Shown: positions 1 to 64,000 of the stretch, piece by piece
Position numbering within the stretch: position 1 is the stretch's first letter
How the letters are laid out: each line of letters starts with the position of its first letter
Assembly (NCBI GenBank): GCA_017624275.1
Contig: JAGANG010000035.1
Coordinates: 65,003 to 129,002 of the forward strand
Direction of reading: 5' to 3'
DNA: 64,000 nt
Source: Spirochaetales bacterium
GTDB taxonomy: Bacteria > Spirochaetota > GWE2-31-10
Notes under the pieces: model-generated
Told to the model about the DNA's origin: nothing
Databases searched by the model: none
Seen by the model: the letters and a program-made list of their open reading frames with translations, nothing else
Position numbers and translations under genes: made by a program

Positions 1-47
1 AAATCTTTTGCTCTTTCTCCGATAATCCGGCAAATTTAATTTAGGTG

Positions 48-71
48 AAAACACCGTTTAAACTGCGTTTT
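48..71. repeat. Dispersed imperfect palindrome, copy 1
   Basis: A 24-bp near-palindrome centred on GTTTAAAC, with AAAAC and GTTTT at its ends. Its first 16 bases (AAAACACCGTTTAAAC) recur exactly at 40663, and the first 11 recur at 21397. All three copies lie in accessory DNA, upstream of a mobile or unknown gene. It could be a small interspersed element or a protein-binding site. The role is unknown. Confidence 0.55.
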
Positions 72-120
72 ACACGTCAAAATAAAAAAACTTCAATTTT
101 TTTCCCGAAATTTAAGCTCG

Positions 121-164
121 GTATTTAACTGACGTTAAATACTCAGTTCGCATATTTCATATGC
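121..164. other. Two adjacent perfect hairpins
   Basis: GTATTTAAC (121-129) and GTTAAATAC (134-142) form a perfect 9-bp stem with a 4-nt loop. Immediately after, GCATAT (150-155) and ATATGC (159-164) form a 6-bp stem with a 3-nt loop. No T-tract follows, so neither looks like a terminator. They lie about 80-125 bp upstream of a decayed transposase gene and may belong to that element. Function is unknown. Confidence 0.4.
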
Positions 165-245
165 TCACCGTACATGCAATAAAAAAACTTTTTTACTTTA
201 TATAATTATGGATTTTTTTCCTAAATTATATCTAAGGAATAGAAA

Positions 246-427
246 ATGATGTATTTTGAAAAATACGAAGATATCTGTTTCACAAACAATTTTGCAAGGT
301 TATGCAGAACGAGGAGATTTGCCGAGAAGTCATCGAAACACTTTTGCATATAAAGGTCGGCAAGCTGGAATATAAATCATTCGAAAACACTTCATTCGTT
401 CACGTTGCTCACCAACCGTGGAGATAA
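246..427 (+). pseudogene. Remnant of a PD-(D/E)XK (Rpn-family) nuclease transposase
   Basis: The first frame from ATG 246 reads through a TNNF segment. The next frame then continues with FCKVMQNEEICREVIETLL and HIKVGKLEYKSFE, ending at 425-427. These are the two halves of the conserved N-terminus of the Rpn/PD-(D/E)XK transposase family that is abundant in Treponema (FTNDFLFCKVMQNEE... in intact members). The join is out of frame at about 288-296, consistent with a small deletion. Only about 60 of roughly 300 residues remain and the catalytic PD-(D/E)XK core is absent. A TATAAT lies at 201-206. It is a dead fragment. The family call rests on remembered family motifs. Confidence 0.65.
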
Positions 428-480
428 AAGAAAACCTTGCAAAGGTTTGAAAAATGTTATCAAGTGCCGAACAAGCCGAA

Positions 481-519
481 AAAACCCCGATTCCAAATAT
501 GGAAATCGGGGTTTTATTA
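481..519 (-). terminator. Rho-independent terminator for the AICAR transformylase gene
   Basis: CCCCGATTCC (485-494) pairs with GGaAATCGGGG (501-511), leaving a six-base loop. On the minus strand the stem is followed by six T (A479-A484 on the plus strand), just past the stop codon at 541. On the plus strand there is also a TTTT run, so it may act in both directions. Confidence 0.85.
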
Positions 520-540
520 TTATAAAAAATGAATTGGTTA

Positions 541-1506
541 TTAATGGTAGAAATGGCGATTTCCCGTAAAATACATAGCCACACCTAGTTCGTTACATGC
601 ATTGATTGAATCTTCATCACGTACAGAACCACCCGGTTGAGCTATCGCAGTAATTCCTCGTTCTGCAGCCAAACGCACTGTATCATCCATCGGAAAGAAT
701 GCATCAGAGCCGATTACAGCACCTTTTGCTTTTTCCCCTGCCCAATCAAGAGCTATTCTTGCACTTGTCACACGATTCATTTGACCGGCACCTACACCAA
801 GCAACATTTTATTTTTTACAACTACAATTGCATTTGATTTTACGTTCTTAACAATTGTCTGTGCAAATTTCATATCTTCAAGTTCTTCATCTGTAGCTGC
901 TTTTTCGGTAATCTTTTTATATTCTTCTGTCATAGGAGATAAAACATCACGTTCTTGAATCAAATATCCACCTAAAACATGTTTTACTTCACAATCTTTT
1001 TCATTAAAAATTAAATCTTTCCATTTTGCATATTCCATCAAACGAATATTCTTTTTCTTTGACAAAATCTCAAAAGCACCTTCAGTAAATTTTTCGGCAA
1101 TGATAATTTCCAAGAAAATTTTAGAAAGAAGTTCTGCCGTATCTTCCTTTACAATACCTTTCATCGCTACAATTCCGCCGAAGATTGACATTGAATCACC
1201 TTCGTAAGTAGCTTTGAATGATTCGTAAACACTGTTGCGAGTAGCTGCTCCGCATGGATTTGAATGTTTTACAGCAACACATGATTCATCATCTAAATCA
1301 GCAAGGATACGAAGAGCTCCGGAAATATCTGCAATATTATTGTAACTTAATTCTTTTCCATGTAATTTTCCTTCCGTAAAAAAATTATGAACTCCGGAAT
1401 TTCCGGCTTCAACAAAATACGCTGCATTTTGATGAGGGTTTTCGCCGTAACGCATTTCAATATTTTTTGTCAGATTAAGAGAGAATTCATTTTCCAACTG
1501 TTCCAT
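541..1506 (-). CDS. purH: Stand-alone AICAR transformylase (PurH C-terminal domain)
   Basis: Transfers a formyl group from 10-formyl-THF to AICAR to make FAICAR in de novo purine synthesis, in the cytosol. The 321 residues correspond only to the transformylase half of bifunctional PurH (usually about 520 residues). The catalytic Lys-His pair is in VKHSNPCG (K80-H81), and IGSDAFFPM and IAQPGGSVRDED are family motifs. The N-terminal MGS-fold IMP cyclohydrolase domain is missing. The 257 bases upstream encode nothing like it, so this is a domain-only gene and not a frameshift. GGAG lies 9 nt upstream of the ATG. It is monocistronic and divergent from moxR. The cyclohydrolase step must be encoded elsewhere or be absent. 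Confidence 0.88.
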   Translation of the reverse strand: MEQLENEFSLNLTKNIEMRYGENPHQNAAYFVEAGNSGVHNFFTEGKLHGKELSYNNIADISGALRILADLDDESCVAVKHSNPCGAATRNSVYESFKATYEGDSMSIFGGIVAMKGIVKEDTAELLSKIFLEIIIAEKFTEGAFEILSKKKNIRLMEYAKWKDLIFNEKDCEVKHVLGGYLIQERDVLSPMTEEYKKITEKAATDEELEDMKFAQTIVKNVKSNAIVVVKNKMLLGVGAGQMNRVTSARIALDWAGEKAKGAVIGSDAFFPMDDTVRLAAERGITAIAQPGGSVRDEDSINACNELGVAMYFTGNRHFYH

Positions 1507-1676
1507 TTCAAATACTCCGTATAGATAAAATTGTTCTTCCTTATACCGTTTTTTTTATTTAAAGTCATTAAAATCTTTATACTTAAATTGCCACGTTGTA
1601 CTTTAATAAAGAATTATAAAAATATTGTCATAAAGTTTATTTTTAATTAATTTGAGTCCTACTCAAAACAAAATAT

Positions 1677-1705
1677 TTGACAATGAAATTATCGGGGTGT
1701 ATATA
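1677..1705 (+). promoter_or_regulatory. Sigma-70 promoter of the moxR-bat operon
   Basis: TTGACA (1677-1682), 17-bp spacer, TATATA (1700-1705). Transcription would start near 1712, about 50 nt before the GTG start of moxR. The rest of the 1507-1763 gap is AT-rich and shows nothing else I can name. Confidence 0.75.
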
Positions 1706-1763
1706 CCGTTAAAAATGTCATTTAGCTCATAATATAAATTACTTTTTTTAAAGAGGATATTAA

Positions 1764-2750
1764 GTGGATACACAAGTAAAAGAAATTCATGCAAAGGTAG
1801 AACGTGAGATTTCTACTATAGAAGCAATTCAAAGTGAAATGAATAAAATTATCGTCGGTCAACGTGAAATGGTCGAAGGACTTCTTGTAGGTTTGTTTAC
1901 CGGCGGTCATATTTTAGTAGAGGGAGTTCCTGGACTTGCAAAAACTCTGGCAATCAGTACTTTATCAAAAGTTGTAGATTTAGATTACAAAAGAGTTCAA
2001 TTTACTCCTGATTTATTGCCGTCTGATATTACCGGTACATTGATTTACAATCAAAAATCCGGCGATTTTGAACCTAAAAAAGGTCCTATTTTTGCAAATC
2101 TAATTCTTGCCGACGAAATAAATCGTGCTCCGGCAAAAGTTCAAGCCGCATTACTTGAAGCTATGCAGGAAAAACACATTACAATCGGTGATATTACTTA
2201 TGCTCTTCCTAAACCTTTTATGGTAATGGCTACTCAAAATCCTGTTGATCAAGAAGGAACTTATGCCCTTCCAGAAGCACAAGTAGACCGTTTTATGATG
2301 AAAATCAAAATTACTTATCCTAAAAAAGAAGAGGAAAAAGTTATTCTCGACAGAATGATGGACAATTCTGAAATTCCTTTAAATTGCGTTGTTTCAAAAG
2401 AAAAGATTGCACAGATAAACAGTCTTATAAATGAAATATATATCGGTGACAGAGTAAAAAATTACATTATCGATATTATAGATGCGACTCGTCATCCGGA
2501 AAATTACGGATTAAAAATAAACAATCTTATTAATTATCCGGCATCTCCTCGTGCAAGCATTTTCTTAGCTCGTGCAGCAAAAGGTTTTGCACTTCTTAAC
2601 GGCAGAGGTTATGTTACTGCCGATGATATTAAAAATGTAAGCATGATGGTTTTACGTCACAGAATTTTGCTTAGTTATGAAGCAGAAGCAGAAGGCATTT
2701 CTTCTGAAGACGTGATTACAAAAATTTTCAATTCCGTTGTGGTTCCGTAA
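1764..2750 (+). CDS. moxR: MoxR-family AAA+ ATPase
   Basis: AAA+ chaperone-like ATPase of the MoxR family. These proteins act with VWA-domain partners on maturation or stress functions. Walker A is EGVPGLAKT (about residues 52-60), Walker B is LILADEINRAP, and sensor 1 is ATQNPVDQEGTY. At 328 residues it is of normal length. The start is GTG 1764, with AAGAGG 7 nt upstream. It is the first gene of a seven-gene operon, and the DUF58 gene starts at the base after its stop. The MoxR-DUF58-BatA-BatB-BatD order is classical for aerotolerance (bat) loci in Bacteroidetes and spirochaetes. The exact substrate is unknown. Confidence 0.93.
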   Translation: MDTQVKEIHAKVEREISTIEAIQSEMNKIIVGQREMVEGLLVGLFTGGHILVEGVPGLAKTLAISTLSKVVDLDYKRVQFTPDLLPSDITGTLIYNQKSGDFEPKKGPIFANLILADEINRAPAKVQAALLEAMQEKHITIGDITYALPKPFMVMATQNPVDQEGTYALPEAQVDRFMMKIKITYPKKEEEKVILDRMMDNSEIPLNCVVSKEKIAQINSLINEIYIGDRVKNYIIDIIDATRHPENYGLKINNLINYPASPRASIFLARAAKGFALLNGRGYVTADDIKNVSMMVLRHRILLSYEAEAEGISSEDVITKIFNSVVVP

Positions 2751-3644
2751 ATGAATAAAAATAATACTGAAAAAATTCCGGAAGAACTTTTTAAGAAAGT
2801 AAAAAAAATTGAGCTTCATACAAGAAAATTAGTAAACGCCATGTCGTCCGGCGGCTATATTTCTGTATTTCGCGGACAAGGTATGGAGTTTGAAGAAGTA
2901 AGAGAATACAATGCCGGCGATGATTATCGTAAAATTGATTGGAATGTAACGGCTCGACATAATACTCCGTATGTTAAACGCCATCGTGAAGAGCGAGAAC
3001 TTAACGTTATGTTGCTTTTGGATGTTTCCGGGTCGCTTAATTTCGGGTCTTCATTCCAAACAAAACGCAGTATTATGGTAGAAACCGCTGCACTTCTTGC
3101 TTTTACTTCCCTTTTTAATCAAGATAAAATCGGGTCTATATTCTTTACCGATCGGATAGAACAATATTGTTATCCTTCCAAAAGCAAGAATGCAATTTTA
3201 AGAATGATTCGTGATATTTTATTTTTCAAACCTACCGGTAAAGGTACAGATATTAATTTAGCTCTCGACTATGCTATTTCAAATATGAAACATCACGGTA
3301 TTATCTTTCTATTTTCGGATTTTCTGTCTGACATTGACAGTTCCAAATTATTTATCGCATCTCGCAAGCACGATATTATACCGGTAATAATCGAAGATGA
3401 CTTTGAATTGCCCGGTAAAAATATTGGATTGATTGATATGATTGATAATGAAACCGGCAGAAAAATTCTTGTCGATACCGGAAGTAAAGCTTACAAGGCA
3501 TTTCTTGACGAACGATTACGCCGAAAGGAAATGTTCTTGGATGAACTTGTAAAATATAACATCGAACCTATACATATTAACACTGCCGAATCGGCAGAAA
3601 AACCGATATTAACCTATTTTCACAAACGAAAGCGAAGGCATTAA
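2751..3644 (+). CDS. DUF58 domain protein (VWA-like) of the bat operon
   Basis: A cytosolic 297-residue protein without membrane segments. The family signature FRGQGMEFEEVREYNAGDDY (about 40-59) followed by RKIDWNVTAR is that of DUF58. A VWA-like core follows, with LLLDVSGSLNFGS (DxSxS, a MIDAS-type metal site) and a GTDINLALDYA loop. DUF58 proteins are almost always encoded next to MoxR ATPases and are assumed to be their partners. Here the ATG follows the moxR stop directly, so translation is probably coupled. Biochemical function is not established for the family. Confidence 0.9.
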   Translation: MNKNNTEKIPEELFKKVKKIELHTRKLVNAMSSGGYISVFRGQGMEFEEVREYNAGDDYRKIDWNVTARHNTPYVKRHREERELNVMLLLDVSGSLNFGSSFQTKRSIMVETAALLAFTSLFNQDKIGSIFFTDRIEQYCYPSKSKNAILRMIRDILFFKPTGKGTDINLALDYAISNMKHHGIIFLFSDFLSDIDSSKLFIASRKHDIIPVIIEDDFELPGKNIGLIDMIDNETGRKILVDTGSKAYKAFLDERLRRKEMFLDELVKYNIEPIHINTAESAEKPILTYFHKRKRRH

Positions 3645-3646
3645 TT

Positions 3647-4645
3647 ATGAAAAAAAAGTTTCTGTGGATTATCGTTGCATTATCCATTTCTTTCACACTT
3701 TTTTGTGAAGAAAAATTTCCGACAAAAGATTTTTCTTTAAGTAAAACTGAAATATTACTAGGTGAAAAAATAAATTTTCAGTTTTCTATTGTTCCGAATG
3801 ATGAAACTAAAAAATATGAGATTCTTACTGAAGAATTTTCTATTATCGCACCTTTTGAGATTTTATCTATCGATTACAAAAAACTCGGTAATAACGTAAC
3901 TCTCGTAAGCGGTGAAATGACATCTTTTACCTCTGGTGAATTAAAAGACATAAATATGTCTGTTCCCGTTTCTTTTTCCGACGGTACGGTAGCAATTTAC
4001 CAAACAGACAATCAAACTTTTAATGTAAAGCCTGTTCTTACAAAGGAAGAAGAAGAGGCTCTGAAAAAAATTGAAGATCCGTCTACTATCGAATTAAGAG
4101 CATCTTTGCCGCAGGAAAAATTTCGTTTATATTTTGAAGGCTGGCTGATTTTTATATTGATTGTCGTTGTTCTGGCAATCTTAGCTGTTATTATTTACCG
4201 CATTATCATTAAAAAACTTCGTTCAAAAACTTCTGATAATCAAAAAGAATCAGATCCTCTTAATAATTTATCGCCGTATGAAAAATTCTTATTTATGATG
4301 GAAACTCATTGTATTTATTCTGCCGACCGTAAAGAAACCGAAGTCAATCTTTCCGGTATGAGTTGTGCGTTAAAAGAGCTTATTACACAAACTTTTAATT
4401 TTGAAACACAATCAAATGCGAAATCCGAAACTACACGGGAATTGTTGCATTCTATGCGTCGTGAAAATATTGATGACGTTTTGATTTCAAATATCGGAGC
4501 AGTTTTCAATTCTATGGATATGGTAAAATTCGCTAAAGCCAATATTAACCAAGAAGTTTTTGATGATTACGCAAAAAATATTCGTGAATTCGGAAACAAA
4601 ATAAATGAACTCGGTAAAAAAGGAGATGAAAATGAAAACATTTAG
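3647..4645 (+). CDS. Bat-operon membrane protein of unknown function
   Basis: It has a signal peptide (residues 1-20, a hydrophobic stretch ending SFTLFCEE), then an extracytoplasmic beta-rich domain to about residue 160. One membrane helix follows at about 167-189 (LIFILIVVVLAILAVIIYRIII), then a cytosolic helical tail of about 140 residues. This topology matches the small BatD-like or DUF4381-like proteins often found between DUF58 and batA, but I see no decisive motif. It starts 2 nt after the DUF58 gene and its 3' end overlaps batA by 14 nt. It probably forms part of a membrane complex with BatA, BatB and BatD (inference from context). Confidence 0.75.
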   Translation: MKKKFLWIIVALSISFTLFCEEKFPTKDFSLSKTEILLGEKINFQFSIVPNDETKKYEILTEEFSIIAPFEILSIDYKKLGNNVTLVSGEMTSFTSGELKDINMSVPVSFSDGTVAIYQTDNQTFNVKPVLTKEEEEALKKIEDPSTIELRASLPQEKFRLYFEGWLIFILIVVVLAILAVIIYRIIIKKLRSKTSDNQKESDPLNNLSPYEKFLFMMETHCIYSADRKETEVNLSGMSCALKELITQTFNFETQSNAKSETTRELLHSMRRENIDDVLISNIGAVFNSMDMVKFAKANINQEVFDDYAKNIREFGNKINELGKKGDENENI

Positions 4646-5582
4646 ATTTGATAATCTACTGGGCTTTTTATTCTTTTTGTTACCGTTTCTTACCTTATTA
4701 TATTATTTGTTTTCCGAAAAAATCATCAAACACGGAGCATTTGTCAGTGCTATTTCCGGTTTTAATCAAAAGAAATCTTGGCGTGTTATTGCTCATTATA
4801 TAAGCGTAGTTTTATTATTTACAGGATTATTTTTTATAGCATTCAGTCTTACCAGACCTCAATACGGTACTCAAAAAGAAAAAATTATTTCTACCGGAAT
4901 TGATATCGTAATTGCTCTTGATACATCTCCGAGTATGTTGATTAAGGATTATAAAAATAATACTCGAATCAATGTTGCAAAAGTAATACTTACAGACTTT
5001 GTAGAAAAACGAAAAAATGACAGAATGGGATTAGTTGTATTTTCTACAAATTCAATCATAAAATCCCCGGCAACTACAAATACCGATTTGTTAAAACGTA
5101 TTATTTCAAAAATTGAAATAGATCCCCGTAAAGAAGGTACCACTTCAATCGGTATAGGAATGGCAAGCGGAATTAATCGTCTTATTAAACTGAAAGACAA
5201 TACCGAAAGCAAATCAAAAATATTAATTCTTGTAACTGACGGAAAAAACAATTCCGGAGAAATCACTCCGCAGGCTGCTGCCGATATGGCAAAACAGCTC
5301 GGAATAAAAGTTTATACTGTCGGAATCGGCAGCAGCGAAGAGCTTGATTTTGAACTATTGGGAAGCATTGCAAAAGATACCGGCGGTAAATTTTTCCACG
5401 CATCAACTTCAAATAATATAGAAGAAGCTTTTGCTGAAATAAACCAGCTTGAAAAACAAAAAATTGAAACCGTAAATTTTACTCGCTTCAAAAGTATCGG
5501 TTACCCTATCGCTGCTATCGGAGCTTTATTATTTTTACTTGGATTATGCGGGTATTCATTCCTATTTAGGAGATTACATTAA
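4632..5582 (+). CDS. batA: BatA-like VWA-domain membrane protein
   Basis: A VWA protein anchored by N-terminal helices (about 8-24 and 50-70) and one C-terminal helix. The intact MIDAS reads DTSPS (in IALDTSPSM), with GTTSIGIGMA and ILVTDGKNN as the later metal-loop motifs. It acts at the inner membrane with the periplasm-facing Bat proteins. The frame extends up to 4605, but AGGAG at 4621-4625 lies 6 nt before the ATG at 4632, so this start is preferred (316 residues). It overlaps the preceding gene by 14 nt and the following one by 1 nt (TAATG). The Bat system is linked to oxygen tolerance in Bacteroides; the role in treponemes is unproven. Confidence 0.88.
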   Translation: MKTFRFDNLLGFLFFLLPFLTLLYYLFSEKIIKHGAFVSAISGFNQKKSWRVIAHYISVVLLFTGLFFIAFSLTRPQYGTQKEKIISTGIDIVIALDTSPSMLIKDYKNNTRINVAKVILTDFVEKRKNDRMGLVVFSTNSIIKSPATTNTDLLKRIISKIEIDPRKEGTTSIGIGMASGINRLIKLKDNTESKSKILILVTDGKNNSGEITPQAAADMAKQLGIKVYTVGIGSSEELDFELLGSIAKDTGGKFFHASTSNNIEEAFAEINQLEKQKIETVNFTRFKSIGYPIAAIGALLFLLGLCGYSFLFRRLH

Positions 5583-7393
5583 TGTTTGAAAATACAAAAT
5601 TATTCTATTTATTCTTATTACTTCCTTTTTTAATCGGATTGTTTGTTTTTTTTAATTTACACTTTAAAAAGTCTGCAAAAAAAATCGCCGGGAAAAATAT
5701 TGATACAATTTTGCCTTATTACACTGAAGGTCAAAAATGGATATCCTTGTTATTCTACATAATGGGCTTTATTTTGTTAATTGTCGCATTGGCACGTCCT
5801 CGCTGGGGAATTGAAAATATCAGTACCGATTTAAAAGGTCGTGACGTTCTTGTAATGATTGACGTTTCATATTCAATGGCGGTGCCTGATGTTATTCCGA
5901 ATCGTATGGATTTGGCAAAAAAATACATTAATGAACTTTTAGAAAGCGGAATAGAAGACAGAATCGGATTGATGGTTTTCAGTTCGGACAGTGAACTTCT
6001 TGTTCCGGTAACTCACGATTATGCGGCTGTTTCCTTTTTTCTGGAGTCTATATATCCGGGAATGGTAGGAAAAGGCGGTACAGATATCGGGAATGCCCTT
6101 GTCGCAGGGATAAAATCTTTTGATGATACGGATTTTTCCAATAAAATGATTATTCTTATTACTGACGGTGAAGATTTGGAAGGTAAAGTAAAAAACAATG
6201 AAGATTTTATAAAAGATTCTGATATTAAAATTTTCACTGTCGGAATCGGTACTAAAAACGGTGAGCCTATTCCACTTCGCAATGATAAAGGAGAAATTGA
6301 GTCTTACGTAAAATCTCCTGACGGTACACATGTTGTAAGTAAACTTGATGAAGCTTTATTATCAAGAATTGCAGAAATTACCGGCGGAAGTTATATGCGT
6401 ACAGGTGGAAAATCCGGAGAATTGGTAGAATTTATCGGTCGAATCAAAAATGTCAAAAGTAAGGATTACGATAAAACGAATTTTACTCAAAAAAAAGATC
6501 AATATGTAATGTTTTTAGGAATTGCACTTCTTATGTTTTGCGTAGGTTTTATTTTGGATTTAGGTCGCTTTGTAAAAAGAGGCAGAACAAATTGGATAAC
6601 TAATATTTTTGCTTTTATGATTTTGTTTCTACCTTTAAATTTACAAGGACAAGCTCCTCAACCGCAGACTTTACAAATGCAAAAGATGTCGCCTCAGCAA
6701 TCACAAACACCGGCTGATGATGTGAGTTCCGACAGTTCGCCTATTCGAAAGTCTACACGTAATTCCGGTCGTAATAAAAATGGAGCATGGAAAGGAAATC
6801 GTAATTTTGATAAAGGCGATTTTCCAAAAGCATTATCAGCATATGCTTCTGCCGTACATGCTTTTTCCGGAAACCAACTTGCAAAATTGTATTTGAATCT
6901 CGGAAATACATTCGTAAAAACTCAAAATCCCGAAAATGCAAGCAAATATTATGAAATGGCATTAAATACAGCTTCTGACAATGAATTAAAAAGTCGTATT
7001 CTTTATCAAGCCGGACTTTTAGCATTTAAAAACAAACAATACACCGAAGCAGCTGCATTTTTTAAAGAATCATTAAAATTAAATGATAGTAATGATGACG
7101 CAAGATATAATTATGCAGTTTCTGTTTTATTTGCAGAATCCGGACAAAATAAAAGTGATTCTCAAGATAATAATCAAGAACAACAGGATACAAAAGAAGA
7201 CTCTCAAGAAAATGAAAATGAAAACGAAAAACAAGAACAACAACAGCAGCAACAGAATGAAGAAAAAAAAGCTGAGAATATAAAAGAAATGCTTGAAGCA
7301 TTAGAGAATAAAGAAAGAGAAAACAGCCGACAAAATGCCGAAGCTCAACAAAGTCAGAATCAACAACAACAGTGGAGAGGTAAATATTGGTAA
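5582..7393 (+). CDS. batB: BatB-BatC fusion: VWA domain plus TPR and Gln-rich tail
   Basis: The first half is BatB: two N-terminal helices, then a VWA domain with intact MIDAS DVSYS (VMIDVSYSMAV), GGTDIGNALVAG and ILITDGEDLEG. Two hydrophobic segments follow at about 305-355. The second half resembles BatC: a low-complexity PQ/S linker (about 357-390), about three TPR units (about 400-510), then a charged Gln/Glu/Asn tail ending QQQWRGKYW. In Bacteroides BatB (about 340 aa) and BatC (about 240 aa) are separate genes; here one 603-residue frame carries both. It overlaps batA by 1 nt and batD by at least 1 nt. The TPR part would face the periplasm if both hydrophobic segments span (inference). 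Confidence 0.88.
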   Translation: MFENTKLFYLFLLLPFLIGLFVFFNLHFKKSAKKIAGKNIDTILPYYTEGQKWISLLFYIMGFILLIVALARPRWGIENISTDLKGRDVLVMIDVSYSMAVPDVIPNRMDLAKKYINELLESGIEDRIGLMVFSSDSELLVPVTHDYAAVSFFLESIYPGMVGKGGTDIGNALVAGIKSFDDTDFSNKMIILITDGEDLEGKVKNNEDFIKDSDIKIFTVGIGTKNGEPIPLRNDKGEIESYVKSPDGTHVVSKLDEALLSRIAEITGGSYMRTGGKSGELVEFIGRIKNVKSKDYDKTNFTQKKDQYVMFLGIALLMFCVGFILDLGRFVKRGRTNWITNIFAFMILFLPLNLQGQAPQPQTLQMQKMSPQQSQTPADDVSSDSSPIRKSTRNSGRNKNGAWKGNRNFDKGDFPKALSAYASAVHAFSGNQLAKLYLNLGNTFVKTQNPENASKYYEMALNTASDNELKSRILYQAGLLAFKNKQYTEAAAFFKESLKLNDSNDDARYNYAVSVLFAESGQNKSDSQDNNQEQQDTKEDSQENENENEKQEQQQQQQNEEKKAENIKEMLEALENKERENSRQNAEAQQSQNQQQQWRGKYW

Positions 7394-9123
7394 TGAACAA
7401 AGCAAAATTTTCCGTATTAATATTTCTGTTTATCGCAAACTTTGTATATGCAAAAAACATCTCATACAATTTAGAAGCGTCAAAAAATGAAGTCAGTACT
7501 AACGAAATGTTTCAAATCACGTTAGAAATTACAAATGCTAGTAACGCTTCTGTTTCTCTGTTAGAAGAAAATCCGGCTGTTTCATTAAGAGAAGTCGGTA
7601 AATCAAGCAGTATTAGTTTTACAAACGGTCAACAATCGTCTTCCGTTACAATTACTTATATTGCAAAAATAACAAAAGAAGGAAAACAAAAAATCGGACC
7701 GTTTAAAATAAAAAACAGGTCTGAAAGTATAAATACCAAACCGTTGTTCATCAACGTTTCTGCATCTTCCTCAAATAATTCACACGCAACTCAAGAAAAA
7801 GCAGAAGATGCATTTATCAAAGCTGTAGCATCAAAAACTTCAGTCTATGAAGGTGAATTTATCGATGTATCAGTATTTTTTTATACATCCGTAGAAACTA
7901 GAATTAACGATTATACTCAGCTGGAATTCCCGGCAAATGCTTGGACTGAAGATATTCGTTCCGAAAATGATCATAAAAGACGTGTACAAATCGGAAATCG
8001 CATCTATGATGAATATGAAATAGAACGTAAAAGACTTTTTATCAATACTGCAGGAGAATATGAAATCTCTCCGGCAAAAATAAATCTTTATCTATTTTCA
8101 CGTTCTACAATGTTTTCATTCTACTCTACTCCGACATTCTTAGAAACTCAGCCGATAAATATCAACGTAAAACCTTTGCCGGAATCTCCGGTAAAAATCG
8201 ATACGGCTGTTCCTACCGGTTCATTCTCCGTTGATGTAAAATTATCATCGCAAGAAGTAAAAGTCGGTGAACCTGTTACTATGACCATAACATTAAACGG
8301 TAAAGGAAATTTCCATGTAATAAACAAATATCCTATATCACACACAAAGGAAATAGAACTTTTTACATCAAAAAGTAATCTGCTAAAAAATGGAAATACT
8401 GCAATCGGAAAAAATTGGGAAACTATTTTAGTTCCTAAAAAACAAGGAGAACTTACTGTTTCTTCAGCACCTTTTACATATTTTGATACATCATCTTATG
8501 ATTACCAAACTTTGCCGAGTCAATCATTTATAATCAAAGTTTCGGGCAATGATACTGAAGTCCAGACAATGCAAACAATGGATTTCAATGGCAATGAAAA
8601 TGCAAAAAAGCAAAAAATAAAAAAAATTGACCCGAAATCTTTATTCATGATTTCAAATGTATTGGAAAAACACCCGGTAAATCATTCGAATGCTTTTTTT
8701 ATTGTAATAATGTCTGCAATGTACGGTTTGTTGATTATAATTTTCGTCGTATATTTAACATTTAAGTATTTCTTCAAAAAAGAAAATAAAGCAATAAATC
8801 CATTAAAGCGTTTAGAGCGAGAAATAAATAAGATTGATACAAATGATTTATCAAAAGCTACTGAAAAGCTTTACGGTGAATTGGAAATGTTTATGATAGT
8901 GGAATTTGAAATTGATTCCGTCGACATCAGAAAAAATATTTTAAAAGAAAAACTGTCAGAAAAATTATCAGAAGATCTTTTAGAACAAATTATTAATATT
9001 ATATCAGAATTCGAAATTATCCGATTCGGCGGTATGGATATATCACAATCAAATATAAACGCCTTAAAAAATCGAGTATTACAACTGTGTAAAGATTTAG
9101 CCAAATACAAGGATTCAAAATGA
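7393..9123 (+). CDS. batD: BatD-like protein
   Basis: Signal peptide (FSVLIFLFIANFVYAKN), then a long extracytoplasmic region with repeated beta-sandwich sections and a BatD-type beginning (LEASKNEVSTNEMFQITLEI). One membrane helix lies at about 437-460 and a cytosolic helical tail of about 115 residues follows. The length of 576-578 residues is usual for BatD. The start is ambiguous. ATG 7393 makes the 1-nt TAATG overlap common in this genome, but GGAGAGG (7374-7380) is 12 nt away from it. The same site lies at an ideal 6 nt from an in-frame TTG at 7387. It overlaps batE by 4 nt. Confidence 0.85.
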   Translation: MNKAKFSVLIFLFIANFVYAKNISYNLEASKNEVSTNEMFQITLEITNASNASVSLLEENPAVSLREVGKSSSISFTNGQQSSSVTITYIAKITKEGKQKIGPFKIKNRSESINTKPLFINVSASSSNNSHATQEKAEDAFIKAVASKTSVYEGEFIDVSVFFYTSVETRINDYTQLEFPANAWTEDIRSENDHKRRVQIGNRIYDEYEIERKRLFINTAGEYEISPAKINLYLFSRSTMFSFYSTPTFLETQPININVKPLPESPVKIDTAVPTGSFSVDVKLSSQEVKVGEPVTMTITLNGKGNFHVINKYPISHTKEIELFTSKSNLLKNGNTAIGKNWETILVPKKQGELTVSSAPFTYFDTSSYDYQTLPSQSFIIKVSGNDTEVQTMQTMDFNGNENAKKQKIKKIDPKSLFMISNVLEKHPVNHSNAFFIVIMSAMYGLLIIIFVVYLTFKYFFKKENKAINPLKRLEREINKIDTNDLSKATEKLYGELEMFMIVEFEIDSVDIRKNILKEKLSEKLSEDLLEQIINIISEFEIIRFGGMDISQSNINALKNRVLQLCKDLAKYKDSK

Positions 9124-9863
9124 AACTAAAATTTTTTTCCGTTATGTTCTTACTATTGTCTTTTGCAATATTCTCACAAGAAGCAACTGTTGATGAATTA
9201 TTCACAAAAGGAAATCAAGCATATATTTCCGGTAAATATCTCGAAGCAAAAGAAAATTATCAAAAACTTTTAAATAATTTTAATTTGGACAATTATGCTG
9301 TCAATTACAACTTAGGTTGTTGTTATTACAAACTTCACCAATTGGGTTATGCAAGATTTTATCTGGAAAAAGCTTTTTTGTTTCAGCCACAGAATGAAGA
9401 TTTAAAAAACAGCATGAATGTTTTACTTGATGAAATCGGCAAAAAAAACGGTTATACGGAAGAAGATGAATTTTCCATAAAAAGAATGCTGCTTTTTGTA
9501 TCACCTCTTGTAGTATTCATAATATTCTGCATATTTTTTATATTGTTGATATTCTTCATTTTCATGTTCCTAAAAAAATCATCAAGAATATATTTTACCC
9601 TATCAATCGGAGCGTTTATCTGTACTATTTTCTTATTTTCATTTGCATTCGTACAATACAACACTATTAACGATAACTGTGGAATTGTAGTAAAAGACGC
9701 AGATGTTTATCTGTCTGCCGATAATTCAACTCCGATTTCATCAGTAACAGACGGTAAGAAAGTTCGTATTCTGGATGATTCTGAAGAAAATTATTTGATG
9801 ATAAAACTTTCAGACAATACCAACGGCTGGTTGAACAAAAATTGTATACTTTACAATCATTGA
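9120..9863 (+). CDS. batE: BatE-like TPR/SH3 membrane protein
   Basis: Last gene of the bat operon, 247 residues. In order: signal peptide (1-19), two TPR-like units (about 20-100: ELFTKGNQAYISGKYLEAKE..., YNLGCCYYKLHQLGYARFYLE), two membrane helices (about 125-150 and 158-180), and a C-terminal SH3-like domain ending in DNTNGWLNKNCILYNH. TPR plus two helices plus SH3 is the BatE arrangement. The start overlaps the batD stop by 4 nt (ATGA), indicating coupled translation. No terminator is visible directly after it. A new promoter begins at 9879. Confidence 0.85.
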   Translation: MKLKFFSVMFLLLSFAIFSQEATVDELFTKGNQAYISGKYLEAKENYQKLLNNFNLDNYAVNYNLGCCYYKLHQLGYARFYLEKAFLFQPQNEDLKNSMNVLLDEIGKKNGYTEEDEFSIKRMLLFVSPLVVFIIFCIFFILLIFFIFMFLKKSSRIYFTLSIGAFICTIFLFSFAFVQYNTINDNCGIVVKDADVYLSADNSTPISSVTDGKKVRILDDSEENYLMIKLSDNTNGWLNKNCILYNH

Positions 9864-9878
9864 AAATGCAGTTTAATA

Positions 9879-9907
9879 TTGAAAAATATACAACAATGTG
9901 ATATAAG
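9879..9907 (+). promoter_or_regulatory. Sigma-70 promoter of the 53-residue small gene
   Basis: TTGAAA (9879-9884), 17-bp spacer, TATAAG (9902-9907). The predicted start is near 9914, about 23 nt before the ATG at 9937. It uncouples the small gene from the bat operon. Confidence 0.6.
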
Positions 9908-9936
9908 ACGCTATAAAATCAAATTTGAGGTGTAAG

Positions 9937-10098
9937 ATGTCAGAAGCTACTGAAAAGAAAAATAAAAAAATTAATAAAATGACTTTGAGTGAATTAGATA
10001 AAGCTATAGAAGCAACTAAAGCTTCTATGGGCGGTCTTACTTCAAGTTATGCAAAAGAACTTTTAAAAAGAAAAGAATATCTTTCTGCAAAAAAATAA
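9937..10098 (+). CDS. Small basic protein of 53 residues, unknown function
   Basis: The frame encodes a 53-residue, lysine-rich, probably helical protein (core MTLSELDKAIEATKASMGG, then a YAKELLKRKEYL helix). GAGG (9927-9930) lies 6 nt before the ATG. A promoter precedes it and a strong terminator follows, so it looks like a true independent transcription unit. There is no signal peptide, membrane segment or known motif. The charged helical composition would suit a small cytosolic regulator or a nucleoid- or ribosome-associated protein, but that is speculation. Confidence 0.75.
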   Translation: MSEATEKKNKKINKMTLSELDKAIEATKASMGGLTSSYAKELLKRKEYLSAKK

Positions 10099-10122
10099 TA
10101 GTTTATTATTTATTGAACACAT

Positions 10123-10151
10123 AATGCTTTCCTTTCGGAAAGCATTTTTTT
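10123..10151 (+). terminator. Rho-independent terminator
   Basis: AATGCTTTCC (10123-10132) and GGAAAGCATT (10137-10146) form a perfect 10-bp stem with a TTTC loop, followed by a T-run. It ends the small-gene transcript just before the convergent xer gene. Confidence 0.92.
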
Positions 10152-10153
10152 AT

Positions 10154-11089
10154 CTAACTCTCATTAACTTTGTCATATACTTCTTTTATATGACGCATAT
10201 CAAGATGTGCATAGATTTCTGTCGTGTTGATACTTTTGTGTCCCAAAAAACTCTGTATGTACCTTATGTCTGCACCGTTTTGTACAAGATGAGTAGCAAA
10301 ACTGTGTCGTAATGTATGAACGGTAACTTCTTTTTTTATTCCCAAAAGCTGCATATTAGCTTTTAGATTTTTCCAGATACCTTTTCTCGTGATTCTGTCA
10401 CCGCGAAAATTTAAAAATAATGCGTTTTGTTTTATAGATTTTACTAACATTGAACGTCCGTTATTCAAATAATCATTTATACATTGAATCGCACGTACTC
10501 CCATCGGTACAAAACGTTGCTTATCTCCTTTTCCGGTTACCTTAACTAACTTTTCATCAAAGAAAACATCTTCAATATTCAAATCGCAAATTTCGCTTAC
10601 ACGAAGTCCACAACTGTACATTAATTCAAATAATGCTCGGTCTCGAATACCGCACGGTTTTTGTATATCAAACGAATCAATAAAACGTTCAACTTCTTCT
10701 ACTGTTAAATATAAAGGCAAGCGTGTGCCCGTTCTGGGACGAATCAAAAATCTTGAGGGATTATCTTCTATTAATTTCTCAAGTTTTAAAAATTTTAAAT
10801 AGAGAGAAATAGAGCTGATTTTACGCAATATAGATGTATTTTCAAATGTTCTGTTTGATAAATAAATTATAAAGTCATCAATAATGTCTATAGTGATTAC
10901 AGATGAAAAAGAGGTATCATCTCGATTTGAATACAAATCTTCCGATACCTCTTTCACAAAAGAAACAAACTGCAAAACATCAGAACTGTAAGCTTCCACA
11001 GTATTTGCAGCCAAGTTTCTTTCAGAACATAAATAATCCTTAAATTGGATTACGCTGTCATTTAGTTTTTGCAAAAAAATATTATCCAT
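10154..11089 (-). CDS. XerC/XerD-type tyrosine recombinase
   Basis: Resolves chromosome dimers at dif together with FtsK; cytosolic. It has an N-terminal core-binding domain (about 1-100) and a C-terminal catalytic domain. Five of the catalytic residues are visible: R in SCGLRVSEICDL, K in VTGKGDKQRF, H and R in HTLRHSFATHL, H in FLGHKSINTTEIYAHLD, with the Tyr nucleophile in the same last motif. At 311 residues it is normal for Xer. Its ATG overlaps the ftsZ stop by 1 nt, so it is the last gene of the division operon. Whether it acts as the sole recombinase or as one of a pair cannot be told here. It is not an integrase of a mobile element by context. Confidence 0.93.
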   Translation of the reverse strand: MDNIFLQKLNDSVIQFKDYLCSERNLAANTVEAYSSDVLQFVSFVKEVSEDLYSNRDDTSFSSVITIDIIDDFIIYLSNRTFENTSILRKISSISLYLKFLKLEKLIEDNPSRFLIRPRTGTRLPLYLTVEEVERFIDSFDIQKPCGIRDRALFELMYSCGLRVSEICDLNIEDVFFDEKLVKVTGKGDKQRFVPMGVRAIQCINDYLNNGRSMLVKSIKQNALFLNFRGDRITRKGIWKNLKANMQLLGIKKEVTVHTLRHSFATHLVQNGADIRYIQSFLGHKSINTTEIYAHLDMRHIKEVYDKVNES

Positions 11090-12351
11090 TAGCGTCTAAT
11101 ATTTTTTAATGAATCAATTCTCATAAAAGCCGGAGTTAAATCGTCTTTTTTCTTAGATATCTGCGAACTTAACATTTGGTTAAATTCTGCATTATCAACC
11201 ATATACGTATTTTTCTTAGTATCACTTTCTGTCAAATTTAACATTGACGTAAAAGATTCAGATACATTTTTTTCTTCTTCTGCTTTTTCGTCATTACAAA
11301 TAAGCTCTTCCATTTTCTGAAGATTCACTTGCAAATTCTCTGATTTGGCTTTTTCAAATCCGCAAGCAACAATAGTTACTTCTATCTTATTTTCATAACT
11401 AGGATCGAACATTTGTCCTGGAATACAAAGTGTATTTTCACCGCAAATCTCTGAGATTTTATTCATTACATCATTGTAATTTTTCATAGATAATGAAGAA
11501 CCTCCGGTAACATTTACAATAACAGCTTTAGCTTCTGTATCTGTAAGTGACAATTCTGTCAAAGGATTTGCAATAGCTAAATCTACAGCTTCGTTAGCTG
11601 CATTTTCGCCTTGTGCTACACCGATACCGATTAGAGCCTTACCACGATTTTTCATTACGGTTTGAACATCTGCAAAATCGATATTAATAACACCTTCTTT
11701 TACTATCAAGTTTGAAATCCCGTAAACAGCCTGTCGTAAAACATCATCTGCCATGTGAAATGCTTCAAGAATAGAAATACCGTCACCACTGTTAGCAAGC
11801 AAGGCTTCATTAGAAATTACAACCATTGTATCTACAACTTTTTCAAGTTTTGCAATTCCTTCTTCTGCAATTTTACCTTTTACTCTTTGTTCAAAAAGGA
11901 AAGGTTTTGTAACAACACCTACAGTCAAACATCCGGCTTCCTTAGCAAGTTTAGCAATAACCGGAGCTGCACCGGTTCCTGTACCGCCACCCATTCCGGC
12001 AGTAATAAAAACCATATTGGCACCTTTCAAGCATTCACGCAAAGCCGGCTCATCCTCTATAGCTGCTTTTTCTCCCATTTCAGGAATGGCTCCTGCCCCT
12101 CGTCCGCCGGTCAAATTCTTTCCGATTTGAATCTTTCTCGGTGCTCTTGATTTTACAAGTGCCTGTCTATCTGTATTTACGGCAATAAATTCTACTCCGC
12201 TTACATTAGCTTCAATCATACGATTTACAGAATTACATCCACCGCCGCCGACACCTATTACTAAAATTTTTGTACAGCAGGTATTTTCCTCGTCATCGTA
12301 AAAATTAATTCTACCTAAATCTATTCTTTCTTTATTTTTTTCCTCTTGCAT
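11089..12351 (-). CDS. ftsZ: Cell division GTPase FtsZ
   Basis: Tubulin-like GTPase that forms the Z ring. The G-box GGGTGTG is in FITAGMGGGTGTGAAPV, with GVGGGGCNSVNRM at the N-terminus and NVDTRQALVK-type motif (VNTDRQALVKSRAP) present. A variable linker is followed by the conserved tail (DLTPAFMRIDSLK) that binds FtsA. The frame opens at 12372, but GGAGGGG (12361-12355) is placed for the ATG at 12351, giving 420 residues starting MQEEKNKERID. The first ATG, directly after the ftsA stop, has no ribosome site. It sits between ftsA and xer in the operon. Confidence 0.97.
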   Translation of the reverse strand: MQEEKNKERIDLGRINFYDDEENTCCTKILVIGVGGGGCNSVNRMIEANVSGVEFIAVNTDRQALVKSRAPRKIQIGKNLTGGRGAGAIPEMGEKAAIEDEPALRECLKGANMVFITAGMGGGTGTGAAPVIAKLAKEAGCLTVGVVTKPFLFEQRVKGKIAEEGIAKLEKVVDTMVVISNEALLANSGDGISILEAFHMADDVLRQAVYGISNLIVKEGVINIDFADVQTVMKNRGKALIGIGVAQGENAANEAVDLAIANPLTELSLTDTEAKAVIVNVTGGSSLSMKNYNDVMNKISEICGENTLCIPGQMFDPSYENKIEVTIVACGFEKAKSENLQVNLQKMEELICNDEKAEEEKNVSESFTSMLNLTESDTKKNTYMVDNAEFNQMLSSQISKKKDDLTPAFMRIDSLKNIRR

Positions 12352-12372
12352 GCACCCCTCCGCTATTTGCAT

Positions 12373-13632
12373 TTAAAAAAATTGCTTAATGAAATCCGAT
12401 ACCTTAGTCATGAAAGTATTTTTACCTTCACTTCTTTTATGCTTTGTCTCTGTACTACCTCCTCCATAGTAACCGGACAATTCATCACCCAATCCTAAAA
12501 TCCCATTTACAACAGAATATTCCGGAGAATTTATTTTATCTCCCAACCCGCCGTAAGGTTTCAATGTTGCAACTCTTACAGCTACTCCGAAAACTTGTTG
12601 TGCAACAGATTCTATTCCGGGTAATAAAGCTGTACCGCCTGTTATAACTACCCCGCCGTTTATACAATCGAGCAAATCATTATTTTTTAGATTTTCTCGA
12701 ATAGTTCCAAATATTTCAAGAAGTCTAGGTTGTATGTAATCTACAACTTCACTTCTTTTATGAATTTTCGCAGCTCTTCCGCCTACAGCCGGAATCTGAA
12801 TCTTTTCCAATTCATTAGTGCATTCGTAATCCGCAATTCCTACTTCACATTTTAATTTCTCTGCTGTTCCCAACGGAATACCGAAACCTTTTGATAAATC
12901 AAATGTTATTTGATCTCCACCCATTTTCTGGAAAACAGTAGTATATGAAGGAGCTTGCTTATAATAAACAGAAACATTAGTTGTTTGTGCTCCTATATCC
13001 AAAAGCAAAACTCCAAGTTCTTTTTCATCTTCACTTAAAACAGCTTTTGCATCTGCTATGTTCTGCAAAAATATAGCATTTACTTCAAGATTCATTCTTT
13101 GGAAACACATCAAAACATTCCTGATTGCTGTTTCTTCCGTTGTAATTATATGAACCTCTGCTTCCAATCTTGTTCCGAACATTCCCAACGGATCTTGAAT
13201 ATTATCTTGTTTATCTACTTTATACCAACGAGGCAAAACATGCAGTATACGTCTATCACTTGAAATACTAATACCTTTTGCTTGTTCTACAGCTCGTTCT
13301 ATATCGTTTCTTCTAATTTCTTTATTCATTCCCGAAGCAGTAGAAATTCCCTGTTCATTTTGAGATTTGATATCTTTTCCGCTTACGGCAATAAAAACAT
13401 TTCGGACTTCTCTACCAGCCTGCATCTCTGCTTGGTTTATAGCCTCGGTTATTGCGTCCCTTATAGAATTTATATTAACAATACAGCCGTCTTTTACTCC
13501 TGTATTAGATTCTGAACAGCCAAGACCAATGACGGATAGTTCACCTGTATCATCCTGAGCTGCTATTGCTACAACCACTTTACAAGATCCGACATCAACT
13601 GCCACAATCAAGTCATCGTCTCTTCCTCTCAC
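12373..13632 (-). CDS. ftsA: Cell division protein FtsA
   Basis: Actin-fold ATPase that tethers FtsZ to the membrane and recruits later divisome proteins. The phosphate-1 motif is VDVGSCKVVVAI, phosphate-2 is LLLDIGAQTTNVSVYY, and the adenosine motif is GGVVITGGTALLPGI. The C-terminus (KVSDFIKQFF) is a short amphipathic helix, as expected for membrane attachment. The start is GTG 13632, with GGGAGG 7 nt upstream. An ATG nearer the ribosome site opens only a two-codon frame. The length of 419 residues is normal. It lies 17 nt after ftsQ and directly before ftsZ. Confidence 0.96.
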   Translation of the reverse strand: MRGRDDDLIVAVDVGSCKVVVAIAAQDDTGELSVIGLGCSESNTGVKDGCIVNINSIRDAITEAINQAEMQAGREVRNVFIAVSGKDIKSQNEQGISTASGMNKEIRRNDIERAVEQAKGISISSDRRILHVLPRWYKVDKQDNIQDPLGMFGTRLEAEVHIITTEETAIRNVLMCFQRMNLEVNAIFLQNIADAKAVLSEDEKELGVLLLDIGAQTTNVSVYYKQAPSYTTVFQKMGGDQITFDLSKGFGIPLGTAEKLKCEVGIADYECTNELEKIQIPAVGGRAAKIHKRSEVVDYIQPRLLEIFGTIRENLKNNDLLDCINGGVVITGGTALLPGIESVAQQVFGVAVRVATLKPYGGLGDKINSPEYSVVNGILGLGDELSGYYGGGSTETKHKRSEGKNTFMTKVSDFIKQFF

Positions 13633-13649
13633 TTCATGTCCTCCCGATA

Positions 13650-14378
13650 TTATTTAAGATTATTATAGTCGTAATAATAACCTTTATCTATTTGCTTTAA
13701 TTGAACTTCATCGTTTAAAAGTTCATCACAAATTTTTGATACAACTAAAGTTTCCAATAGTGTCTCGACACTTAATTTTTTTTTTAAAGTAATAGTTTTA
13801 TTGATTATGCGAAAATCAATATTATATTCCAAATTCTCATTGCGTTTACATACCGCAATTTGTGCAATTTGCTGATAAAGATTGTTATATTTCTGATTCA
13901 GCAAGTACAATTGTTGCACCATATCACCAAATTTTCCACCAAGTTTTTTTCCCTGATGAATTTGTTGGGGATTATCTAAAATTAAAAGAGGAACCATTCC
14001 CTTAATTTTAGAACTTTTAAATATGACACCGCGTCTGTCTATAAAAAAGATTTCCCCGTCTTTTCCTGCAATTCTTGCCAAAGGCTTTCTTTTAAAAAGT
14101 TGAATTACCAGTCGTGACGGATATCTTTTTGTCACTTTATAATCATCAACAAAATATAAATCATCCAAAACTGTCGCTATTTTTTTACTGTTGTATTGCC
14201 AAATATAGCAACCGTCTTCAATACCGACTTTCTGCATTAAAAAAGAACGATTAAATTTAAAATCTGCCGTTACCTCTATATGTTCTACAATAAACCGTTC
14301 TTTGTTGACCACAAATATAATAGAACCGAAAAGTATCGTTACCAAAAATAAAATTGAAATAACATAACTAACTTTCAT
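13650..14378 (-). CDS. ftsQ: Cell division protein FtsQ/DivIB
   Basis: Bitopic divisome protein. A short cytosolic N-terminus is followed by one membrane helix (residues 4-25), a POTRA domain (FIVEHIEVTADFKFNRSFLM... to about 100), then the beta domain with RLVIQLFKRKPLARI and FIDRRGVIF. The POTRA domain acts with FtsL/FtsB outside the membrane. At 242 residues it is usual. Its start overlaps the ftsW end by 11 nt. Sequence conservation in this family is low, but the position between ftsW and ftsA and the topology are decisive. Confidence 0.9.
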   Translation of the reverse strand: MKVSYVISILFLVTILFGSIIFVVNKERFIVEHIEVTADFKFNRSFLMQKVGIEDGCYIWQYNSKKIATVLDDLYFVDDYKVTKRYPSRLVIQLFKRKPLARIAGKDGEIFFIDRRGVIFKSSKIKGMVPLLILDNPQQIHQGKKLGGKFGDMVQQLYLLNQKYNNLYQQIAQIAVCKRNENLEYNIDFRIINKTITLKKKLSVETLLETLVVSKICDELLNDEVQLKQIDKGYYYDYNNLK

Positions 14379-15492
14379 TTAACTCACACCTTGCAGAAGA
14401 GTTTGAAATATTAATCAATATTCCTATAGAAAACAAAAATACCACTAATGATGTTCCGCCGGCACTTACAAGCGGAAGCGGAATCCCTGTTGCCGGGAAA
14501 ATACCGGCTGTAACACCGATATTCAACACAGCCTGAACAAACATTAACGATGAAATACCGGCCGCCATCAAATATGAAAATCTGGATTTACAACGTTTTG
14601 CAATGTTTATTCCCAATAATGCAATTACAAAATACATCAAAATCATTAAAATGCCGGTAATCACTCCACTCTCTTCGACAATTACCGAAAAAATATAATC
14701 GTTATATCCCTTAGGTAAGGCACTATATTTCTGGGTAGATTCACCTAAACCGCGTCCCCAAAATCCTCCCAGAGAAAAACACTTCATAGATTGAATACTT
14801 TGCCAGCCGCTGCCAAAAGGATCTACCCACGGGTTAAACAAAACAGCCAAACGTTTTATTCTGTACGGAGCCAAAAAAATCATCCCTACTGCACCAAAAA
14901 CACCGACAACACCAAGCATCAATAAAGTCACAAGTCGCACGCCTGAAAGAAAAAACAATATAAACCCTACAAAAAAAATCAACATTGTAGTCGAAAAATC
15001 GTTTTCTAATAAAACAAAAACACCAATCAGTATAAGCAACATTAAAGGCGGTAACACACCTTTATAAAAATCACGAATATCATCTTTTTTATTATCTAAA
15101 ACCGCAGCCAAATAAAATATTGTCGTTAATTTTGCAAATTCCGACGGCTGAAATGTAAGAGGTCCCAATTTTATCCATCGTCTTGCACCGTAAACATCTA
15201 CCCCCAATCCGGGAATCAACGTAAGAATTAAAAAAGCAATGGTAATAAAAACCATAAATTTTATATGTCGCTTATAAAAATTATGATCAATCAACGCCCC
15301 TAAAACTAACGCAACTATTCCTATTCCAAAAAAAGATAATTGTTTAATTACAAGCATAAACGCATATTCTTCATCCGGGAAAAGCGGTTGTGTTGCCGTA
15401 TTTAGAAATCCCAATCCCAAGCCACTTAATATCACAACGAAAACTAATAAGAGGACATTAATTTTAGAATTAGATAAACCTTTTTCTTTCAT
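14368..15492 (-). CDS. ftsW: Lipid II polymerase FtsW (SEDS family)
   Basis: Polytopic SEDS glycosyltransferase that polymerises septal peptidoglycan with a class B PBP. About ten membrane helices. Family motifs: RRWIKLGPLTFQPSEFAKL, ENDFSTTMLIF, FSVIVEESG and the C-terminal GIPLPLVSAGGTSL. At 374 residues it is typical. It starts 6 nt after mraY and overlaps ftsQ. Its usual partner gene ftsI is not in this cluster. A rodA paralogue elsewhere is likely, but the ftsQAZ context supports FtsW over RodA. Confidence 0.95.
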   Translation of the reverse strand: MKEKGLSNSKINVLLLVFVVILSGLGLGFLNTATQPLFPDEEYAFMLVIKQLSFFGIGIVALVLGALIDHNFYKRHIKFMVFITIAFLILTLIPGLGVDVYGARRWIKLGPLTFQPSEFAKLTTIFYLAAVLDNKKDDIRDFYKGVLPPLMLLILIGVFVLLENDFSTTMLIFFVGFILFFLSGVRLVTLLMLGVVGVFGAVGMIFLAPYRIKRLAVLFNPWVDPFGSGWQSIQSMKCFSLGGFWGRGLGESTQKYSALPKGYNDYIFSVIVEESGVITGILMILMYFVIALLGINIAKRCKSRFSYLMAAGISSLMFVQAVLNIGVTAGIFPATGIPLPLVSAGGTSLVVFLFSIGILINISNSSARCELNES

Positions 15493-15498
15493 ATTAAA

Positions 15499-16581
15499 TT
15501 ACCGTATTTTTAATGTTGCCAATGCTGCCACTGCCAAAAGAGCTCCCACTATCCAAAAACGAGAAATAACTTTTGTTTCTTTCCAACCTTTTTGTTCAAA
15601 ATGATGATGCAACGGTGCCATCAAGAAAAAGCGTTTTCCTCCGGTTTTTCTGAAATAAGTAACCTGAATCATTACTGAAACAGTTTCTGCTACAAATACA
15701 CCGCCTACTATCGCCAATAGCAATTCTTGTTTAGTCATCATTGCAATAGTACCTATAATACCGCCGAAAGAAAGAGAACCTGTATCTCCCATGAAAATTT
15801 CAGCCGGATGAGTGTTGTACCACAAAAATCCACAAAGCCCGCCGAGAATAGCCAGACAATACACTAAGATTTCTCCGGAAACCGGCAAATAATCTAAAAA
15901 CAAATAACTTGCCATATCCTTATGCCCTTGAATATAACTAAATAATCCATAGGTAAGAAACACGGGAATTAATAAACCGCCTGCCAGTCCGTCCAAACCG
16001 TCAGTAAGATTTACCGCATTTGAAGCTCCTACGATTAAAAATACTCCGAACAGAATATAAAACCATGATAAATCTATTTTTAAACCTTTAACAAACGGAA
16101 TTGAAATATAGCTGGATTCACGCCCCATTATAAGGAATATCGATAACGAAATAATAAAAGCAATACATATTTGACTTATCAATTTAAACTTCGCATGAAG
16201 TCCATCAGATGAATGGCGAGATAATTTTAAATAATCATCAAGAACACCTATTACACCAAATGAAATCGTACAAAATAACAATAACAATATATATAGATTA
16301 TCAAGTCGACCGCAGATAAGCATTGTGATAACAGTCACAACAATTACAACAAGCCCGCCCATGGTAGGAGTTCCCACTTTTGTAAGATGAGATTTAGGGC
16401 CTTCGGTTCTGATTATTTGAGCAGCCTTAACTTCTTTCATTTTCTTTATAAAAGGCGGAAAGAAAATAAGACACAATAAAAAGGATAAAACAAAAGCTAT
16501 AGCTCCTCGAAAAGTTATATACCCAAACACATTAAAAAATGTGATTTTTTGTGCTAATGGATAAATAAAATGATAAAGCAT
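15499..16581 (-). CDS. mraY: Phospho-MurNAc-pentapeptide transferase MraY
   Basis: Integral membrane enzyme making lipid I from UDP-MurNAc-pentapeptide and undecaprenyl phosphate. Catalytic motifs are VLDDYLKL, NAVNLTDGLDGLAGG, FMGDTGSLSFGG and APLHHHFEQKGW. The frame extends to 16659, but a strong GGGAGGGGG precedes the ATG at 16581 (start MLYHFIYPLAQ, 360 residues), which agrees with normal MraY length. A 200-bp gap separates it from ftsL, where other bacteria carry ftsI, murE and murF. No gene is visible in that gap, so mraY may have its own promoter. Confidence 0.96.
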   Translation of the reverse strand: MLYHFIYPLAQKITFFNVFGYITFRGAIAFVLSFLLCLIFFPPFIKKMKEVKAAQIIRTEGPKSHLTKVGTPTMGGLVVIVVTVITMLICGRLDNLYILLLLFCTISFGVIGVLDDYLKLSRHSSDGLHAKFKLISQICIAFIISLSIFLIMGRESSYISIPFVKGLKIDLSWFYILFGVFLIVGASNAVNLTDGLDGLAGGLLIPVFLTYGLFSYIQGHKDMASYLFLDYLPVSGEILVYCLAILGGLCGFLWYNTHPAEIFMGDTGSLSFGGIIGTIAMMTKQELLLAIVGGVFVAETVSVMIQVTYFRKTGGKRFFLMAPLHHHFEQKGWKETKVISRFWIVGALLAVAALATLKIR

Positions 16582-16781
16582 AGCCCCCTCCCGTTTGAAC
16601 CATATTACCAATGATGTTTGATAAGAAAAAACTGTTATATTGATTCCCGCAATTAACATAACAGCGATTAATTTTTAAATTGAATTTTGACAAACTTTCA
16701 ATACGTCTGCTCTGCAAGGTATCATATTGAATTTATTTTTGCCATATTTTTTTGCATTTTATAACAAAAAAAATCTTTTCA

Positions 16782-17069
16782 TTAATTAACTTTATCTTTG
16801 TCGATTTCAATATTCACCAAATCTTTTACTTTTACACTTTTCATTTGATTCTCAGTTGCATAATCCAATACTTCCAATGGATTTGTCAAAGCAGAAGATT
16901 CTATTTTTACTCGTTTAATTTCAATTCGCATTTCATCAATTTTTTGATAAATCTGTGTTACTTCACGCTCTTGTGCTTTTACTTTTATGCTTACAAAAGT
17001 CGTAAAAATAAACAAAGCTGCAATTATACAAGCAGCAAGAACAATCATAAAACCATAAGTTTTTCTCAT
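16782..17069 (-). CDS. ftsL: FtsL-like cell division protein
   Basis: A 95-residue bitopic protein: a short cytosolic end, one membrane helix (about 6-28, FMIVLAACIIAALFIFTTFV), then a coiled-coil (QEREVTQIYQKIDEMRIEIK) and a short tail. This is the FtsL/DivIC architecture. Its ATG overlaps the rsmH stop by 4 nt, the conserved rsmH-ftsL order. It would form the FtsQ-FtsL-FtsB complex. The call rests on topology and position because FtsL sequences diverge strongly. Confidence 0.82.
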   Translation of the reverse strand: MRKTYGFMIVLAACIIAALFIFTTFVSIKVKAQEREVTQIYQKIDEMRIEIKRVKIESSALTNPLEVLDYATENQMKSVKVKDLVNIEIDKDKVN

Positions 17070-17983
17070 ATTTTCTCCACAATTCGCAATCTTGCAGATC
17101 TCGACGGCGGATTATCTTTCAACTCATCATCATCTGCCGTAAATGATTTTCCTACAATCTCAACTTCTTTAATTTTACCGCAAACACATTTGGGAATCTT
17201 CGGCGGACATTCACATTCCAAACTCATATATTTAAAAAGACTTTTAACAATTTTGTCTTCCAATGAATGAAATGTTATCACTCCCAGTCGTCCGCCTTTT
17301 TTCAAAAGTGACAAAACAGCACGAATGCCGGGTTCTATATAATCAAGTTCGTGATTTACGGCAATTCTCAAAGCTTGAAAGGCTTTTGTCGCCGGATGAA
17401 TCTTTCCGCCTCTAAACTTTGCCGGAACAGCACTTTCAATAATTTCAGCCAATTGAGTAGACAGCGTAATCGGATTTTTTTCACGATAAGTAACAATTTT
17501 CTTTGCTATCATCGGAGCGAAACGTTCCTGTGCATACTTATACAAAATTGAACGCAATTCTTCTTCAGGAAGATTATTTACCAAATCGGCAACAGATTCG
17601 CCTTCATTATCAAGACGCATATCAAGAGGTTCTTCCCGTGAAAAACTAAAACCGCGACCGGAAACTTTATAGTGAAATACAGATATTCCCAAATCTATCA
17701 ACGCACTGTCAAACGACAAGCCTTTTTCTTTCAAAGTTCCCACCTCTGAAAAATTCATCAAGAAACTTTGAAATCTATCTCCGAAAGGTTGCATTCTGTT
17801 TTTTGCAACTTCCATAATTTTGCAATCTCTGTCTATACCGCAAACTTTTATTTCAGGAAAAGTCTTTAAAACAGCTTCTGTATGACCGCCTTCTCCTAAA
17901 GTACAATCAAGAAACATTTTGTCATCATCTGATACTACATTTTCTAAAACTTGTTTTAACATTACAGGCGTATGAACATACAT
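17066..17983 (-). CDS. rsmH: 16S rRNA (cytosine-1402-N4)-methyltransferase RsmH
   Basis: SAM-dependent methylation of C1402 in 16S rRNA. Motifs: HTPVMLKQVL at the start, FLDCTLGEGGHTEAVL (SAM binding), DSALIDLGISVFH, RGFSFSREEPLDMR, ALRIAVNHEL, GVITFHSLEDKIVK, and SRSARLRIVEK at the end. The frame opens at 18004, but GGAGGAA lies 5-7 nt before the ATG at 17983 (MYVHTPVML, 305 residues). It is the first gene of the division cluster; mraZ is not next to it. Its upstream region is shared with the divergent UbiA gene. Confidence 0.97.
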   Translation of the reverse strand: MYVHTPVMLKQVLENVVSDDDKMFLDCTLGEGGHTEAVLKTFPEIKVCGIDRDCKIMEVAKNRMQPFGDRFQSFLMNFSEVGTLKEKGLSFDSALIDLGISVFHYKVSGRGFSFSREEPLDMRLDNEGESVADLVNNLPEEELRSILYKYAQERFAPMIAKKIVTYREKNPITLSTQLAEIIESAVPAKFRGGKIHPATKAFQALRIAVNHELDYIEPGIRAVLSLLKKGGRLGVITFHSLEDKIVKSLFKYMSLECECPPKIPKCVCGKIKEVEIVGKSFTADDDELKDNPPSRSARLRIVEKI

Positions 17984-18065
17984 GGCTATTCCTCCGACCG
18001 TCAATATTTGATTTTTTTTGTTTTATGTCAAACATTTTCTGTTATTACTAATTTACTATTTCCTT

Positions 18066-18094
18066 TTGACGTAACTTATTTTTTATTGTATTAG
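18066..18094 (+). promoter_or_regulatory. Sigma-70 promoter of the polyprenyl sugar operon
   Basis: TTGACG (18066-18071), 17-bp spacer, TATTAG (18089-18094). Predicted start near 18101. The ribosome site AAGGA is at 18122-18126 and the ATG at 18134. Confidence 0.65.
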
Positions 18095-18133
18095 CACTCC
18101 ATGTATCAGCAGTGATATTTTAAGGAATAAAAA

Positions 18134-19015
18134 ATGTTAAATATATTTTCCAAAACTTTTCTGCGACTAATAAGAGTAAAACAATGGATGAAAAATATTT
18201 TTATATTTGCTCCGTTGATTTTTTCGCACCATTTATTAAACATACAAGACATTACAAAAACCGTAACGGTATTTTTTGCATTCTCATTAGTTTCGGTTTT
18301 AGTATACATAATCAACGATATTCATGATTGCAAACAAGACGCAATTCATCCAGAAAAAAAATCTCGTCCGATTGCTTCGGGAACAGTAAGCAAATCACAA
18401 GCATTAATTACCGGAATAATTTTGTTTATTGCCGGGATTTCAATTGCATTTCTTGCAAAACGCCCACAGGTAATTATTACTCTTTTAGCATATTTGATAA
18501 TTAACATGCTTTACACTTTTTTCCTGAAGCAAATCGCAATACTTGATGTTTTTATAATTGCTGTCGGTTTTTGTATCCGGGTAATAATCGGAGCTGTCGC
18601 AATTGACGTACAACCGAGCCAATGGATAATTTCTACTACATTTGCAATCAGTCTCGTATTAGGATTCGGCAAACGTCGCCATGAATTACTTTCATTAAAA
18701 CAAGAAGCTGTAGAACACCGAGAAATACTGGGAGAGTATACACCTCGATTGCTAGATATTATGATTGCCGTAAGCTCTTCGATTACCGCAATAAGTTATA
18801 TGTTTTACACAATGGAATCCGGAATTTCTAAGTTATTCTATACATTTCCGTTAGTTTTATATGCATTATTTCGTTATCTGTACCTTATTTATGATAAAAA
18901 CAAAGGCGGTAAACCCGAGGAAGATTTAATCAACGACAAAGGAATTATTATTACTGTAATTTTATGGGGATTAATGATAATCGGAATTTTATATTACCCC
19001 GCAGGCGGTTGTTAA
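18134..19015 (+). CDS. UbiA-family decaprenyl-phosphate phosphoribosyltransferase-like protein
   Basis: Polytopic prenyltransferase of the UbiA superfamily. The first Asp-rich motif is NDIHDCKQD (about 69-77), followed by HPEKKSRPIASGTVS. About eight membrane helices in 293 residues. RVKQWMKNIFIFAPLIFS at the N-terminus and GFGKRRHELLSLK in the middle are typical of the subgroup that moves phosphoribose from PRPP to polyprenyl phosphate, the first step of DPA synthesis in mycobacteria. The sugar-transferase gene overlaps it by 1 nt, supporting a role in lipid-linked sugar or surface glycan synthesis. The exact acceptor is not shown by sequence. Confidence 0.8.
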   Translation: MLNIFSKTFLRLIRVKQWMKNIFIFAPLIFSHHLLNIQDITKTVTVFFAFSLVSVLVYIINDIHDCKQDAIHPEKKSRPIASGTVSKSQALITGIILFIAGISIAFLAKRPQVIITLLAYLIINMLYTFFLKQIAILDVFIIAVGFCIRVIIGAVAIDVQPSQWIISTTFAISLVLGFGKRRHELLSLKQEAVEHREILGEYTPRLLDIMIAVSSSITAISYMFYTMESGISKLFYTFPLVLYALFRYLYLIYDKNKGGKPEEDLINDKGIIITVILWGLMIIGILYYPAGGC

Positions 19016-19467
19016 TGTTCAATTTTAAACGATATTTCTTTTATATTTCTGACTTCATTTTTGCGATACTGACTTTCACCGCAGTATTTAAACTGCGTTA
19101 TTCATCATTATTTTTTCCTGCAGTCGGGACAAGAGAGCTTTCGTATTTAAATATTTTAATCTTTTGCGGTTATGCTCTTACAATTTTGATTTTCAATACA
19201 GCAATGAAACTTTATGAGCTTAACAGACTGTCACGAGGTAAAGATTCTTTTGTAAACGGATATATTTCGGTAATTGCCTGTGCTTTTACATGGACGTTTA
19301 TATTTTACATTTCAAAATACGACTTTGCACGATTCGTATTTTTTTCCAGTTTGATAATTATCCCTATTGTACAGATAATATCCCACAAACTTATATTTAA
19401 AATAATGACACGTCGAAACCACCAAACAAAAATATATTATTTAGGAACAAAAAAAATCTTAATCTGA
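19015..19467 (+). CDS. N-terminal part of a split polyprenyl-phosphate sugar transferase
   Basis: 150 residues with about four membrane helices (from about 8, 40, 80 and 100), ending at a TGA shortly after an A8 tract. This is the usual N-terminal membrane module of WbaP/WcaJ-type transferases. It continues logically in the -1 frame: the frame holding AAT CTT AAT CTG ATA AAT GAA runs without a stop into the catalytic part at 19476-20342. One extra A in the tract would join them into a protein of about 442 residues, the normal length for the family. The ATG overlaps the UbiA-family stop by 1 nt. It may be a true frameshift mutation, slippage-dependent expression, phase variation, or a sequencing error. 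Confidence 0.75.
   Translation: MFNFKRYFFYISDFIFAILTFTAVFKLRYSSLFFPAVGTRELSYLNILIFCGYALTILIFNTAMKLYELNRLSRGKDSFVNGYISVIACAFTWTFIFYISKYDFARFVFFSSLIIIPIVQIISHKLIFKIMTRRNHQTKIYYLGTKKILI
19449..19456 (+). repeat. A8 homopolymer at the frame break
   Basis: Eight A between GGAAC and TCTTAATC. The upstream frame terminates at 19465-19467. The downstream catalytic frame requires nine A, or a -1 slip on the A-AAA-AAA heptamer. No strong downstream stem-loop is obvious to me. Confidence 0.8.
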
Positions 19468-19475
19468 TAAATGAA

Positions 19476-20342
19476 TTGTTAAATCAATACAATGACATAT
19501 TGCCGTCAAAAATTATTGAAATCAGCAGTGTAAAAGAAATAAATATAAATCCTAAAAAAGAAAACCATTTAATTGTTATAGATCCGTGTATTTCATTAAA
19601 AAATGAAGAACTTTCCGTGATTTATGAATACGAACTGAACGGCTATAAACTTTGTAATGCAGCTGATTTATTTGAATATTTCGACCAATGTCTGCCGTCA
19701 GAATTAATCTGCGAAACCCAGATGGAACTTTTTTCTTCATATCGTATTCAAACTTCATACAACAGGATTTTCAAACGTTTCGGTGACATTTTTATCTCAT
19801 TATTCTTGTTAATAATTTTGTCGCCGTTGATTTTAATAACAGCATTATTGATAAAAATCACATCCAAAGGCCCAGTTTTTTATCATCAAAAAAGAATCGG
19901 TTTGTACAATAAAGAATTTGTCATGCACAAGTTCAGAACTATGAAAACTGATGCGGAAAAAGGGAAAGCAATGCTTACTGTAAAAGGTGACACGAGAATC
20001 ACCGCAATCGGAAAAATCATTCGCCCCATTCGCATTGATGAATTGCCGCAGTTGATTAATATTTTAAAAGGCGAAATGTCATTCATCGGACCGCGTCCCG
20101 AACGACGTGAACTTATGGAGAAAATCACAGCAGAACATCCGTTATTTTACAAAAGACTTCTTGTAAAACCGGGGCTTACAGGTTGGGCTCAAGTAAAATT
20201 TCAATATGCTAATTCTATTGAAGAAATGAATAAAAAACTCTCGTACGATTTGTACTACATAAAATCTATTTCATTATTGTTTGATTTAAAGATTTTACTT
20301 TACACCATCGAAACCGTAATTTTTAAACGCGGTGCACTCTAA
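19476..20342 (+). CDS. C-terminal catalytic part of a polyprenyl-phosphate sugar-1-phosphate transferase
   Basis: Carries the bacterial sugar transferase domain: KRFGDIFISLFLLIILSPLI membrane re-entrant helix (about 95), GPVFYHQKRIGLYNKEFVMH, KFRTMKTDAE, IRPIRIDELPQLINILKGEM, SFIGPRPERRE, and KPGLTGWAQV. All the usual catalytic blocks are intact. These enzymes put the first sugar-1-phosphate on undecaprenyl phosphate for capsule or O-antigen-like glycans. The first in-frame start candidate is TTG 19476, without a good ribosome site, which supports the view that this is the 3' part of the gene beginning at 19015. Confidence 0.85.
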   Translation: MLNQYNDILPSKIIEISSVKEININPKKENHLIVIDPCISLKNEELSVIYEYELNGYKLCNAADLFEYFDQCLPSELICETQMELFSSYRIQTSYNRIFKRFGDIFISLFLLIILSPLILITALLIKITSKGPVFYHQKRIGLYNKEFVMHKFRTMKTDAEKGKAMLTVKGDTRITAIGKIIRPIRIDELPQLINILKGEMSFIGPRPERRELMEKITAEHPLFYKRLLVKPGLTGWAQVKFQYANSIEEMNKKLSYDLYYIKSISLLFDLKILLYTIETVIFKRGAL

Positions 20343-20363
20343 CCTAAAACAAAGGATTTTTAT

Positions 20364-21224
20364 ATGATTGATTTACATACACATACTACGGCTTCCGACG
20401 GAGTTTTAACTCCGGCTCAAATAATAGAGCAAGCTGCAAATAACAATATCACAACATTGGCAATAACCGACCATGATACGGTAAGCGGAATAGCAGAAGG
20501 ACTGGAAGCTGCCGAAAAGTTTAATATAACGTTGATTCCCGGAATTGAAATCAGTACAAAAGCCGACTTATTCGCAGATGAAATACACTTGGTAGGACTG
20601 TTTATAGATACGCAAAATCAGGATTTACTTCAAACTCTTGAGTTGTTGCATAATTATCGAGAAAACAGAAACAAAAAAATTATTGAGAAATTAAAAGATA
20701 TCGGAATCGAAATACCGGAAGAACTTTTATTTAACACAAGCAGCCGTACGAAAACTATATCAACTTTAGGTAAACCGGATTTTGCAAAGGCGTTATATAA
20801 AATCGGTGCAGTAAAACATGAAGCTGAAGCTTTCGGGAAATTTCTTAATGATAAAAACGGACTTGCCGGAGTTTCTAAAGAACGCATAAATTTGGAAGAT
20901 GCAATCTCATTAATCCACAAAGCAAACGGTTTGGCAATTTTAGCCCACCCTTTTCATATAACCAAAAATTATAATGAACTTTATTCGCTGGTAGAAAAAT
21001 ATTCTCAATGCGGACTGGACGGTATCGAAGTCTATTACAACAATTATAACCGCAAACAAATTAAGAACTTAAAAAAATTGGCAGAACATTTCGGACTGAT
21101 AAAATCAGGCGGTTCAGACTTTCATTTTGCCGGCGGATACCGTCAGGCTCGACTGGGCTTCTTCGGGGAAAAGAAAAATATTCCGGATGATATTTTGAAA
21201 GATATAATGAGACGTAAAAAATAA
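20364..21224 (+). CDS. PHP-domain phosphoesterase (RNase AM/TrpH-like)
   Basis: A 286-residue metal-dependent phosphoesterase. PHP motifs in order: DLHTHTTASDG (HxH), ITDHDTVSG, LIPGIEISTKA, LAILAHPFH and KSGGSDFHFAG. These supply the trinuclear metal site. The family includes 5'-3' exonucleases that act on RNA and on 3',5'-bisphosphonucleotides (RNase AM, YciV). It lies 21 nt after the sugar transferase and ends the transcript at the terminator at 21243. The neighbourhood suggests no link to glycans beyond co-transcription. Confidence 0.88.
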   Translation: MIDLHTHTTASDGVLTPAQIIEQAANNNITTLAITDHDTVSGIAEGLEAAEKFNITLIPGIEISTKADLFADEIHLVGLFIDTQNQDLLQTLELLHNYRENRNKKIIEKLKDIGIEIPEELLFNTSSRTKTISTLGKPDFAKALYKIGAVKHEAEAFGKFLNDKNGLAGVSKERINLEDAISLIHKANGLAILAHPFHITKNYNELYSLVEKYSQCGLDGIEVYYNNYNRKQIKNLKKLAEHFGLIKSGGSDFHFAGGYRQARLGFFGEKKNIPDDILKDIMRRKK

Positions 21225-21242
21225 TGTTTTTGTATAAAAACG

Positions 21243-21274
21243 TAGCTGTCCGGGGAAACGGGCAGCTATTTTTT
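21243..21274 (+). terminator. Rho-independent terminator
   Basis: TAGCTGtCCG (21243-21252) pairs with CGGgCAGCTA (21259-21268), with one T-G wobble, followed by TTTTTT. It closes the operon starting at 18101. Confidence 0.85.
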
Positions 21275-21288
21275 GTTCGTCTTCAAAT

Positions 21289-21341
21289 GCCCAGAGCTCA
21301 ATCCTATTTTGGTATTTTTTGTTATTTCTTCGCCCAGACCT
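21289..21341 (+). repeat. REP-like repeats upstream of the RAYT gene
   Basis: GCCCAGAGCT (21289-21298) followed by CAATcCTAtTTTGG, and a second GCCCAGACCT at 21332-21341. The first unit aligns over about 27 bases with the downstream copy at 22195, which has the same GCCCAGA-CTCAAT-CTA-TTTGG order. Both units here are in direct orientation. They are candidate REP sequences recognised by the adjacent transposase. Confidence 0.65.
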
Positions 21342-21396
21342 CTATTCATATTCTGAATAAAATAACAATTAGTAAAAAAATAGTAATTTATTAACC

Positions 21397-21409
21397 AAAA
21401 CACCGTTTT
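21397..21409. repeat. Dispersed palindrome, partial copy 2
   Basis: AAAACACCGTTTT, sharing the first 11 bases of the repeat at 48 and 40663 and then diverging. It lies about 50 bp upstream of the RAYT start codon. Confidence 0.4.
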
Positions 21410-21456
21410 CCCCACCTAACGCAAGTGAATAAAAAATATTTTTCACGAGGTATGAT

Positions 21457-21939
21457 ATGTCACAAAAAAGAATCACAAAAGACGGCGTTTATTATCATGT
21501 TACAAATCACTTTCACCAAGGCGTAATTCGTTTTATAGACAGCAAATGCAAGAAAATGTTTATAGAACTCTGCCATAAGGCGAAAAAGAAGTTTAACTTT
21601 AAAATTAAGAATCTTTGCGTTATGGATACACATATTCACTTGCTGATAAAACCTGATAACTGCACTATTTCCGACATCATGCAGTTTATAAAACAATGTT
21701 TTACACAATGGCTAAATCGTCGTTTCGGTATCAAAGGCACGGCATGGGAAGCTCGATTTTTCAGTAAAATCGTGGAGTTTGCTGAGGATATCGTGCGAAC
21801 TTTCATTTATATTGAGCAAAATCCTATCCGTGCCGGGCTTGTAGGTGTAAGAGGTCTGGGCAATAAAATAAAATCTCTTGTTTATCCCTTTTATGAAGTT
21901 TGGGAACCGCTACAACCAAACGAACTAAAGCAATCTTAA
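21457..21939 (+). CDS. REP-associated tyrosine transposase (RAYT, Y1_Tnp family)
   Basis: A 160-residue HUH single-strand DNA transposase. The metal-binding HxH is in DTHIHLLIKP (about 58-67). The N-terminal GVYYHVTNHFHQGVIRF and the C-terminal FIYIEQNPIRAGLV block are typical of the IS200-related REP-transposase family. The catalytic Tyr is likely in the helix FTQWLNRRFGIKG to FIYIEQNP region (Y at about 122). Length is normal and the frame is intact. An ATG at 21457 follows CACGAGGT. REP-like repeats lie on both sides (21289-21341, 22195-22233), as expected for a domesticated RAYT that maintains REPs and not for a free insertion sequence. Confidence 0.88.
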   Translation: MSQKRITKDGVYYHVTNHFHQGVIRFIDSKCKKMFIELCHKAKKKFNFKIKNLCVMDTHIHLLIKPDNCTISDIMQFIKQCFTQWLNRRFGIKGTAWEARFFSKIVEFAEDIVRTFIYIEQNPIRAGLVGVRGLGNKIKSLVYPFYEVWEPLQPNELKQS

Positions 21940-22194
21940 CTCTTAGTTTTCCCATCATTATTATTGATTTTTTCTTAACATCGTCAGTTTCTTACGTTTA
22001 CCACTCTCGCCCCGTCGGGGAAACTACGTCCTTTAACCATTACAAATAAGCGTTTTACCAATATTTTCAGTGACTCTCCGTATACATTGGAATTTATATT
22101 TATACAAAAAGGCTATGATTTACACATTGCAACGTTACATAACTTCCCCTTTTACCGCAAAGCTGCAATATTTTTGCTTGTGTTGTGATTTATT

Positions 22195-22233
22195 GCCCAG
22201 ACCTCAATACTACTTTGGGATACAGCTCTGGGC
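22195..22233 (+). repeat. REP-like hairpin downstream of the RAYT gene
   Basis: GCCCAGACCT (22195-22204) and AGCTCTGGGC (22224-22233) form a stem with one mismatch. This is the folded form expected of a REP. The left arm and inner bases match the repeat at 21289. In the remaining 21940-22194 gap I see only a short CCCC-GTC-GGGG hairpin at 22010-22020 and no gene. Confidence 0.7.
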
Positions 22234-22252
22234 AGCAAAAAAATAAAAAAAA

Positions 22253-23692
22253 TTAACCGTGTCTTAATATCTTTGAAACAACTTTTTTCTTATTTATCGG
22301 TGATAAAAAGAATAGAATATCATTCGGTTGGATTTCAGTATTTCCCTTTGGTGAAATAAGTTTATCATTTCTTACTATAGAAGTTATTAATACATCTTCA
22401 GGCAATTTTAAATCCATAATTTTTTTATTACAGCATAAATCTTTTTCTTCTATAGGTAGTTCGTACATATCTACATCAGTTTGATTGGTTGTTAAAAGTT
22501 CCAATGAATATGGTGAACGTGGAACCGGCGGAACGAGTAATTTTAATAATTTTGCAACCTTTGTAATCGTTGTACCTTGCAAAACACAAGAAAGTACTAC
22601 GGCGAAGAAAACAATGTTAAATACTTTTCCTGATTCATCTATTCCGTGGAGCATGGGATATGTAGACAATACAATCGGAACAGCCCCTTTTATTCCGCCC
22701 CATGACAAAAGTAATTTTTCTCTGAATTGAAATTTAAAAGGTAATGTACACAAAAATACAGCTACCGGACGAGCGATAAACATCATTAAAATAGCCAGTA
22801 AGATTCCCTCTTTCCAAATTTCCTGTAATTGCTTCGGAGATACCAAAAGTCCCAACATTAAGAATATTGTCATATTAGAAAGAGTGGCAATTCCATCAAG
22901 GAAATAACTGATTCCTCTTTTATATGTAAATTCGGTATTACCTATATTATATCCGGCAAAAAATACGGCAATAACTCCGTTTGCTTTTACAAGTTCGGCT
23001 AATGAATAAATAAAAATCGAAACACCGATTATTAATACATAGTAATACCCTTTGTTTTCTGATTTTAAATAATTAAATAGTTTGCACGCAATCCAACCTA
23101 AAACAAAACCAACTAATAAGCCGCCTAATAATTGCCATGCTAATTTTGTAATAAAGATTCCGACGTTACTTCCGGTATTTCCGGAGACAATTTCAATCAT
23201 CAACATTGTAAGTAAAATAGCTGCCGGGTCATTTGCTGCCGATTCTACTTCAAGTGTAGAAGAAACACGTCGTTTGATAGAATTTTTTCTGAATATCATC
23301 ATTACGGCAGAAGCATCTGTTGATGATATGATAGTTCCGATCATTAATGAATAAAAAATATCCCCCGGACGTATTATTAGATAGATTAATCCGCCTAAAA
23401 CTCCGGCAGTTACGGCAATCCCTAAAGTCGCTAAGGTCATAGACGGACCGGCATATGATTTTAACTCTTCCCTTTTTGTCTGAAAACCACTTTCAAAAAG
23501 TACAAATATCAAGGCTATATTTGCAATTTGTCCGGCTAATTGTGCATTGTCAAAGTTTATTAAGTTTAAAAAATCACTGCCAAAAATTACTCCGATAGCA
23601 AGAAATATTAATAATGCAGGAAGCCCCGATTTTGTTGCAATCTTGGTAGAAAAAGTCCCTATTATTATTAATAATGCCAATAGTAACATCAT
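22253..23692 (-). CDS. nhaP2: K+/H+ antiporter, NhaP2/CvrA type
   Basis: CPA1-family cation/proton antiporter with about 12-13 membrane helices followed by a cytosolic TrkA-C (RCK_C) regulatory domain (about 395-479, with ELPIEEKDLCCNKKIMDLKL and IQPNDILFFLSP). The ion-site motif lies in SSTDASAVMMIF and EVESAANDPAAILL (ND pair). The domain pattern is that of NhaP2, which exports K+ or Na+ in exchange for protons. The frame can start at TTG 23707, but GAGG (23705-23702) is 9 nt before the ATG at 23692 (479 residues). It is monocistronic between a repeat-rich gap and a secreted-protein gene. Confidence 0.88.
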   Translation of the reverse strand: MMLLLALLIIIGTFSTKIATKSGLPALLIFLAIGVIFGSDFLNLINFDNAQLAGQIANIALIFVLFESGFQTKREELKSYAGPSMTLATLGIAVTAGVLGGLIYLIIRPGDIFYSLMIGTIISSTDASAVMMIFRKNSIKRRVSSTLEVESAANDPAAILLTMLMIEIVSGNTGSNVGIFITKLAWQLLGGLLVGFVLGWIACKLFNYLKSENKGYYYVLIIGVSIFIYSLAELVKANGVIAVFFAGYNIGNTEFTYKRGISYFLDGIATLSNMTIFLMLGLLVSPKQLQEIWKEGILLAILMMFIARPVAVFLCTLPFKFQFREKLLLSWGGIKGAVPIVLSTYPMLHGIDESGKVFNIVFFAVVLSCVLQGTTITKVAKLLKLLVPPVPRSPYSLELLTTNQTDVDMYELPIEEKDLCCNKKIMDLKLPEDVLITSIVRNDKLISPKGNTEIQPNDILFFLSPINKKKVVSKILRHG

Positions 23693-23766
23693 AATTTTAA
23701 GCCTCAAAATTTAAAAATCACGTTCTTATAATCATATTTATGTTTTTTGGAAAGCAAAAATTTAAA

Positions 23767-25011
23767 TTATTTTAACGTATCATATATCTTAGCAGATAAG
23801 GATTGCAAATAAGGAAGTGCCGCTTTGTTGATTTCTTGCGAAGTACTGTTTAAATATAAATAGCTGTTGTAAAAATCGCCCGAACAATAGTTTATTATGC
23901 CTAAATAATAATTTATTCGTTCATAAAAATCTTGCGGTAATCCGGCAGATAATAACTTTTCCAATTTCTTTTCTGCCGTTACATAATCTTTTTCTTGCAT
24001 AAGTTTTTGAATGTCTTTGTATTTTTCCTTATAAAAAGGAGGAACATATATTTCCTCATCTTTTAAAAAAGTGAACGGAAGTAGTTTATTAAAATTGTCA
24101 CGATATTCTTTATCAATAGTTTTTTGTTTGTCTGACCATTTTTTGTGTAAATCATTTCTGAATGCAGAATATCTGGCGTTTCTGTCTTGTATGTTTTCTA
24201 ACTCATTATGATGCAATTTTTCCCCGGTAATAGGATCTTCTCGAAAAACTAAAAGCGGTAACGGTGTAAATCTTAATTTTTCTTTTTGATATAAGAATTT
24301 TCTTTCATTTTTTAAAGAAAAAGCCTGCGTTGTGTATGTTACATCAGGTAAAAAGACAGGAACACTTCCCTCTATCCATGCATAATAATAGTAAGCTACA
24401 TTTTCTCCTACTACATCAATGGCGTTTTTATTTTGCAGATTGGTTTTTAATGCAAATGTTGCATTTTCAAATTTTTCTTCATTGTCAATTGGCGACAGGC
24501 TTCTGAATATATAAATAAGTTTGTCTTGTTTATCTTTTTCAAATAACGGCGTGAAATCCCATTGCAGATTGATATTGCGATCGGCAAAAGCTTTTATCGA
24601 TGTCAGTTTTATATTGTTTTCTTCTTTTAAAACCACGGGATTCACAGTTATATTTCTGTATGGAATGAACAACATATAAATTTTATTGCTTTCATTTTTA
24701 TCTTCTATTAAAACTGCGTAGTAATAATCGTTTCCGGGTTCTACATTGTCTATGTATTTATTTTCATTGTTGGTTAATTTTGCTATTCGTGTGGCATTTC
24801 CCAGATTTGAAATATAACTGTTACTGCGATAAATAACTAAATTGTCTTTAAAATTATCCGGATTTTTCCAAGTCAAAAGGACTTTTTTACCGTAACATTG
24901 AAATTCTAAATCGAATACAAATGGCGTATCGTACTGTTCAAAAATAAAACTTTCTTGTGAAAAAAGACTTACAGAAAAAAATAAAGTTATAAGTATAAAA
25001 AATCGTCGCAT
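23767..25011 (-). CDS. Secreted protein with fibronectin III-like domains, unknown function
   Basis: Signal peptide (RRFFILITLFFSVSLFSQE), then two FN3-like beta domains. The first has KVLLTWKNPDNFKDNLVIYR and PGNDYYYAVLIED, the second IKAFADRNINLQWDFTPLF and VGENVAYYYYAWIEG. A charged helical section (about 270-330) and a TPR-like C-terminus (EKDYVTAEKKLEKLL, INYYLGIINYCSGDFYNSYLYL) follow. Total 414 residues, probably periplasmic. This combination is seen in poorly studied spirochaete envelope proteins. It lies downstream of parC but is separated from it by a long hairpin. No enzyme motif was seen. Confidence 0.7.
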   Translation of the reverse strand: MRRFFILITLFFSVSLFSQESFIFEQYDTPFVFDLEFQCYGKKVLLTWKNPDNFKDNLVIYRSNSYISNLGNATRIAKLTNNENKYIDNVEPGNDYYYAVLIEDKNESNKIYMLFIPYRNITVNPVVLKEENNIKLTSIKAFADRNINLQWDFTPLFEKDKQDKLIYIFRSLSPIDNEEKFENATFALKTNLQNKNAIDVVGENVAYYYYAWIEGSVPVFLPDVTYTTQAFSLKNERKFLYQKEKLRFTPLPLLVFREDPITGEKLHHNELENIQDRNARYSAFRNDLHKKWSDKQKTIDKEYRDNFNKLLPFTFLKDEEIYVPPFYKEKYKDIQKLMQEKDYVTAEKKLEKLLSAGLPQDFYERINYYLGIINYCSGDFYNSYLYLNSTSQEINKAALPYLQSLSAKIYDTLK

Positions 25012-25035
25012 TTTTCTATTATCGAACCGGAATGC

Positions 25036-25075
25036 GATAAACCAAAATCTTAAATATTAAAGATTTTGGTTTATC
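25036..25075. other. Perfect 16-bp hairpin between parC and the FN3-like gene
   Basis: GATAAACCAAAATCTT (25036-25051) and its exact complement at 25060-25075, with an 8-nt AT loop. No T-tract of terminator type follows on either strand, although the stem itself contains T-runs. Partial outer pairing (CCGG on each side) extends it. It may be a weak terminator, an mRNA processing or stability element, or a binding site. Confidence 0.7.
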
Positions 25076-25083
25076 CGGTAAAT

Positions 25084-27012
25084 TTAATTTGTAGCCTTAG
25101 GAGCTTCTTTTTTTTCTAAACGAACTATTTTTTCTACTTCTTTTCCTGCACCTACTCTTACTCCCAATGCACCGTAATTTTTTACATCAAGAATTTTAGT
25201 ATCAACAACTTCTTCGTTAATCTTTTGCTTAGGTGTTTTAACGAAATAGAATTTTAGGCGTTCTTCAGGTAAAACTGAAAAGTAATTAATCTTTGCATTT
25301 TCTGCTTTTATAAAGGAATATTCTTTATTTTGCATAAATGAGCTTACTTTAAAACGCTTTATAAAAGTTATATTTTTGTCATTGTCTGTGTAGATTAATG
25401 TATAAACACGCTCTGCATCAAAAATATCTTTATAAAGAACGTCGGTATCGACAAAAGTTTTTCCTTCTACCGGTATAACTTTGAATGTACCTCGCTTATT
25501 AAATACAATGATTTTGTCTTTTGGTTTTACCATCATCGGAGGATTTTCACTTTTTACATCTGTTCCTATAAATCCTGTTTCAGGATTAAAATAAACTTTC
25601 AGTTCTGGTAATTTTATTTCTGATGTATCTACGACTTTTATCGATGATATTTCTGTTTTTCTAGGGAAATCAGAGCTGTATTTTTTATCGATTTCTTTCA
25701 GATAACCGATAGCATAAGGTTTTAGATGTGCAATATTATAACGAACTTTTTCCAATGCCTTAACAATATCATCAATGGTTTTTCTGTTTTTGTTCATGTC
25801 GTAACGAGAAATTCTTTTTATTTTGATTTCCAAAAGTCGTTCAATATCGTCTGTTGTAAGATCTCTGATGAACATTTCCTTAAAACGATTCATAGACTTT
25901 TCTACAGTCTGCAAAATCAGCGGATATTCTTCCAATTCTTCGATTTCTTTATAAATACGGTTTTCTATAAAAATTTGTTCCAGTGTCAATTGTTGCAATT
26001 GTTCTGATAAAGTAGCTTCTTTGTGGTGAAGTTCTTTGTCCAATATTTGTAAAAGACATTCAGAATTGTATTTTAACAAATCCGTAACAGTCATTAATTT
26101 AGGCTTGTTGTTTACAATTGCAATCATGCTGGTGTTTATTACAAGTTCACAATCTGTAAATGCATACAATCCTTTAAGTAAATTGTCCGCATTTTCACCT
26201 CTTGCACTTTTTACTTCAATTTCAACTTTTTCAGTAGTAAAGTCATTAATCGAGCTGATTTTTATTTGATTTTTACGTGACGCATTTTCTATTGAATTGA
26301 TAATTGATTCTGTTGTTGTTCCGTAAGGAATCTCCTTTATCAAAACTGTTTTATCATCTTTCTTTTCAATTCTTGCACGAATACGAACTTTTCCCAATCC
26401 GTCACGATACTCGGAAACATCCATTATTCCGCCTTGTTGAAAATCCGGATATAAAGGAATATTTTCGCCTTTAAGCAAAGAAATTTCGGCTGCGAGTACT
26501 TCTTTAAAATTGTGCGGTAATATTTTGGTAGACATACCGACGGCGATTCCTTCTGCCCCCAGTAATAATAAAACCGGAAGTTTTGCCGGAAGTGTAATCG
26601 GTTCTTTGTGACGCCCGTCGTAATTGTCCATATATTCGGTAACGCTCGGATTGAATAAAACCTCTTTTGCCAAACCGTTTAAACGACATTCGATATAACG
26701 TGCGGCAGAAGCTCTGTCCCCGGTTAAAATATTTCCGAAATTTCCTTGTTTATCTATAAAATATTCTTTATTTGCCAAAACAACCAATGCATCAACAATC
26801 GAAGCGTCTCCGTGAGGATGATATTGCATTGTGTTACCGGCTACATTTGCAACCTTATTAAAACGTCCGTCATCTTTTTCGTACATAGCATGAAAAATAC
26901 GACGTTGAACAGGCTTCAGTCCGTCTGCTGCATCTGGAATAGCACGATCTTTAATTACATAAGACGCATATTCCATAAAGTTTCTATCAAATAAATCATT
27001 AAGACTATTCAT
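25084..27012 (-). CDS. parC: DNA topoisomerase IV subunit A (GyrA/ParC family)
   Basis: DNA breakage-reunion subunit of a type IIA topoisomerase. The catalytic Tyr is Y106 in SAARYIECRL; VQRRIFHAMYEKD and YHPHGDASIVDAL are family motifs. At 642 residues it is short because the C-terminal beta-pinwheel is reduced, and no GyrA-box is seen, which favours ParC over GyrA. The residue after HPHGD is Ala, where quinolone-sensitive enzymes have Ser. It lies 12 nt after parE in one operon. A charged C-terminal tail (VRLEKKEAPKATN) ends the protein. Confidence 0.9.
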   Translation of the reverse strand: MNSLNDLFDRNFMEYASYVIKDRAIPDAADGLKPVQRRIFHAMYEKDDGRFNKVANVAGNTMQYHPHGDASIVDALVVLANKEYFIDKQGNFGNILTGDRASAARYIECRLNGLAKEVLFNPSVTEYMDNYDGRHKEPITLPAKLPVLLLLGAEGIAVGMSTKILPHNFKEVLAAEISLLKGENIPLYPDFQQGGIMDVSEYRDGLGKVRIRARIEKKDDKTVLIKEIPYGTTTESIINSIENASRKNQIKISSINDFTTEKVEIEVKSARGENADNLLKGLYAFTDCELVINTSMIAIVNNKPKLMTVTDLLKYNSECLLQILDKELHHKEATLSEQLQQLTLEQIFIENRIYKEIEELEEYPLILQTVEKSMNRFKEMFIRDLTTDDIERLLEIKIKRISRYDMNKNRKTIDDIVKALEKVRYNIAHLKPYAIGYLKEIDKKYSSDFPRKTEISSIKVVDTSEIKLPELKVYFNPETGFIGTDVKSENPPMMVKPKDKIIVFNKRGTFKVIPVEGKTFVDTDVLYKDIFDAERVYTLIYTDNDKNITFIKRFKVSSFMQNKEYSFIKAENAKINYFSVLPEERLKFYFVKTPKQKINEEVVDTKILDVKNYGALGVRVGAGKEVEKIVRLEKKEAPKATN

Positions 27013-27024
27013 TTATTGCGTCTC

Positions 27025-28839
27025 CTATATCAAATTTTCCATAATATAATCTTTTCTTTCAGGTGTATTATTTCCCATATAAAAACCGAGAGATTTTTTT
27101 ATTTCATTCAAATGTTCTACGGTGACTTTGGTCAATTTTATATCATCTCCGATGAATTGCCCGAATTCTTTCGGCGATATTTCTCCCAGCCCTTTAAAAC
27201 GAGTAATTTCGTGATTTTTAATTTTTTTCATTGCCTTTTCTTTTTCTTCTTCCGTATAGCAATAAACTGTTTGCTGTTTGTTTCGTACACGGAACAGCGG
27301 AGTTTCCAATATATACAAATGACCTTTAAGAGGAACTTGCTCAAACAATACAAGAAAGAATGTCATAACGAGATTTCTGATATGAAAACCGTCGACATCG
27401 GCATCGGTAGCAATTACGACTTTATTGTAACGTAATCCTTCTATTCCGTTTTCAATGCCTAATGCTTTCATTAGATTGTAGATTTCTTCATTTTTGTAAA
27501 TAGTAGATTTTGTATGACCGTAAGTATTAAGCGGTTTACCTCGTAAAGAAAAAATAGCTTGTGTCATTACATTACGACTCGGTCCGATACTTCCCGACGC
27601 AGAATCCCCTTCGGTAATGAAAATCATTGTATTTTCTCTGTCTTTTGCATATTTAGGATTGTCGTCGTTGTAATGAATTTTACAATCTTTTAATTTGGGG
27701 ATATTCAATGCAACTTTTTTAGATTTTTCTCTTGCTTCTTTTTGAACTTTCTGAAATTCACTACGAATCATTTCATTGTATTTAATACGTTCTAAAATTT
27801 TATCAGCGATTTCTTTATTTCTATTGAGGAACAAAACTAATGATTCTTTTATTTTTGCTATTAAATCACTTTTTATATCTGTATTTCCTAGTTTATTTTT
27901 AGTTTGTGATTCAAATATCGGATTTTTTAATTTTATGGCTATTGCACCTACAAAACCTTCGCGAACATCGGAACCATTAAAATTTTTACCGGAAAACTCA
28001 TTTATTCCTTTTAAAATAGCTTCTCGGAATGCTGCTTGATGTGTACCGCCGTCGTTAGTGTGCTGACCGTTTACAAAAGAAAAGTAATTTTCTCCGATTT
28101 CGGGAATATGACAAAATGCGTATTCTAATTTATCATCTACATAATGAATAATCGGATATAAAGCTTCGTCTGCTACTTCCACGTCAAGCAAATCTTTCAA
28201 ACCGTTACTGCTGAAAAATTCCTCTCCGTTAAAATATAATTTCAAATTTCTGTTTAAATACGAATAATTTTTTACTCGCTCGGTAATAAAATCACCGTTT
28301 ATCTGATAATTTCCGAATATTTCATCATCCGGAATAAACTCCATATATGTTCCGCTGCGTTCTTTTGATGAACTTCCGCTTTTTTCTGATATTTTTTTTC
28401 CTCTGGAGAAAATAATTTCTTTATATTTTCCGTCTCGATATGAACGTACTAAAAAATGTGACGACAACGCATTAACAGCTTTTGTTCCGACTCCGTTTAA
28501 ACCTACAGAAAATTGGAAAACGTCATCGTTAAATTTTCCGCCGGTATTAATGATAGAAACACAATCTTCCAATTTACCCAGAGGTATTCCTCGACCGTAA
28601 TCACGCACACTTGCAAGTTTGTTTTCAAGTCGAATTTCAATTTTATCACCGAAACCCATAATGTATTCGTCAATAGAATTATCAATAACTTCTTTTAACA
28701 GAATATAAACTCCGTCATCGTATTGAGTTCCGTCACCTAATCTACCGATATACATTCCGCTTCTTGCACGGATATGTTCCAATGGGCTTAAAGTTTTAAT
28801 TTTGTCTTCTGTATAATTATGATTTGCTTCTTTTGCCAT
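27025..28839 (-). CDS. parE: DNA topoisomerase IV subunit B (GyrB/ParE family)
   Basis: ATPase subunit partnering the downstream parC product. GHKL ATP site: EVIDNSIDEYIMGFG (N-box), VRDYGRGIP (G1), GVGTKAVNALS (lid). Transducer region, then TOPRIM with FITEGDSASGS and ATDADVDGFHIRNL. C-terminal RFKGLGEISPKEFGQFI. At 604 residues it is short for GyrB, and it lacks the extra insert of enterobacterial GyrB, consistent with ParE. It is first in the parE-parC operon and divergent from the SpoIIE phosphatase gene. The 265-bp gap between them holds no recognisable gene. Confidence 0.92.
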   Translation of the reverse strand: MAKEANHNYTEDKIKTLSPLEHIRARSGMYIGRLGDGTQYDDGVYILLKEVIDNSIDEYIMGFGDKIEIRLENKLASVRDYGRGIPLGKLEDCVSIINTGGKFNDDVFQFSVGLNGVGTKAVNALSSHFLVRSYRDGKYKEIIFSRGKKISEKSGSSSKERSGTYMEFIPDDEIFGNYQINGDFITERVKNYSYLNRNLKLYFNGEEFFSSNGLKDLLDVEVADEALYPIIHYVDDKLEYAFCHIPEIGENYFSFVNGQHTNDGGTHQAAFREAILKGINEFSGKNFNGSDVREGFVGAIAIKLKNPIFESQTKNKLGNTDIKSDLIAKIKESLVLFLNRNKEIADKILERIKYNEMIRSEFQKVQKEAREKSKKVALNIPKLKDCKIHYNDDNPKYAKDRENTMIFITEGDSASGSIGPSRNVMTQAIFSLRGKPLNTYGHTKSTIYKNEEIYNLMKALGIENGIEGLRYNKVVIATDADVDGFHIRNLVMTFFLVLFEQVPLKGHLYILETPLFRVRNKQQTVYCYTEEEKEKAMKKIKNHEITRFKGLGEISPKEFGQFIGDDIKLTKVTVEHLNEIKKSLGFYMGNNTPERKDYIMENLI

Positions 28840-29104
28840 AAGCCTTATCCTTTCAAATAATATTCCGGTTCAAGTGTATTAATTTATAATGAAATTAATG
28901 TTTTTGATAATGAAATGTGATTTATTATCAATAATAAATAGAAATGCTATTGTTCTAAAATAAAAAATGCTAATAACATGAAAGAATCAAATTGTCAATT
29001 TTTGAATCTTTTTCGGGATAAGAGATACTTTTTTAAAAAAATCTGTAGATTAAAAAGTATTTTATTGTATTATTCCTTGATTATTTTTCTCAAAAGGATT
29101 TCTA

Positions 29105-31048
29105 ATGCAAAAATCTATTAAGAATTTACTTTATAAAAGCCATTTATCGGTAATTGCACTGGCGTCTTGTGCAACTTTACTTATAATTCTATCTTTTGTT
29201 TTAAGATTTTCATATTCAAATACAAAAGAAATTATCAGTGATATACGTGTAAATTGGGAAAATGCAGATCGAAATATTCAATTAAGCGTTACACGATGGT
29301 TAAAAGGAAAACCTTTTAAAAAGACAAAAGAAAGTATAAAACATACTACGGATAATTTATTAATACTAAAGAAAAGAACAAATACTTTTCTCTATCCCAA
29401 AGACTTCAGAAAAGATATTCAACAAGCTTCACAATCATGGAAATTGCTCAATGAAGAAAAACTTGAATCAATAATGGAAAAGCTTGATGCTTTTACTAAA
29501 AGTAACAGTTTTTTAAAAATGGAGACTGAAGATAAACTGAAATATTTTGAAACAACGCCGAACAATTATCTTCAAAATCTTAATTTACGTGAATTAATCT
29601 ACAATTATAAAACTCGTAATAACGGGAAATGGGATAAACTTACGCAACAAGGCGTGGAACTTTTAGATCAAATAAATTTGATGTATACATATACAGACAG
29701 TTTTTCAAAAAAGCTTGAAAGCATTGCTGAAGAGATTGATTCGTTGTTAAAAATAATTACTTTATTATGTTTTATTTCCGTTGCTATTCTAGTAATTCTC
29801 CAAGTAATAATCGGATTGTTGCTTACTAAAAAGACTAATAATTTGATTTCATCACCTTTAATGCAGTCTTCACAAAAGTTGATTAATTTTGTAGGAAAAA
29901 GTTTAGAAAATCAAGAAAACACAGATGATAATAAATTCTTAAATGAAGTAGAACAACTTCAATACAGTGTAGATACTCTTATAAATTATTACAATCAAAT
30001 AGCACAAACCGCAGAAAAATTGGCGATCGGTGATACAACAGAAAATATTACTCCAGTGTCACAAAATGATGTAATCGGTAATGCGTTTTATGACATCTCC
30101 AGCTATTTGCAAAATCTTGCACGAGGTGCTAATGAAATTATCGATGGAAATTATGATTATAAAATTGATGAGAAGTCTGAAAAAGATATTCTAGCTCAAA
30201 CTTATAATCGTCTTGCAGTTTCAATTTCGGATTTATTAAATAAAACAAAGGAAATTGCTCGTTTGGAATCAGAATTTCAAGCTGCGTCAAAAATTCAAAG
30301 TTCTATGCTTCCTATGCATGAAGAGCATATTGCCGGATATGAATTGTCTCATTCTCTTATTACGGCTACGGAAGTCGGTGGTGATAATTATGATTTTAGA
30401 CATTGCAGCAAGGGGAATTGGTTTTCTATCGGTGACGTTTCCGGGCATGGGCTTGAAGCCGGTATTATCGCTTTAATCGCTCAATCTGCATTTAATTACG
30501 GGATTTATCTTTTTGAAAATCTCGAAGAAAATGAAAAATTACCGATTGAAATGTATCAATATGTGAATAAAACAGTTTATTTATTAAATAAACAAAGAAA
30601 TAACTCAGATTCTTTTATTACTATGAATTATTTCTTTGAACATGACGGAAAGTTTTACGGTGCAGGTGCTCACGAAAGTCCTTTGATTTACCGTGCAGCT
30701 ACCGGAGAAGTTGAAGAATTTAAACAGCTTACCGGAAATACTTTGTTTTTGGGAATTATTGAAGAAATAGATGCAGAGCCTTCGTATTGTTCTTTTGAAC
30801 TTTATCCTGATGATATTTTACTTTTATATACAGATGGTTTGATAGAAGCAAAAAATGAAAATAATGAGCAATTTGATATTCCGAGAGTAAAAGATTTGCT
30901 TAAAAAATACGCTAATTTGCCTTTATCAGAAATCAAAGAAAAGATTTATAGCGAATTAAGCAGTTTTACTGAAAAAGGTGACAGAGCAAGATATAACGGA
31001 AAGTTTGCCGATGATGTAACGATTTTCCTGATAAAGAAAAAAGCTTAG
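29105..31048 (+). CDS. Membrane SpoIIE/RsbU-type PP2C phosphatase with HAMP
   Basis: Signalling phosphatase of 647 residues. Order: membrane helix (about 17-36), extracytoplasmic helical sensor (about 40-210), second helix (about 217-240), HAMP-like region (two copies possible, about 240-375), coiled-coil linker with AASKIQSSMLP, then the PP2C/SpoIIE domain. Metal-site motifs are TEVGGDNYDF, IGDVSGHGLEAGI, YTDGLIEAKN and ADDVTIFLI. These enzymes dephosphorylate anti-anti-sigma-type STAS proteins. No STAS or anti-sigma gene is adjacent, though a GHKL-like protein is encoded at 49419. AAAGGA lies 7 nt upstream of the ATG. It is monocistronic with a terminator at 31081. Confidence 0.88.
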   Translation: MQKSIKNLLYKSHLSVIALASCATLLIILSFVLRFSYSNTKEIISDIRVNWENADRNIQLSVTRWLKGKPFKKTKESIKHTTDNLLILKKRTNTFLYPKDFRKDIQQASQSWKLLNEEKLESIMEKLDAFTKSNSFLKMETEDKLKYFETTPNNYLQNLNLRELIYNYKTRNNGKWDKLTQQGVELLDQINLMYTYTDSFSKKLESIAEEIDSLLKIITLLCFISVAILVILQVIIGLLLTKKTNNLISSPLMQSSQKLINFVGKSLENQENTDDNKFLNEVEQLQYSVDTLINYYNQIAQTAEKLAIGDTTENITPVSQNDVIGNAFYDISSYLQNLARGANEIIDGNYDYKIDEKSEKDILAQTYNRLAVSISDLLNKTKEIARLESEFQAASKIQSSMLPMHEEHIAGYELSHSLITATEVGGDNYDFRHCSKGNWFSIGDVSGHGLEAGIIALIAQSAFNYGIYLFENLEENEKLPIEMYQYVNKTVYLLNKQRNNSDSFITMNYFFEHDGKFYGAGAHESPLIYRAATGEVEEFKQLTGNTLFLGIIEEIDAEPSYCSFELYPDDILLLYTDGLIEAKNENNEQFDIPRVKDLLKKYANLPLSEIKEKIYSELSSFTEKGDRARYNGKFADDVTIFLIKKKA

Positions 31049-31080
31049 CTTAGATTTTATAAAAAACTTTTGTATATAGA

Positions 31081-31136
31081 AATGCACCCGCTGAAATTAG
31101 TTGAATAAAGTTTAATTTTAGCAGGTGCATTTTTTA
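31081..31136 (+). terminator. Rho-independent terminator of the SpoIIE-family gene
   Basis: A long stem with AATGCACC...GCTGAAATTA on the left and TAATTTTAGC...GGTGCATT on the right (31081-31131, one internal mismatch and one wobble), followed by a T-run. Confidence 0.85.
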
Positions 31137-31152
31137 TTGAAATATAAAAAAT

Positions 31153-31198
31153 AAAAAAACTCGTCGAGAAAAAATAAATCCTCTCGACGAGTTTTTTT
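31153..31198. terminator. Bidirectional terminator between convergent units
   Basis: AAAAAAACTCGTCGAGA and its complement TCTCGACGAGTTTTTTT, with a 12-nt loop. A7 and T7 flank the stem, so it works on both strands. On the minus strand it ends the ABC importer operon. Confidence 0.9.
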
Positions 31199-31219
31199 GT
31201 TATACAAAATAGCTGTTAT

Positions 31220-32446
31220 TTATCCTTTTACTGCTCCGGCTATTACACCTTTAATGATATAACGTTGCATAAACATATAAAAGATAATTACAGGGAAAAC
31301 TGCAAGTACCAATGATGCCAATTCCATTCCGAAGTCTCTGGAATATGCACCTCGGGTATAATATTGTGCTAACTGAATTGTAACAACTTTTTTTGTAAGT
31401 ATAATTAATGGTAATAAAAAGTCATTCCAAATCCATAAAACATCTAAAATTGCAATAGTTGAAGTAATCGGTGTCAATAAAGGTAAGACTATAGAGAAAA
31501 ATGTTTTAAATCGCCCTGCACCGTCTAATGATGCAGATTCTTCTAATTCTATAGGAATTCCTTTTATAAAACCATGATACATAAAAATTGCCATAGGACA
31601 TCCTACAGCCATGTAAATTAATACTATTCCCGGAATAGTACCGGCACATCCCATCATTTTTGCCACTTTTACTAAAGGAAACATTATTACTTGAAACGGA
31701 ACAACCATTGCAAAGGTAAAAAACAAGAAAACAATCCAACTTAATTTTGTTTCAGTTCTTACTAAAGCATAAGCAGCCATAGAGCTGATTAATATAATTC
31801 CTACAACACTCAAAATGGTTATTATCAAAGTGTTGAAAAATACAGTAGGAAATTTTGTCAATTTCCAAGAACTTCCGTAGTTTTTCAGGAAATTTTTTCC
31901 TACAGTATTAAAAGAACCTGTAGATTTTAACAAATTAATCAATTTGGTTTTGTTTTCCGGTGATATTTTCTCTTTTTTCAAAGTATAAACACCGTCAAAA
32001 CTTTTATACAATTCAGAACGTATTTTACTTTTTAAAATATCTGATCTGATATTTTGGACTATTTGAGTATTAAAATTTTGACGAGATAATTCTTTAGGTA
32101 ATGAAAAACCGATATTTTTTTCCATAGATTTTATTTTTTTAGAATTTTCCGAATATCTTCTGACATATCGCCCTTCTTTAAAGTCATAAAAAGAAGAAAA
32201 GAAGAGTCTGTCATTTTCAGATAATCTATTTAATATTGATCCTTCAAAATGTCGTTGTTCCATTTTTTTAGGAATAGACATTGTAAATGATGGTAATGAA
32301 GCAATATTCATTTGAATTTCAGTATTACTTTTAAAAGAATTTATAAAAGTCAAAATTACCGGAATCAAAAAGATAAAAGCTGCAACAAAGAGAAATACTT
32401 CATATAAAAACATTAATGCTTTTTTTTCTTTTCTTTTGGGAATCAT
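31220..32446 (-). CDS. Sugar ABC transporter permease, MalG type, with large extracytoplasmic insertion
   Basis: Inner-membrane permease of the CUT1 class. The EAA loop reads EESASLDGAGRFKTFFSIVLP, and FNTLIITILSVVGIILISSMAAY and the C-terminal QRYIIKGVIAGAVKG are typical of MalG. Unusually, about 135 residues (about 60-195) lie between helix 1 and helix 2, where normal MalG has about 50. The insert contains SENDRLFFSSFYDFKEGRYV and a second YTLKKEKIS segment. A similar motif occurs in the partner permease. At 408 residues it is much longer than the usual 280. It starts 9 nt after malF. The ATPase is not encoded here and is presumably shared. Confidence 0.88.
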   Translation of the reverse strand: MIPKRKEKKALMFLYEVFLFVAAFIFLIPVILTFINSFKSNTEIQMNIASLPSFTMSIPKKMEQRHFEGSILNRLSENDRLFFSSFYDFKEGRYVRRYSENSKKIKSMEKNIGFSLPKELSRQNFNTQIVQNIRSDILKSKIRSELYKSFDGVYTLKKEKISPENKTKLINLLKSTGSFNTVGKNFLKNYGSSWKLTKFPTVFFNTLIITILSVVGIILISSMAAYALVRTETKLSWIVFLFFTFAMVVPFQVIMFPLVKVAKMMGCAGTIPGIVLIYMAVGCPMAIFMYHGFIKGIPIELEESASLDGAGRFKTFFSIVLPLLTPITSTIAILDVLWIWNDFLLPLIILTKKVVTIQLAQYYTRGAYSRDFGMELASLVLAVFPVIIFYMFMQRYIIKGVIAGAVKG

Positions 32447-32455
32447 TTTATCTCC

Positions 32456-33691
32456 TTAGTATTGAAGCTCTTTTTTCTTCATTATAGATAATTGAACAAT
32501 AGAAATTGCCATTATTATCAATAATAAAATTATAGCTTGTGCTGTACTGTAACCTACTCTTTCTTGTTTAAATGCTTCAAAGTAAACATTTAATACGAAA
32601 CTCGTTGTTTTGTTTGCTCCGTTTGTTAATGCAAGCATTATTTCAAAACATTTCAAACTGTTAGTCAGAGTGATGAAAAATGAAATTGTCATTGATGGTG
32701 CTAACAAAGGAAGCGTTATATTTGTAAAACGTTGCCAATTATTTGCTCCGTCAATGGATGCGACTTCTAAAATATCTGTCGGAATACTTTGTAATCCGGC
32801 AAGATAAATTATCATTATATATCCGACACCTTGCCAAACAGAAGTCAAAACAATAGCCCATGGTGCTGTATTTTCATAAACCAGCCAGTTTTTCCAACCT
32901 AAAGCTCCGAATCCTTCACGGAAAATAAACGACCATATATAAGCTACAATAATAAGACTTACAACATTAGGAAGGAAAAACATTGTACGCAAAGATTTTT
33001 TGTGTTTGATTTTTGAATCAAGTGCCAATGCTAAAAGTAAAGCTATTACATTTATAAGTAACATATTGAAAAAGGTATAAAATAAAGTAAAACCTATTAC
33101 TTCTTTAAACTTTTCATCATGGAATAGTCTTATATAATTTTTAAAACCGACGTTTTTAATATTGTGATAGTAGTTTTTAGCTAAAATTTTCTTAATATAA
33201 AAACGGTCTAATAAAGAAACTTCATTTTTTAATACGTATGTATCTTGCTTTAATTCATAAAAGGAATTAAGTTTGTTCTTTTCGTCATTTGAAAATAAAT
33301 TAGAACAATTTGATTCTTCTAAAATCTTTTTAGCTTTTTCATAAACATCATCATCTAATGTAAGATTAAGAGTGTAATATTCATTGGGATTTAAAGTATA
33401 AATATTTTCAATTTCATTTTTACCGCTGTTTATTTTTGATAAAAATTTTTCATTAAAATCATTTTTACTTATTTCTATAGGTAAGTTTTTCTCAATTAAA
33501 AGGTTAAACTTTTTTGCAGACATTTGAATGGGAATATCAGGTGTTTTCCCATTCCAGTTTAAAAAAGAATATTGTACTCCGAGAAAAAAAGGGAGTAGAA
33601 AAAATATTAAATATAAAACAAAGGCAGGAAGAATAAATAAATAAAAAGCTTTTCCTAAACCTTTATCTCTATATCCGGAAATATGTTTCAT
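32456..33691 (-). CDS. Sugar ABC transporter permease, MalF type, with extracytoplasmic insertion
   Basis: CUT1 permease with the EAA loop LEVASIDGANNWQRFTNITLP and the FFLPNVVSLIIVAYIWSFIF block. A roughly 130-residue insertion (about 50-180) follows helix 1. It contains SNDEKNKLNSFYELKQDTYV and resembles the MalG insertion of the same operon. E. coli MalF also has a large periplasmic loop, but between helices 3 and 4, so this is not the same domain. Total 411 residues. It lies downstream of the binding-protein gene, separated by 129 bp containing a hairpin that may reduce permease expression. Confidence 0.88.
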   Translation of the reverse strand: MKHISGYRDKGLGKAFYLFILPAFVLYLIFFLLPFFLGVQYSFLNWNGKTPDIPIQMSAKKFNLLIEKNLPIEISKNDFNEKFLSKINSGKNEIENIYTLNPNEYYTLNLTLDDDVYEKAKKILEESNCSNLFSNDEKNKLNSFYELKQDTYVLKNEVSLLDRFYIKKILAKNYYHNIKNVGFKNYIRLFHDEKFKEVIGFTLFYTFFNMLLINVIALLLALALDSKIKHKKSLRTMFFLPNVVSLIIVAYIWSFIFREGFGALGWKNWLVYENTAPWAIVLTSVWQGVGYIMIIYLAGLQSIPTDILEVASIDGANNWQRFTNITLPLLAPSMTISFFITLTNSLKCFEIMLALTNGANKTTSFVLNVYFEAFKQERVGYSTAQAIILLLIIMAISIVQLSIMKKKELQY

Positions 33692-33750
33692 TAATTACCT
33701 CTATTACAAAGATATTAAAAAAAGTCCCTGTTAATATCACGGCACCTAAA

Positions 33751-33803
33751 AAAAGGGAAGCGTTTAAAATGATTTTCATCACTTCAAAAAGTACTTCCCT
33801 TTT
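33751..33803 (-). terminator. Intercistronic attenuating hairpin between binding protein and permeases
   Basis: On the minus strand AAAAGGGAAG and CTTCCCTTTT close a structured 33-nt loop (plus-strand arms 33751-33760 and 33794-33803), followed by a T7 run. The loop holds a small internal palindrome around ATGATTTTCAT. It would let the binding protein be made in excess of the permeases. Confidence 0.7.
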
Positions 33804-33820
33804 ATTTTTTTTATAAAAAC

Positions 33821-35056
33821 TTATTCTAAAGTTTTTTTCCATTCATCATCAAGATATTGAAGTAGCTCTTCTTTTGTTTTTTGAGCACTGAAATATTCTT
33901 GTAATCCATTTTTTGAATTCTCAAATACTGTAGAAGGCCACATTGAAAATGCCCATGGCATTGTTTTGCCTTCACCTACATATCTTACCAAATCTTGGAA
34001 AGGTGCTTGCATACCTGAAACATCAGCATTTTTTACTGTAGGCAACAATTTGAATTTTTCAACAACTAATTGAACTCCTTCTTCAGAAGTCAAGAAGTTA
34101 AGGAATAATTTTGCAGCTTCGATGTTTTCTTTAGGTGCTGTAGCAGAAATAGCTAAAGTAGAATCTGTATCTACGTATAATTTAGTCTGTTCAGGATTGT
34201 CGCTGAATGGGAATGGGAAAAATCCTGCATTCAATGTAGGATTTAATTTCATTGCAGCACCGTAAGCCCAAAGACCTTGAACCATCATTCCGTAGCTACC
34301 AGAAGCAAAATTGTTTAATGAAGAGTTGTAATCCATTTCCATTGCTTTATCGCCGCCGTTAGCTTTGAAAAAGTCGAAAACTTCAAACATTTTATCCATT
34401 TCTTCACTTGCAAATGTTCCTGTTCCTGCATTCATTTCAGCTAACCAAGCGTCAAGTTTGTCTCCGATTGAAGCTGTATGTGCCATTGAAATAAAATGTC
34501 CTAAAGGCCAAGATTCACGAATTGAAAGAGCAAACGGAGTAAAACCGTTATCAGAAATCACTTTACATACATTTTTTAATTCTGAATAAGTTTTAGGAAT
34601 TTCCAATCCTAATTTGGCAAATAAATCTTTATTGTAAACAACTCCGATTCCTGCCATGTCTAAAGGTAAAGCGTAAGCTTTTCCTTCGTATGTAACTGAT
34701 TTTTTTGCTGCATTCACAATATTTTCCATAAATGCTTCATTTGTAAGATCAGCTAAGAAACCTTCTTGAGCATATTCGAAAATTGTAGAATATGATTGAA
34801 GCATCATGATATCCGGAGCTTCACCGCCGAATAATCTAGTCTTCAATACTGTCTGAGCATCATTCGGAATTGTTTCTGTTTCAATAGTGATGTTTGGATA
34901 CAAATTGTGGAATGCTGCAGCCATTTCTTCCATTTCATTTACAATCTCTTGTTTGTAATGAAAAAGATGTAACGTTATTTTTTTGTTATTTTCTTTTTTA
35001 CATCCGACACAAAGTAAAGTTGTCGCAGCTAATAAAAATAAAACAAATCTTTTCAT
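33821..35056 (-). CDS. Extracellular sugar-binding lipoprotein of the ABC importer
   Basis: Family 1 solute-binding protein of 411 residues. Lipoprotein signal with cysteine in LLCVGCKKENN (C19), then a two-lobed binding fold: ITLHLFHYKQEIVNEMEEMA, GEAPDIMMLQSYSTIFEYAQEGFLADLT, GKAYALPLDMAGIGVVYNKDLF. Substrate is probably an oligosaccharide or glycosyl compound; the sequence does not settle it. AGAGGAG lies 7 nt before the ATG. It is the first gene of the importer and has its own promoter (35118-35090). Treponemes rely on sugar uptake of this kind. Confidence 0.9.
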   Translation of the reverse strand: MKRFVLFLLAATTLLCVGCKKENNKKITLHLFHYKQEIVNEMEEMAAAFHNLYPNITIETETIPNDAQTVLKTRLFGGEAPDIMMLQSYSTIFEYAQEGFLADLTNEAFMENIVNAAKKSVTYEGKAYALPLDMAGIGVVYNKDLFAKLGLEIPKTYSELKNVCKVISDNGFTPFALSIRESWPLGHFISMAHTASIGDKLDAWLAEMNAGTGTFASEEMDKMFEVFDFFKANGGDKAMEMDYNSSLNNFASGSYGMMVQGLWAYGAAMKLNPTLNAGFFPFPFSDNPEQTKLYVDTDSTLAISATAPKENIEAAKLFLNFLTSEEGVQLVVEKFKLLPTVKNADVSGMQAPFQDLVRYVGEGKTMPWAFSMWPSTVFENSKNGLQEYFSAQKTKEELLQYLDDEWKKTLE

Positions 35057-35089
35057 TTAAAAACTCCTCTTAATGAAAAATTGTGTTTT

Positions 35090-35118
35090 ATTCTATGGAA
35101 TAAATATGTAAAAGTCAA
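35090..35118 (-). promoter_or_regulatory. Sigma-70 promoter of the ABC importer
   Basis: On the minus strand, TTGACT (35118-35113), 17-bp spacer, TAGAAT (35095-35090). The start would lie near 35083, about 27 nt before the ATG. Confidence 0.7.
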
Positions 35119-35180
35119 AGTTTTTTTATTAATAAAAAAAATATTGTTAAATTTATAAAATATTCAACGCTCGATTAATT

Positions 35181-37508
35181 TTATAAACTTACAATTGTTA
35201 CACCGAAATTTGTTTGATAATCTCCACATTTTTCAAATTCAAACTTTTTCACATACGGACAATTTTTTAAAAAATCATGAACCATTTTTCGCAATACGCC
35301 GGCTCCGGTTCCGTGCAGGATTTTTAATTCATTAATATTTGCCGTAAGTGCATTGTCTATATAGCGTTCAAGTTGATTGTTTACGTCTTCGGCTCGCATT
35401 CCTCGAATATCTATTTCACGTTTTTTGCATTCATTAATAAAAACATTTCCGGAATAAACCGGCTTATTTTTGTTTGAGTTTATTTTCTGAAGATTTTCCG
35501 GTTTGCAAATAAGCTTAATTGCTCCGAATTGAACTTGAATATCACATTTTTTTATACCGATGACAGTCCCTTTTATATTTGTTTTTAAATCAATTACAGT
35601 GTCACCCTGTTTAAATGTTTCATTTGTGATTTCATGTTTTTCAGTCGGAATATCATCGGATAAATATTTAATATCTTCTCCGAGAAGATTTTGTGTTTCA
35701 AACGTCGCAAGAAAATCTTTTCCTTGTTTTATTGTTTCTTTTGAAGCATTATTTTCTTTAATATCTTTTACCAAACGTTCAAATTCTTTTCTAGCAGATG
35801 CCAGAAAATCTCTTTTTTTATCTTTTAGGATTTTATTTATTTCTCTGTTATTTTCTTTATATCCGGCAATTTCTTTTTCCAAACGTTCGGCTTCTCTTTG
35901 GCACTCTTCACGTTCTTTCTTCAAAAGTTCACGTTCTTCATTTAAATGTTGCAGTTCTTGCTCTATTTTCCGAATATTTTCTTCCATATTGATATAATCG
36001 TTATCAACAAGCTCCAAAGCTCTGTTGATAAGCTCATCATTAACTTCCATTCTTTTAGCAATATCAAAAGCATGACTGCTTCCTCTTGCACCGATACGCA
36101 ATCGATAAAGCGGTAAGAAATTTTCTTCATCATATTCCATTGCTGCTGTTTTAATTCGCGGTGTTACACCGGCAAATTGTTTTATTCGGTGATAATGTGT
36201 CGTAACAATGGCAATACATTCTTTTTTCAAAAGAAATTCCAGAATGCTCAAAGCCAAAGCCTCACCTTCTACAGGTGATGTTCCGCTTCCCAATTCATCA
36301 AGAACAACTAAATCGTCACTTCCGATATTATCTGTAATTTTTTTTAACTGTTTTAAATGACCTGAGAATGTAGAAAGGGAATCTTCAATAGATTGTTCAT
36401 CACCTATATCTAAATAAATGTTGTTGCATATACAAAAGGTAGAATCTGCTCCTACGGGAACCGGAATTCCTGCTTGAACCATCATTTGAAATAATGCAAC
36501 AGTTTTAATTGCTACTGTTTTTCCACCGGCATTCGGACCGGTAATCACAATTACAGAAAGTTCCCTGTTGAATTCAATATTTAACGGAACGGCATTTTTT
36601 ATCATGGGATGTCGTCCGTTTATTATTTTTATCATTTTACTGTTATTCAATCCGGGAACAACGGCATGATATGATATTCCGAATTTAGCTTTGGCATGGA
36701 AAACATCAAATCGTAAAAGTTCAGTACAAATTATTTTTAAAACGTCCGTATATTCAGACAGAACTTCAGAATATTCACGTAAAATTCTTCGAATTTCTCT
36801 GTTTTCTTCTGCATTTAACACGTTAATTTCGGAATTCAATTTCAATACAGATGACGGTATTACAAAAGCCGTTTGCCCGGAATTGGAAGAATCCAAAACA
36901 ACGCCGTCGACCATATTTCTGTAATTACTTTTTACTGCAACACATTCAAAACCGTCACGAACAGAAATAATATCTTCATTAGAATAATTCTTTGCTTTTA
37001 CATCACGAGAGAAAGCTGCGACTTCTGAATGAGATTGATTGTGGCAATATTTTATTCGTTCTCGAATTCGTTGCAATTCAGCTGACGCACTGTTTTCTAC
37101 ATAACCGTCTTGTCTTATAAAACGGACAATTTTGCGGCACATAGGTAAAAAAGTGAGTTTTGCGGAAAATAAAGATTTCAGAAAAGAATGAGAAAATGAA
37201 TCTTTTAAATACGAATATAAAACAACAGCTTCTGCCAAACAACGCAACTCAACAGCATTAAGAGTAATTTTCTTTTCCAGTTCCGGAAGAAAGTTTTCAA
37301 ATGACTCAAATTCTTGAAAATCAAGCGAGTTACCGTCTTCATAAAAACGCATTATTTCTTTGACAATATCAAAATTACCGAGAACTTTTTTATAATCGTT
37401 TATAGGAGTTTCATCTAAAAGCATTTTTTTAGCTTTGTCAGATTTTGCAAATTCCGCAACTTTTTCACAAATTACATTAAAATCGGCTTTATTTTTATCA
37501 ATATACAA
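35181..37508 (-). CDS. mutS2: MutS2 ATPase/endonuclease
   Basis: MutS2 family, with roles in recombination suppression or ribosome-collision rescue, depending on species. Walker A is VITGPNAGGKTVAIKT, followed by DIGDEQSIEDSLSTFSGH and LVVLDELGSGTSPVEGEAL. A coiled-coil (about 500-580), a KOW-like segment (FKQGDTVIDLKTNIKGTVIG) and a C-terminal Smr nuclease domain (IDIRGMRAEDVNNQLE, ILHGTGAGVLRKMV) follow. The N-terminal mismatch domain of MutS1 is absent, as expected. 775 residues, normal. Its start overlaps the kinase gene by 11 nt, so the two are probably translated together. Confidence 0.95.
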   Translation of the reverse strand: MYIDKNKADFNVICEKVAEFAKSDKAKKMLLDETPINDYKKVLGNFDIVKEIMRFYEDGNSLDFQEFESFENFLPELEKKITLNAVELRCLAEAVVLYSYLKDSFSHSFLKSLFSAKLTFLPMCRKIVRFIRQDGYVENSASAELQRIRERIKYCHNQSHSEVAAFSRDVKAKNYSNEDIISVRDGFECVAVKSNYRNMVDGVVLDSSNSGQTAFVIPSSVLKLNSEINVLNAEENREIRRILREYSEVLSEYTDVLKIICTELLRFDVFHAKAKFGISYHAVVPGLNNSKMIKIINGRHPMIKNAVPLNIEFNRELSVIVITGPNAGGKTVAIKTVALFQMMVQAGIPVPVGADSTFCICNNIYLDIGDEQSIEDSLSTFSGHLKQLKKITDNIGSDDLVVLDELGSGTSPVEGEALALSILEFLLKKECIAIVTTHYHRIKQFAGVTPRIKTAAMEYDEENFLPLYRLRIGARGSSHAFDIAKRMEVNDELINRALELVDNDYINMEENIRKIEQELQHLNEERELLKKEREECQREAERLEKEIAGYKENNREINKILKDKKRDFLASARKEFERLVKDIKENNASKETIKQGKDFLATFETQNLLGEDIKYLSDDIPTEKHEITNETFKQGDTVIDLKTNIKGTVIGIKKCDIQVQFGAIKLICKPENLQKINSNKNKPVYSGNVFINECKKREIDIRGMRAEDVNNQLERYIDNALTANINELKILHGTGAGVLRKMVHDFLKNCPYVKKFEFEKCGDYQTNFGVTIVSL

Positions 37509-39561
37509 ATTTTCCCTTCTCTTTATGAACTTTTATAGTTATGTCTTGTTCACTTTTTAAAATACCTTCTATCACACGACCGTTTCCGAATTGCATAGAA
37601 CATTTTCCCGGCGGTAAATAAAAAATAAATGTTTGCTTTTCACCTTTTACAGTCGGTTTAACTGAACTGTACGGCATTACAAGATATTTTTGAGTATCTT
37701 TATATTTTGAAAATATATGCCCGGAAGATTTTCCGTTAATTTTCATTTGAATGTTATTTACATTAGAAATAACTTTTACCACGGCAGGACGACGAGTCAG
37801 CGGAATATGAGTAATTACCGTTCTGTCATCAACTCCGAATTTTAATTTAAAACGTTTATCTAAATATTGAATGCCGTTACGTTCAAAATCTTTTACAATA
37901 AAAGCATATTCTCTATCCGAATAAAAAGGATAACTTGCTGGCGGACTTAATTTTTCCTGAATATAATCTTTCAACGGAACATTGGCATTTTTATCCCAGA
38001 TGTATAATGAATTTTCTTCTTGCAGTAATTTATTATTTATTGTGCGATAATTTTCAAATTGGAAAATAGGATATTCTGAATCAGTAAAATCATCCCAAAA
38101 TCTAAAATAAACCATAACATCTTTATTATCTAAACCGGGAATATTAACCGAAACATTTTTTCCGTTATAAGATGTTTTATCGCATTTTTGCATACTGATC
38201 GGCAGTAAATCTATAGTTTTGATAGTATCATAAGAACCTGAAGAAATTTTAATTCTGTGAGTTCCTTCTTTTAAATAGAAGGACTTTTTGAATATCATTT
38301 CCCCGTTGTTAAAAACGGCTTTTTTTGACGGCTGATTATCTATTCTGTAATAAATAGTTTCCGGATCCATTCTCTTAGGGCAATTAAAAGACAAATTTAT
38401 TTTTCCGTATTGATTACGTAAAACCCATTCGTAATGGCGATTAGTCTTAAAAAAGACAGCAACACAGAACAAAAATATTATAAAGAAAACCGTTCTTTTA
38501 AAATTAAGCTTGCTTTTTCTTGTCAGTTCCAAATTCTTTGAATAGTAAGGCAATTTAGACAAATCTTTTTCTTGTTTTAAAAGACATTTAACGGAAGCTT
38601 TAAGCTCATAAACATTGTATTTTCTAAAATATTTTTTTAATAAGTTTATCACCGGAATAAAGTTTTTATATCGTTTACGAATATCCGGATTGAAAGTTTT
38701 TGCTAAAATTTTCTTACATATATCTGGTAAATTTTTAACCAATTTTCCCGCCGGAACATATTTTCCATGTGCTATAGCGGCAAGTACTTCACTTGAAAAT
38801 TCATTTCTGAACGGAACAATTCCTGTAAGCATTTCGTAAAGCACTACTCCCAAAGAATATATATCAGATTGATATGTAATTTCTTTTGTTGCACTGAATT
38901 GTTCTGGCGACATATAAGCCGGCGTACCGATTACAGAACCGGTAGAAGTCAAACTTTTTTCGGAATCATTTCCTTTTTGTGCGGCAATTCCGAAGTCTAT
39001 AATTTTTACATCACCGTTTTCGGAAATAAGAATATTTTGCGGTTTAATATCACGATGAACAACTTTTTTTATGTGAGCGTGGTGCAATCCCAATGCAGCT
39101 TGATAAAAAATAAATAATGCCATAGCCGGCGGAAGTTGTCTGTTTATTTTTATAAGTTGACTCAAAGACATTCCTTTTACATATTCCATTGCAATGTAAG
39201 TAGAAGTTCCGCCTTTGAAATGGTCGTAAACTTGAACAATATTTTCATGACGAAAACTAAGCATGACTTTAGCTTCACGCAAAAAACGTTCTCTTGTTTC
39301 TTTATCACGAATTTTTAATTCTTTAAGAATAATTTCTTGTTTTAATGTTGGGTGAATTCCTTTGTAAACTTTACCCATTCCCCCCTCACCGATTATTCCG
39401 GTGATTTTATAATCTTTAATCATTGGCGTTTTTGTTACACGTTTAGTAACGGTAGTTTTAGATGTTTGAGATGCTTTAGTAGTTTTTGTTGCAGGCGTTT
39501 TCTTTACCGTTTTTTGTGATGTAGATTTTTGAGGTTCAATTTTAACAGTTTTATCAGACAT
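37498..39561 (-). CDS. Membrane Ser/Thr protein kinase (Hanks type)
   Basis: A 687-residue bitopic kinase. The N-terminal 47 residues are a basic Thr/Lys/Ser-rich region. The kinase domain runs about 50-310: GIIGEGGMGKVYKG (Gly loop), IILKELKI (Lys), HRDIKPQNILI, IIDFGIAAQKG and GTPAYMSPEQF (activation segment). One membrane helix at about 358-376 (TVFFIIFLFCVAVFF), then a beta-rich extracytoplasmic region of about 310 residues without PASTA repeats. All catalytic residues are present, so it should be active. The substrate is unknown. Overlap with mutS2 is the only context. Confidence 0.92.
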   Translation of the reverse strand: MSDKTVKIEPQKSTSQKTVKKTPATKTTKASQTSKTTVTKRVTKTPMIKDYKITGIIGEGGMGKVYKGIHPTLKQEIILKELKIRDKETRERFLREAKVMLSFRHENIVQVYDHFKGGTSTYIAMEYVKGMSLSQLIKINRQLPPAMALFIFYQAALGLHHAHIKKVVHRDIKPQNILISENGDVKIIDFGIAAQKGNDSEKSLTSTGSVIGTPAYMSPEQFSATKEITYQSDIYSLGVVLYEMLTGIVPFRNEFSSEVLAAIAHGKYVPAGKLVKNLPDICKKILAKTFNPDIRKRYKNFIPVINLLKKYFRKYNVYELKASVKCLLKQEKDLSKLPYYSKNLELTRKSKLNFKRTVFFIIFLFCVAVFFKTNRHYEWVLRNQYGKINLSFNCPKRMDPETIYYRIDNQPSKKAVFNNGEMIFKKSFYLKEGTHRIKISSGSYDTIKTIDLLPISMQKCDKTSYNGKNVSVNIPGLDNKDVMVYFRFWDDFTDSEYPIFQFENYRTINNKLLQEENSLYIWDKNANVPLKDYIQEKLSPPASYPFYSDREYAFIVKDFERNGIQYLDKRFKLKFGVDDRTVITHIPLTRRPAVVKVISNVNNIQMKINGKSSGHIFSKYKDTQKYLVMPYSSVKPTVKGEKQTFIFYLPPGKCSMQFGNGRVIEGILKSEQDITIKVHKEKGKFVY

Positions 39562-39704
39562 TTTTATTATCCGTAAAATAAGAAATTGCCGTATGGTAGC
39601 AAAAAAAAATACAATTTTCCAGTATATGAACGGTCGATTATCATGCTTTTTAATAAAAAAGACATCAAAAATAGTGAATGAATTGACTATAAGGAACTTG
39701 ACAA

Positions 39705-39836
39705 TTGAGGAGGCTTTTTTTACAAGAGATTACAGTTTTAAAGGAAGATGGAAACGTAGTAGTAAATCAAGTGCGTTACTATTTTGACGGGGATAAATTA
39801 ATCCTTGGTGGTACTGCATACGAAAGAAAGAACTAA
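39705..39836 (+). CDS. Possible 43-residue small protein, or remnant
   Basis: A short frame from TTG 39705 to TAA 39836. Its C-terminal part (EITVLKEDGNVVVNQVRYYF, then DGDKLILGGTAYERKN) looks like a real beta-rich protein end and resembles small phage-like treponemal hypotheticals in character. AAGGA at 39691-39695 fits the start, and a bidirectional terminator follows at 39853. It could also be the 3' remnant of a longer gene, since another frame covers its 5' side. The rest of the 39562-39900 gap holds nothing else I can name. Confidence 0.35.
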   Translation: MRRLFLQEITVLKEDGNVVVNQVRYYFDGDKLILGGTAYERKN

Positions 39837-39852
39837 TTTATATTTGCTGACA

Positions 39853-39884
39853 AAAAAAGGACTGTTGTAAAACAGTCCTTTTTT
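39853..39884. terminator. Bidirectional Rho-independent terminator
   Basis: AAAAAAGGACTGTT and AACAGTCCTTTTTT form a perfect 14-bp stem with a GTAA loop. It serves the flavin reductase gene on the minus strand and the small frame on the plus strand. Confidence 0.92.
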
Positions 39885-39900
39885 ATGCTCATAATCTATT

Positions 39901-40443
39901 TTACAGTTTTTGTCCCAGTTCATACGCTCTTTTTATAATCTCAGCATCGTCTGTCACAGGTATTGCTTCTGTATGAACAATAATATCTTGCAATTCCATA
40001 CCATACGCTTCAAATCGAGACAAAAACCATTTATAGGCACTTTCATAACCGTTGACATCAGAATTTCCTTGTGAAAAAACTCCGATTAATTTTTTACCGG
40101 CTTTCAAACGTAATGTTCTGTCTTTTTTACGTAGGCAATAATGACGATTTAAAAAGCTTATCATGGGACCGCAAACATTAGCGTGATAATTAGGCGATGA
40201 CACAATTAAAACATCAGCTTCATGTAAATCATTCCAATACATTTTTAAATCATCATTTAATACACAATCAATTTCGTTTTTCTTACAATTTCCGCAAGCT
40301 TGACATCCTTTTAAATTCATTTTGTTTACTTCATAGACAGAACAAACATGACCATTTTCTTCCGCTCCTTTTAAAATTGTTTTTACAATAGCAGAAGATG
40401 CACTTTGTTCCCTCGGACTTCCCAATATTGCGATTATTTTCAT
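39901..40443 (-). CDS. NAD(P)H-dependent FMN reductase / iron-sulfur flavoprotein family
   Basis: Flavodoxin-fold oxidoreductase of 180 residues. The FMN phosphate loop is LGSPREQSASSAI. Cysteines in GCQACGNCKKNEIDC (about 47-61) match the cluster-binding segment of iron-sulfur flavoproteins, and IVSSPNYHANVCGPMISFL is the second FMN motif. It probably passes electrons from NAD(P)H to quinones or other acceptors and may protect against oxygen. It is monocistronic with its own terminator. The true redox partner is unknown. Confidence 0.85.
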   Translation of the reverse strand: MKIIAILGSPREQSASSAIVKTILKGAEENGHVCSVYEVNKMNLKGCQACGNCKKNEIDCVLNDDLKMYWNDLHEADVLIVSSPNYHANVCGPMISFLNRHYCLRKKDRTLRLKAGKKLIGVFSQGNSDVNGYESAYKWFLSRFEAYGMELQDIIVHTEAIPVTDDAEIIKRAYELGQKL

Positions 40444-40662
40444 TTATTCCTCCATATTTTATTTTGTAACATTTAATTTAAAATTAATTATAGATTTTGA
40501 AAAAATAGAACAAAGTTTTTTTGCCTACAAGTTAAAGTATCCAATAACAGAGATAAGCTTGATTGCTTTTTTTGTTTATGGGCGAAAAATAAATAACTTT
40601 GTTATTATTTTACTGTGATTTATAACAAATAAACAAAATAAGACAAATATTTATAATAAGCT

Positions 40663-40686
40663 AAAACACCGTTTAAACCATGTTTT
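40663..40686. repeat. Dispersed palindrome, copy 3
   Basis: AAAACACCGTTTAAAC followed by CATGTTTT, a 24-bp near-palindrome with two central mismatches. Its first 16 bases are identical to the copy at 48. It lies 55 bp upstream of the unknown gene at 40742, with a TATAAT at 40709-40714 between. The remainder of the 40444-40741 gap shows no gene. Confidence 0.55.
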
Positions 40687-40741
40687 AAAGGGTAAATTAA
40701 AAGAAGGTTATAATATTTAGATAAACTACGGGGACAAAATT

Positions 40742-41359
40742 ATGGATTTTGAAAAAATTTTTGCACTTAACAAATTTTTTGAGGACGAGATAAAAACCGA
40801 CATACAAAAGGACATAGCAGCTTTGAAGAATAGCTTTTTTGCGTTGGATTCGTCTTTTGACAACTTGCTCAGTAATTATCTTTTAGTTCCATTAACCGAA
40901 TCGGAGAATGACATTGAAACTGATAAAAAAAGTATAAAAGATTCCTATGAGTCTTTCTTTGCGGATTTTAAACGAAGCTCAAATTTACTCGTTGAATTAT
41001 ATGATAAATATAACGATTCAAATGATTTTAAAAATTTAGGACTTTCAGCAACTATTGAAGACAGATTTCAAAATGCAAAAGAACTTTACGACATAGTAAC
41101 GACAAAAGTAAATGAAATTACAAACCAAAATTTCAAGGAACTTGCAAAACATCTTAATGATGCTTATTATGCTTATGTTTTTCTACTTTGTGGCTTAAAT
41201 TCGATTATCAACGCTTATAACAAAAAACAACCACAGACAACTTTGAAGCAAATCGAAAATGTTCCTGAATCACCAGATATAGAAGTTTTTTCAGATACTA
41301 ATATTTCTGATTTCATAAAAATTTTCGTGGCTTCCTTACCTACGCTTGTTGTGAATTAA
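40742..41359 (+). CDS. Unknown helical protein of 205 residues
   Basis: Acidic and lysine-rich, with long predicted helices over residues 1-165. Heptad-like spacing suggests a helical bundle. There is no signal peptide, although VFLLCGLNSIINAY (about 148) is mildly hydrophobic. No family is recognised. It sits at the left edge of an accessory block with small broken ORFs and a toxin-antitoxin pair, and behind a dispersed palindrome, which suggests recent acquisition. The ribosome site (GGGGAC) is weak. Confidence 0.6.
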   Translation: MDFEKIFALNKFFEDEIKTDIQKDIAALKNSFFALDSSFDNLLSNYLLVPLTESENDIETDKKSIKDSYESFFADFKRSSNLLVELYDKYNDSNDFKNLGLSATIEDRFQNAKELYDIVTTKVNEITNQNFKELAKHLNDAYYAYVFLLCGLNSIINAYNKKQPQTTLKQIENVPESPDIEVFSDTNISDFIKIFVASLPTLVVN

Positions 41360-41361
41360 AA

Positions 41362-41520
41362 ATGCTGAATAATCAATTATCCATAAATGACTGTCAAAAA
41401 GTCGTTGGGATTGGTATAGTTGTTCTTACAGACAGTTCTAAGCAAAAAGCAGAAAATCACTGGTATCAGTGCAAAGGTGTTGGTAAATGCATGATGAAGA
41501 TAAAAAGATGGAAGAAATAA
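41362..41520 (+). CDS. Possible 52-residue ORF, unknown
   Basis: The frame from ATG 41362 encodes a basic peptide with VVGIGIVVLTDSSKQKAENH and an HWYQCKGVGKCMMK end. It begins right after the 205-residue gene and overlaps the next frame by 34 nt. No ribosome site is clear and no family is recognised. It may be a degraded gene piece. Confidence 0.3.
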   Translation: MLNNQLSINDCQKVVGIGIVVLTDSSKQKAENHWYQCKGVGKCMMKIKRWKK

Positions 41521-41709
41521 GAGTAGATTATTTAGTAAAATACACCGGTGTTTCAACCCCAGACATTGAAAACGGTAAAGTTTATAAATGCGTCGCAGAA
41601 TGGTATGATGAGAAAAAACAGTTGCATGATTTAAGTAGTAGTTGATGACTGTGGGGAAAATTATCTCTATTCCTCCAACTATAACAACAAGTATTTTTGT
41701 CTCTTGTAA
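41487..41709 (+). pseudogene. Frameshifted small-protein gene
   Basis: The frame from ATG 41487 reads EEIRVDYLVKYTGVSTPDIE and NGKVYKCVAEWYDEKKQLHD, then stops at 41645. The +1 frame continues with VVVDDCGENYLYSSNYNN to 41709. The combined order (VKYTG-S... KVYKC... VVDD-GE-YLY) matches a small SH3-like bacterial protein family whose intact members end in a VIDESGEDYLYP-type motif. The frame break lies at about 41631-41637. It appears inactivated, unless translation shifts. The family memory is not tied to a named domain. Confidence 0.55.
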
Positions 41710-41765
41710 ATTACGAGACTTTAACTCAATTATTATATCATAGATTAAAAAAAAGAAAATAATTC

Positions 41766-41801
41766 TTGACTTCATACAAACACCGTAGTACATCGTATTA
41801 C
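41766..41801 (+). promoter_or_regulatory. Candidate promoter and operator of the toxin-antitoxin pair
   Basis: TTGACT (41766-41771) is a possible -35 box. Two 7-bp palindromes, GTAGTAC (41785-41791) and GTATTAC (41795-41801), are centred exactly 10 bp apart and cover the expected -10 region. Ribbon-helix-helix antitoxins commonly bind such tandem half-turn sites, so autorepression is plausible. The -10 box itself is poor. Confidence 0.4.
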
Positions 41802-41834
41802 AGGAAGTAAAATTTCTTTTAAACAGGAGAAAAT

Positions 41835-42053
41835 ATGAGTTTTTCAATTAGATTAAATCCAAACGAAAAGGCATTGGCTGAAAGCTACGCAAAATTACAT
41901 TCTCTTAGTCTTGCAGAAGCATTCAAACAAGCCTTATTTGAAAAAATAGAAGATGAATATGATATTGCCTTGGCAGAAATTGCCTATAAAGAATATCAAG
42001 AAAATCCAAAAACATATTCTCATGATGAAGTTATCGAGATGCTGGGCTTATGA
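41835..42053 (+). CDS. RHH-type antitoxin (RelB/DUF6290-like)
   Basis: A 72-residue acidic protein. The N-terminal MSFSIRLNPNEKALAESYAK (beta strand then helix) with LAEAFKQALFEKIEDEYD is a ribbon-helix-helix DNA-binding fold. The C-terminal half (YKEYQENPKTYSHDEVIEML) would wrap the toxin. AGGAG lies 6 nt upstream of the ATG. Its stop overlaps the toxin start by 4 nt, the normal order antitoxin then toxin. It likely represses its own promoter. Confidence 0.85.
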   Translation: MSFSIRLNPNEKALAESYAKLHSLSLAEAFKQALFEKIEDEYDIALAEIAYKEYQENPKTYSHDEVIEMLGL

Positions 42054-42319
42054 CATATCATGTAATCTATACAGAAAAAGCTATCAAAGAATTAAAAAAA
42101 TTAGATAAATTCACACAAAAGATTATCATCTCTTGGATTGGAAAAAATCTTGAAGGTTGCGAGAATCCAAGAGCTCACGGAAAAAGTCTTACTGCAAATC
42201 GCAAAGGTCAATGGCGATACAGAATCGGTGATTATCGGCTCCTTTGCGAAATTGAAGATGATAAAATCATTATTACAGTTTTAAATATTGGTCACAGAAG
42301 AGAAGTTTATAACAAATGA
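42050..42319 (+). CDS. RelE/ParE-superfamily toxin
   Basis: An 89-residue basic protein of the RelE fold. YTEKAIKELKKLDKFTQKII, a GKSLTANRKGQWRYRIGDYR core and IITVLNIGHRREVYNK at the end are characteristic. The R in WRYRIGDYR and the terminal HRREVY match catalytic or substrate-contact positions of RelE-type ribosome-dependent mRNA nucleases; ParE (gyrase) activity is less likely but possible. It is co-translated with the antitoxin. Confidence 0.87.
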   Translation: MTYHVIYTEKAIKELKKLDKFTQKIIISWIGKNLEGCENPRAHGKSLTANRKGQWRYRIGDYRLLCEIEDDKIIITVLNIGHRREVYNK

Positions 42320-42502
42320 GACTTCTTTTTTGAAGGATTATTATAATTCATTTTGACCTCTAAAAAACGGACAGTGTTCTTTTTTGCACATCATTTTATT
42401 TTTGGGTATTTTGCGACTGTACTTTTATGATAACATTTCAGGATGTTAAGCATTATCTAAACTAGATTTGGTTTTAATGGGATAATTCCGAGATAAATTA
42501 AT

Positions 42503-42531
42503 TTGACGAATAATTTTTACGGTGATATATT
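42503..42531 (+). promoter_or_regulatory. Sigma-70 promoter of the thiCD operon
   Basis: TTGACG (42503-42508), 17-bp spacer, TATATT (42526-42531). The start near 42538 places the riboswitch at the very 5' end of the transcript. 42320-42502 holds no other recognised feature. Confidence 0.75.
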
Positions 42532-42543
42532 TGCAATATAAAT

Positions 42544-42636
42544 ATTGGGGAGCTTGTTTTGCAGGCTGAGAGGAATCACTTTATGATTCGACCCGCTGAA
42601 CCTGTTCAGGTAATGCTGGCGTAGGGATAAAATGCA
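42544..42636 (+). ncRNA. TPP riboswitch (THI element)
   Basis: It carries the conserved TPP aptamer blocks: GGGGAGC, CTGAGAGG (pyrimidine sensor arm), GACCCGCTGAACCTG, and AATGCTGGCGTAGGGA. The variable P3 stem is GAATCActttatGATTC (perfect 5-bp pairing). It precedes thiC and is followed by a terminator-type hairpin, so high TPP should end transcription early. Confidence 0.95.
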
Positions 42637-42691
42637 ATTTGTTGTGATTATATGTCTGTTAAAAAGACTTTATTAAAATCCATTTTGTATT

Positions 42692-42732
42692 AAGCGGGAT
42701 AGCTCTTCTTTATCGAGTTTCCCGCTTTTTTA
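42692..42732 (+). terminator. Riboswitch expression-platform terminator
   Basis: AAGCGGGA (42692-42699) pairs with TCCCGCTT (42720-42727), with an inner CTC/GAG pairing and a T6 run. It lies between the TPP aptamer and the thiC ribosome site, consistent with transcriptional attenuation. Confidence 0.85.
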
Positions 42733-42754
42733 TTTTACCAAAATGGAGGAACTA

Positions 42755-44083
42755 ATGAATTGGGTAACACAAATGAATGCAGCACGCCAAAATATTATTA
42801 CGGAACAAATGGATGTTGTTGCAAAAAAGGAAAAAATCTCAGTAAAAACACTTTGCGAGCGTATCGCAGCCGGAACTGTTGTTATTCCTGCAAATTGTAA
42901 TCACAAATCTTTAAGTCCGGAAGGTATCGGACAAGGTTTACGTACAAAAATAAACGTTAATCTCGGTATTTCCGGCGACAGTGTCGACTATGAACGTGAA
43001 ATGGAAAAAGTGAAAATCTGTCAAAAATATAATGTTGAAGCTATAATGGATTTATCGAATTATGGAAAGACCTCGGATTTTCGTCAGAAACTAATCGAAA
43101 CTTCTTCTGCTATGATAGGTACAGTTCCTATGTATGACGCTATCGGTTATTTAGAAAAAGATTTACTTGATATTACAGCCGAAGATTTTCTGTCTGTTGT
43201 CGAAGCTCATGCAAAACAAGGTGTTGATTTTGTTACGATTCATGCCGGTATAACAAAAGATGTTATTTCATTGTTTAAAGAAACAAAACGTTTGACAAAT
43301 ATCGTATCTCGCGGTGGTTCTTTATTATTTGCTTGGATGGAAATGACAGGAAAAGAAAATCCTTTTTATGAATATTATGATGATGTTTTAGAAATTTTAC
43401 GTTCTTATGATGTTACAATTTCTCTCGGTGATGCTATGCGGCCCGGTTCTATTCATGACAGTACGGATGCCGGACAAATTGCAGAACTTACTCAACTTGG
43501 ACTTCTTACAAAAAAAGCTTGGTCTCGTGATGTTCAAGTAATGGTTGAAGGCCCCGGACACATGGCTATGAATGAGATTGCAGCTAATATGCAGATTCAA
43601 AAACGGTTATGTCATAACGCACCTTTTTATGTTTTAGGTCCTTTAGTTACTGATATTGCTCCGGGATATGACCATATTACAAGTGCTATAGGAGGAGCCA
43701 TTGCAGCTGCAAACGGTGCAGATTTTCTTTGTTATGTAACTCCTGCCGAACATCTTCGCCTACCGGATGTTAATGATGTAAAAGAAGGTATTATAGCTTC
43801 TAAAATTGCCGCTCATGCCGCAGATATTGCAAAAGGTATTCCTAATGCAAGAGATGTTGATAATAAAATGAGTGATGCACGCAGACGTGTTGATTATGAA
43901 GAAATGTTTAAATACGCAATAGATCCGGATAAAGCACGCCAATATTACGAAAGCACTCCGCCGTCAGAACGTCATACATGTTCAATGTGCGGTAAAATGT
44001 GTGCTATGAGAACAGTCAATAAGATTTTAGACGGAGAAGATATATCTCTTTTATCAAACAAAAATAATTCACTTAATGGGTAG
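42755..44083 (+). CDS. thiC: Phosphomethylpyrimidine synthase ThiC
   Basis: Radical SAM enzyme converting AIR to HMP-phosphate in thiamine pyrimidine synthesis. The cluster-binding CxxCx4C is in [12 protein letters not shown] near the C-terminus. [26 protein letters not shown] and [12 protein letters not shown] are family hallmarks. The frame opens at 42743, but GGAGG (42745-42749) serves the ATG at 42755 (442 residues, [11 protein letters not shown]). The N-terminal extension of plant and proteobacterial ThiC is absent. Controlled by the upstream TPP riboswitch. Confidence 0.97.
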
Positions 44084-44087
44084 ACGT

Positions 44088-44885
44088 ATGAAAAAAATTC
44101 TATCTATTGCCGGTTCCGATTGCAGCGGCGGAGCCGGTATTCAAGCTGATTTAAAAACTATTGAAGCTTTCGGAATGTTCGGAATGTCCGTAATTACGGC
44201 TTTGGTTGCAGAAAATACTTATGAGGTAAAAGATATATTACAAACTTCGATTGATAATTTATCTGCACAATGCGATTGCGTTTTCCGAGATATTTTCCCT
44301 GATGCCGTGAAAATCGGAATGACCGGATCTGAATCTGTTATTAATTTAATTGCAGATAAACTGGCTTTTTACAAACCTAAGAATATTGTTTTTGATCCGG
44401 TAATGGTTGCTACAAGCGGTAAAAAATTATTTGAGTTTGCTGCCGTTGATATTTTAAAAGAAAAACTTTTGCCTTATGTTGATATATTAACTCCTAATTT
44501 GAAAGAAGCTGAAGTTTTGGCAAATTGCAAAATTTCAGGGCAAAGTTCTATGATTTATGCAGCAGAAAGAATAAGTAGTTTTTATGACGGAGTTATTCTT
44601 ATAAAAGGCGGTCATTTGAATGAACTCGGGAATGACGAAAAATGTTCAGATTTAATTTATTACAACGGAAAAATAGAATGGCTAGAATGTCAGCGTATAA
44701 GTAATCCAAACACGCACGGAACCGGCTGTACTCTTTCTGCTGCAATTACATGTGGACTTGCTGCCGGTTTAAATTATTTCGATGCCATAAAACAAGCCAA
44801 AAATTATTTGTGTAATGCATTACTTTTTGGCTTGGATTTAGGACACGGCAGCGGACCGCTTTATCATAAGGTAAGTTTAAATTAA
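44088..44885 (+). CDS. thiD: HMP/HMP-phosphate kinase ThiD
   Basis: Ribokinase-fold kinase giving HMP-pyrophosphate. ILSIAGSDCSGGAGIQADLKT, VVFDPVMVATSGKKL, LTPNLKEAEVL and NTHGTGCTLSAAIT (with the catalytic DGTGC-like GTGC) are present. The preferred start is ATG 44088 (265 residues); an ATG at 44076 would overlap thiC by 8 nt. Neither has a strong ribosome site, suggesting coupling to thiC. thiE, thiG, thiS and thiH are not next to it, so thiazole may be scavenged or made elsewhere. Confidence 0.94.
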   Translation: MKKILSIAGSDCSGGAGIQADLKTIEAFGMFGMSVITALVAENTYEVKDILQTSIDNLSAQCDCVFRDIFPDAVKIGMTGSESVINLIADKLAFYKPKNIVFDPVMVATSGKKLFEFAAVDILKEKLLPYVDILTPNLKEAEVLANCKISGQSSMIYAAERISSFYDGVILIKGGHLNELGNDEKCSDLIYYNGKIEWLECQRISNPNTHGTGCTLSAAITCGLAAGLNYFDAIKQAKNYLCNALLFGLDLGHGSGPLYHKVSLN

Positions 44886-44889
44886 TCGA

Positions 44890-46641
44890 TTAATTTTGCT
44901 TATCTTGAGAATACATACCTTCTACTTGGTAGTTGTTACAACCGATGGAAATACATTTAAATTGATTGTTAATCTCTTTAAATGTATTTTCACAAATCGT
45001 AATTTTCATAGCACCGGAAAGAAGCATTAAATCAAAAGCTCGTTCGATATTTTTTCCCCAGATATAATTTGAATTATCTGAAAAATTTACTTCTCCTGTA
45101 CTAAAACCTGCGTAACATTTTAAATTTGTATGTTTTTTTATGAAAGTAATGCATGTTAATGCTGCTTTTAATAATTTTTCGGTGAAATCCGGCGTATCTT
45201 TTTGCATTCCGCAAATTGCCATATAAATATTTCCGCAAAAACCTACAGACGTACATGAGTAATGGTTCATTATTTTTTCAAATTGTTTAAATACATATTC
45301 TTGATTTTTATTGTCTTCGGATATGGAATCTATTTTTATATATAAAATACTTACTTGTTTTGTCTTTGTATTTTTTTCTGTTTCATTTTCAAAGTTTTCA
45401 ATATCATAGCTTTGATGTTCTGCTGATTTTTTTATTGTTTTATGGAACATTTTGCTGACTTGGACTAATTCGACAACCGGAACTTCATTTTCTAAGTCAG
45501 TTTCAAAATTCCCCTTCAATGCTTCCGCTCGCATTGTTTGTAACAAATTAAAATGTTTTTTATAAACATTGGAACACAATAACGCCAATAAAAATGAGAT
45601 ACAAAGTAATATTAAAAATATTATACAAAACTCGACTATCGGTGCATGTCCCAATGGTAATGCCAATAATTTTAGCGGATAAAAGTAAAAAACATTCATT
45701 CCGGAACTTGGAGCTTTTTGATAAACAGAGAAGTATTTTTTCCCTTTATATTCAACAATACCGGTTGCCGGTTCTAAACGTTCTCCGGTTCTGTATTGCT
45801 CGATAAGTTTTTGAGTTTCCGAATCTTTAAGAATTAACTTATCAGTGTTTAATTGCAAATATTCGTAATACCCCATTCCTTCTGCGTTATCGTACAGAAC
45901 ATCATCTTCTTCTAAAATATAACATCCTTTTTCTTCATCATATTCATAATAGTCATCAGAAGATGGGTGATTATTGTGAATTACATTATCAAATTGATCC
46001 ACAATATAAATTGTTCCTTTTTTCAATCCGGAATTGTTGTTGTACAATCGTTCAAGAAAATCCGGTTTTTCAATATTTATCATAACACCGGCAATTTCAT
46101 TTTTTTCAAAAATTGGACAAAAGAAGTATAAACATTTATCAAGCATATAACCGTAAAATGACAATAACATTCCGGCGATAGTTACCATATTTCCGGTTTC
46201 TTGCATTCGTAAAAACGGGGTGCTGTGTAGGAACGCATCTATATCAAGATTTACGTCACTGCTGCGATTGAGTAGTTTCAGTGTATACCAAGTATTTCTT
46301 ATTTTATCAGGATATTTTAAATCGAGAAAACAAAAATCGCCGGACATTTTACCGCGAACTTTTGTTGCTAACGGAGAATCTTCAGCCGGTGAAATATCCG
46401 AGTGATAAATTTCTTTAAACTCGGCAGAATTGGCAATGTCTATAAAATCTATGGCATAGCGTTCATAATAAGAATCAATCGTTGCTGCCACTTGTTCAAT
46501 ACTGTCAGTGTACATTTGCTTGTTTACTTTTTGCATTTTTGTTGAAATGTTAGTAAAGAAATACAAAGATGATAAAGCTACAGCTATAACCGAAAATAAA
46601 AAAAAGAATATAAATAACCAGCTTTTGATTTTTAATTTCAT
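44890..46641 (-). CDS. Membrane sensor with degenerate class III cyclase domain
   Basis: 583 residues: N-terminal helix (about 8-30), extracytoplasmic Cache-like sensor (about 35-325), second helix (about 335-360), short linker, and a C-terminal adenylyl/guanylyl cyclase homology domain (about 425-575). That domain is recognisable from VSILYIKIDSIS, SVGFCGNIYMAICGM, CYAGFSTGEVNFS and YIWGKNIERAFDL. Both metal-binding Asp positions are replaced (K for the first, N in CGN for the second), as are the Asn and Arg of the catalytic helix. It is therefore probably not a cyclase and may act as a ligand-binding or dimerisation module. Convergent with thiD. Confidence 0.75.
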   Translation of the reverse strand: MKLKIKSWLFIFFFLFSVIAVALSSLYFFTNISTKMQKVNKQMYTDSIEQVAATIDSYYERYAIDFIDIANSAEFKEIYHSDISPAEDSPLATKVRGKMSGDFCFLDLKYPDKIRNTWYTLKLLNRSSDVNLDIDAFLHSTPFLRMQETGNMVTIAGMLLSFYGYMLDKCLYFFCPIFEKNEIAGVMINIEKPDFLERLYNNNSGLKKGTIYIVDQFDNVIHNNHPSSDDYYEYDEEKGCYILEEDDVLYDNAEGMGYYEYLQLNTDKLILKDSETQKLIEQYRTGERLEPATGIVEYKGKKYFSVYQKAPSSGMNVFYFYPLKLLALPLGHAPIVEFCIIFLILLCISFLLALLCSNVYKKHFNLLQTMRAEALKGNFETDLENEVPVVELVQVSKMFHKTIKKSAEHQSYDIENFENETEKNTKTKQVSILYIKIDSISEDNKNQEYVFKQFEKIMNHYSCTSVGFCGNIYMAICGMQKDTPDFTEKLLKAALTCITFIKKHTNLKCYAGFSTGEVNFSDNSNYIWGKNIERAFDLMLLSGAMKITICENTFKEINNQFKCISIGCNNYQVEGMYSQDKQN

Positions 46642-46672
46642 CTCGATTTTCTCCTTAATTATTTGTACCTTA

Positions 46673-47542
46673 TTAATTTTTATAGTTTTCTGTCAATGCG
46701 ACATTTTCTTTTACATGTTCGGGGCGTGTCATTGTTACAAGACAGCTTGTGACTCCCGGCGTATTAATTACAAATGACAGAGCTTCGTTTAAAGGATTTT
46801 TCATTTTATCTTTTTCTGAAAGTGCCTTGGTAAAAAGTTTATTGTCCGTAAATATCGGATTTAAATGGCGTACATCACGAATTGACGGTTTAAAAGTATT
46901 GTCTATAGATTTTGAAAATATTCCCTGACACAGCGGACTGTATGCTATAAAACCAATATTTTCATCCTGACAATATTTTAAAACTTGCAATCCCTCATCT
47001 TTTTGTAAAATATTGAATCTGTTTTGTACGCAGACATACCCCGCCCCTTTAGTTTCTTTTAATAATTCTGGGGAAAAATTACTTACACCGAAATATCGTA
47101 TTATTTTTTCCTGTTGAAGTTTTTGCATTACGGAAAATACTTTATCCCAGGCAGTTTTTCCGTCCGGAAAATGAATTTGGTACAAATCGATGTAATCAGT
47201 TTTTAATCTGTTAAGTGATGTTTCTATTTCACGTAAAATATTGTCCGGATCAAGAGAGTGTTCCACCACTCCGTTTTCATGTTGTACCAGACCGCATTTT
47301 GAAGCAATGAAAATTTTTTCTCTGAATAATGAAAGTTCATTCCCGAGAATTTCTTCTGATTTTCCGTTACCGTAAATCGGAGCAGTATCAAAAAAATTGA
47401 TTCCACATTTGTATGCTTTTTGTATAGCTTCTCGTACTTTTTTCTCGCTTACGTTTCGCCAGCCTTTTATTCCTGCCCCCCACCCGCCGTAGCCGATTAC
47501 CGAAATATTCATATCTGTTGCAGGAATTTTTCTGTATATCAT
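46673..47542 (-). CDS. Aldo/keto reductase
   Basis: NADPH-dependent TIM-barrel oxidoreductase of 289 residues. The catalytic tetrad is visible: D and Y in NFFDTAPIYGNGKSEEILG, K in FIASKCG, H in DLYQIHFPDGKT. The C-terminal half has RYFGVSNFS and IAYSPLCQGIFSK. The frame opens at 47578, but GGAG lies 8 nt before the ATG at 47542 (MIYRKIPATDMN). Substrate is not predictable. It is transcribed divergently from the radical SAM gene; the intervening 81 bp contain that gene's promoter. Confidence 0.9.
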   Translation of the reverse strand: MIYRKIPATDMNISVIGYGGWGAGIKGWRNVSEKKVREAIQKAYKCGINFFDTAPIYGNGKSEEILGNELSLFREKIFIASKCGLVQHENGVVEHSLDPDNILREIETSLNRLKTDYIDLYQIHFPDGKTAWDKVFSVMQKLQQEKIIRYFGVSNFSPELLKETKGAGYVCVQNRFNILQKDEGLQVLKYCQDENIGFIAYSPLCQGIFSKSIDNTFKPSIRDVRHLNPIFTDNKLFTKALSEKDKMKNPLNEALSFVINTPGVTSCLVTMTRPEHVKENVALTENYKN

Positions 47543-47588
47543 TTTGATTGCTCCGTATTTTTTGTCTTTATACTTCATATAGCCGGAT

Positions 47589-47617
47589 TTGACAATTTTT
47601 CTGCTATTAGATATACA
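47589..47617 (+). promoter_or_regulatory. Sigma-70 promoter giving a probable leaderless mRNA
   Basis: TTGACA (47589-47594), 17-bp spacer, TATACA (47612-47617). The ATG of the radical SAM gene is at 47624, seven bases past the -10 box, where transcription normally starts. No ribosome site lies between. Confidence 0.7.
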
Positions 47618-47623
47618 TATTTT

Positions 47624-49414
47624 ATGAAAATAATTTTAGTGTCAATTCATATCAAAAAAAATGCTCCCGAAGCAATTCCTTTGGCTGCAGCAATGTTAAA
47701 ATCCTATTGTAATGATTTAGCTGATATTTCTCTTGTTGATTTTGCTTTGGATGATGATAAAAATAAAATTGTAGAAGAACTGAAAAAATACAACGCCGAT
47801 GCTGTAGGTTTTTGTGTTTATTTGTGGAATCGTGAAATTATTTGCGAAGTAATGAACGCTTTACGCAATGATTTGCCAAATATAATTCTTTTTGCCGGCG
47901 GTCCGGACGTAACAGCGGATATTTCCGGTTTTATAAAAGATTCCTCTGTGGATTTTGCTATATCCGGCGAAGGCGAAAAAGCCTTGCGAGAAGTTTTGCA
48001 GAAAATTAAATCTGACGGTTCTATAGAAAATATTCATGAGATTCAAGGTGTTGGGACTAAAAAAAATCCTGATGCAAAACAAGCATTACCGATAGAGGAT
48101 TTATCGGTAATTCCGTCACCGTTTCTTTCCGGAATTATAGATGTAAAAAAATACAACGGTGTTTTGTGGGAACTTTCACGAGGTTGTCCGTTTCATTGTG
48201 CTTTTTGTTATGAATCAAAAGGCAGTCCTTCTATCAGACAATTTCCGCTTGATAGAATAGAAAAAGAACTGGAATTTTTTGAAAAAAACGGTGTAGAGCA
48301 AATTTTTGTACTCGACCCTACTTTTAATAAAAACATGCAGCGTGCAAAACAAATCTTGCGACTGATACAAAATAAAGCTCCGAATATTCATTTTACATTT
48401 GAAGTTCGTACAGAGTTTTTAGACAGAGAATCGGCGGAACTTTTTTCTTCGATTCCATGTGGATTACAAATTGGATTGCAATCTACAAATCAAGTTGCAC
48501 TTGCTGAAATAAACAGAAAATTTGACGGCAATGCATACAGAAAAAAAATAAATTTGCTTAATGAATGCGGCGTTGTTTTTGGATTAGATCTAATTTTTGG
48601 ATTGCCGAAAGATAATTTTAACAGCTTTTGCAAAAGTGTGGATTATGCGATAAGTTTGCAACCAAACAATCTTGATGTTTTCCAACTTGCGGTTTTACCG
48701 GGAACCGTACTTTACGACAAAATATCAAAATATGAGCAAAAAATAAAATTTATGACAGTACCGCCATATTTAATTGAAGAAACTCCAGATTTTTCAAAGG
48801 AAGATTTTATTAAAGCTAATAATTTGAAAAAAGCCTGCGATGTTTTTTACAACAGCGGAAAAGCTGTCGGTTGGCTGTATATAATTTTGGAAACCTTAAA
48901 AATTTCTCCGTCAGATTTTTTCATGTACTTTTATGATTGGCTGGGTAAAAATGGAAAGATAAAAAGTTTTTACAGTGACAATGAAATTTTTGAATTACAA
49001 ACCGGCTACACTAAGTTTTTATTTGAGCAATACGGAAAGAAAGCCTTTGTTCTTCCTGTGTGCGATATTATTAAATTGCACAATTCATTAAATTACTCTT
49101 TAAGTTTTATTTGTGATGACTTTTCCGGTAAAAAAAATAGCTACAATTTACCTCATTCTACCAAACTAATCGAATTGCATTATGATGTTGATGATTTGTT
49201 TCAAGCAGGAGTTATTCCGCTGAAATATTGGACAAAGGAATACAAGCAGAAAAAGACATTTGCCGTAACATGGAATAAAAACGGTAATTCAGATGTTATA
49301 ATGATTGATAAAAAATGGTTTGAGCTATTAAGAAATCTTAACAGTAAAGAAAAATTTAATTCGGAAGAAAAAGAATTTCTTGATTATTGTGTAGAAGAAA
49401 AAATTTTAATCTAG
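47624..49414 (+). CDS. B12-binding radical SAM protein
   Basis: 596 residues. An N-terminal cobalamin-binding Rossmann-like domain (about 1-140; VGFCVYLWNR, LFAGGPDVTADI, FAISGEGEKAL) is followed by a radical SAM barrel with the CxxxCxxC cluster site at C188, C192 and C195 (RGCPFHCAFCYE), and then a C-terminal extension (about 390-596) of the DUF4080 type. The B12-binding motif lacks an obvious DxHxxG, so cobalamin may bind base-on. Substrate unknown; such proteins include methylases and ring-forming enzymes. The frame opens at 47420, inside the antisense of the reductase; the ATG at 47624 is the true start. Confidence 0.88.
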   Translation: MKIILVSIHIKKNAPEAIPLAAAMLKSYCNDLADISLVDFALDDDKNKIVEELKKYNADAVGFCVYLWNREIICEVMNALRNDLPNIILFAGGPDVTADISGFIKDSSVDFAISGEGEKALREVLQKIKSDGSIENIHEIQGVGTKKNPDAKQALPIEDLSVIPSPFLSGIIDVKKYNGVLWELSRGCPFHCAFCYESKGSPSIRQFPLDRIEKELEFFEKNGVEQIFVLDPTFNKNMQRAKQILRLIQNKAPNIHFTFEVRTEFLDRESAELFSSIPCGLQIGLQSTNQVALAEINRKFDGNAYRKKINLLNECGVVFGLDLIFGLPKDNFNSFCKSVDYAISLQPNNLDVFQLAVLPGTVLYDKISKYEQKIKFMTVPPYLIEETPDFSKEDFIKANNLKKACDVFYNSGKAVGWLYIILETLKISPSDFFMYFYDWLGKNGKIKSFYSDNEIFELQTGYTKFLFEQYGKKAFVLPVCDIIKLHNSLNYSLSFICDDFSGKKNSYNLPHSTKLIELHYDVDDLFQAGVIPLKYWTKEYKQKKTFAVTWNKNGNSDVIMIDKKWFELLRNLNSKEKFNSEEKEFLDYCVEEKILI

Positions 49415-49418
49415 CTTG

Positions 49419-50195
49419 TCAGTCTTTTTTTGTTTCTATAAGAGCTTCTAAGCAAACAAGATTATCTTGATTTATTTTGCAAGTGAGATTACTGATGTAA
49501 TTATTGAATACAGAAGATATTAAACCGAGATGTTTCTGGGAATTAAGCATATATTTGAGAATCAAATCGTGCATGTCTTCTGCATTAGTTATTTCATCGA
49601 CTATGGATTGCAATTGAATTGCATTGTCTGAGTTTGTATAATTTTTTACTGAAATAACAATTTTATTATCCTTGTATGATACGGTTAATTCGTATCCGTA
49701 ATCTCCTATACCGTATTGATTGGCGTTTTGTAGAAATTCTTGAATGACAAAGGATAAATTAGTCACTAACTGTTTTATTTTATTAGTACTTAATTTTGTT
49801 TTTTCTTTTAAATAAAGCGTAAGATAGCGAAGTAAAAAAGGTCTGAAAATATTAATTTCATCCCAATCTATTTTCTGAAAAGTTACCATCAAAAGTATAT
49901 TACTGTCAGTCAAAGAAGATTCAGATTGAATAATCAGATTTTCGTCGCTTAATACCATATTAATTTCAATCATGTTGTCTTGTTGATCTAATGTTTTCGA
50001 ATATTCTGTCAGTTGTTTTGATAAATTCGTATGTATTTTAGTGACAGAATTTTTTGTATTTTCATTGTTGTATTTTCTTTTTGCTAAAACAAACAAATTT
50101 GTCAGGAAATCGGTTGTATAATTAACTAATATTTTATGATCAAATATTTTTTCTCGAAAATGAATAATTGTTTTAGTAGATTTTTTGTTAATCAT
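49419..50195 (-). CDS. GHKL-like ATPase-domain protein (slr1658/DUF6272-like)
   Basis: 258 residues, soluble. The C-terminal half contains FVIQEFLQNANQYGIGDYGY (about 150-170), which resembles the N-box of histidine-kinase and anti-sigma GHKL folds (E..QNA..YG), followed by a beta-strand ELTVSYKDNKIVISVKN. No clear G1 box or phosphoacceptor His is visible, so it may be an anti-sigma-like or degenerate ATPase. It is the last gene of a six-gene operon, starting 7 nt after the DUF554 gene. It could work with the SpoIIE phosphatase at 29105 (inference). Confidence 0.6.
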   Translation of the reverse strand: MINKKSTKTIIHFREKIFDHKILVNYTTDFLTNLFVLAKRKYNNENTKNSVTKIHTNLSKQLTEYSKTLDQQDNMIEINMVLSDENLIIQSESSLTDSNILLMVTFQKIDWDEINIFRPFLLRYLTLYLKEKTKLSTNKIKQLVTNLSFVIQEFLQNANQYGIGDYGYELTVSYKDNKIVISVKNYTNSDNAIQLQSIVDEITNAEDMHDLILKYMLNSQKHLGLISSVFNNYISNLTCKINQDNLVCLEALIETKKD

Positions 50196-50202
50196 AGAAT
50201 AT

Positions 50203-50907
50203 TTACCTGTTCATCCATAATAATTCATAACACCAACTGAATAATACCACAAAAATAAATGACGGAGTAAAATTCATTACTTTTATATTTTTTAATTTTA
50301 ATAATGAAATTCCAAGTCCTAAAATTAAGATTCCGCCTAATCCGGTAAGTTGTGATATTAAGAAATCTGTGAAAAAGTTTTCCAGAAAATACGCTATTGT
50401 TGTTATTCCGCATTGATAAAGTAAAAGCGGAAATATTGAAAATAAAACACCTATTCCGTAAGTAGATGCAAATACAATAGACATGAATCCGTCAAGAATT
50501 CCTTTAGTTATCAAAATTGAATGATTATTTCTTAATGCTCCGTCCATCGCACCTATGATTGACATAGAACCAATGCAATATAACATTGTAGCTATAACAA
50601 AACCTTGGGTAAAAGACTTTTCATTATTTGCTAAGCGAGATTTTAATTTATTCCCGAATGTCTCAAGTTTATCTTCTAATGAAAAATATTCCCCTACTAT
50701 AGTTCCTACCATCAAACTAAGGACTACGATTATCATATTTTTCATTTCTGAAGCCATGGAAAAACCTAAAAATAAAGTGATTAAACCGCAGCATTGAAAC
50801 AGGATTTCCTGCAATCTTTCCGGGATAGCTTTTTTTAACAATAAACCTAAGACTGCACCTATAACAATCAGTCCGGCATTAACAATACTTCCAAAATAAA
50901 TCATCAT
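50203..50907 (-). CDS. DUF554 family membrane protein
   Basis: 234 residues with about seven membrane helices. The beginning MIYFGSIVNAGLIVIGAVLG, followed by LKKAIPERLQEILFQCCGLI, is the DUF554 signature; GAMDGALRNNHSILITKGILDG and the C-terminal GLGGILILGLGISLLKL are further family blocks. Function is unknown; a transport role is assumed for the family. It overlaps the preceding paralogue gene by 4 nt (ATGA), so it is co-translated with it. Confidence 0.88.
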   Translation of the reverse strand: MMIYFGSIVNAGLIVIGAVLGLLLKKAIPERLQEILFQCCGLITLFLGFSMASEMKNMIIVVLSLMVGTIVGEYFSLEDKLETFGNKLKSRLANNEKSFTQGFVIATMLYCIGSMSIIGAMDGALRNNHSILITKGILDGFMSIVFASTYGIGVLFSIFPLLLYQCGITTIAYFLENFFTDFLISQLTGLGGILILGLGISLLKLKNIKVMNFTPSFIFVVLFSWCYELLWMNR

Positions 50908-51791
50908 TTTTTGCTCAACTTTAATCGCATGTGTTCGTGCTTTTGTATAAGAAGTTTTTTGTATTCATTAAATGTAAAAGTAAATAAACGTGACGCTTTA
51001 ATAAATTCTTCACCGACATGAATAATATCTTCTTCATGCGGAATAAGATATCGTTTTTTCAAGTCTACAAGTCGTAAAAATTCCAATCTGTATGTTATAT
51101 AAAATTCTTTTTGTTTTAAAATTTGTATCAAATCCAATTCATCGATAACTCTATACGCTTTTATACAAACAACGGTGTCGATATCGTAAGTTGTCGTAAT
51201 ATCAGTATCAATACAAGTTTGAATTAAATTGTCGATAGCTTTAAAAAAGACATCCAAATCTTGAGACGGCAAAGATTTTTGCAAATAATTCGCTTTGTAT
51301 TTATAATCAATAGCTGCATTTTCACGTAAAAATAAGCGAAAATCATCATCGGGAGTATACGCTTCCATATATAAAAGCAATTGAAGCATTTTTAATAAAT
51401 CTAAAAGTTGTTCATTTAATTCCGTAATCCATTTTGACGGACATTGAGTGTCATCATAACGGCGAGTCTGTCGATTTTTCCCGGAAATCCAAAGTTTATA
51501 GCGTTGCCAATCAAAGTTGATTCTACGTTTATTTATATAATCTTTTAACCAATCTTGATTATTTGTAACTCGGATATAAAATTTTTCAAGGAAACGAATT
51601 ATAACGTAGTATTTCGGAGCTTCACTTAAAATATTTTCTATGGATAATTGCTGACAAGATTGCATTTTTTCGTTTATTTCAAGAAAGAAAGTTTCTATTT
51701 TTTTATAGTTGTGTTTCAATTCTTGAATTGAAGCTTCTAAACGTCTGTCATCATGTGTCGATATAGTTTCATTTTCCAAGTCTATTTCCAT
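50904..51791 (-). CDS. Unknown protein, paralogue A of a tandem pair
   Basis: 295 residues, soluble, mainly helical, no signal peptide. It shares its whole length with the gene directly upstream (51808-52674): YYVIIRFLEKFYI, RRYDDTQCPSKWITEL, AAIDYKYKANYLQKSLPSQD and CIKAYRVIDEL are conserved between them. No known domain was recognised. The invariant RYDDT-CPS and DYKYKAN-LQKS-PSQD blocks could form a binding site. Tandem duplication with about half of residues conserved by eye means an old duplication kept by selection. Confidence 0.75.
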   Translation of the reverse strand: MEIDLENETISTHDDRRLEASIQELKHNYKKIETFFLEINEKMQSCQQLSIENILSEAPKYYVIIRFLEKFYIRVTNNQDWLKDYINKRRINFDWQRYKLWISGKNRQTRRYDDTQCPSKWITELNEQLLDLLKMLQLLLYMEAYTPDDDFRLFLRENAAIDYKYKANYLQKSLPSQDLDVFFKAIDNLIQTCIDTDITTTYDIDTVVCIKAYRVIDELDLIQILKQKEFYITYRLEFLRLVDLKKRYLIPHEEDIIHVGEEFIKASRLFTFTFNEYKKLLIQKHEHMRLKLSKK

Positions 51792-51807
51792 TCAATTCTC
51801 CTCGAAA

Positions 51808-52674
51808 TTATTTAATTATACTGCGAACTCTGTTTTGTTTTTCTATCAAGATTTTTTTATAGTCGTTAAATGAGAAAAAGAGATTTTTGTACATTTCAGA
51901 AAATTTTTCTGCAATAACTAGAACTTCTTCTTCATTAGGCATTACATAACGTTCTGCTTTTGGCGTTTTTTTCATCATTTCAAGATGATATGTCACATAA
52001 AAATCTTTTTGCTTTAAAATATTCATAATTTCAGATTCATCTATAAATCTATACGCTTTTATACATTCCGATGTATCAATATCAAAAGAATTTGAAGGAT
52101 TGGCTTCTCTGCAAGTTCTGCTTAAATTATCAATAACTTTGAAAAATACTTCAATATCTTGTGACGGCGGAGACTTTTGGAGAAAATTAGCCTTGTATTT
52201 GTAATCGATAGCCGGATTTTTACGAAGGAAAGCTCTGAAATCTTCGTCAGGTAAATATACTTCCATGTACAACAATTCTTGTAACATTTTAAGGATTTCA
52301 GTAAACATATTAAGCAATTCGGTAACCCAGGTAGACGGACATAAAGTATCATCATATCTGCGTTTAGCATTCTTTTTTTCAGTTACCCATGCTTTGTATT
52401 TTTTCCAGTTAAAATTGATTTTTTTTCTATTAATATAATTTTCAAGCCAATCTTTATCCTTAGTAATGGCAATATAAAAACGTTCTAAAAAGTGAACTAT
52501 AGAATAATATGACGGTGCATTTGTCAGTATTGAATCAACAGAAGCCTTTTCATCTATTTCAAATTCTCTTGTTTTTTTCATGAAAAAAACTTCTATTATG
52601 TGATAAATCTCTTTAATTTCGTTGTCTTTTTCTTTTAATACACTAGGGTCTTTCCCTAAAATAATTTCACTCAT
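51808..52674 (-). CDS. Unknown protein, paralogue B of a tandem pair
   Basis: 288 residues, paralogous to the adjacent downstream gene. Conserved blocks: YYSIVHFLERFYIAITKDKD, RRYDDTLCPSTWVTEL, PAIDYKYKANFLQKSPPSQD and DTSECIKAYRFIDE. Soluble and helical. It starts 12 nt after the M49-like peptidase gene and is 16 nt before paralogue A. No family was recognised, and I know no experimental function. Its partner may form a heterodimer (inference from tandem order). Confidence 0.75.
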   Translation of the reverse strand: MSEIILGKDPSVLKEKDNEIKEIYHIIEVFFMKKTREFEIDEKASVDSILTNAPSYYSIVHFLERFYIAITKDKDWLENYINRKKINFNWKKYKAWVTEKKNAKRRYDDTLCPSTWVTELLNMFTEILKMLQELLYMEVYLPDEDFRAFLRKNPAIDYKYKANFLQKSPPSQDIEVFFKVIDNLSRTCREANPSNSFDIDTSECIKAYRFIDESEIMNILKQKDFYVTYHLEMMKKTPKAERYVMPNEEEVLVIAEKFSEMYKNLFFSFNDYKKILIEKQNRVRSIIK

Positions 52675-52686
52675 GATATTCCCTCT

Positions 52687-54297
52687 TTATTCTTCATCTT
52701 GGAATGGTTCTGTTTCTCCGGCAAACGGGAAATAAGGAAGAATATCGATAGGCAAATCTTTCATTTTTTTAATAAAATCTTCAACAACCACAGAAGGTTT
52801 TTCGTATTTTTTTATGAAAGAATCTGCCATTTCATAATTTCCTTCACCTTGAATAGTCAATAATAAAGTCAATAGTTTTTCTATTGCCATTTCCATTTTT
52901 CGTAAATCGGCTGTAATACTTAATGAAGAGTCTTGAAGTTTTAAAATAGCTCCTTCTTCAACAAGAAAATTCCATTGAATTATATTTGCAATTCCGTGGT
53001 GGTTATTTTGACCGAAACGAATAGAACGCAACATACCGGTTAAATAAGTAAAAATCAGTTCTGTAATATTACAATCTGTCAGAAATCCTTGTTTTATTAG
53101 ATAAAACAAAAGATATAAACCCATAACATCAGCCTTCGCCTCTTCTATTACAGAATATAAATCTTTTAAATAATAAGAAACATCACGTAATTCTCCGTCA
53201 TCATCTTTAATCATTCCGATTCCAAGCCCGTGACTGATTTCATGCAAAATTATATGATTAAAATATGCATTAAATGCGATTTTTTCCTTGTCTCTTTCAC
53301 CAAAGACAACATCAGCGATAGGTAACATTATAGAATCAAATTTTGCTTTAATCACATTATGCATAATAATTTTTTTTGCACCGAATTCCGCTCTGATTTT
53401 TTGTGAATTAGGAAGATTAAAAGCAGCTGTTACTACCGGACCGCGTCCGTCTCCGGCACTGTAAATTACATCAACTATTGTAAGTTGAGATTTTCGTTCT
53501 ACTTTATTTTTTTTATAATTTTCAGGAACCGGTAAAAGAGATTGTAATGTATCGGTCAGCTTCAAAATTTGCTGGGTTTTGTGTAATTGAACTTCATTTT
53601 TTATTGTTATAAATGAAGTAAAAGATGTTTTATATCCTAAAAATCTATCGTCATAATATTCGTAAGCACCGATTAGCGGCTCGATTGAATTATTTTCTAA
53701 TTGAATCCAACGAATGTCTGCTTCTTCAAAATTATTTGTAATAAAAGCATTTGCCTGTGCATTGAGAAAGGATTTTAAATAAAAGTTTTCGGTAGCATCG
53801 CCGGCGTCATAAAGCATGTGAGCAATCATCACAAGTTTATCTCTGTAATAATCGGAATATTTTCGGGCAATAAGTCCGCCCTTTTCATCACGTACAATTA
53901 CCGTATACGGAGAACAAAAATCATCTTCGTCTTCCGGATGATTTTTTAACCATTCATTCCACTCTTCAATGGTTAAATCTTCCGGATAAAATCCGCAAAC
54001 ATCATGTTGAACATAATCTTTTATGAAAACTGTATTGTCAAATTCGTTTACACCGCCAGCCATGATATAAAATATTTTCAAAAGAGAATCTTTTTTTTGT
54101 TCTTTCAGTGATTCAATAATTTTAGCGTTTTGCGGCGAACGTTGCACCATATACAAATCTTGAATATATTTTGTCGCTTCAATCAAATAACTTAACACAT
54201 TTTTTTGTGACTCTGATAAGTGAGATGTGTCAGCTTCTATTTTGGTTACTTTTAAATATTTTTTTAGAGAACTTACAGAGATTTCTTTAAATTTCAT
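52687..54297 (-). CDS. Zinc peptidase of M49 (dipeptidyl-peptidase III)-like family
   Basis: 536 residues, cytosolic (no signal). Zinc site HEISHG (352-357) and a downstream glutamate helix VIEEAKADVMGLYLL (E385/E386, D390), the HExxH...EExxxD pattern of the short bacterial M49-related group. The DPP III motif HELLGH has one more residue, so the family is related, not identical. The N-terminal half (DYYRDKLVMIAHMLYDAGDAT, ALYSxGDGRGP-type AGDGRGPV) is typical of this group. Starts 14 nt after the HisIE-like gene. Substrates are probably small peptides. Confidence 0.8.
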   Translation of the reverse strand: MKFKEISVSSLKKYLKVTKIEADTSHLSESQKNVLSYLIEATKYIQDLYMVQRSPQNAKIIESLKEQKKDSLLKIFYIMAGGVNEFDNTVFIKDYVQHDVCGFYPEDLTIEEWNEWLKNHPEDEDDFCSPYTVIVRDEKGGLIARKYSDYYRDKLVMIAHMLYDAGDATENFYLKSFLNAQANAFITNNFEEADIRWIQLENNSIEPLIGAYEYYDDRFLGYKTSFTSFITIKNEVQLHKTQQILKLTDTLQSLLPVPENYKKNKVERKSQLTIVDVIYSAGDGRGPVVTAAFNLPNSQKIRAEFGAKKIIMHNVIKAKFDSIMLPIADVVFGERDKEKIAFNAYFNHIILHEISHGLGIGMIKDDDGELRDVSYYLKDLYSVIEEAKADVMGLYLLFYLIKQGFLTDCNITELIFTYLTGMLRSIRFGQNNHHGIANIIQWNFLVEEGAILKLQDSSLSITADLRKMEMAIEKLLTLLLTIQGEGNYEMADSFIKKYEKPSVVVEDFIKKMKDLPIDILPYFPFAGETEPFQDEE

Positions 54298-54311
54298 ATT
54301 AATTCAAATCC

Positions 54312-54857
54312 TTACATACGATTTCTAAGTTCTTCTAAAACTTTATCAAAAGGAATTTCTTTTGATACCAAATATACCATGAGATGATACAAAACATCGG
54401 CAGATTCATAAATTGTTTCTGCTAAGTCATTACGAGCTAATATTACTTCAATTGTCTCTTCACCAAGCTTTTTAAGAATTTTCTCTTCACCTTTTTGAAA
54501 TAGATGAGTTGTATAAGAATTTTTCGGCATATCTTGTTTTCTTTGTCGGATTGTCGCTTCAAGTGCTTTTAACACATCAGACAACGGCATATTTTTATCT
54601 TCACATACATTAGATGAATTTTTCTTTAATTTTATAATAATTTTATCATTATTAATAACAACATCTTCCGTTACCGGGGAAAAACCTTCAATTAAATGTT
54701 CTACAACTCTTCCGTTTTCCGTATATTCCCAAATAACATTATTTTCTATGGTTTTTGACCATGCTTTACTGTTCATCATACAAGAGTAAATATTTTTATC
54801 TCCGTCTGTAATTTCACAATGATAAACTGGTATAGCATTAAAATCTGGTTGTTTCAT
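54312..54857 (-). CDS. hisE: HisIE-like protein: degenerate HisI domain plus HisE
   Basis: 181 residues. The C-terminal half (about 92-181) is a phosphoribosyl-ATP pyrophosphohydrolase of the all-alpha NTP-pyrophosphatase fold: LEATIRQRKQD, KILKKLGEETIEVILA (EExxE) and ESADVLYHLMVYL. The N-terminal half keeps the HisI shape (MMNSKAWSKTIENNVIWEYT) but lacks the catalytic cysteines and the W-KGETSG segment, so the cyclohydrolase is dead. No other his gene is nearby. It may hydrolyse another nucleotide. First gene of the six-gene operon. Confidence 0.8.
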   Translation of the reverse strand: MKQPDFNAIPVYHCEITDGDKNIYSCMMNSKAWSKTIENNVIWEYTENGRVVEHLIEGFSPVTEDVVINNDKIIIKLKKNSSNVCEDKNMPLSDVLKALEATIRQRKQDMPKNSYTTHLFQKGEEKILKKLGEETIEVILARNDLAETIYESADVLYHLMVYLVSKEIPFDKVLEELRNRM

Positions 54858-54974
54858 TTTATAAATATCCTTTCAATAAAAAAGTCGTACTATTATATAA
54901 AACAACAATAAAAATAGCAATGCTGTTTTCTCGGAGTTAATGTGAAAAATAGTACAATATTTTATCCTTATCTA

Positions 54975-56762
54975 CTACAAAAGACTTTTGTACATTGATA
55001 AATATTGATTTGTTGATTTATCCCAATTGAAACGGACTTGAGCTGCCGTATTACGCATATGTTGCAAGTTCCCATTATCATAAAAGCAAGTTAATGCTCT
55101 GTCGACTGTTTTTAAAAATGATTCAAATATTGAAGTTTCTTGTGTCGCTGAAAATTTAAAACCGGTTTCATTGTCTGTGACGGTATCATGCAATCCTCCG
55201 ATATCATGTACTATAGGTAAAGTTCCGTAACGCATTGCTATTAATTGACTGATTCCGCAAGGTTCATAATAAGACGGCATTAAAAAAAAGTCTGCATAGC
55301 CGTACAACATTTTTCCTAATTCATCATCAAAAACATTGAAATACAAACAATTTTCATGTTGATTAAGAATTTCTGCGTTCCTTTCAAGATTTCCTGTCCC
55401 GGTAAAAATAAACATTGCATCATTATTCAATAATTTTTCAATAGATTGAATATTTTCTTTTGAAAATAGAATTCCGACTTTTTGTTCTGCTGTTCTGCCG
55501 ACAAATACAAACAGCGGTTTTTTTAAATATTCCTCAGTTTTTACAGAAGATAAATGTGATTTTACTTGGTGATAATTGAAAAACTTTTTCTTATGTCTCG
55601 AATAAATTTCGTCGGTAAAAGAAGATATTTCTTGTAAAAATTTAGCTTTCCCCTCTTCTTTTTTATTTTGCCAATTTTTCTCACCTGTATCAAAAGGATA
55701 AATCAAAGATTTAGGATTGTGAAAATCATAATCTATTCCATTTATAATTCCGGTTAATCGATTATTAATAAATTTGTTGTTTAAATCATTTTCCAAACCA
55801 CACCCGCAAGCTTGATTTTCCGAATCGTGAAGTGTTATTTCCGATGCATAAGTTTTGCTGACCGTGTTTACTTGATCTGATAAATTTATGGCTGCACGCA
55901 TTGGATTAAAACACAAACAACTTTTATTTATTAATTGTTGAAAAATATATTCTTTTTCATTTTCAGAAAGAGTTCCGTCTATTAAATAGCGTTTTATTGA
56001 ATCATCAAATTTATAAATATTTTTTAATTTACCGTGTAATTTTGGATTATTTATAGTTTTAAACAGTAAATGATTCAATTCGTCTTTTGACAATGGTTGT
56101 TTTTCTGCAGGATAACAAATTTGTTGAAGTAATAAATTTTTGCTTAATCTTTTCCACAATACCGGGCTCCAACTGCGAAAAGAACTTTGTCCTAAAATAT
56201 CAAACGGCAATACAAAAGGACGAATTCCTTGGTAGTTTAAGTTATGTATCGTAAAAACAGTTTTTACCCGATTGCGTAATTCTTGGAATTTAGCTGAATA
56301 ATTTAATAATAAAAATAAGAAGCCGGTATGCCAATCATGACAATGTAATAAGTTTACATTTTTGAACAAGTCACAACGCAAAAGAATTTCAAGAACTGCT
56401 TTGCTGTAAAATGAGAATCTGCGTGCGTCATCTTCAAAGGGCCCTTTTTTTACTGAATTGCTGTTTATATATACGTTAGAATATTTTCCGCTGAAAAATG
56501 TTTTATTATGAATAAAATAAAAAGATACGCCGTTATGATTAAAATATTTTAGTTTTACAATGTAAGGTCTTTTAGAAAAATTTACGGTACAATGATAAAT
56601 TGTTTTTGCTTTTACGTTGTCGGCGTATCCTGGCAAAAATACTGAAATTGAGTCAACTTTATCTTTTAGATTATGAGATAAATCGTTTACCACATCACCC
56701 AGTCCACCGACTTTTGCAAAACCGGTACATTCTGCTGCTATCATTGCCACATTAATTTTCAT
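54975..56762 (-). CDS. glgA: Glycogen synthase GlgA with central insertion
   Basis: GT5 glycosyltransferase that adds glucose from ADP-glucose to glycogen. N-terminal KVGGLGDVV (17-25) is the ADP-glucose site; LLHCHDWHTGF and TIHNLNYQGI follow; the C-terminal PSYYEPCGISQLIAMRYGT is the donor-binding loop. At 595 residues it is about 100 longer than usual. An extra charged, helical stretch of about 80 residues lies at about 195-285, between the NLxYQG and NTVSKTYASEIT motifs. The start is ATG 56762 with GAGG 8 nt upstream, not the frame's first codon at 56831. Confidence 0.93.
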   Translation of the reverse strand: MKINVAMIAAECTGFAKVGGLGDVVNDLSHNLKDKVDSISVFLPGYADNVKAKTIYHCTVNFSKRPYIVKLKYFNHNGVSFYFIHNKTFFSGKYSNVYINSNSVKKGPFEDDARRFSFYSKAVLEILLRCDLFKNVNLLHCHDWHTGFLFLLLNYSAKFQELRNRVKTVFTIHNLNYQGIRPFVLPFDILGQSSFRSWSPVLWKRLSKNLLLQQICYPAEKQPLSKDELNHLLFKTINNPKLHGKLKNIYKFDDSIKRYLIDGTLSENEKEYIFQQLINKSCLCFNPMRAAINLSDQVNTVSKTYASEITLHDSENQACGCGLENDLNNKFINNRLTGIINGIDYDFHNPKSLIYPFDTGEKNWQNKKEEGKAKFLQEISSFTDEIYSRHKKKFFNYHQVKSHLSSVKTEEYLKKPLFVFVGRTAEQKVGILFSKENIQSIEKLLNNDAMFIFTGTGNLERNAEILNQHENCLYFNVFDDELGKMLYGYADFFLMPSYYEPCGISQLIAMRYGTLPIVHDIGGLHDTVTDNETGFKFSATQETSIFESFLKTVDRALTCFYDNGNLQHMRNTAAQVRFNWDKSTNQYLSMYKSLL

Positions 56763-56879
56763 ATTTATTACCTCATTTAAGTTTAAATTTTTAGTTTTTG
56801 ACTTTTTACGTCCTTTTATGTATATCAACATCTAAAATTATAGAATTATAATAAATATTATGAAATTAGGAGATTAAAA

Positions 56880-57590
56880 TTGATTCAAAATTATTTTGAC
56901 ATTTTTGATATGATGATGCGTGCGTGCATCTTGTTAGGACTGATTTTTATGGTATTCAGTCATTTTGTATTAATTATGAAAAATAGAAAAGCAAATGAAG
57001 GAATGGAAGTTCTGCATTATTATAAAGGTTTTGTTGTACAAAAATTGCCGTTATATTCAACATATATCTGTTCTACATTGCTGGCTTTTTCTATATTCAG
57101 AATAGGTTCTATACTTAAAGTCGACTCTGCTCATGTTCCGTCTTTGTCATTATGGGGAATAACTTTTGTATCCGGAGAAGAATTAAAGCAAAATATGACA
57201 GCTGTATATATAATTTGTATTGTCGGTGCAATTTTATATTTAATTGCTTCAATACTTTATAATACAGCACAAGTTCAATTGGGTAAAAATTATTCAATGG
57301 ATGTAGATATAAAATACGGCTACAGATTAAAAACAAATGAGTTATACGGCTTTGTTCGTCATCCTTTATATTTGGCTGATTTTTTATTGTGGCTTTGTGC
57401 GTCTTTAGCTCTTTTATCCTGGAGTTTATTTTTGTGGACAGTTTGTATTCATATTCCACTTTATCTACATAGAGCAAAGGCTGAAGATGAATTACTGGAA
57501 TATTATTGGAAAGATGAATATAGAGAATACAAAGAAAATACAGGAGCCTTTTTTCCTATAATTTCTGATAATAAATTGAAACGCAGATAA
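56880..57590 (+). CDS. Isoprenylcysteine-carboxyl-methyltransferase-like membrane protein
   Basis: 236 residues, about five membrane helices. The C-terminal block GFVRHPLYLADFLLWLCASL, then RAKAEDELLEYYWKDEYREY is the SAM-binding signature of the ICMT/PEMT family (RHPxY...E--L...Y--Y). Small-molecule or lipid methyl acceptor unknown. The start is TTG 56880, with AGGAG 7 nt upstream; no in-frame ATG precedes. The pseudouridine synthase gene overlaps by 1 nt. Confidence 0.8.
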   Translation: MIQNYFDIFDMMMRACILLGLIFMVFSHFVLIMKNRKANEGMEVLHYYKGFVVQKLPLYSTYICSTLLAFSIFRIGSILKVDSAHVPSLSLWGITFVSGEELKQNMTAVYIICIVGAILYLIASILYNTAQVQLGKNYSMDVDIKYGYRLKTNELYGFVRHPLYLADFLLWLCASLALLSWSLFLWTVCIHIPLYLHRAKAEDELLEYYWKDEYREYKENTGAFFPIISDNKLKRR

Positions 57591-58258
57591 TGGAAATACT
57601 TGAAATTTTCAAAAAAGACGGAATCCTTGCCGTAATAAAACCGCAAGGATTTGCGTCTGTTCCCGGGAAACTACCGGATATATGTTCTGCTGTATTAAAA
57701 AAATATCCTCATATTGCACAAGTAAACGGTTTTAATAAATCTGAAGGCGGGCTTTTGAATCGACTGGATAATGAAACCGGAGGAATCTTACTTTTTGCAG
57801 AAACAGATGAGGCTTTTGAATATTATAAAAAAGCTATAATTAATAAATATTATTATGCAATAACGAATCGTAGACCTGAATGGATTGAAAAAGATGTTGA
57901 TTTCCCTATTGCACACCATTACAGTGACAAGGCGAGAATGGTTACAATTATTCCTGATAAAGAAAAATCGTTAAAATATCGTGGAAAACCTCAAAATGCA
58001 CAGACTCATTTGCGTTTTATAAAAGAAATTGATTTTCAAATACTGATAGAAGCTCAAATTACAAAAGGATGTCGACATCAAATCAGATGCCATATGGCAT
58101 CTGTTAATTTACCGATTTTAGGAGATAAGCTGTACAGTAAAACAAAAAATGCGACAACTTATCATCAATTGTATTGTTATAAGGTCGCATTTAAAACATT
58201 ATCCGGAGAAAATGTCGAAATAGAACATATTCCGGAAGAATTGAAAAAATTCTTTTAG
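57590..58258 (+). CDS. RluA-family pseudouridine synthase
   Basis: 222 residues. The catalytic Asp lies in LLNRLDNETGGILLFA (about residue 64), the RLDxxTxG signature. KPQGFASVPGK, RHQIRCHMASVNLPILGDKLY also fit. No S4 domain, and it is short, so it is the YqcB/TruC-like or RluA core group. Target RNA site unknown. Its ATG overlaps the methyltransferase stop by 1 nt. Convergent with the lipoprotein gene at 58262. Confidence 0.88.
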   Translation: MEILEIFKKDGILAVIKPQGFASVPGKLPDICSAVLKKYPHIAQVNGFNKSEGGLLNRLDNETGGILLFAETDEAFEYYKKAIINKYYYAITNRRPEWIEKDVDFPIAHHYSDKARMVTIIPDKEKSLKYRGKPQNAQTHLRFIKEIDFQILIEAQITKGCRHQIRCHMASVNLPILGDKLYSKTKNATTYHQLYCYKVAFKTLSGENVEIEHIPEELKKFF

Positions 58259-58261
58259 CTA

Positions 58262-58744
58262 TTAAAAAGCCGGTTTTATTTTCTTTTCACGCATTTTTTC
58301 AATTTCAGGTCTTACTTCATAAGGATCGAAAACATTCTCTGCATGATCAATTTTTTCTAAAAGTAATGTTGCCAATACCGTAAACTTTTCATTTTCTGCA
58401 CGTTCTTCATCACTTCCAAGTTCTCTGAACAGAAAAAATACGGAATCTAAATATTTCTTTGCAACTTTATATGTTTTCAATTCATAATAGTTGTAACCAA
58501 TCAAATAGTTAGTCATAACTTTTTCTTTATCCGGGAACTTTTGATTCATTTCATTTAAAGTTTTTATCGCACTTAAATATTTACGTCTGTTTGTAAAAGA
58601 TTGGGCTTCCAATAGATAATTATCAAAAATCCACTTTTCTCTTTTTTTTCGTTTAGCTTCCGAGAAAGAAGCACATGATAAACAAGTTGACAGTATAAAA
58701 AATCCACATAAAAAAATTGTGACATGTTTAAAAAAGACTTTCAT
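58262..58744 (-). CDS. TPR-like lipoprotein
   Basis: 160 residues. Lipoprotein signal with Cys in ILSTCLSCASF (about residue 24). The remainder is a short TPR-like array: FDNYLLEAQSFTNRRKYLSA, IGYNYYELKTYKVAKKYLDS. A highly charged segment follows the lipid anchor. A role in outer-membrane assembly (as for BamD-type lipoproteins) is possible, but it is too short for BamD. It lies 20 nt after the gene at 58765 and so is co-transcribed with it. Confidence 0.75.
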   Translation of the reverse strand: MKVFFKHVTIFLCGFFILSTCLSCASFSEAKRKKREKWIFDNYLLEAQSFTNRRKYLSAIKTLNEMNQKFPDKEKVMTNYLIGYNYYELKTYKVAKKYLDSVFFLFRELGSDEERAENEKFTVLATLLLEKIDHAENVFDPYEVRPEIEKMREKKIKPAF

Positions 58745-58764
58745 TTAACGTCTCCATTAATTAA

Positions 58765-59463
58765 TTACATTTTATCTTGCAAATATCGTGTCATCAAACG
58801 ATAAATATCTTTTATAAATCTCTCATTAAGTTCTGATAAGCGTTGAGCTTCCAAAGGCTTTGAAGAAACTGTCCTCACTATATATTTTTTCTTAATTTTT
58901 GCAATATTTTTCTTATTTCTGTTTTGTATTTCTACAATATACGTCATTTGAGTATTTACATTTTTTATCAGATTAAATTCTCCGCTTTGATAATTATCGA
59001 TAAATACATGAATTTCCGGTGTGTTAGCCGGATTTTCCACACTTCTGAAAAAAGTAGTTTTTATATTTTTTCCTTGGATAAATTTGAACAATTTCATTTC
59101 CAAATCACTTTTATTTTTATCCAACACATTTAGGTAAAATTTTTCTTCTTCCTCTGATAAGTAAATATCATTAGTTTCTGTAACATTTTCCGTTTCTTCT
59201 GAATTTTCTTCTTTTGTTTCCGTTTGAGGCATTTGTTCATCACTTGAAAGATCAGAAAGATTTTCTTCTATTTGTTCAATATTTTCTTGTTCTGCTTCAT
59301 TTAATTTTATTTCTTTTGATTCTGACTTTAGATATTTGCCGTTTATTTTAGTTTTTTCATTAAAAGTTATGTTAAATAAAATCTTCTCGGGAAAAACTTT
59401 ATTTGTCCCGAACATAAAAAAAGGCAATAGCATTAACAATAAAAATAAACTTTTTCTTAACAT
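58765..59463 (-). CDS. Secreted acidic protein, unknown function
   Basis: 232 residues from the ATG at 59463 (MLRKSLFLLLMLLPFFM). The frame extends to 59508, but AGGGTG lies before 59463 and the signal peptide begins there. After a signal peptide, residues about 50-115 are an extremely Glu-rich low-complexity section. The C-terminal half (FFRSVENPANTPEIHVFIDN, YIVEIQNRNKKNIAKIKKKY) is a beta-rich domain without recognised family. Probably periplasmic. Upstream of the lipoprotein gene in one unit. Confidence 0.65.
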   Translation of the reverse strand: MLRKSLFLLLMLLPFFMFGTNKVFPEKILFNITFNEKTKINGKYLKSESKEIKLNEAEQENIEQIEENLSDLSSDEQMPQTETKEENSEETENVTETNDIYLSEEEEKFYLNVLDKNKSDLEMKLFKFIQGKNIKTTFFRSVENPANTPEIHVFIDNYQSGEFNLIKNVNTQMTYIVEIQNRNKKNIAKIKKKYIVRTVSSKPLEAQRLSELNERFIKDIYRLMTRYLQDKM

Positions 59464-59635
59464 TAATTTCACCCTACTACTGATAAAATTTAATTGCTTA
59501 TACTGCAATTTATATATAAAAACAACATATTCTTTTTTATGTCAAAGAAGAATAGACTGTTTGATAATTAGGAAAAATTATAGTATTATTTCCTTTATTT
59601 TATTAACAACTAATATATATATATTGGATATTTTT

Positions 59636-60859
59636 ATGTATAAGAACATATTTGGACAAGAAAAAGTTACCAATATTCTACAAAATGAAATCTCATTTAG
59701 TCCTCCTACTCTAGCTCATTCTATGATTTTTCACGGAAATCATTATACTGGAAAACTTTCTGCAGCATTAGAAACTGCACGTTTAATAAACTGTACCAGA
59801 GAAAAAGCTGATAATTGTACTTGTTCTAATTGTGTTGCAATACGTAATCTTACATTCAATGGTCTTGTTATTCTTTCTCGTCGAAATTATTATTATGAAA
59901 TAATAGAGACTTTAAGCTGCTATCGTCAAAAAAAACTTCCACATTTACGTGATAAACTTTATCGAGCAATCAGATTATCATTTACTCCGTTGCAAGATTT
60001 TTTGATTGAGAATACTCCGATGGCTGACAGTGATAAAAAACAGCTTCAAACTTTAGGAAGTAAATTCGCAGATTTTATAGATAAACCTGAATATACTTCC
60101 ACAGAACTTGAGGATATTGAAAAAGGTGCAACATTCTTTTTGAACCTTTATAAAAATAAAAACATTCCGGTAAACGTGATTCGTAATATGTTAGATTGGT
60201 CATATATGACATTACCGGAAGGAAAAAAAGTTGTTATCATCGATAATGTCGATCAATTAGAAACGTCTTCGGAAAATGTATTATTAAAGCGTTTGGAAGA
60301 ACCTTCTGACGATTTGTATTTTATTTTATTGGCGGAAAATAACAGTCGTGTGTTGCAAACTATTAAATCTCGATGCAGAGCGTATTATTTTAAAGATTTA
60401 TCGAATGAAGCTAAAAATAATGTTTTACAAAATATCTATTTGCAAAACGATCCGAATATTTATTCGTCTATTTATGAATATTTTCATCAAAAAGACCCTA
60501 TTTTACCCGGAAATTTAAAAGCCAAAGTTGACAAATTAATAAATTTAGTTTTTCAAAAAAATGTTAATTTTTCCGAGCTGTACTTATTTATCGAAAGCGA
60601 GAAAAATAAAGAAATATTATTAGGTATAACAAAAGAATTGTATTCTGTAATCTCGAATGAAATTTCATTATATGAAAATAAAAATACCCAAACAGAATAT
60701 TTCAGTTTACGTTCTTTCCCATTAAAATTTTTAAGGGAAATTGAAAAAGATTTAAAGTTGCGTATTGAGCGAACATCGGCATTGAATTTGACTCCGAAAA
60801 CTCAATTAGAAGGAATTTTGTATCCAATTAAGGAGATGATTTTACATGCAAATAGGTAA
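59636..60859 (+). CDS. holB: DNA polymerase III delta-prime-like clamp-loader subunit
   Basis: 407 residues. AAA+ clamp-loader fold: IFGQEKVTNILQNEIS at the start, Walker A FHGNHYTGKLSAA, zinc-binding cysteines in NCTREKADNCTCSNC, KVVIIDNVDQLETSSENVLL (Walker B region) and a LLKRLEEPSDDLYFILLAEN-SRVLQTIKSRC sensor segment. In this family the Walker A is often inactive. The frame opens at 59336, but the ATG at 59636 gives the normal HolB start. It overlaps the histidine kinase gene by 14 nt. Confidence 0.88.
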   Translation: MYKNIFGQEKVTNILQNEISFSPPTLAHSMIFHGNHYTGKLSAALETARLINCTREKADNCTCSNCVAIRNLTFNGLVILSRRNYYYEIIETLSCYRQKKLPHLRDKLYRAIRLSFTPLQDFLIENTPMADSDKKQLQTLGSKFADFIDKPEYTSTELEDIEKGATFFLNLYKNKNIPVNVIRNMLDWSYMTLPEGKKVVIIDNVDQLETSSENVLLKRLEEPSDDLYFILLAENNSRVLQTIKSRCRAYYFKDLSNEAKNNVLQNIYLQNDPNIYSSIYEYFHQKDPILPGNLKAKVDKLINLVFQKNVNFSELYLFIESEKNKEILLGITKELYSVISNEISLYENKNTQTEYFSLRSFPLKFLREIEKDLKLRIERTSALNLTPKTQLEGILYPIKEMILHANR

Positions 60860-62054
60860 AAAATTTTCTAAAGTAAGTCATTCTATTATTGAAAAAATAG
60901 ATCTTCTCGGATTACGAAAAATGTTCCACGATTTAGAAGAAGAACATTCCGATTTGATGTTGATATTTGATTCCTTGGTTGAAGGAATTATCGCAATGAA
61001 TAGCGATAATAACGTGTTATTTTACAATAAAGCATGTTGTTCTTTGTTGGGGATTCCGTTATTGGAAGTTCACAAAAACATGGTCATAGAAGATATTGTG
61101 AAAAATAAAGAAATTCTTGATTTGATTTATAATATGTTGAAAAAAAGTGATCGTATAAATCAAGAAGATTTTATTTTAAACAAAGAAACGCAACAATGTT
61201 TAAATTTTTCTCTTCACCCTCTTGTTAATGAATATAAAATTGTCGGAAATATATTGGTTATTAAAGACATAACACAGGAACGAGAAGCAAGTAGTACGGA
61301 AAAGCATCTTGGAAATATGCAAACTTTCAGAGCTTTAACCGGTGGTTTGGCACATGAAATAAAAAATCCTTTAGGTTCATTAAGTATTCATGTTCAATTA
61401 TTGCAACATGAAATTAAAGACTTAGAATGCGACTCTTTAAAACAAGAAGATATAACTCTTTCGCTGAATACTATTAATGATGAAATCATTCGATTGAATA
61501 AAATAGTTACTGATTTTTTAAATTCTGTAAGACCACTGAAAGCTGTTCTTCAACCGGTAAATTTTCATGAATACCTTAATAAAATTGTAGATTTTGTTAA
61601 GCCTGATTTAGAAAATAAAAATATAAAATTAGATTGTAATTACGGAGATGAATCTCTTACAGTAGCTCTTGACGAGAATGTTTTTAGACAAGCTATACTT
61701 AATCTTATAGAAAATAGTATTGCTGCCATAATTGAAGCAAATAGAAATGACGGAAAAATAACTATTTCGACTTCTGAAAAAGGCGGATATTTAATTTTGG
61801 AAATCCGTGACAACGGCAACGGTATTCCGCCTGAAAATAAAAATAAAATATTTGAACCGTATTTTACAACAAAATCATATGGTTCCGGTTTAGGATTGAT
61901 GATTGTTTATAAAGTAGTAAAAGAGCACATGGGCGATATAAAGGTTGCTTCAATGAGCGGTAAAGGAACTGCTTTTTCTATTATTCTTCCCCTATTGGGA
62001 AACGAAGACAGATTAATCGAATATACACCAAAGGAAAATAATATTTCCAAATAA
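60846..62054 (+). CDS. atoS: Soluble PAS histidine kinase (AtoS-type)
   Basis: 402 residues without membrane helices. PAS domain at about 35-145 (IFDSLVEGIIAMNSDNNVLF), dimerisation domain with H170 in GGLAHEIKNPLGSLSI, then HATPase: NLIENSIAAIIEANRND, LEIRDNGNGIPPENKNKIFE, YGSGLGLMIVYKVV. It should phosphorylate the regulator encoded 11 nt downstream. The name AtoS follows use in treponemes; the input signal is not acetoacetate by necessity. Starts inside holB (14-nt overlap), with AGGAG 10 nt upstream. Confidence 0.92.
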   Translation: MQIGKKFSKVSHSIIEKIDLLGLRKMFHDLEEEHSDLMLIFDSLVEGIIAMNSDNNVLFYNKACCSLLGIPLLEVHKNMVIEDIVKNKEILDLIYNMLKKSDRINQEDFILNKETQQCLNFSLHPLVNEYKIVGNILVIKDITQEREASSTEKHLGNMQTFRALTGGLAHEIKNPLGSLSIHVQLLQHEIKDLECDSLKQEDITLSLNTINDEIIRLNKIVTDFLNSVRPLKAVLQPVNFHEYLNKIVDFVKPDLENKNIKLDCNYGDESLTVALDENVFRQAILNLIENSIAAIIEANRNDGKITISTSEKGGYLILEIRDNGNGIPPENKNKIFEPYFTTKSYGSGLGLMIVYKVVKEHMGDIKVASMSGKGTAFSIILPLLGNEDRLIEYTPKENNISK

Positions 62055-62065
62055 GGAAAAAATAT

Positions 62066-63421
62066 ATGCAGACAGGAAATATTTTAATTGTTGATGATGA
62101 AAAAGGAATTCGTGAAGGCTTACGACTTTTTTTGAAACGTGAAGGACATCAAACTTTTACGGCAGCTGACGGAAGAGAAGCCTTGGAAATCCTAGAAAAA
62201 AATGAAATAGATTTAGTTATAAGTGATTTAAAGATGCCGCGTATTGACGGTGATGAATTATTGGCATTTATAAAGAAAGATTATGCTGGTGTAAAAGTAA
62301 TAATATTAACCGGTCACGGTACTGTAGAAAATGCAGTTGAATCGATGAGAAACGGTGCTTATGATTTCCTTATAAAACCGTTAAACCTTGATAAATTGGG
62401 ATTAATCGTAAAACGGGCATTATCACAAAGACAACTTGAGATTGATAATAGAAATCTCAAGAAAAAATTAAATGTTTTTTCCAATCAAATGATTGGTAAA
62501 TCAGACAAAATGATAAAAATTGCCAATCTTGTAGAACAAGTAGCTCCGTCTAAAACATCAGTTTTAATTCTCGGTGAAAACGGTGTGGGAAAAGAAGTCA
62601 TTGCTAATTTAATTCATGATTTCTCAAATAGAAAAAATAATCCTTTTATTAAAGTTCACTGTGCAGCCTTATCTGAAAATCTCCTTGAAAGTGAACTTTT
62701 CGGTCATGAAAAAGGAGCATTTACGGGAGCAATTAAAGAAAAAAAAGGACGATTTGAACTCGCAAACGGCGGAACAATATTCTTAGATGAAATCGGAGAA
62801 ATCTCGCCTAATATCCAAGTAAAACTTCTTCGAGTAATTCAAGAAAAAGCTTTTGAAAGAGTCGGCGGTGAAAAAACAATTAATGTTGATGTTAGAATTG
62901 TAGCTGCAACAAACAGAGATTTGCGAAAAGAAGTCGAAGAAGGTCGTTTTCGAGAAGATCTTTACTATAGACTTAATGTTGTACAAATAACAGTTCCGCC
63001 GTTAAGAGAACGAAAAGAAGATATTTTATTGATGATTTCATCTTTTATAAAAAAATTCAGTGAAGAAAATAACAAAAATATTAAAGATATTACTAAGAAA
63101 GCCCAAACTGCATTGTATAATTATGATTGGCCGGGAAACGTAAGAGAATTAAAAAATGTATTGGAAGCTGCGGTTGTTTTATCAAAAGACGGAGTTATTG
63201 ATCTGAATGACTTACCTAGTTATTTAAAGAATGATGACGATCACGGTAATTTCTTAAAAATACAAATGCCGGCAAGTATGGCAGAAATTGAAAAAGAAGC
63301 AATCATTTCTACACTTGCTTTAGCAAACGGAAACAAATCTAAAACGGCAGAAATGCTTAATATGAACCGAAAAACTCTTTATGCGAAATTAAATGAGTTT
63401 CAAATTCTTCAAAATACTTAA
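62066..63421 (+). CDS. atoC: NtrC-family sigma-54 response regulator (AtoC-type)
   Basis: 451 residues. Receiver domain with D54 in LVISDLKMPRIDGDELL and K in FLIKPLN. AAA+ domain: Walker A ILGENGVGKEVIA, the sigma-54 contact loop GAFTGA, Walker B GGTIFLDEIGEISP, and GNVRELKNVLE. C-terminal Fis-type helix-turn-helix (NGNKSKTAEMLNMNRKTLYA). All key residues are intact, so it should activate sigma-54 promoters. Follows its kinase by 11 nt with AAGGAAA, and ends at a terminator. Confidence 0.95.
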   Translation: MQTGNILIVDDEKGIREGLRLFLKREGHQTFTAADGREALEILEKNEIDLVISDLKMPRIDGDELLAFIKKDYAGVKVIILTGHGTVENAVESMRNGAYDFLIKPLNLDKLGLIVKRALSQRQLEIDNRNLKKKLNVFSNQMIGKSDKMIKIANLVEQVAPSKTSVLILGENGVGKEVIANLIHDFSNRKNNPFIKVHCAALSENLLESELFGHEKGAFTGAIKEKKGRFELANGGTIFLDEIGEISPNIQVKLLRVIQEKAFERVGGEKTINVDVRIVAATNRDLRKEVEEGRFREDLYYRLNVVQITVPPLRERKEDILLMISSFIKKFSEENNKNIKDITKKAQTALYNYDWPGNVRELKNVLEAAVVLSKDGVIDLNDLPSYLKNDDDHGNFLKIQMPASMAEIEKEAIISTLALANGNKSKTAEMLNMNRKTLYAKLNEFQILQNT

Positions 63422-63426
63422 AATTT

Positions 63427-63465
63427 AAAATAGCCTTATTAAAATAATAATAAGGCTATTTTTTT
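63427..63465 (+). terminator. Rho-independent terminator
   Basis: AAAATAGCCTTATT (63427-63440) and AATAAGGCTATTTT (63449-63462), a perfect 14-bp stem with an 8-nt loop and a T7 run. It ends the holB-atoSC transcript. Confidence 0.92.
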
Positions 63466-63483
63466 AATAGATTAAAGAGTTTA

Positions 63484-64000
63484 TTAATTTTCTGTTTCAG
63501 AAAAACTAACTATAACGTTGTTTGAAAATTTCACATAAAAAGTATCTGAACTGATAGGTAAGAAAAAATCATCAGGGACGCTAATCAATTTTATTTTTAA
63601 AAGATCATTACTGATAACTGATACAGTATGTTCCGGAAAATTAGTATTTCCCATTGCGACCCAATCTTGCAATGTTTCAACTAATTCTTCACGTGTAATA
63701 CGCAAGTCAGTATTACCGATTTCTATAACTTCATTGAAATACGGAATTATATCAATCAAATTATTACCGTTGATAATTTTTATTATTTCTTTCCATGTCA
63801 AATCAGTTGTCAAATCAGTTGTCAAATCAGTTGTCAAATCAGTTGTCAAATCAGTTGTCAAATCAGTTGTCAAATCAGTTGTCAAATCAGTTGTCAAATC
63901 AGTTGTTAAATCATCTGTTAAATCATCTGTTAAATCATCTGTTAAATCATCTGTCAAATCATCTGTCAAATCATCTGTCAAATCATCTGTCAAATCATCT
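63484..64000 (-). CDS. Partial gene with TDDL/TTDL repeat region and unique C-terminal domain
   Basis: The 3' part of a minus-strand gene that runs off the window; the true start lies beyond 64000. Visible: tetrapeptide repeats (eight TDDL then nine TTDL) followed by a unique 105-residue domain starting WKEIIKIINGNNLIDIIPYF, with ITREELVETLQDWVAMGNTN and ending VKFSNNVIVSFSETEN. The domain is unrecognised and probably alpha/beta. The acidic repeat would be surface-exposed or a flexible linker. The 12-bp unit keeps frame, so length can change without loss of the domain. Confidence 0.75.
   Translation of the reverse strand, partial: DDLTDDLTDDLTDDLTDDLTDDLTDDLTDDLTTDLTTDLTTDLTTDLTTDLTTDLTTDLTTDLTTDLTWKEIIKIINGNNLIDIIPYFNEVIEIGNTDLRITREELVETLQDWVAMGNTNFPEHTVSVISNDLLKIKLISVPDDFFLPISSDTFYVKFSNNVIVSFSETEN
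63797..64000. repeat. 12-bp coding tandem array, at least 17 units
   Basis: Seventeen tandem 12-bp units from 63797 to the window edge. In plus-strand order: GTCAAATCAGTT (nine), GTTAAATCATCT (four), GTCAAATCATCT (four). The subtypes lie in blocks, which points to stepwise local expansion. The array continues past 64000. Confidence 0.92.

Follow-up and report, generated by a model that had tools for sequence, protein, structure and literature searches.

The six tightly packed minus-strand genes at positions 49419-54857 are best explained as a lineage-specific patchwork operon, assembled on an older gene pair for HisE and an M49 dipeptidyl peptidase III (DPP III); we put the probability of this reading at about 0.6. 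Across the families of this order, conservation is limited to one gene pair, and the remaining genes have more restricted or scattered linkage.

Layout of the gene run and genomes compared

The window, i.e. the whole 64,000-nucleotide stretch of DNA that was analysed, derives from a draft genome (G000) of 2.58 Mb in 91 contigs with an estimated completeness of 84%. Nine genomes of the host's order within Spirochaetota, most of them draft assemblies, were compared. They fall into three families: the host's family f1 (G000, its sister species G003, G001, and G002), f2 (G029, G004, G061, and G047, of which G004 and G061 form one genus, g4), and f3 (G054). The following features were identified in and immediately upstream of the gene run.

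54892-54920, minus strand: sigma-70-like promoter candidate, TTGCTA-N17-TATAAT (consensus scan, 10/12 matches)
54312-54857, minus strand: gene 1, hisE-type, 181 aa
52687-54297, minus strand: gene 2, predicted M49 dipeptidyl peptidase III, bacterial short form, 536 aa
51808-52674, minus strand: gene 3, orphan protein X1, 288 aa
50904-51791, minus strand: gene 4, orphan protein X2, tandem paralogue of X1, 295 aa
50203-50907, minus strand: gene 5, DUF554 membrane protein, 234 aa
49419-50195, minus strand: gene 6, degenerate GHKL-fold protein, 258 aa

Re-checking of the open reading frames confirmed all six genes at these coordinates, and the spacings reported in an earlier note on this DNA (14, 12, 16, -4, and 7 nt in transcription order) proved exact. 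All six genes start with ATG. The upstream neighbour, a glycogen-synthase-like gene on the same strand (54975-56831), is separated from gene 1 by 117 nt, and the promoter candidate lies within this gap; the sister species has a TATAAT box in the corresponding position. The region contains 33 promoter-like matches vs. 35.7 +/- 6.1 expected from shuffled sequences, a count that argues neither for nor against internal promoters, and the candidate taken alone would be no evidence of function. Downstream, a gene running in the opposite direction (47420-49414) stops 4 nt short of gene 6. With this convergent gene on one side and the promoter-bearing gap on the other, the unit is bounded at both ends. 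Its tight packing is not exceptional here and is weak evidence by itself, because 27 of the window's 37 pairs of same-strand neighbours are no more than 20 nt apart (median gap, 8 nt).

The convergent neighbour encodes a B12-binding radical SAM protein, which matches the KedN5 C-methyltransferase family with an E-value of 4.7e-37, far under the family cut-off. Elsewhere in the window, a tightly spaced group at 59336-63421 begins with a gene for a DNA polymerase III delta-subunit-like domain (59336-60859), downstream of which lie a PAS histidine kinase (60846-62054) and a sigma-54 response regulator (62066-63421). None of the six operon proteins matched the anti-phage defence models of PADLOC.

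The encoded proteins

HisE catalyses the second step of histidine synthesis, the removal of pyrophosphate from phosphoribosyl-ATP. Gene 1 has an intact PRA-PH (HisE) domain at residues ~92-181, of which 96-180 account for the full domain, as indicated by matches to PF01503 (E = 1.1e-21; 77.4 bits vs. a cut-off of 21.3) and TIGR03188 (E = 1e-27; 96.1 bits vs. 42.7), and the HisE motif block (KxGEE..E and ExAD) is intact in all six gene 1 orthologues. No family was assigned by sequence to the first 80 residues, in which PF01502 was undetected, and a profile comparison of this half with the HisI proteins of the order gave a colinear but weak match (P = 0.03). The AF2 model of gene 1 (pLDDT 86.6) resembles both the bifunctional HisIE 6j22 (E = 1.9e-10) and, over 75 columns, the stand-alone HisI 1zps (E = 6.3e-4; rmsd 2.8) in Foldseek searches. 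Stand-alone hisI genes are present in all nine genomes of the order, and their products share the invariant SRSR..W.KGEESGN, DCDxD, and Cys/His motifs. Because these catalytic and metal-binding motifs are without counterpart in all six gene 1 orthologues, residues ~1-80 are, as judged from the model and the alignments, a HisI (PRA-CH) fold predicted to lack the active site.

Gene 1 is the sole strong PRA-PH match in G000 (the only other match is weak, at 28 bits), and hisG, hisD, and a stand-alone hisI are all present in this genome. The simplest reading is thus that gene 1 is the genome's working hisE, derived from a HisIE fusion, with predicted hydrolytic activity. A combination of nucleotide housekeeping or signalling with a peptidase and a membrane channel, as had been proposed for the run, is not supported. 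A repurposed MazG-type housekeeping enzyme was also considered and is less likely, since no other strong HisE accompanies hisG, hisD, and hisI in this genome. In a survey from 2007, the hisIE fusion was found in none of four histidine-making spirochaetes (PMC1963479). The two g4 genomes (loci L081, L082, and L121) keep hisG, hisI, and hisD and have no clear HisE; in G004, only a weak MazG-type match is found.

Dipeptidyl peptidase III is a cytosolic enzyme that trims oligopeptides into dipeptides. Gene 2 matches PF03571 (Peptidase_M49) with an E-value of 3.3e-19 (69.2 bits vs. a cut-off of 21) and, in phmmer searches, the DPP III enzymes of Caldithrix (6eom; E = 2.4e-101) and Corallococcus (5zum; E = 4.3e-79). 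It carries the zinc motif HEISH at residues 352-356 and EEAKAD at residues 385-390. By these sequence features, gene 2 is a short bacterial pentapeptide-motif M49 dipeptidyl peptidase III with predicted activity. Among 296 Spirochaetota genomes, M49 was detected in eight, every one of which belongs to the host's order.

The products of genes 3 and 4 are 49% identical, in keeping with the paralogy suggested earlier. Their duplication was placed in the host genus (tree, branches starred), and each of the other seven genomes of the order has one copy of the family, here called X. A single-sequence search detected X in 9 of 393 Spirochaetota genomes, namely all nine of the order and none of the 384 outside it. 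A profile search of 384 genomes (375 outside the order) returned only chance-level fragments; the best of them (E = 0.009, in G048) lies inside the hflC gene and was discounted. Nothing of note was found in Pfam or NCBIfam, nor did a profile search of the PDB or viral contigs return a match. The AF2 model of X1 is all-helical (12 helices; pLDDT 81.4; pTM 0.77) and has no fold match in the PDB (best E = 0.11) or among viral models. X probably serves in the cytosol as a binding or scaffold protein and not as an enzyme, an assignment held with low confidence. In four genomes (G001, G029, G004, and G061), a gene for a conserved, helical protein of 144-161 aa lies directly upstream of X; it has only a faint likeness to YtxH and matches no curated family at its cut-off.

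L014:7751-8185, L016:6714-7199, L017:297-773, and L018:6986-7462: YtxH-like genes upstream of X

Gene 5 matches PF04474 over its full length (E = 7.7e-75). Only three of the nine genomes of the order have DUF554, and in the window genome alone it is linked to genes of the operon. In G003, the sister species, 61 nt separate X2 from the GHKL gene, and this stretch matches both ends (the first and last bases) of the DUF554 gene, with a score of 25.5 that none of 2,000 shuffles equalled; two cruder forms of this test, run before the ATGA overlap was included, gave weak results. Because G003 keeps both gene ends, this scar indicates that DUF554 was present in the ancestor of the genus and was deleted in G003, and its new insertion in the window genome was rejected on the same ground. 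DUF554 is outside the conserved core.

Gene 6 matches NF047703 (slr1658 superfamily) over residues 109-244 with an E-value of 1.3e-10 and 41 bits vs. a curated cut-off of 100 bits, and the same profile matches all eight homologues of gene 6 (best E = 8.1e-11). The alignment of these homologues contains a conserved N-box-like QExLQNAN motif and no visible DxGxG G1 box. Profile and motifs together mark gene 6 as a degenerate GHKL protein that is akin to the slr1658 superfamily and falls below its membership cut-off. In family f2, a gene for a WG-repeat protein (nine matched stretches each) adjoins the GHKL homologue in G004 and G047 (L123:3141-4193 and L124:5702-6808).

The first identification of genes 1, 2, and 5 as a pyrophosphohydrolase, a metallopeptidase, and a DUF554 protein is thus borne out by Pfam, and the GHKL-like label of gene 6 holds in the sense of an NF047703 relative.

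Conservation of gene neighbourhoods and its interpretation

HisE and M49 genes are adjacent on the same strand in six of the eight genomes with M49 (G000, G003, G001, G002, G029, and G047), which belong to two families. The pair is not obligatory, because M49 stands without HisE in G004 and G061, where hisG, hisI, and hisD are kept. In each of the four f1 genomes, the GHKL gene is next to the pair, with divergent orientation in G001 and G002; in family f2, it is on other contigs than the pair. X adjoins M49 in three of the eight genomes with both genes (G000, G003, and G001; two genera of one family), and the two are on separate contigs in G002, G029, G004, G061, and G047. The sister species G003 has five of the six genes in the same order as in the window genome. 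In G001, the HisE-M49 pair abuts the YtxH-X pair, both of them older, and this arrangement resembles the merger from which the operon of the host would have arisen.

Two controls show how little gene order is preserved in this order. No gene next to hisI is common to the loci of four genera, and hisG, which lies next to hisD in the host genus, is on a different contig from hisD in G001, G002, G004, and G029. Given this degree of scrambling, the HisE-M49 link stands out and the six-gene combination does not. M49, X, and the GHKL protein are present in nearly identical sets of genomes, but a single order amounts to one inheritance event, and this co-occurrence proves no functional tie.

These distributions bear directly on the proposal of the earlier note that the run is an undescribed six-gene system whose parts act together. 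The short gaps, the single clear promoter candidate upstream, and the five genes kept in order in G003 are compatible with such a system. Short gaps are, however, the norm in the window, X is away from M49 in five of eight genomes, the GHKL gene is unlinked in the second family, and DUF554 is absent from six of nine genomes, including G003, from which it was deleted. The six-gene system is largely refuted by these scattered neighbourhoods, and we regard it as very improbable. What survives of the functional grouping is the smaller HisE-M49 core, joined by the GHKL gene in the host's family; likewise, the co-occurrence of the paralogues with M49 and DUF554 that would have supported a module holds for M49 in three genomes and for DUF554 in the window genome, and fails elsewhere.

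A narrower alternative is that HisE and M49 genuinely function as a unit, in which the pyrophosphohydrolase acts together with the peptidase. Their adjacency outlasts the general loss of gene order in two families, and plant M49 proteins with the pentapeptide motif carry an N-terminal Nudix domain (PMC5805324, PMC9820243). On the other hand, the host genome has other histidine genes and no HisE besides gene 1, which is thereby explained without M49, the g4 genomes keep M49 without HisE, and bacterial short M49 enzymes function without a Nudix partner (PMC5805324, PMC9820243), so that we consider this alternative unlikely. Similarly improbable is an extended form of this alternative, in which HisE with its non-catalytic HisI domain and DPP III would be one unit, paralleling the plant Nudix-DPP III fusion without being related to it, and X proteins would have been recruited as adaptors to this unit in some genera. 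The place of X in the operon might also be accidental, if X were a diverged form of a widespread protein (e.g. a replication-linked or stress protein) that is invisible to sequence searches. X does adjoin holA in G054, which it follows, and trmB in G001 and G047, which it precedes, and its presence in every genome of the order is as expected of a core gene. This explanation is nevertheless doubtful: the profile found nothing above chance in the 375 other Spirochaetota, the model has no PDB or viral fold match, and the trmB loci fetched from other spirochaetes have no X-family gene alongside. The more specific idea that X is the diverged gene of a spirochaete-wide holA-X-trmB block was rejected, as no such block occurs in those loci; the X-sized trmB neighbours tested there are cation-efflux or ABC-transporter genes.

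Under the favoured patchwork reading, the older core would be a housekeeping metabolic pair of the sole HisE and a cytosolic DPP III. The two enzymes would contribute to amino-acid supply by synthesis and recycling, respectively, and would probably be co-expressed for that reason, although this shared role is a guess from the enzyme identities. In the host's family, the degenerate GHKL protein would have joined the pair, most likely as a regulator that acts by protein binding and not as a kinase. The order-specific helical X would then have been added in the host genus and its sister genus, perhaps as a non-enzymatic adaptor, and duplicated in the host genus. DUF554 would have been one more local acquisition, which the sister species has since lost. 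The whole run may be transcribed as one unit.

On this reading, the run exemplifies a tight operon that was pieced together recently. It also offers a case of a HisIE enzyme with an apparently decayed cyclohydrolase half alongside a separate hisI, and an orphan family found throughout an order (nine of nine genomes) and without a fold match. If the HisE-DPP III pairing were functional, it would be relevant to the presence of a pyrophosphohydrolase domain in plant M49 peptidases, for which we know of no explanation.

Comparison with known systems

Gene 5 is an ordinary member of the DUF554 family (PF04474), with no difference noted. Gene 6 and all eight of its homologues share the NF047703 profile with the slr1658 GHKL regulators, but gene 6 has an additional N-terminal region of ~100 residues and lacks a visible G1 box. 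In Synechocystis, disruption of Slr1658, a putative two-component-type regulator, reduces recovery from iron limitation (PMC7555055).

Gene 1 shares the HisI-HisE domain order and the complete HisE motif block with known HisIE and HisE proteins (PF01503; 6j22, 7bgn, and 1yvw). Unlike in HisIE, its HisI half appears to have decayed, and a separate, intact hisI is present in the same genome. Gene 2 belongs to the same length class (~540 aa) as the DPP III enzymes of Caldithrix abyssi (6eom), in which the pentapeptide M49 subgroup was first characterised (PMC5805324), and Corallococcus (5zum). Its HEISH zinc motif is that of the Caldithrix enzyme, and its second motif, EExKAD, is also as in known pentapeptide-motif DPP III. 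It differs from known bacterial DPP III enzymes in adjoining hisE and, within Spirochaetota, in being confined to the host's order. In plants, a Nudix hydrolase is fused to the same pentapeptide M49 subgroup (PMC5805324, PMC9820243), whereas HisE, the neighbour of DPP III in the genomes described here, has an unrelated pyrophosphohydrolase fold.
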